The notes below the pieces were generated by a model that worked only from the letters and a program-made list of their open reading frames with translations, made no database searches and was not told the DNA's origin. Of a stretch of DNA of 21,886 bases, positions 1 to 21,886 are shown one piece after another. This DNA comes from a virus. Where the stretch lies: the IMG/VR virus record IMGVR_UViG_3300034037_000045, positions 1-21,886 of that record; one strand, given 5' to 3'. The first letter of the stretch is position 1. Each line of letters starts with the position of its first letter. The translations under genes and the position numbers were made by a program.

Positions 1-3000
1 ATTGAGACTCATTTCTAAGCTCTGTAAAGCTTTTAGTGTTTCTATCTAATATTAAACCTCTATTCAAAAATCTATCTCCAGCATCTATAGATAACGGAGC
101 TTTGAAAACATCATGATTCAATAATACATCTATATAATCTTTAGATTGTTCTCCTTCCTTTTCTTTAGTGTCATAACTATATATTGTGACATACCTAACT
201 TTCTTACCGTCCTCAACTTTTTCTTTAACACCTTTTATAACAGGAAGGAAGTTGATTTTGCTTTGTTCTGAATTAAAGAACGTTCTAAAGTTAAATCTCT
301 TATTCTTCAAAAACTCTCTCAATTCTTGAGAGCTTCTTATCTGATCGTAAGGTATAGATTTGTCTCCAAAGTATAAATATCCGCTTTGATAATATATAGC
401 CTTGTCAAGATTTCTTTTTGATTTAGGCTTACCATAAAATATTATATTGTTTATTAAACCGTATAAGTTTTTGCTATTTGAAAATGGTTCAAGCTCCATC
501 TTTGAATCAGTTTCCTTACCTTCTTTCAACACCTTAATAGTTGATATCTTGAAACCTTCAAGAGCTTGTGCTAAAGCTTCTACAACACCCTCTACCTCAC
601 TGTCGTTTAGATTTCTTGTTATTAATGGAACAAGTTTCCCATTATTAAGCTCCATTACTATAGAGCCATTAAACATTGAATCTAATTTAACTTCCTCTTC
701 GCTTGTAACTTTTTTAATAGAATTATTTCTTACAACATGAATTTCAGCTATATCACTTCTTTTTATACCAAGCTTCTTTAGAGAAGTGAATTTAATATTG
801 CCTTCTTCGTCTTCCTGATAATTAATAATACCTTGACTAACTCTATTTATTACAGATCCTACAGCTTTACCAGATTTAATTTCATTTATTATATCTTCTC
901 TATATTTATCAAGCTCCTCTTGTGCTTTAGCTAAAATCTCAGCACTTGTATTTAAATTATATGTACTTTTTATTCTGTTATATTCTTTACCAGACAACCT
1001 CTCTTCACTCAGATTCTTCATTAAATAGAATTTGAGAGGTATATAATATCTCTCATCTTCTACAGATTTATAATTCTCATCAAGTTTAAACCTTCCATCT
1101 AAATCAACAAATACAGGTCTATCACCACGCATTATAAAAGCATGAATGCCTGTATAATCATTTTTCTCCTCAAACTCTTTCTCCTCCTTTGATACATATT
1201 TTTCATATAACGATTTAGATAAATCATCTGATGAATCTCTTGTTACAAACAATACATAATACCCGTTTTCATTTTGGAATCCATCGTATCTTGATAAAGC
1301 TCTATATCTTGCTTTCTCTTCCTTGTTACTTTCTCTTACAGTATCTTGTATTCCAGTTGTTGAGAATATACTCTCCCTTCTTGCTAAATACTTAAATAAA
1401 TCTCCTGTAAATCTCTTATCCTTGATTGATCTATCCATCAATCCTTCATACAAATCAGAATCATATTTAGACTGTGTGTCGCTATCTGTTTTGAATAGGA
1501 CATATTTTGATTCAAATATTTCGACAAATCTCTTATTAATGTTGTTAAATAAAATTCTCTCTGCTCTATAAGCTTCTCTTAATCTTCTTAAATCATCTAA
1601 TTCTGATTTTAAATTTTCTGCAGCATCATTAAGTATATTTTTAAATACCTTATCAGTAAATTTTATACCGCTATTTATTCTTAAAAACAACTGCTTTAAG
1701 AATTTAAACATAGCAGTATCGTCAGTCAAATCCTCAGGATTTATTTGAGATACGTCTATACCATTCTTCTCTAAAACTCTTAATATAGTCTCATTTGGTA
1801 TCTCAGTTTTATTGCTTTTCTTCTTATGCTCTTCTACTATCTCCTTAAATATCTTTCTTGTTTGTTTTAAGTCTCTTGTTTTTTGATATATATTATTATC
1901 AAGGAAATCAATTAATCTTGAGTCAGTATTTATCCTTCTAACTAACAACGCTTCTACTTCACGAGAAAATCCATAAGCTTCCTCTATATGTTTTAATGTT
2001 TCTGTAAATCCAACTCTATCTACAAGATTTCTGTATTCAGACAGTTTTTCTATAGATTTGTTTAGTTCGTTTATTTTGTTCTTCTTATCCTCTAATTCTG
2101 AAATCATTTCAGCTAAAAACTCCTCATTACCTTCAACCTCTTCTGGAATAGTTTCAATATCTTTTCTTAATCTATCAAGCTCTTCTTCAACTTCCTTTAT
2201 CTTCTTTGTTTCTGATTTTATAATAGAATCTATAATACTTTTCAACACATTTGCTTGCTCTTTAGCAACTCTTAAATCAGTCTGTTCTGGAGTTTCTATT
2301 TCTAATAGATGCGCATTCTTCTCTGTTATCATTATAAAGTCCCTGTAGTTAGGCCCCATCTTACGAACACCTTCCTCACCAATTTCGTTTTTATATTTAA
2401 GCAATGGTGCGAAGAACATTCGTTTTATACCTTCGTTAATATCTTCAACTAACACACCTTCCATTCCAGCGAAATGTGCAAGCTTATATCTTCTATCATT
2501 AGCTTCCCACTTACTCTTAATAGAATAGAACAATCTATTAGCTTCTTCTTTTACCTTGTCATCATTCTTAAATCTTTTAGATAGATCATTATATAAATCT
2601 TTGTGGTATTTTGCCTGAAGCTCATAAAGCTTCTTCTTTTTAAATTTATCAAAATTCTCTCTATCTAAAAATAATTTGTTACTTGAAAATACATTACCTA
2701 CAAAATCTTTACTTACTTCTTTTTTGTTTTTATCTATATTATTTACAGTATCTGTTAATTCACTATAAAACTCATTTAAGTATGCATTTACAAAATCACC
2801 TTCATTCTCAAAAGCAGTAACACCTTCATCTAAATATTTTCTAAACCCCTCATTAACCTTATCATCTTCAGACAGTCTTTGAGACAGGTTTATAACATTA
2901 CCAAGAGTGTTTGAGTATATACCTTTTTCGATAGCTTCAGACAATTTTGGATTAGCTTCTATAGCACTTTTAACCTTATCTTTAAACTCATTATACTCTT

Positions 3001-5320
3001 CGGTATTATCGTCTGTCTTCTCTCCTATTTTTGCTTTTGTTATTCTTTCTGCTAAAGTATCTACAACCTCTTCTTTTACTTCTGAAGCTCTTTTTGATAG
3101 TATTTCAGAATCGTTTATTTCATTAGCTTTTGTTTCGTATTCATTAGCGAAAAATCTTCTTGCAAACAATTCGTACCCGTGATGTATAGATCTCTTTTCA
3201 GAGGCAGGCATTTCTTCCCAAACCTGCTTTGCTCTATTCCATACTTCTTTTAACTCTGGACCGTATTTCTTTATGTATTCTTCTGAAAGTGCATTCTCAC
3301 CAAATTCAGCTTTATATTTCTCATAATCAAATGTTGGAGAACCAAATTCATTGAATATACTATCTATAGTTTTATTCTTTAGTTTATTTGAAGCCCAGTA
3401 AACAAAAGGAATTATTCCTTTATTATACAAATGTGTTAAATTATCGTCAGCAGAAACGGTCGCCTTATGTTTCTCTAATTCAAGCATTGTTCTTAAAACA
3501 TCGCCATACATCTGATCATATTGATCAAGATATTCTTTAGATTTCTGACTCATCAAATGAGGCTCTCCTTTTACTGCTGAACGTATAGACGATCCTGAAA
3601 TCATAATTCCACCGCCTATAACACCACCCAAGAAAGACTCCTTTAATTCATTAGACTCTCTTAAACTTCTTTCAACTATGCCTCTATATTCAGCTGGTAA
3701 ATACCCAGCTTTAACATCCATAGCTATAGAAGGAAGTTCTTGTGCATAGAATTGAAAAACTTCTTCAACACCTTCTAATCCAGAACCAACCAATAATTTA
3801 GTGGGAACTTCTAATGTGTTAAATATCTTTCTATTGTTGAACACAAACTTGTTTATGTTATGTCTTGCAGCTGAAGCTACAGGTATTGACTTTGAGAATA
3901 CTAAAAACGTTTGCATTATATCAAAAGGCAATAAAGCCATATTCATAGTCATTGTTACAGAAGCTGCTTCCTCCGCCATTTCTCTTGCCTTCTCTTGAGA
4001 ATAATTCATTGATAAGTATTTATCAAGCTGCTGTCTATAAACCTGTTCAGCTTCCATTAATGACTCTGAATATCTGTTATATGTACCTATAACTATATTC
4101 TCTCCAACACCGCTTAAACTTGATAACAATGTAGGATTTGTCTTTAAGTAGTTTTTTAGAAACTCATTATATTGTGCAACTCTTTGACTGAAGATAGGAG
4201 TAGATCTTGTAAATTTAGAAAACTGACCAAATCCTTCAACGTATTTCCCGCCAGCAGCTAAACTTCTTGCTACTGCACTGTTTCCAAATACAGATGAACC
4301 TATCGTACCAAGAAGTCTTCCTCCAAGCTTAACAGCTCCAGTAGATCCAATAAACATACCAACTGTTGTTCCCGATGATTGAATACCTTTTAACACATTT
4401 GAAGCTGTTAAGAAATCTGTCTCTATATCAGATGTTGGTATATATGTATATTCATTGGCAGTCTCTATAATCTTATTTGAAATTTCAGTTAAGAAGTTAT
4501 ATGGATCAGGGTTATAATCTATATCAAGCTGGTTTAACCCAAATGACACAGCCTCTTTACCAAGTTGAAAAAGACCTCCAAAAGCACCAATAGTACCACC
4601 AACTAAATTAGCAACAAAACCACCAGCTACCTTTGCAGCTATCTCATAAGGATTTGCATATTCTAACGGATCTCTCAAATAATCTTGATAAGAACCTAAT
4701 GGGTTCAATCCTAAATTATTCATTTGAGACATGTATTCAGACGCTTTCTCTTGAGAATATCCAGTAACTCTCTCAAGGTCTGATATAGACGGATCGAACT
4801 CATATAATGATCTTATTGAAAATATCTTTTCTGCATTGCCTTTTATTATTGATTTGTATATGTCAGAATTTATCTCATCTTGAGCTATTCTGTTTACTAC
4901 GTAATCACTAAACTCCTTTTTTATCTCAAGCTTTATTTCATCTGGTAAACTTGCAAGTTCAGGATTTGCATTAAAATCATTTTCCCATAATGTAGGAACA
5001 TCTATACCGTTTGGAGACTTTGCAATATTATACCATTCTTCATATTTGTTTTTTATGCCATCACCAAACTTACTATTGAAATCTATTTGTACAGGCTCTA
5101 TTTTTGGTTCTTCAACATGATTGTCAACACTTACACCAGTATCTAAATCAGAGCTGAAATCTTGCTTTAAAACATCTCCTGAAGATTCTTTTAACGACAA
5201 ATCAACTTCAGGCTTATTGTTATTTATAGGCTTCGTTGTTTCTACATTCTCTACATTTAAATCTGAATCAGATACAACCTGATTGTCTGCTACTCTTTTA
5301 GATTTAAAATCTTCTGGCAT
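1..5320 (-). CDS. Very large internal virion (cargo-type) protein, C-terminus beyond window
   Basis: An open frame of 1773 codons runs without a stop from the ATG at 5318-5320 to the left edge, so the C-terminus is missing. The first ~110 residues are acidic, polar and look disordered. Gly/Ala-rich hydrophobic stretches follow at about residues 227-254, 315-346, 449-484 and 561-583; the rest is charged and largely helical, with a strong coiled coil near residues 1030-1100. It starts 3 bases after the 702-residue gene. In crAss-like phages the genes downstream of the muzzle and first cargo gene encode giant proteins packaged in the particle, some being parts of a virion RNA polymerase. I saw no DxDxD-type polymerase motif in the visible part, so I assign an internal ejected protein only. 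The hydrophobic segments could let it enter or cross the host membrane (inference). The reading frame is certain; the function is not. Confidence 0.85.
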   Translation of the reverse strand, partial: MPEDFKSKRVADNQVVSDSDLNVENVETTKPINNNKPEVDLSLKESSGDVLKQDFSSDLDTGVSVDNHVEEPKIEPVQIDFNSKFGDGIKNKYEEWYNIAKSPNGIDVPTLWENDFNANPELASLPDEIKLEIKKEFSDYVVNRIAQDEINSDIYKSIIKGNAEKIFSIRSLYEFDPSISDLERVTGYSQEKASEYMSQMNNLGLNPLGSYQDYLRDPLEYANPYEIAAKVAGGFVANLVGGTIGAFGGLFQLGKEAVSFGLNQLDIDYNPDPYNFLTEISNKIIETANEYTYIPTSDIETDFLTASNVLKGIQSSGTTVGMFIGSTGAVKLGGRLLGTIGSSVFGNSAVARSLAAGGKYVEGFGQFSKFTRSTPIFSQRVAQYNEFLKNYLKTNPTLLSSLSGVGENIVIGTYNRYSESLMEAEQVYRQQLDKYLSMNYSQEKAREMAEEAASVTMTMNMALLPFDIMQTFLVFSKSIPVASAARHNINKFVFNNRKIFNTLEVPTKLLVGSGLEGVEEVFQFYAQELPSIAMDVKAGYLPAEYRGIVERSLRESNELKESFLGGVIGGGIMISGSSIRSAVKGEPHLMSQKSKEYLDQYDQMYGDVLRTMLELEKHKATVSADDNLTHLYNKGIIPFVYWASNKLKNKTIDSIFNEFGSPTFDYEKYKAEFGENALSEEYIKKYGPELKEVWNRAKQVWEEMPASEKRSIHHGYELFARRFFANEYETKANEINDSEILSKRASEVKEEVVDTLAERITKAKIGEKTDDNTEEYNEFKDKVKSAIEANPKLSEAIEKGIYSNTLGNVINLSQRLSEDDKVNEGFRKYLDEGVTAFENEGDFVNAYLNEFYSELTDTVNNIDKNKKEVSKDFVGNVFSSNKLFLDRENFDKFKKKKLYELQAKYHKDLYNDLSKRFKNDDKVKEEANRLFYSIKSKWEANDRRYKLAHFAGMEGVLVEDINEGIKRMFFAPLLKYKNEIGEEGVRKMGPNYRDFIMITEKNAHLLEIETPEQTDLRVAKEQANVLKSIIDSIIKSETKKIKEVEEELDRLRKDIETIPEEVEGNEEFLAEMISELEDKKNKINELNKSIEKLSEYRNLVDRVGFTETLKHIEEAYGFSREVEALLVRRINTDSRLIDFLDNNIYQKTRDLKQTRKIFKEIVEEHKKKSNKTEIPNETILRVLEKNGIDVSQINPEDLTDDTAMFKFLKQLFLRINSGIKFTDKVFKNILNDAAENLKSELDDLRRLREAYRAERILFNNINKRFVEIFESKYVLFKTDSDTQSKYDSDLYEGLMDRSIKDKRFTGDLFKYLARRESIFSTTGIQDTVRESNKEEKARYRALSRYDGFQNENGYYVLFVTRDSSDDLSKSLYEKYVSKEEKEFEEKNDYTGIHAFIMRGDRPVFVDLDGRFKLDENYKSVEDERYYIPLKFYLMKNLSEERLSGKEYNRIKSTYNLNTSAEILAKAQEELDKYREDIINEIKSGKAVGSVINRVSQGIINYQEDEEGNIKFTSLKKLGIKRSDIAEIHVVRNNSIKKVTSEEEVKLDSMFNGSIVMELNNGKLVPLITRNLNDSEVEGVVEALAQALEGFKISTIKVLKEGKETDSKMELEPFSNSKNLYGLINNIIFYGKPKSKRNLDKAIYYQSGYLYFGDKSIPYDQIRSSQELREFLKNKRFNFRTFFNSEQSKINFLPVIKGVKEKVEDGKKVRYVTIYSYDTKEKEGEQSKDYIDVLLNHDVFKAPLSIDAGDRFLNRGLILDRNTKSFTELRNESQ

Positions 5321-5323
5321 ATA

Positions 5324-7432
5324 TTATTTTTTTTGTTCGTTAGAAAAACGATCTCTTAATTCCAAATATGTTGAATATATATCTTTATCGTCTTCAAAAA
5401 ACACCTCCTCTTCCTTTGTAAAACTTCCATCAGCATTGCGTTTGCTAACAACAAATACATTAACAGGATGATCATCAGAATACGCTTTCGTAAACTTAAT
5501 ATTATATGTGTCTTTACCTATTTTAATATCTGAGTTTATGTTAGGAATAATACCATGTGTTTCATAAGCATTTTTATATACAGTAGCTTGTGACAGGAAC
5601 GTTTTTTCAGCATCACTTAATTTTAGATTTGTTTCAATTTCTTTTTTCATTTGCAAATTTAAAGGATCTTCAGGATTAAATTTTTCAAGCTTATTTAATA
5701 TTTCATTTTTGACAAATTCATGATTTTTTGTATCTTTACTTATTTTTCTTTCAATAAATCTTCCAGATTTCGTTTTATACCCAACAATAATATTTCCAAA
5801 AATATCTGCTCCAACAGAAATTGGAGTAATATCTTCGTTAATTGTATTTTGAGGTATTTTAGACAAACCTTCTTTAGTTATTTCATAGTAAGTTCCTCCA
5901 CTTGACTTTAACAAGTTATCAATTCCTTCCATAAAATCATTTCCTCTTGTAGTACCTTTACTTACTATAGAAGGTGCTGACACAATTGAGTTTGTTTCAA
6001 TAATATTTGAAATATCGTCTTTAGCCATACCTGATGCAACATCTTTGTAAGCACCAATAGGATCTCCTATATTACTATATGCAGATTCAACAACATTTGA
6101 AAATATATCAAGTAAATTAACATTATCACCGTATTTTTCTTTATCTGCTATATTAGCATCCAAGAAGCTCTTAACAGAACTTTCTATTCTCGCTATTTCA
6201 TTTCCTATTTCTAAAGATTTATTTTCAAGATTTCTTATCTCTACTTCCTTAGCAGCTATATCTTTCTTTAAATTTTCTGGCATATCTTTTCCTTTATAAT
6301 TCTTCTTAACACTACTAACATACGCTGTTAACTGTACAAGTTGTGTGTTTAAATCATTTTGCATTTGCTTCAAAGCTCCAATGCTTCTTACCTTGTCAAT
6401 ATACGGTATAATAGTTGCCTTAACATCACTTCCAATGTTAGAAGCCATTAGATTAAATGCCAAATCATCAGTAGTTGCATATCTACCAGATTCAGGAGTT
6501 TTTGGTGTTGAAATATCCAAACTCTTTTTCAATCCACTCTTAGCAATTATATTACCGCCAATCAATCTACCTAAATCTGTTTTAGGATTGTATGAAGGAT
6601 CTTCTATCATTCTTGCAGCATCTACTAATGCATAATTAAAATACTCTCCAGGAGATATAGGAACTTTTTTACCATCTTCAGTCTCCTTCATAAACATATC
6701 TTCATGTCTTGATAAATCTCTTGCGTATGCTGATGTAATAGCGTCTTCAGGTAAGATATTTCTAAATACTTGAAATGCCTTATTTCTTGTTACACCAGAT
6801 TGTGTAATAGATTTTAATATACCTTGAGCATCAGTACCACTTATAGCACCAAGATTTCTCAGCTGAAGAATTTCTTTAGAATCTGCAGCTATATTAGCTT
6901 TATTTAATAATTTAGTTATATCCTCTTGAGTTAAATAATTCTCTACACTAACAAAAGGTCTTACTACTATATTACCTTCACTATCCCTCATTAATGACCT
7001 CTCAAGTATATATTTTGCTGTGTCAGGATCTTTTTCATATAACTTGCCAGCCTTTTCTGCAAGCTCTTGATAGTTTTTAGCTGTATTAACTATGTTATAC
7101 AATTTGCCGCCTGGAAGCATATCCTGTTCTATCATTGATCTATACTTCTTTACAACAGGTAATATAGCTTCGTAATTTTTAGATTGTACATAAGGCTCTA
7201 CCTCCTTCTCAAGTTGTTGTCTGTATTCTCCAAGAGTATTATACAAATCAGCTGTCTGAACATCAAGATACGGTATCTTACCTACTATGTTATTTATAAC
7301 ACTTCCTTCTTCAGCTAATTTAGCAGCTTTAGCAGCTCTATCTTTAAACTTTAATTCAGCTGCTTTTAATCCTAAATCTAAATTTAATTGTACTGGATTT
7401 AATCCAAAAATACTATCGTAAGGAGTAGCCAT
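5324..7432 (-). CDS. Internal virion (cargo-type) protein, 702 aa
   Basis: This is a soluble-looking protein with no signal peptide or clear membrane segment. The first ~200 residues are helical and rich in Lys, Glu, Ala and Leu; a further helical, coiled-coil-like stretch lies around residues 350-425. The C-terminal third is mixed and ends in a charged tail rich in Asp, Glu and Lys. The start follows an A/T-rich leader with no Shine-Dalgarno; the gene lies 8 bases after the 887-residue gene and 3 bases before the giant one. Its place between two putative cargo genes, just downstream of the muzzle-like gene, matches the internal-protein block of crAss-like phages. I recognise no enzymatic motif. 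A packaged protein ejected with the DNA is the best inference from position; a tail-internal scaffold is an alternative. Confidence 0.8.
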   Translation of the reverse strand: MATPYDSIFGLNPVQLNLDLGLKAAELKFKDRAAKAAKLAEEGSVINNIVGKIPYLDVQTADLYNTLGEYRQQLEKEVEPYVQSKNYEAILPVVKKYRSMIEQDMLPGGKLYNIVNTAKNYQELAEKAGKLYEKDPDTAKYILERSLMRDSEGNIVVRPFVSVENYLTQEDITKLLNKANIAADSKEILQLRNLGAISGTDAQGILKSITQSGVTRNKAFQVFRNILPEDAITSAYARDLSRHEDMFMKETEDGKKVPISPGEYFNYALVDAARMIEDPSYNPKTDLGRLIGGNIIAKSGLKKSLDISTPKTPESGRYATTDDLAFNLMASNIGSDVKATIIPYIDKVRSIGALKQMQNDLNTQLVQLTAYVSSVKKNYKGKDMPENLKKDIAAKEVEIRNLENKSLEIGNEIARIESSVKSFLDANIADKEKYGDNVNLLDIFSNVVESAYSNIGDPIGAYKDVASGMAKDDISNIIETNSIVSAPSIVSKGTTRGNDFMEGIDNLLKSSGGTYYEITKEGLSKIPQNTINEDITPISVGADIFGNIIVGYKTKSGRFIERKISKDTKNHEFVKNEILNKLEKFNPEDPLNLQMKKEIETNLKLSDAEKTFLSQATVYKNAYETHGIIPNINSDIKIGKDTYNIKFTKAYSDDHPVNVFVVSKRNADGSFTKEEEVFFEDDKDIYSTYLELRDRFSNEQKK

Positions 7433-7440
7433 ATATTATT

Positions 7441-10104
7441 TTAATTTGTACCAGTTTTACTAGATGATTTACTACCACTACTTGAACCAATATTTATACC
7501 AACTTCACTGCCAGCATGATATCCCGATGTTGTTATAGGAGTTCCTTGTAATGATGAGAATGTATTTAACAATTGCATCAACTGATCCATTTGCAATCCT
7601 TCTCCATACTCATCAGCGCTTTTTGTAACTGATTGTAAATTACCATAATTCATATAAATATTACCTAAATTAGATATATCTGAAACTCCTTTATTTAGAT
7701 ATGTATTCTTAATTCCTTTAGCTTTCAATACACTGTCGTCAATAGTACTTCTATATGCTCTATCTTTATAACCTATATCAGAATAAACGCCATATATATT
7801 CCCTAATAATTGAGATATAACTCTTGGATCATTCCATTGAGCTTCAACATTCATCTTTCTGTCATATAAATCATTTACAGCTCTCTGTGTTGTAGATAGA
7901 TTAGAAGCTCTCATTGCAGCGTAAGCACTTTGACCTAATCCTGCACTAACTCTCTTCATTTCTTGATTAGCAGCTTCCTTCTGTCTTTCAAGTTCTCTTA
8001 ATTGAGGATTTATATTGTATTCTCTTTTTCTTTTAGCGTAATCAGCTGCTTCACCAAGCCCTCTTTCGTATAGTTGTTTATACGGATTTTCTCTATATGG
8101 AAGACCTTCAGCTTTATCAAACAACCCTCTTCCTATATTGTATAACACAGGAGCAGCTTGAGAGGCTAAATAAGCATACTTCTCATAATCAATATTCTTA
8201 TCTGTTCCATTTTCAACATTTATCTCGTCAGCAAATGGATTTGTAAATCTAGTTTCATCAAGAATTATATCTTTATTATTTCCAGTTGGGATATTGATTT
8301 CAGATGAATTTATAGGATTAGCTGGAACATAAACATCAGACAAAAATTGTTCTTCTGCAGGAGGTCCCATTAATGATGGATCTATATATGCAGTATAATT
8401 GCTATAATCAGTATCGTCAGTATATCCTGTATATGACGAATAATCTTCAGGATCGGTGTATGCTGTATAGTTCTTCTCTCCTCCATCAAATCCGAACTGA
8501 TGCTTCCATTTTTTTGCGTTTCTTGCAAAATTAGCTCTTTTTACAGTAACTGGATCAAACTTGTCTTTATGAGACAAAACATAATTAGCAAACTCTTGAA
8601 CACCCATTCCGTGTCTTTTAGCTTGCTCTGTAAACTTACCTCTGTTCTCAGGTTTTATATATATACCGCCATATTTAAATTGATCTAAATTACCGCCATA
8701 CATCATCATAGGGAGCTGTGCAGGCATTTGTTTAGACTGTCCTTGTTGTTGCATTGCAGCTTGAGCTTGTTGCTGCATCATAGCTTGTTCTTCTGGAGTT
8801 AATTGTTGTTGAGGTTGTTGAGGCTGTGCTTGCTGAGATGACATAGCTTCTCTTAATTCAGGGTATTTCTCCATCAATTTCTCAACGTCTTTCTTCATTT
8901 TCTCTATCCTAACTTCCTCTTGCATCCTCTTTAACTCCTCTTTCTTCTGCTCAACTTCATTCTCAACAATTCTTATAGTATTCTCATCTATAGAATCTCC
9001 AGATTTACCTGTTTTCTTTTTTACCTTGTCTAATTTAGATTCAATGGATTTTACAGCTTCAGCAAATGTTTTGCCCTTAAATTCGCCTTCAGGAACTTTT
9101 AATGTATCTGAAAAAATAGTGTTATCTGTCTTAGACATAGCTTCACCGCCTTCAACTTCAGCTAAAGGTGGAAGTCCAGTTTGAATTACAGGATTACCAT
9201 TTGCATCAACTTTTATACCACCCTGACTATGAGATGGCCCTTCATACGCAATAGAGTTTCCTATCTCTCCTCCGTTTTGATATTTGTTTTTATACATAGA
9301 ACCTCCGTATTTATATTGAACTAGATTTACATTAGGATTTACAGCAGACTGTTGCATTGCCTGAGGTTGATACATCCCGTAATTAGACGTAGCATACATA
9401 CCTTGCATTTGATTTTGCTGCTGATTATTTTGTATAGCCTGCATATTTGCAGCAATGTTATTGACATTACCTACAGTGGATTGCAACATTTGTAAGCCTT
9501 GCATAGGATTGTTTTGAACAACCTGACCTATACCACCAGAACCAGACATTCCAGCAGCCATAGAAGCTATACCTCCAGCTGACTGAACGATATTACCAAC
9601 ATTCATTGCAGTACCACCTCTCTGAAATCCTTCTTTTGTAGTATCAACACCTTCCATTATTTTACCAAAACCTTGTGTTCCAGCTCCTATAGCACCAGCA
9701 ACATTTCCTGTAAGAATACCTCCACCAACACCAGCTGCTATACTTCCTATTCCAGATGAAATGTCTTTTACCTTTTCCTGACCTGAATAAAGCTGTGGTT
9801 GATTAGTGTTTCCAAATAATTGGTTTGTAGTAGATGTTAAACTGTCAGCTATTCCACTTGCTCCTGGTATGAAACTCAATGCTCCTTTACCAACTCCTTG
9901 AGCTAATCCTTGTGTTACATCTGTAAACTCATCTACACCCTTTATATAATCATCTTCTCCATCAACAACTTTACCAAGACCTCTCTCAATAGCATCGCCA
10001 TATCCAACACCAAGAATATCTGTTGTTGATAACACATTACCAGTCGTCTCAAGCGCTGTGTCTAAAGCCTTGCCTAAAAAGATATTCTTAAATTTATTAG
10101 CCAT
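7441..10104 (-). CDS. Cargo-like internal virion protein, low complexity, 887 aa
   Basis: Residues 1-200 are a long Gly/Ala/Ser-rich, mildly hydrophobic region. Residues ~195-260 are rich in Gln, Asn and Met. A conserved-looking PSHSQGGI segment lies at ~288-296, followed by an EVEGGE motif. A Lys/Glu coiled coil covers ~326-422 and a Gln-rich tract ~424-455. Short KYGG motifs occur on both sides of the coiled coil. A Tyr/Thr/Asp-rich repetitive tract covers ~542-575, and the C-terminal third is helical, ending in a Ser/Gly-rich tail. The gene lies 19 bases after the muzzle-like gene, the position of the first cargo protein (C1) in the phage phiCrAss001 virion. The proposed role is packing inside the capsid or tail barrel and ejection on infection. 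No enzymatic motif is visible. Identification rests on composition, motif pattern and position. Confidence 0.82.
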   Translation of the reverse strand: MANKFKNIFLGKALDTALETTGNVLSTTDILGVGYGDAIERGLGKVVDGEDDYIKGVDEFTDVTQGLAQGVGKGALSFIPGASGIADSLTSTTNQLFGNTNQPQLYSGQEKVKDISSGIGSIAAGVGGGILTGNVAGAIGAGTQGFGKIMEGVDTTKEGFQRGGTAMNVGNIVQSAGGIASMAAGMSGSGGIGQVVQNNPMQGLQMLQSTVGNVNNIAANMQAIQNNQQQNQMQGMYATSNYGMYQPQAMQQSAVNPNVNLVQYKYGGSMYKNKYQNGGEIGNSIAYEGPSHSQGGIKVDANGNPVIQTGLPPLAEVEGGEAMSKTDNTIFSDTLKVPEGEFKGKTFAEAVKSIESKLDKVKKKTGKSGDSIDENTIRIVENEVEQKKEELKRMQEEVRIEKMKKDVEKLMEKYPELREAMSSQQAQPQQPQQQLTPEEQAMMQQQAQAAMQQQGQSKQMPAQLPMMMYGGNLDQFKYGGIYIKPENRGKFTEQAKRHGMGVQEFANYVLSHKDKFDPVTVKRANFARNAKKWKHQFGFDGGEKNYTAYTDPEDYSSYTGYTDDTDYSNYTAYIDPSLMGPPAEEQFLSDVYVPANPINSSEINIPTGNNKDIILDETRFTNPFADEINVENGTDKNIDYEKYAYLASQAAPVLYNIGRGLFDKAEGLPYRENPYKQLYERGLGEAADYAKRKREYNINPQLRELERQKEAANQEMKRVSAGLGQSAYAAMRASNLSTTQRAVNDLYDRKMNVEAQWNDPRVISQLLGNIYGVYSDIGYKDRAYRSTIDDSVLKAKGIKNTYLNKGVSDISNLGNIYMNYGNLQSVTKSADEYGEGLQMDQLMQLLNTFSSLQGTPITTSGYHAGSEVGINIGSSSGSKSSSKTGTN
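8381..8483 (-). repeat. Short repetitive Tyr/Thr/Asp-coding tract
   Basis: Within the 887-residue gene, about residues 542-575 repeat units of the form Y-T-(A/G)-Y-(T/I)-D followed by acidic residues (for example NYTAYTDPEDYSSYTGYTD). The DNA repeats are imperfect. Such tracts often form extended, sticky, low-complexity segments; a packing role in the particle is conjecture. Confidence 0.55.
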
Positions 10105-10123
10105 AGTAATTATTACGTTTAAA

Positions 10124-13100
10124 TTACATTAAAGTTTCCTTTATATACGTTATTACAGAGTCTATAGTTATCTTGTCTGTACTATTGTTATCGTAGTACA
10201 AAGTAATAAATGTGTACGGATTTCTTATTCTTGCATTACCATCTCTTGGAATTTGAGTTCTCCATACACGTATTCTTCTTCTTATGTTATTGTCAGGTAT
10301 CAAGTCTATCTTGCCAGTATCTTGATAATTATTGTAAACTCTTATGGCTGTAAATGTTTTATTAAATATATCTGAATTTGTAATCGTATCTATAACGTTT
10401 GAATAATATTCTATGTTATTAAATATTTTTGGATTATTTCCTGGTGGATTGACTATAAAAGTTATACTTGACTCCTTGCCTTTGTAATCATAAACATTAT
10501 CGTAATCTCCTTCATTATGTATGTATATTGAATTATTACCGTTATACAAATTAGATTGCGACAATAATTTGTTGTTGTTAGTAATCCACTTTCTTGGAAC
10601 AAATATAGTCCTTCCTATTAAAGCATCAAACTTCTCACTAAAAATTATAGTCTCAGCATTGTTTTGAAACATTTCAACGCTATCACCATTCACATCTACA
10701 TATTTCTTGTTTCTATAAGAGAAAATGGTAAATATCGCGTTATTGTAATAATTGTCATAGACAGATTCTATACCTATACCTTGATAGGTATTGTCGCTTA
10801 TCATCAATCCTTTTTGAATATCTTTGTCAAAAAAGCCTCTAAATGATTTTATGTCAGATACAGGATCAAATCCATTTGAACCAACTCTATATATAGCATT
10901 TGAATTTACATCATAGAAATATACGTAATAAGGAGTTTTTAATACACTCTTTAAATGTTTTGATCCTATAAATTCAGACATATAAGCATAGTCGGCTATA
11001 ACATCTCCTTGACCAAGTTGCAACGTTGTTCCATCTGAGATGTTTATTAATGGCTTTGGATTTATAGCTAATACAGCAACACCGTCTTCCTGTATAGCAT
11101 ACATCTTATCATTCAGAGATACTAACTTTGTGATAGAATTTTTATCGTTATCAAGATCCCTGAAATTTAAAGGTCTGAAGGATGTAAAAGAATCTGTTAA
11201 TTCTCCATTTACTTTTACATCGGAATAGTGAACTCTGTTTTTGAAAACAGTTATTACGTTTTGAGTTCTTGCATTAACCCTGTCGATATCTACATTAGAT
11301 GATATGTAATCCTCTAATTTTTCTTGATCGTATTTACCACCAGTAAATCCATCAACTTGAAATAAGTAATCTCCATTAGCTGTATCTCTATGTCTTAAAT
11401 ACATATTATGCTCACATTCTATCATAAATACAGCACCAGAGTTTCTATATAGATGACTTCCATCTCCAAGTATAGCATATACAGATCCGTTCTCAACTAT
11501 TTGAGTGTCAAATTGACCTATATAAACATCTCCACCAAAAACATCTGAAGTATATATACCTGAAGATTCTACTTTTTGATAATGACCAGTGTACATATAC
11601 TCATTATTTTCTATTGCTGATAACGATAATCCTCCGTACTGATTTCTGTTGTCATAATAAATAACTCCTCTTTCATTCCATACATAATTATATGTATTTG
11701 TACCATCTATATAACTTGTAATATCAGATCCAGATGTTGAATATATTGACTTATTATAACTTCTCCCAAAGAAGAATAAGTGGTTTTGTATTGGTTTTAA
11801 TAAACTTGTTTCATTTTGATTAATAGTTACAAAGAAATTATTAGAATCGTAAGTTATTATATTGAAAGAATCGAATGAAGAATAATCTCCAATGTCGTAA
11901 TACTTGTTGAAAATTGAATACAGTTGAATGTAATTTGATGATAGGTTTTGATGCGATGCAATCTGATCTACTATTACAGGTACTGAAATATTTTTTCTAA
12001 CAGAATATGTAGTAGTTCCGTTGCTACCATGAATATATAAAACACTATTTCCTGGATTTAAAGGATCATCAAATGACGCTTGTAGTTCAAATGGAATTGC
12101 ATACAACCCTTCTATATAAGGAACAGAACCGTTGTATTTTGTATTTGAAAATATTGAAGAAATATATTCTTTCCTACTACCTATGTCTTTATCAAATGCA
12201 ATAGTTGGCAAACACGAGAACATATATCCTTTATCAGCAGTACCACCATCTGAATAATCTGATAGCCAATTTGAATATCCGTGTTTATTAAAATCACTTA
12301 AACTTCTAATGTCACAAGGATCTTGAAACAACAGTAAATCCTTACCACTTCCAGTTAAATCGTCTAATTTTATCCCTCTTAACTTAATATAATCTGAGAT
12401 TATTGTTCTGTCCTCAAGTTCTCTTGGAACTCTTACTATCGAATATCCTGATATTTTACTTGAAATATCTGGTGGTATGTTTACCGTGAATCTTAATCCA
12501 AGAATCTTGCCATGAGTGTATCCATTTGAATCTTTGTAAAACAAATTAAATCCGTTCTCATCTGGATCAGGCATTCTTATATCCTCTATATAATATACAG
12601 GACTTTGATTACCAAAATTATCATAAAACACTATACCAAATCTATAAATCTCACCTCTCCTGTATCCAGTAAAATAAAAGTTGAATAATGGATCTTTAGG
12701 GTTTTTATATATGTGTTTAAATGTATATCCGTTTATAGTATTGAAAGAATCGTAATGAGCATTAGTTATGTGTGGAACACTGTTTACTGACGAAGGATCG
12801 TCATTATTGTAATCAATTATAGAATCTGCTGTTATAAATTCGTAAGATATATATTTACCTTCTCCACCAAGAGTAACACCATCAGATTTATATTTATACT
12901 CTCTGTCTGGAACGGTTACTCCTACAGGCTTAAATCTATCTACATAGTAATTATATGGATTGTATAAATAATTACTCAACGGATCTCCATTATTATCTAA
13001 TGGAGCATAACATGTTCCGTCTGACTTATACCTAAATGTTCTTGTATCAAAATCTATATTAAAAACAGACTCCTCTATATTACCAACAAATAATCTATTA

Positions 13101-14395
13101 TCTTTTACCTCTAAAGTTTTAACTCTATTGAATGATGTTTTTCTTACTGTATAATCAGCAAAATCAATTTCATCTTTTGTAGCTACATCGTAGTTGAGTA
13201 AATGAATAAACTTACCTTCAGGAGATATTGTTTCTTCAGCTATCTTAAACATTCTTGTAGGTGCAGATCCATTTGGATCGTATGTAGTTCTTATAGCATA
13301 CAGCTCTATTGTGTCATAAAACTTACTATCAATATCAGCTTCAAGAGTTATTGTACAGCCTGCATAAGCGAAAGCGCCTTGACTTCCAAAATAATTATAT
13401 ACATCCCAAAAGTCTTTTGAACCTATCAACCTCAATACATGTGTTAAAGGAGCTACATTTGTCTCATCACCAGAAACACTGTTTTTAAGTTTGTATCCAA
13501 ACTGATACATTCCTTCAGTCAGCTTGGACGCTTCATTAGATTCTATCTTTTTTATTTTTATTGGAGGTAATGATACCTTATCTACAAATGTCAATGAAGT
13601 TTCTGGTATAGCAAATAAATTCTCATCCGCAACATTCAATGAGTAAGGCGGATTATAATTGTCAGTCCAATATATCCTTTTTATAGAATCAACCTCAAAT
13701 GAAGTCGTTATATCAACAGAATTTGTTAATTTTAACTTTATATTATCGTTAGTGTATTTTAAGGATATATTGAAATTATCATTTACTCCATCATACTCTA
13801 AATACCATATCTGACAATCTCTTAAATCTCCAGTACAAGTGATTAAAACTATATCATTGCCAAAATTGTCACTTGCTATAACATTAAAACGTGTCTCATC
13901 ATCTTTTTTAGATGATATCTCCTCATGATTGTAATAAGATGAATTTGATATTGACTGTATATTATTGTCATCAGAATATGGTCCTTGACCGTCCTTTGTA
14001 AATACAAATATATCGTTATAATTATATACAGTAAACCCACTACTCTTCAAAAAATTATCTATACTTCTAATCATCTCATCTCTACTCATATTAGAGATGT
14101 CAAGCTGATAGACAGTCCCGTCATTCATACTTATAGTTAGAAGTATAGGAGAACCAGATAACCCTTCAAAAGAATTAACTTCAAGTCTATAATAATTATT
14201 TATAGGTCTGAAGTCAACAGCTTTTCTTGTACCTCTTAAATTAACTATAAATCCCTTCTCATTGTCAGAATTAGTAGATAACACAAAATCTTCAGAATCA
14301 TAATAAACATTATTCTTTACATACGTAGGAGCTGTATCTCTATCTATACCTCCAGCAAAACTATTTATATGTGCGTTATTAGAACCCTTTGCCAT
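10124..14395 (-). CDS. Muzzle/tail stabilisation-like protein, 1423 aa
   Basis: This very large protein is beta-rich, full of Tyr, Asn and Asp, with no membrane segments. The N-terminus holds a SFAGGIDRDTAP motif at about residues 12-23, the F-x-GG-x-x-x-D pattern I associate with phage stabilisation proteins related to P22 gp10. A region near residues 1050-1090 (NRVHYSD, then FRPLNF and an MYAIQEDGVA stretch) resembles beta-propeller blades. The C-terminus carries a WRTQIPRDG motif near 1378. The size and place between a ring-like gene and the first cargo gene match the crAss-like muzzle protein, which forms the distal end of the short tail and gates ejection. It overlaps the upstream ring-like gene by 17 bases, suggesting coupled translation. 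The family assignment is by eye and position; the internal fold is inferred. Confidence 0.85.
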   Translation of the reverse strand: MAKGSNNAHINSFAGGIDRDTAPTYVKNNVYYDSEDFVLSTNSDNEKGFIVNLRGTRKAVDFRPINNYYRLEVNSFEGLSGSPILLTISMNDGTVYQLDISNMSRDEMIRSIDNFLKSSGFTVYNYNDIFVFTKDGQGPYSDDNNIQSISNSSYYNHEEISSKKDDETRFNVIASDNFGNDIVLITCTGDLRDCQIWYLEYDGVNDNFNISLKYTNDNIKLKLTNSVDITTSFEVDSIKRIYWTDNYNPPYSLNVADENLFAIPETSLTFVDKVSLPPIKIKKIESNEASKLTEGMYQFGYKLKNSVSGDETNVAPLTHVLRLIGSKDFWDVYNYFGSQGAFAYAGCTITLEADIDSKFYDTIELYAIRTTYDPNGSAPTRMFKIAEETISPEGKFIHLLNYDVATKDEIDFADYTVRKTSFNRVKTLEVKDNRLFVGNIEESVFNIDFDTRTFRYKSDGTCYAPLDNNGDPLSNYLYNPYNYYVDRFKPVGVTVPDREYKYKSDGVTLGGEGKYISYEFITADSIIDYNNDDPSSVNSVPHITNAHYDSFNTINGYTFKHIYKNPKDPLFNFYFTGYRRGEIYRFGIVFYDNFGNQSPVYYIEDIRMPDPDENGFNLFYKDSNGYTHGKILGLRFTVNIPPDISSKISGYSIVRVPRELEDRTIISDYIKLRGIKLDDLTGSGKDLLLFQDPCDIRSLSDFNKHGYSNWLSDYSDGGTADKGYMFSCLPTIAFDKDIGSRKEYISSIFSNTKYNGSVPYIEGLYAIPFELQASFDDPLNPGNSVLYIHGSNGTTTYSVRKNISVPVIVDQIASHQNLSSNYIQLYSIFNKYYDIGDYSSFDSFNIITYDSNNFFVTINQNETSLLKPIQNHLFFFGRSYNKSIYSTSGSDITSYIDGTNTYNYVWNERGVIYYDNRNQYGGLSLSAIENNEYMYTGHYQKVESSGIYTSDVFGGDVYIGQFDTQIVENGSVYAILGDGSHLYRNSGAVFMIECEHNMYLRHRDTANGDYLFQVDGFTGGKYDQEKLEDYISSNVDIDRVNARTQNVITVFKNRVHYSDVKVNGELTDSFTSFRPLNFRDLDNDKNSITKLVSLNDKMYAIQEDGVAVLAINPKPLINISDGTTLQLGQGDVIADYAYMSEFIGSKHLKSVLKTPYYVYFYDVNSNAIYRVGSNGFDPVSDIKSFRGFFDKDIQKGLMISDNTYQGIGIESVYDNYYNNAIFTIFSYRNKKYVDVNGDSVEMFQNNAETIIFSEKFDALIGRTIFVPRKWITNNNKLLSQSNLYNGNNSIYIHNEGDYDNVYDYKGKESSITFIVNPPGNNPKIFNNIEYYSNVIDTITNSDIFNKTFTAIRVYNNYQDTGKIDLIPDNNIRRRIRVWRTQIPRDGNARIRNPYTFITLYYDNNSTDKITIDSVITYIKETLM

Positions 14396-15200
14396 GCGGA
14401 TTATTGTTTCTTCTTTCTTGGTTATTCAAGTTTTTAAACGAACTGTTGTGTCTGTTAATATTAGGTATAAGTCTCAAGAACGCTCTTTTCCATGACTCAA
14501 GCTGATCAACACTTGGCATGTTTGCAGCAGTTGTAGCAGCACCAATATACCAAGCTCTTTCCTGTGAAATTAAATTGTATCTACCAGCATCCATTTTACC
14601 TTGTATAACCATCTTGAAAGCTATTCTCTCAGCTATATAAGATTTAATGGCATTTCTAACTTTAACATTATCTGGTATCATAGGAGAACCATCTTCGTCA
14701 ATAAGAAATCCCTTATATGAAATCTCAACAAGACCAGAATCGAAATTAGTGAATATATGATTGTTATTTAACTTATACTCAAGCTTTGATGGCACAGGAC
14801 TATTTGTAATCAAATTACTGTTTATAACATCACTACCATCAAACTCAGAGATATATCTTCTCTTACCATCACCAATCTTCCCATAATCAACAGATTTAAA
14901 CACATCTGTAGAACCAATCATTGGTTGTTTTGAATAATATTCTCTTACACTCATAACATAAACCAAATCACAAGGCAACTCACCTCTACCTTTCTTTATC
15001 TCTATAGGATCTGGGTGACACAAATCTTTATTCCCGTCTGTTATTTTATCTACCAACAATGATGGAGAACCAATTAATTCAAGAGCTTCTCCAGCCCATT
15101 CATAAGCATCAGCAATATCTATATCAACATTAAACCCATAGTCCCTATAAACAGAGTTTATTATAGATGTTAGACTTATATATTTTCCGTTTAAAGCCAT
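14379..15200 (-). CDS. Ring protein-like tail component (R1 type), 273 aa
   Basis: The protein begins with a helical segment of the form I-x-S-V-Y-R-D-Y-G (about residues 14-22), followed by W-A-G-E-A-L-E-L-I-G (35-44), then GRGELPCDL at 71-79 and a beta-rich middle. This pattern is familiar from the conserved crAss-like protein encoded next to the muzzle gene, which forms a ring in the tail barrel and may be a distant counterpart of the P22 gp4 adaptor. The last ~30 residues are rich in Asn and Arg and probably disordered. Its ATG overlaps the stop of the 132-residue gene by one base (TAATG), and its end overlaps the muzzle-like start by 17 bases. Numbering it as R1 rests on gene order; the specific ring assignment is an inference. 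Confidence 0.8.
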   Translation of the reverse strand: MALNGKYISLTSIINSVYRDYGFNVDIDIADAYEWAGEALELIGSPSLLVDKITDGNKDLCHPDPIEIKKGRGELPCDLVYVMSVREYYSKQPMIGSTDVFKSVDYGKIGDGKRRYISEFDGSDVINSNLITNSPVPSKLEYKLNNNHIFTNFDSGLVEISYKGFLIDEDGSPMIPDNVKVRNAIKSYIAERIAFKMVIQGKMDAGRYNLISQERAWYIGAATTAANMPSVDQLESWKRAFLRLIPNINRHNSSFKNLNNQERRNNNPHGKGF

Positions 15201-15598
15201 TATTGTTTCTTTAGAAAGTTTAATTTGTCAAGCAAATTTCTTTTGTTTAAATCATTCCATTTTGGATAATCATACAACCATCCTATATATTTACATATAT
15301 CAAGCTTCTTTATTAAACCATAGTCGCCTATATTGTTTAATATTCTTTTTGTTAAATAATCACAACTTATATTAAAATCAGGGTTATAAACTTCAACACT
15401 GTATTTTGAATTTAAATAAGAAAAATCAACAGGTTGCATGAATATACCCTCATCAAATTCTCTTATCAAAAAACATTTACTACCCATAACAAGAGCAACA
15501 CAAAACTCTTGTCTATCATAAATCTTTATTCCAAAAATCTTGAAATCACTTTTTAAACTCAATACACTACCAGTCTTTATTAACTTGGATATAGACAT
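15200..15598 (-). CDS. Uncharacterised structural-cluster protein, 132 aa
   Basis: I do not recognise this gene. The product is basic and soluble, with a beta-strand-like N-terminal half (alternating hydrophobic residues around 14-55) and a Lys-rich helical C-terminus containing two Trp residues near 107-114. It is joined to both neighbours by one-base TAATG overlaps, so it is almost certainly translated with the 78-residue protein before it and the ring-like protein after it. That setting suggests a role in tail or ring assembly, perhaps as a minor component or chaperone (inference only). The close junctions and unbroken frame support a real gene. Confidence 0.7.
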   Translation of the reverse strand: MSISKLIKTGSVLSLKSDFKIFGIKIYDRQEFCVALVMGSKCFLIREFDEGIFMQPVDFSYLNSKYSVEVYNPDFNISCDYLTKRILNNIGDYGLIKKLDICKYIGWLYDYPKWNDLNKRNLLDKLNFLKKQ

Positions 15599-15834
15599 TA
15601 AAACAATGATTTCAATGATTTTACTATTGATTGCGTGTCATCAACTTCTTCCTCCTCAACAAACGGATTTGTTTTAGAAATGTATTTTTTAATATCACAC
15701 TCATATCTATCTTCAAGCATCTTTGATATTTCCACCGTTATAACAAACCCATTCTCAACTTCTTCAACTGATACAGTTTTTCTAACACCATCTTTCTCCT
15801 CTGTTTTTGATAGTCTGTATTTTTGATCTTCCAT
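15598..15834 (-). CDS. Small acidic uncharacterised protein, 78 aa
   Basis: The product is a short, highly charged protein. The N-terminal half is a run of predicted beta strands (TVSVEEVENGFVITVEI), followed by KKYISKTNPF near residues 49-58 and an acidic patch of Glu, Val and Asp. I do not know a function. It begins 5 bases after the HU/IHF-like gene, and its stop overlaps the next ATG by one base. An opposite-strand frame of 63 codons covers the same bases but has no matching context and is taken as a shadow. A small structural or assembly factor is a guess from the neighbours. Confidence 0.68.
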   Translation of the reverse strand: MEDQKYRLSKTEEKDGVRKTVSVEEVENGFVITVEISKMLEDRYECDIKKYISKTNPFVEEEEVDDTQSIVKSLKSLF

Positions 15835-15839
15835 GTTAT

Positions 15840-16307
15840 TTATTTTTTTTTAGTTTCATAATTTACATACTTACCAGCAATTATATGCTCACTAAATTCC
15901 TTTCTATTACTCCATGATAATTTAAACGATATAGCTCTCTTTTTGTTTCCTAATATTCTGTGTTTCTCAAATCTTATGAAACAGGAATAAAAATCAGAAT
16001 GTCTATTAGTATGATAAATATATTTCTTGTATTTTAATTCAGGGTTTTTCTTCCACAATTCAGCAGTCTTCTGCTTATTTACAGATTTAATATATTTAAT
16101 CTCTCCATCAACTTCACATGCCATAGAACGTTTCATAGCATATATATACCCAAGACCTGCTGGAACCATAAAACTATCTCCTTCAAATATTCTTTTAGCT
16201 ACATGTTTAGCTATCTTTGTTGTAACATGTGAATATGTAGAAAAATCCACATCTAAATCATAATGCTTCTTAAAATATTTGTATATTTGTCTCTTTAATA
16301 TCTTCAT
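15840..16307 (-). CDS. HU/IHF-like DNA-binding protein, 155 aa
   Basis: The first ~60 residues match the layout of the HU/IHF family: a helical N-terminus, a second helix (HVAKRIF, residues 35-41), then GDSFMVPAGLGYIYAMKR at 43-60, comparable to the family's G-(D/E)-x-V-x-(L/I)-x-G-(F/L)-G-x-(F/I) turn. The family is usually ~90-100 residues, so this one has a C-terminal extension; it is very basic and aromatic and could add DNA or protein contacts. crAss-like phages are known to encode IHF-like subunits among their structural genes, and this one sits between two ring-like genes. It may bend or condense DNA during packaging, or be a structural adaptation of that fold. The start is set by the ATGA overlap with the upstream gene. 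The match is weak in detail; a different basic structural protein is possible. Confidence 0.72.
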   Translation of the reverse strand: MKILKRQIYKYFKKHYDLDVDFSTYSHVTTKIAKHVAKRIFEGDSFMVPAGLGYIYAMKRSMACEVDGEIKYIKSVNKQKTAELWKKNPELKYKKYIYHTNRHSDFYSCFIRFEKHRILGNKKRAISFKLSWSNRKEFSEHIIAGKYVNYETKKK

Positions 16308-17002
16308 AATTTAACGTCTGACTTTGAATTATTTTGAGTATCACCAGTTTTTATCTCAGACTCAATAGCTATGGCAAGATTAGATTTTAGTACATAATCT
16401 TTCATGTAAGGTATCATCCATTCTTTAACAGGATACCTCATATCGTCTGAATAACATTTATCCTCTTCAGAAATGCAATTGTTGAATTGAGATAAGTCTT
16501 CTGGATTTTCAAATACGCCTTCTACTATTATTTTAGACAATCCATTAACTAAAATGTTTTTTGAATATATGTAAATATAACCATTATGTAAAAATGCATA
16601 TATCAATTTATTATCAAACTTACCGCTACCAACATAAGGAACCCTGTTTCTATCTACAAATGTAAATGGCTTGTCAATCATATCAACACTTGCAACCCTT
16701 GTAATTGCAGGTCTTGTATGAAGCTCTATAGTAGTAGGTATCTTTTCAGTAGTCCTAACTATATTACATCCTAAAGGTATATCGCAACATTCGCTTCTAT
16801 CAACATTAACAACATCAATACACAACGTCTGCTTTATATCTTCATCAATAGTTCTAAATTTATTAAGCTCATTTCTTATTAGCAAAGCCCTCTGCACACG
16901 TATCCAATACTTCACATGATCTATTGTTACCCTTGTGTCATCTGATAAATAAGGCTTTGCAGTTGTTAATATGTCGTATGCTATTTCGTTTAAAGTTGCC
17001 AT
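16304..17002 (-). CDS. Ring/adaptor-like tail protein, 232 aa
   Basis: The N-terminal helices (LNEIAYDIL at 4-12; W-I-R-V-Q-R-A-L-L-I-R-N-E-L-N-K at 33-48) and a Cys-containing motif ECCDIPLGCNIVRT (71-84) match a conserved protein of crAss-like phage structural clusters thought to form part of the portal-to-tail ring stack. The centre is beta-rich; the C-terminal helix is followed by a polar tail. The four Cys residues (61, 72, 73, 79) could form disulphides or bind metal, but no standard metal site is evident. It begins one base after the phosphoesterase gene and ends in a 4-base ATGA overlap with the HU/IHF-like gene. Which ring it represents cannot be decided from sequence alone. Confidence 0.8.
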   Translation of the reverse strand: MATLNEIAYDILTTAKPYLSDDTRVTIDHVKYWIRVQRALLIRNELNKFRTIDEDIKQTLCIDVVNVDRSECCDIPLGCNIVRTTEKIPTTIELHTRPAITRVASVDMIDKPFTFVDRNRVPYVGSGKFDNKLIYAFLHNGYIYIYSKNILVNGLSKIIVEGVFENPEDLSQFNNCISEEDKCYSDDMRYPVKEWMIPYMKDYVLKSNLAIAIESEIKTGDTQNNSKSDVKL

Positions 17003-17003
17003 A

Positions 17004-18146
17004 TTATTTTATATTACACATTAAATTGGCTTCAAGACCTGTTTTTTTATTCCATATAAAAGCTTCAGCTGTTTTAGGAACGCCAATCCAACCGAAGTCA
17101 TTATGCCATTTATCTTGAGATGAAATACTTCTTAAAAACCTAACTGTACATCCAATAAAATCTTTACCTCTTAAAAATTTATATTCTCTTTTATGATGTA
17201 TATCTCCAAGATAAAACTCTCTGTATTTAGTTTTACTCCACATCTCTTTCTCTTCCTCAGCCATCATTAAAGGTAAATGATCTATCTTCAACTTCTCCTT
17301 GTCTCCGTGAGCAAAACCAAACATATTCTCTCCATACATATAATACTTTCTCTGCTTTCTATCACTGTCAATAGTTACTCTGTTATTTTTCTCATAAGCT
17401 ATAGATAGAGCTATCCCAAGAAAATTAACTTTATCTTCATCGTGATTACCTCCAATTACAGGGACTAATACCTTTGCATATTGAGATGCTTTGTCTATAC
17501 ATCTTCTATATAACTCTAATCCCTTTTCAAAACTAACAAAAAAATTCTCCGAATGTCCAACGTATGTTCCCTTTTTTGTATGACCAGAATCTGAATTTGT
17601 ATTCCAAAAATCAGATCCTACAGGAAATATTATTAATTCAGGATTATATGATAATGCACTTGACAATAAAGAATCAAACGATTTCTCAAATCTTTTAATA
17701 TTGTCCTCTATAGATCCGTTTTCTTGAATAAATGCTATCTTGTCTATATGAGCGTCAAATATGTTTATTATAGCACAATTATCTTTATGCTTAACGTTTT
17801 TGTGATAGAACGGCTTTGGAGGCTTATAATTAACTAAATTATTGTTTATATACTCTACAATTCTATCTGTATCTATCTTCTCTAAATCATACTGGATACT
17901 TTCTCTCCATTGACCATCGTAAATCTGCCATCTTTTTATTCTTGTTATTTCAGATTTTTCATCAAACCTCTCTCTCTTTTTAGATTCTGATTTCAAATAA
18001 TTCCTCCAAACAGACCTGGCATACTCACCTCTATCACTTTTGCTTTTGTCTTGAGCTAAACCATATAAATCAGCAAGCTCAGACCAAGTCATATTTTTAC
18101 CATTGTTCTTTATATGTTCAATTAAAAGCTTTTTTCTATCTTTCAT
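17004..18146 (-). CDS. HTH-metallophosphoesterase (calcineurin-like), 380 aa
   Basis: The C-terminal two thirds carry the calcineurin-like metallophosphoesterase signature in order: D131-x-H133, GSD with D179, GNHDE with N234, H235 and D236, H280 in an AHGD context, and a final GDIHH at 314-318. These residues normally bind two metal ions and cleave phosphate esters, including phosphodiesters in DNA-processing members. In the last motif the first His of the usual GHxH is Asp (D315). Residues ~1-60 contain a helix-turn-helix-like segment (WSELADLYGLAQ) followed by a basic linker, suggesting nucleic-acid binding. There is no signal peptide. It lies 2 bases after the phospholipase gene and 1 base before a ring-like gene. 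Possible roles include DNA end processing or a late regulatory function; the substrate cannot be read from the sequence. Confidence 0.88.
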   Translation of the reverse strand: MKDRKKLLIEHIKNNGKNMTWSELADLYGLAQDKSKSDRGEYARSVWRNYLKSESKKRERFDEKSEITRIKRWQIYDGQWRESIQYDLEKIDTDRIVEYINNNLVNYKPPKPFYHKNVKHKDNCAIINIFDAHIDKIAFIQENGSIEDNIKRFEKSFDSLLSSALSYNPELIIFPVGSDFWNTNSDSGHTKKGTYVGHSENFFVSFEKGLELYRRCIDKASQYAKVLVPVIGGNHDEDKVNFLGIALSIAYEKNNRVTIDSDRKQRKYYMYGENMFGFAHGDKEKLKIDHLPLMMAEEEKEMWSKTKYREFYLGDIHHKREYKFLRGKDFIGCTVRFLRSISSQDKWHNDFGWIGVPKTAEAFIWNKKTGLEANLMCNIK

Positions 18147-18148
18147 AA

Positions 18149-19003
18149 TTATTTATTTGATAGAATCTTCAATGCAGTTCTATAGCCATTAGATATATTG
18201 TTAGCTATATCTAAAGAAATGAAAGAAGATATCTCTATATTTAATGGACTATAAGGTCTTATCACAGTATGTTTTACGCCGCTTCTCTCCAAAAGTTTTA
18301 TATCCTTATTTATGTGACCAGAAGATATTATATCCATTATCCTGTCTGCTACTTGTAGTATATTACCATCATTAAATGTAGAAGCATTAAGTCTTTCTGA
18401 ATGAGGTGTTATCAATACTACCTCATCTAATCTGTCGTAAAACTTGTCAAGAGCAAATGACACACCTGCTGAGTCTATTAAACCACCATCAAGATATGGA
18501 GCATCGTCAACATGCTTTATAGGCATTATTAAAGGTATTGAAGATGAAGCTATAACATAATCCAAGAAACCAGGAGAATACTTGCTGTGATATTCTATAC
18601 CGCCAGATGATAAGTTTACACAACCTACATATATGTCTATATTAGACTTGTAAATATTACTTTGTGATACTATGCTTTTTAATTTTTTTTCAAGAGGACC
18701 AAAAGATGTTAACGAAGGATCTTTTGAAAAAATTATATCTTTTGCTAATTTAAATGTGCTTTTTTTTCTTACTATAGAATCTGGTGACTTTATGTTTTTT
18801 AACCAAAATGAAACTAATTCAGAGCAGGACTCTTGAAATGATTTACCTTCACCAGTAAGATTTGTTATAAAGGTTCCGTTTAAAGATCCTACACTTATAC
18901 CTACAATTATATCAGGAACAAAACCAGTTTCTGATAATGCTTTTAATGCTCCAGCTTGCCAAGAGCCTTTTACAGAGCCACCTCCTAATATTAATGCTTT
19001 CAT
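18149..19003 (-). CDS. Patatin-like phospholipase, 284 aa
   Basis: All core patatin features are present: the oxyanion-hole loop GGGSVKG (7-13), the nucleophile elbow GISVGS with Ser37, an ASSSIPLIMP stretch at 152-161, and the catalytic Asp172 in DGG (172-174). Patatins are Ser-Asp dyad lipid acyl hydrolases that release fatty acids from phospholipids. Length suits a single-domain bacterial enzyme of this family. No signal peptide or membrane segment is visible, so it would act in the cytoplasm unless released by the holin or carried in the particle. The ATG follows the holin stop by one base (TAGCATG), with an AAGGA-like sequence upstream. Pairing with a holin suggests membrane destruction at lysis; packaging in the virion is an alternative. 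The enzyme class is clear, its biological role is inferred. Confidence 0.92.
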   Translation of the reverse strand: MKALILGGGSVKGSWQAGALKALSETGFVPDIIVGISVGSLNGTFITNLTGEGKSFQESCSELVSFWLKNIKSPDSIVRKKSTFKLAKDIIFSKDPSLTSFGPLEKKLKSIVSQSNIYKSNIDIYVGCVNLSSGGIEYHSKYSPGFLDYVIASSSIPLIMPIKHVDDAPYLDGGLIDSAGVSFALDKFYDRLDEVVLITPHSERLNASTFNDGNILQVADRIMDIISSGHINKDIKLLERSGVKHTVIRPYSPLNIEISSFISLDIANNISNGYRTALKILSNK

Positions 19004-19004
19004 G

Positions 19005-19526
19005 CTAATCCTTTTTATGTTTTATGAATTTATTTACAACCTTCAATATATTTTCAGCAGCTTTATCACCAGAATCTCTCCTGTTTTCAAGAAATGATAC
19101 CACCAATTGCAGGAACAAAAAATAAACAACAATCTCATGTATATAACCAACTATATTTACATCTATACCATAAAATGTGTATGTGGTTGAATATTTTGAA
19201 AACATGTTTAATGCAGAAATAAATATAGTGTATAACACCATTTTTATTATAGTTCTGCCAATTTTATTGCTTTTCAACTCCTCATCTCTGTATCTTACAG
19301 ACGCTATTACTCCAGACACGAAATCAGCTATAAACATTAATATTATTGACAAATACAGGAATACATTTAATCCTGTAAAAAATTCTATATAATAAGAAAG
19401 TGTTGCAAATACAATACTTAACAATATAGTAAATTTAATATATAAAGGATGTATCATGTCGTATATAAATTCACTTGATTTCTTATATCCAAATACGTAT
19501 AATATTTCAGCAACTAACCCTCTCAT
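19005..19526 (-). CDS. Phage holin-like membrane protein (phage_holin_4 type), 173 aa
   Basis: Four hydrophobic segments are visible at about residues 30-48, 54-75, 93-110 and 123-146. Between the second and third lies ADFVSGVIASVRYRDEELKS (67-86), closely resembling the D-x-x-(T/S)-G-x-x-x-A ... (E/D)-L-x-S-x-K-x-G-R pattern of the phage_holin_4_1 (Cph1/TcdE-like) family. The C-terminus is a charged cytoplasmic-type tail ending in Lys residues, as in many holins. The protein would form lesions in the inner membrane to time lysis. It starts in a 4-base ATGA overlap with the upstream gene and is followed after one base by the phospholipase. No endolysin is recognisable in the window. A different membrane role is possible, but the family pattern is good. 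Confidence 0.85.
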   Translation of the reverse strand: MRGLVAEILYVFGYKKSSEFIYDMIHPLYIKFTILLSIVFATLSYYIEFFTGLNVFLYLSIILMFIADFVSGVIASVRYRDEELKSNKIGRTIIKMVLYTIFISALNMFSKYSTTYTFYGIDVNIVGYIHEIVVYFLFLQLVVSFLENRRDSGDKAAENILKVVNKFIKHKKD

Positions 19527-20206
19527 AACGGTCTATATCCATAATATAATAAATCCTTAATCTCTTTTATCAACGATGGATAATCTCCATTTGTTAATAC
19601 TATACCAGATTCTGCTAATCCAGCACCAACATAATCATTAGTTGATTCAACATAATCCATTATACCAGGAATAGTATCCCAGTAATTTAAACCAAGAATA
19701 CCATCGTTTTTATATAACGAAATAAGTCCAGAAACATTAATCATCAAATTAGTAGCATCTTGAAATGACATGTATTTTGGAATAATCAACTTAACGTAAC
19801 CCCATCTTTCTCTACAAGATTCGTCTGATTTTCTATTTTGCTCAAAAAATAATCTCAAAAGCTCTGCATTAGCTTCTTCTAACGTCATGCCTTTAGACAT
19901 TAGATGCGATATATAGTTTGAATTATTTTGATCTAAAGTCAAGCTTCTGTCTCTTGCATGATACTCTATTGCCACATCCTTTTCATCACTTGTTAAATTA
20001 TCCCAGCCTTTAGCTGTAACCTGCTCTTCTATACCTATTTTCACTTGCATAAAATCGTCTGCACAACACAAAGACTGATCCCATTCAAATATATTATCAG
20101 TAACATCATCGTAAATAGTTAAATCCAATGTTTCTGATATTGTATAAAAATCCTTATTCTCAGAAGAAACAACTAAATACCCTATTTTCTTTTTACCTAA
20201 TTTCAT
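19523..20206 (-). CDS. Uncharacterised tail-region protein, 227 aa
   Basis: I do not recognise a domain. The N-terminus is beta-like, then come a CC pair (near residues 47-48), a polar helical middle with a GWDNLTSDEKDVAIEYHARD segment, and a second helical part containing KGMTLEEANAELLRLF. The C-terminal third is hydrophobic and mixed, ending in YYGYRPL. There are no membrane segments or signal peptide. Four-base ATGA overlaps join it to both the 183-residue gene and the holin. The position between fibre-like genes and the lysis-like genes suggests a tail or host-interaction role (inference). Confidence 0.7.
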   Translation of the reverse strand: MKLGKKKIGYLVVSSENKDFYTISETLDLTIYDDVTDNIFEWDQSLCCADDFMQVKIGIEEQVTAKGWDNLTSDEKDVAIEYHARDRSLTLDQNNSNYISHLMSKGMTLEEANAELLRLFFEQNRKSDESCRERWGYVKLIIPKYMSFQDATNLMINVSGLISLYKNDGILGLNYWDTIPGIMDYVESTNDYVGAGLAESGIVLTNGDYPSLIKEIKDLLYYGYRPL

Positions 20207-20754
20207 ACTAATTCAAATATTTTTATTCTTTTTATATTAATTTGATTTTTACTTGATGAAGACTCATGATAAATATCGTACGTACTATTAGGATCTATCT
20301 CAAATAATTTTGAATATTCAAAAAAATCATTGCTTGTGACATTTATAGAGTCATGTAGGAATACGTTATTAGTTTTATCATATAAGGATACAATTGAACT
20401 ATTATCACCTCTCTTTAACCTTCCGAGAAAAACAACTTCAATGAAATTAGAATTGTTCACACTTTTTATATCACATTCTATTATTGATTTATTCTTACCT
20501 CTTAACTCATACTCTTTATTATCAACGTGTATCAAATTACTTACCTTGATACCAACATTTGCTAAAAACAAATCTGTCTCATATACATCGGCTTCTACTA
20601 TAGTAAAACCATCATATTTCAATGATGAAGGTTCAACTTCTTCAGACACATCAATATCCAAAGAAACATAACCTTCAGTCAATTGATCATAGGTCAATTC
20701 TTGATTAGAAAATCTTTTAATTATTCCAGTATTTAAGTCATAAACGAAATTCAT
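20203..20754 (-). CDS. Uncharacterised, probably beta-sandwich tail protein, 183 aa
   Basis: The protein is strongly beta-strand-like throughout, rich in Asn, Ser, Asp and Val, with a C-terminal stretch (FEIDPNSTYDIYHESSS, then a strand IKRIKIFEL) resembling the last strands of jelly-roll or carbohydrate-binding modules. It is short and has no membrane segment. It overlaps the 308-residue fibre-like gene by 4 bases (ATGA) and the next gene by 4 bases. A small tail-appendage or receptor-binding component is the best guess; no family could be named. Confidence 0.7.
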   Translation of the reverse strand: MNFVYDLNTGIIKRFSNQELTYDQLTEGYVSLDIDVSEEVEPSSLKYDGFTIVEADVYETDLFLANVGIKVSNLIHVDNKEYELRGKNKSIIECDIKSVNNSNFIEVVFLGRLKRGDNSSIVSLYDKTNNVFLHDSINVTSNDFFEYSKLFEIDPNSTYDIYHESSSSKNQINIKRIKIFELV

Positions 20755-21677
20755 ATCACCTCTATTAATACGTTAGGTCCAGAACAACCAGCGTTAAAAT
20801 TATTTTTATTTTTAAAAAATTTTATATTCAAATAAGCGTTTTTTGAAAAAATAATCGGTATCCTGTTTAACTCTAAATTCTTGTTGTTAGAGTCGTTATT
20901 TAAAAAAACAGAATTAACTGCAAAATTATTGTAAAAAGTAAAAACTCCATCTGCATAACAATATACAGCTCCAGTACCACTCATTCTTGATACATAAGTT
21001 CTAAATGTTAAATAAGCTTTTATATCATCTACAGGATTAAAAATTCCATTAGGTGTTAATTGAAGTCCTATTGTATCATAGCCAATTGTTGTAAACTGAA
21101 TGTTTTGATTAAAAACAGTTGGATACAATGTGTTTGTATTATATACAACAGTCCTGTATTTACCAGTATAAACATCTTCTACATTGGCATCTATTATCTT
21201 ATTCTTATCAAGATTAGATAAATCTTTTTCTTTTATTATTATTTGATAAATAAGTGCAAGAGGATATCCGTTAGCGTCAAAGTAATTAGAAGATAAAGTA
21301 TAGTTTCCAAGCGTGTCCAAGTTGGCTGTGATAAATTCTCCTGATGTTGTTCTTGGTGTTTCTCCTGTAATCTCTCCATCTGAGTTTGTTGTTGATAATA
21401 TTGCGTTTCCTGGGAATCCTCCTGTTGCGATTGTCGCTCCTTGAGGGATTGTGATACTTCCAGCTGTTCCTGAGTTAGACGGAATATCCTCTCTATAGGT
21501 AACTTTGACTTCATTGTTTTCTAAATTTTCTATCCTATTTGTTAATACAGTTAAATCAACTCCAGATTGACCTAATAAACTCTTTATCTTTAAATAATAC
21601 TTGTTCCTATTTATATCAACAAGAGTTATTAGATCTCTTGAGTCAAACGAATCTCTTATTTTGTAAACTCTGGACAT
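20751..21677 (-). CDS. Tail fibre-like protein, 308 aa
   Basis: Residues ~1-40 are an N-terminal region that may attach to the particle, and ~40-56 form a short coiled coil (DLTVLTNRIENLE). A Gly/Ser/Thr-rich segment (~60-115, SITIPQGATIATGG) leads into a beta domain with GNYTLSS (124-130) and YPLALIYQI (138-146), a pattern I associate with trimeric phage receptor-binding or fibre proteins of Bacteroidota phages. The C-terminal half is beta-rich with many Asn and aromatic residues. The DNA of residues ~66-86 is about 50% GC, against 23% in a 60-base stretch near the 3' end of the gene, hinting at a transferred module. It is separated by 30 bases from the upstream gene, the longest gap in the array. 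Function is inferred from composition and position. Confidence 0.72.
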   Translation of the reverse strand: MSRVYKIRDSFDSRDLITLVDINRNKYYLKIKSLLGQSGVDLTVLTNRIENLENNEVKVTYREDIPSNSGTAGSITIPQGATIATGGFPGNAILSTTNSDGEITGETPRTTSGEFITANLDTLGNYTLSSNYFDANGYPLALIYQIIIKEKDLSNLDKNKIIDANVEDVYTGKYRTVVYNTNTLYPTVFNQNIQFTTIGYDTIGLQLTPNGIFNPVDDIKAYLTFRTYVSRMSGTGAVYCYADGVFTFYNNFAVNSVFLNNDSNNKNLELNRIPIIFSKNAYLNIKFFKNKNNFNAGCSGPNVLIEVI

Positions 21678-21707
21678 ATATCTTTATACGATATTATATT
21701 ATTATCG
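21678..21707 (-). promoter_or_regulatory. Longest intergenic gap, with small inverted repeat
   Basis: This 30-base A/T-rich gap is the longest in the window. It holds an imperfect palindrome at 21689-21707 with a 5-bp CGATA/TATCG stem and a 9-base loop, followed on the minus strand by TATAAAGATATATG, where the ATG starts the fibre-like gene. It could affect translation or mark a weak promoter or processing site, but the stem is short and no U-tract follows, so it is not a good terminator. Confidence 0.2.
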
Positions 21708-21886
21708 TTATGCAATAGTTGATACGGCTGTAGTATGTCCCTGTGCTTGCAATTCAGCATCCAACGCAGCAAATAAATCATCTCTGCTCGGGTTGGTGTT
21801 GGCAGCAGGTATTGTGATTGTCGCTCTCCTTGAAATAGTAGGAGTAACAAGCGGTGAATTTCCTGCGTCAAAAGCTGCTTCATCTT
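21708..21886 (-). CDS. C-terminal end of a probable tail/structural protein (partial)
   Basis: Only the last 58 codons lie in the window; the frame enters at the right edge and ends with TAA at 21708-21710. The visible peptide starts DEAAFDAGNSPLVTPTISRR, continues with ATITIPAANTNPSRDDLFAA and ends in TTAVSTIA. It has balanced composition and protein-like hydrophobic spacing, unlike the Gln/Leu/Arg-rich overlapping frame on the same strand, which I take as a shadow. The segment is about 48% GC, well above the array average. The rest of the gene, and so its identity, is outside the window; its place before fibre-like genes suggests a structural protein. Confidence 0.65.
   Translation of the reverse strand, partial: DEAAFDAGNSPLVTPTISRRATITIPAANTNPSRDDLFAALDAELQAQGHTTAVSTIA

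Follow-up and report, generated by a model that had tools for sequence, protein, structure and literature searches.

Lysis of Gram-negative hosts by phages is usually explained by the action of a holin, an endolysin, and a spanin or a disruptin. That membrane lipids are attacked enzymatically during this process has, to our knowledge, only been proposed, and only for phage WO. The presence of a holin gene directly followed by the gene of a patatin-like phospholipase in a fragment of a crAss-like phage raises the question of whether the patatin participates in lysis, and if so, whether it acts beside a wall hydrolase or in its place.

The gene pair is found in the IMG/VR record IMGVR_UViG_3300034037_000045, a fragment of 21,886 nt (21.9 kb) that was analyzed in its full length and is referred to here as the window. 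The presence of CrAss_Ring_1, CrAss_Ring_2 and crAss_MUZ (muzzle protein), identified with Pfam and placed in the conserved order, assigns it to the crAss-like phages (Crassvirales). The following genes are all encoded on the minus strand: the crAss tail ring protein 1 (14379-15200; CrAss_Ring_1, 1.3e-53), the crAss tail ring protein 2 (16304-17002; CrAss_Ring_2, 3.8e-45), which served as the synteny anchor, a metallophosphatase or DNA repair exonuclease-like protein (17004-18146; phrog_704, 4e-53), the patatin (18149-19003), the holin (19005-19526), and a 227-aa protein without a Pfam family (19523-20206). The first-pass annotation had described a four-segment holin-like gene directly coupled to a patatin with an intact catalytic dyad, and these features were confirmed; both genes are real, and a single base separates them. 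At the junction, AAGGATTAGCATG, the TAG stop codon of the holin is followed by one base and the ATG of the patatin, and a Shine-Dalgarno-like sequence (AAGGA, 19009-19013, minus strand) lies within the 3' end of the holin gene. A scan for promoters and terminators gave sites that were no more numerous than in shuffled sequences.

The holin has 173 aa with approximately four hydrophobic segments by hydropathy, and matches PF05105 (Phage_holin_4_1) with an E value of 8.5e-11 and 42.4 bits against a cut-off of 22.2; its match to the NCBIfam model TIGR01593 (holin_tox_secr, 1.6e-8) is below the cut-off. The predicted phospholipase has 284 aa and no evident signal peptide, and matches PF01734 across the catalytic domain (E value 1.2e-22, 81.5 bits against a cut-off of 27.7). 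Its motifs are intact, i.e. the oxyanion motif GGGSxKG at residues 7-13, the nucleophile motif GxSxG at 35-39, which includes Ser37, and DGG at 172-174, which includes Asp172; the codons of these predicted catalytic residues are located at 18893-18895 (Ser37, in GISVG) and 18488-18490 (Asp172), on the minus strand. The AlphaFold model (pLDDT 88, pTM 0.88) shows a patatin fold, and its best matches in the PDB are a lipase complex, AbCapV, PlpD and plant patatin, with E values from 1e-10 to 1e-15. Both residues are kept in the 78 phage patatins that were aligned (78/78), a count in which the Ser37 motif belonged to the search pattern and the position of Asp172 did not; hence, a loss of the dyad in homologues, which would have weakened the proposal, was not observed.

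As the first-pass annotation had remarked, no endolysin is seen near the pair: neither an endolysin nor a spanin was recognized among the main proteins of the window, or by local profiles in open reading frames of at least 40 aa. Given that the window is a 21.9-kb fragment, this absence is uninformative by itself and a genome-wide absence cannot be claimed. The 227-aa protein was considered as a candidate endolysin and discarded, since it has no Pfam match and its homologues adjoin fibre-like genes.

The genomic context of the pair was compared with that of other crAss-like phages. Single-protein scans of viral contigs with the patatin, the ring protein 1 and the metallophosphatase gave no near relatives, and alignment-based scans were needed; these yielded 22 loci of crAss-like phages that encode ring protein 2, to which nearer loci were added later. 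In about 12 crAss-like relatives, a lysis module is located between the tail-fibre genes and a block formed by an exonuclease or metallophosphatase gene and ring protein 2. The hydrolase in this slot is a GH19 enzyme (Glyco_hydro_19) in phi14:2, L026 and L024 (the last one just below the cut-off), an Amidase_3 in L020, a Glucosaminidase in L021, and a Peptidase_M15 in L016, L018, L019 and L225; in L017 and L025 the position of the hydrolase is occupied by a DUF5675 protein. Amidase_2 was not found in the records of seven relatives. In most cases small membrane proteins are encoded together with the hydrolase, as is a protein whose N terminus has a membrane anchor or resembles a lipobox; some of the latter proteins have a further membrane segment at the C terminus, as unimolecular spanins do. 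Such spanin-like proteins, which combine a lipobox-like N terminus with a C-terminal segment of this kind, are encoded at L016:8442-8948, L018:1239-1760 and L019:6881-7402, close to an M15 peptidase. Phages of the Fpv3 type have a PF05105 holin inside the slot; in L130 the lysis genes are a few kilobases upstream of the slot position, and in L131-L133 the slot includes only a small membrane protein. It was also observed that the hydrolase families swap while the flanks stay (slot upstream of ring protein 2 in L010, L016-L026, L033, L049, L050, L221 and L225), and that the slot is closed by a metallophosphatase gene in some phages and by a DnaQ-like exonuclease gene in others. The slot of the window holds the holin and the patatin; here, the holin adjoins a candidate lysis enzyme at the site where the relatives keep their lysis module.

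None of the 22 crAss-like records of the first scan has a patatin, but a scan with a patatin profile identified two relatives that do, L049 (a 73-kb contig) and L050 (a 56-kb contig); the Crassvirales relatives examined outside the group formed by these two and the window are devoid of it. The three phages have in common ring protein 2, ring protein 1, the metallophosphatase, the gene of the 227-aa protein, which stands at the fibre side of the slot (1.2e-12 in L049, 2.8e-14 in L050), and the patatin in the same slot. The patatins of L049 and L050 are 37% and 35% identical to that of the window, and identity across the three phages is 35-39%. In L050 the gene order is: a spanin-like protein, a PF05105 holin (2.7e-5, above the cut-off), a 68-aa membrane protein, the patatin, DUF5675, the metallophosphatase and ring protein 2. 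In L049 it is: a spanin-like protein, a membrane protein, the patatin, DUF5675, the metallophosphatase and ring protein 2; here, a 224-aa membrane protein without a family match replaces the PF05105 holin, and the stop codon of the patatin overlaps the start of DUF5675 (TAATG). Accordingly, conservation of the pairing in relatives, which had been put forward as a check, holds in part: the patatin is kept in the slot of both phages, next to a PF05105 holin in L050, but the group is small. No homologue of DUF5675 or of the spanin-like protein was found in the 21.9-kb window.

DUF5675 is probably the wall enzyme that stands beside the patatin in L049 and L050, a candidacy based on the hydrolase position that it occupies in L017 and L025. 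Its motif, HxGN...D..GC, gives an L,D-transpeptidase-like impression and nothing beyond an impression; a structural identification did not succeed, as the model had a pLDDT of 59.8 and no significant PDB match.

In trees of ring proteins 1 and 2, the window, L049 and L050 group together with moderate support (ultrafast bootstrap 81 and 73). Their patatins form a clade with that of a fourth phage, L048 (SH-like 0.984), and this clade joins the chromosomal patatins of Bacteroidota, of which 40 were sampled (SH-like 0.999). The patatin of L048 is the closest to that of the window (54%), but no crAss ring protein was detected in this phage, nor a Pfam-recognized lysis gene beside the patatin. L048 also encodes ribonucleotide reductase-like genes, and its patatin is about 2 kb away from a lytic-transglycosylase-like gene on the opposite strand that has no Pfam match (L048:5613-6476 and 8683-9390). 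The simplest history would be that the gene was captured from a Bacteroidota host, passed between phages, and was kept in the lysis slot by one lineage of crAss-like phages.

Beyond this clade, several phage patatins have neighbors of interest, among them those of two unrelated phages. In the 484-kb huge phage LR756508, the stop codon of an endolysin (GH108 and PG_binding_3) overlaps the start of the patatin (TAATG), and in L099 an endolysin (PG_binding_1 and Peptidase_M15_4) is immediately upstream of the patatin; in L051, L066 and L115, small membrane proteins and a signal-peptide/coiled-coil/membrane-anchor protein are just upstream. Nevertheless, phage patatins at large were tested for an association with lysis genes, and none was found: among 141 neighbors at about 65 other phage patatin loci, the only recognized peptidoglycan-degrading family was in the endolysin of L099, and no holin family appeared among the matches listed. 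The remaining neighbors are mainly proteins without an assigned family, homing endonucleases and tail-type genes, and fibre or tail-type genes occur within four genes of the patatin at about 31 of the 78 loci. For this reason, a role in lysis is argued for the lineage of the window from its slot, and not from phage patatins as a whole. Beside 80 cellular homologues obtained from the scan, mostly from Bacteroidota, there were no matches to lysis profiles (0/80); genes resembling those of ribosome recycling factor and uridylate kinase recur beside the chromosomal Bacteroidota patatins. Some additional features of the phage patatins were noticed. Many large uncultured phages encode one (L043, L063, L064, L076, L103 and others); the gene often follows tail-type genes directly and sometimes adjoins GIY-YIG or HNH homing endonucleases, and three contigs (L097, L105 and L106) carry two patatin-family genes, adjacent or with one gene in between. 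Four GenBank entries named 'Bacteriophage sp.', MT835490 (L005), MT835578 (L008), MT835771 (L006) and MT837002 (L009), were discounted given that the other genes around the patatin look bacterial, e.g. a DNA polymerase I-like gene.

From this comparison of sequences, we consider that on balance the pair would form the lysis module, or the part of that module left here, in a crAss-like phage whose host is probably a member of the Bacteroidota, and that the patatin would be an accessory lysis enzyme acting beside a wall hydrolase. The holin would gather in the inner membrane and, at a set time, open it. The patatin would be made in the cytoplasm, possibly by translational coupling to the holin, and its Ser/Asp dyad is predicted to deacylate phospholipids; the inner leaflet of the inner membrane would be its first target, and once the holin has opened this membrane the enzyme could reach the inner face of the outer membrane and help to disrupt it. 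Failure of the membrane remnants would then release the phage. The wall would be degraded by a partner, probably DUF5675 in L049 and L050; in the window phage it would have to be encoded outside the fragment or be unrecognized. An accessory role is preferred over a replacement because DUF5675 and the spanin-like protein adjoin the patatins of L049 and L050, and because the GH108 gene overlaps the patatin in LR756508. Counting against a role in lysis, most other phage patatins have no recognized lysis neighbors and are often near tail-fibre genes, the closest patatin (L048) is outside a recognized lysis module, L049 has no PF05105 holin, and the support in the trees is moderate. We know of no phospholipase activity for this branch of patatins.

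The same observations on L048 and on the majority of phage patatins, together with the grouping of this branch with the chromosomal Bacteroidota patatins, would suit a captured host housekeeping enzyme that alters phospholipid turnover inside the cell (membrane supply, signaling or counter-defence) and that stands beside lysis genes by chance. We consider this unlikely, since the patatin occupies this late slot in each of three crAss-like phages that have diverged, as judged from the identity of their patatins, and is tightly joined to holin or DUF5675 genes. The proximity to fibre genes, which directly precede the slot in the window as they adjoin many phage patatins, could instead indicate an entry enzyme, packaged in the virion or attached to it, that cuts host phospholipids at genome ejection. 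This alternative, also raised by the first-pass annotation, was rated as less likely and seems to us rather improbable: the products of the corresponding slot of phi14:2 (gp86-gp90) carry no annotation of detection in virions by mass spectrometry, in contrast with those of most genes on either side, and the overlaps with the DUF5675 and GH108 genes in relatives point to lysis.

It is very unlikely that the phage needs no wall hydrolase of its own and that lysis is achieved by the holin and the phospholipase, the patatin replacing the endolysin and the spanin. Such a replacement has been proposed in similar form for phage WO (PMC9203015), and would agree with a slot that holds only a holin and a patatin where relatives carry a wall hydrolase, and with the lack of DUF5675 and spanin-like homologues in the window. 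However, L049 and L050 retain both of these proteins beside the patatin, LR756508 and L099 retain an endolysin, and the window is a fragment. In addition, Bacteroidota possess peptidoglycan. From the original idea of a lipase-based lysis cassette, the location of the pair in the lysis slot, the presence of the patatin in two relatives and the conserved dyad are supported, and the replacement of the endolysin is not. Finally, AbCapV among the best fold matches, together with low-scoring hits to models of CBASS lipases and PADLOC phospholipases, might suggest that the phage carries a CBASS-like phospholipase effector (CapV); this is so improbable that it was rejected, given a score of 25.8 bits against an NCBIfam cut-off of 200 and no cyclase recognized among the neighboring genes.

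The accessory lysis enzyme proposed here has partial counterparts in other phages. The phage WO of Wolbachia has a putative patatin-based lytic cassette beside the tail module (PMC9203015; also PMC3173496), and in related undaviruses the corresponding position is taken by a GH108 endolysin (PMC9203015). As in the window, the patatin of WO adjoins a holin-like gene near tail genes (PMC9203015); in contrast, the two patatins show no BLAST similarity at 1e-3, their nucleophile motifs differ (GTSTG in WO, GISVG in the window), and the holin-like protein of WO has one membrane segment instead of being a PF05105 holin. The host of WO has been reported to lack detected peptidoglycan, and the cassette itself is only proposed. 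In strain WOVitA1 (L045:40605-42270), a phospholipase D gene on the opposite strand is present between the patatin and its holin-like neighbor. LysB of mycobacteriophages, the best studied lipolytic lysis enzyme, acts in the third step of lysis, as spanins do (PMC5707550). Like the window patatin, whose activity is predicted, it is a lipolytic Ser hydrolase of a lytic cassette; unlike it, LysB is an alpha/beta-hydrolase that acts as a mycolyl-arabinogalactan esterase on mycobacterial envelopes, whereas the window encodes a patatin in a probable Gram-negative system. The slot of the Cellulophaga phage phi14:2 has the same position, from fibre genes to the metallophosphatase-ring protein 2 block, but its products include a GH19 hydrolase and a protein of 192 aa with a membrane anchor (gp87 and gp88) and no patatin. 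The annotated PF05105 holin of the Flavobacterium phage laban6-1 is 28% identical to that of the window and its gene overlaps the next lysis gene, which encodes an N-acetylmuramoyl-L-alanine amidase, whereas the partner in the window is the patatin.

In the library searched, no paper names both crAss-like phages and patatin. After phage WO, the window would provide a second case of a patatin located in a lysis slot, and the two cases seem to be independent. The order Crassvirales has cultured members (crAss001, phi14:2 and DAC15), so that the idea of a lysis step directed to membrane lipids becomes easier to test, and the definition of the slot helps to locate the lysis genes of uncultured crAss-like phages. 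It is conceivable, and we suggest it tentatively, that a small crAss-like clade recruited a patatin from its Bacteroidota host and dedicated it to the destruction of membranes at lysis. Such a protein would be the counterpart of LysB in Gram-negative systems, acting in the third step of lysis, and in the window phage it may have taken over part of the role of the spanin.
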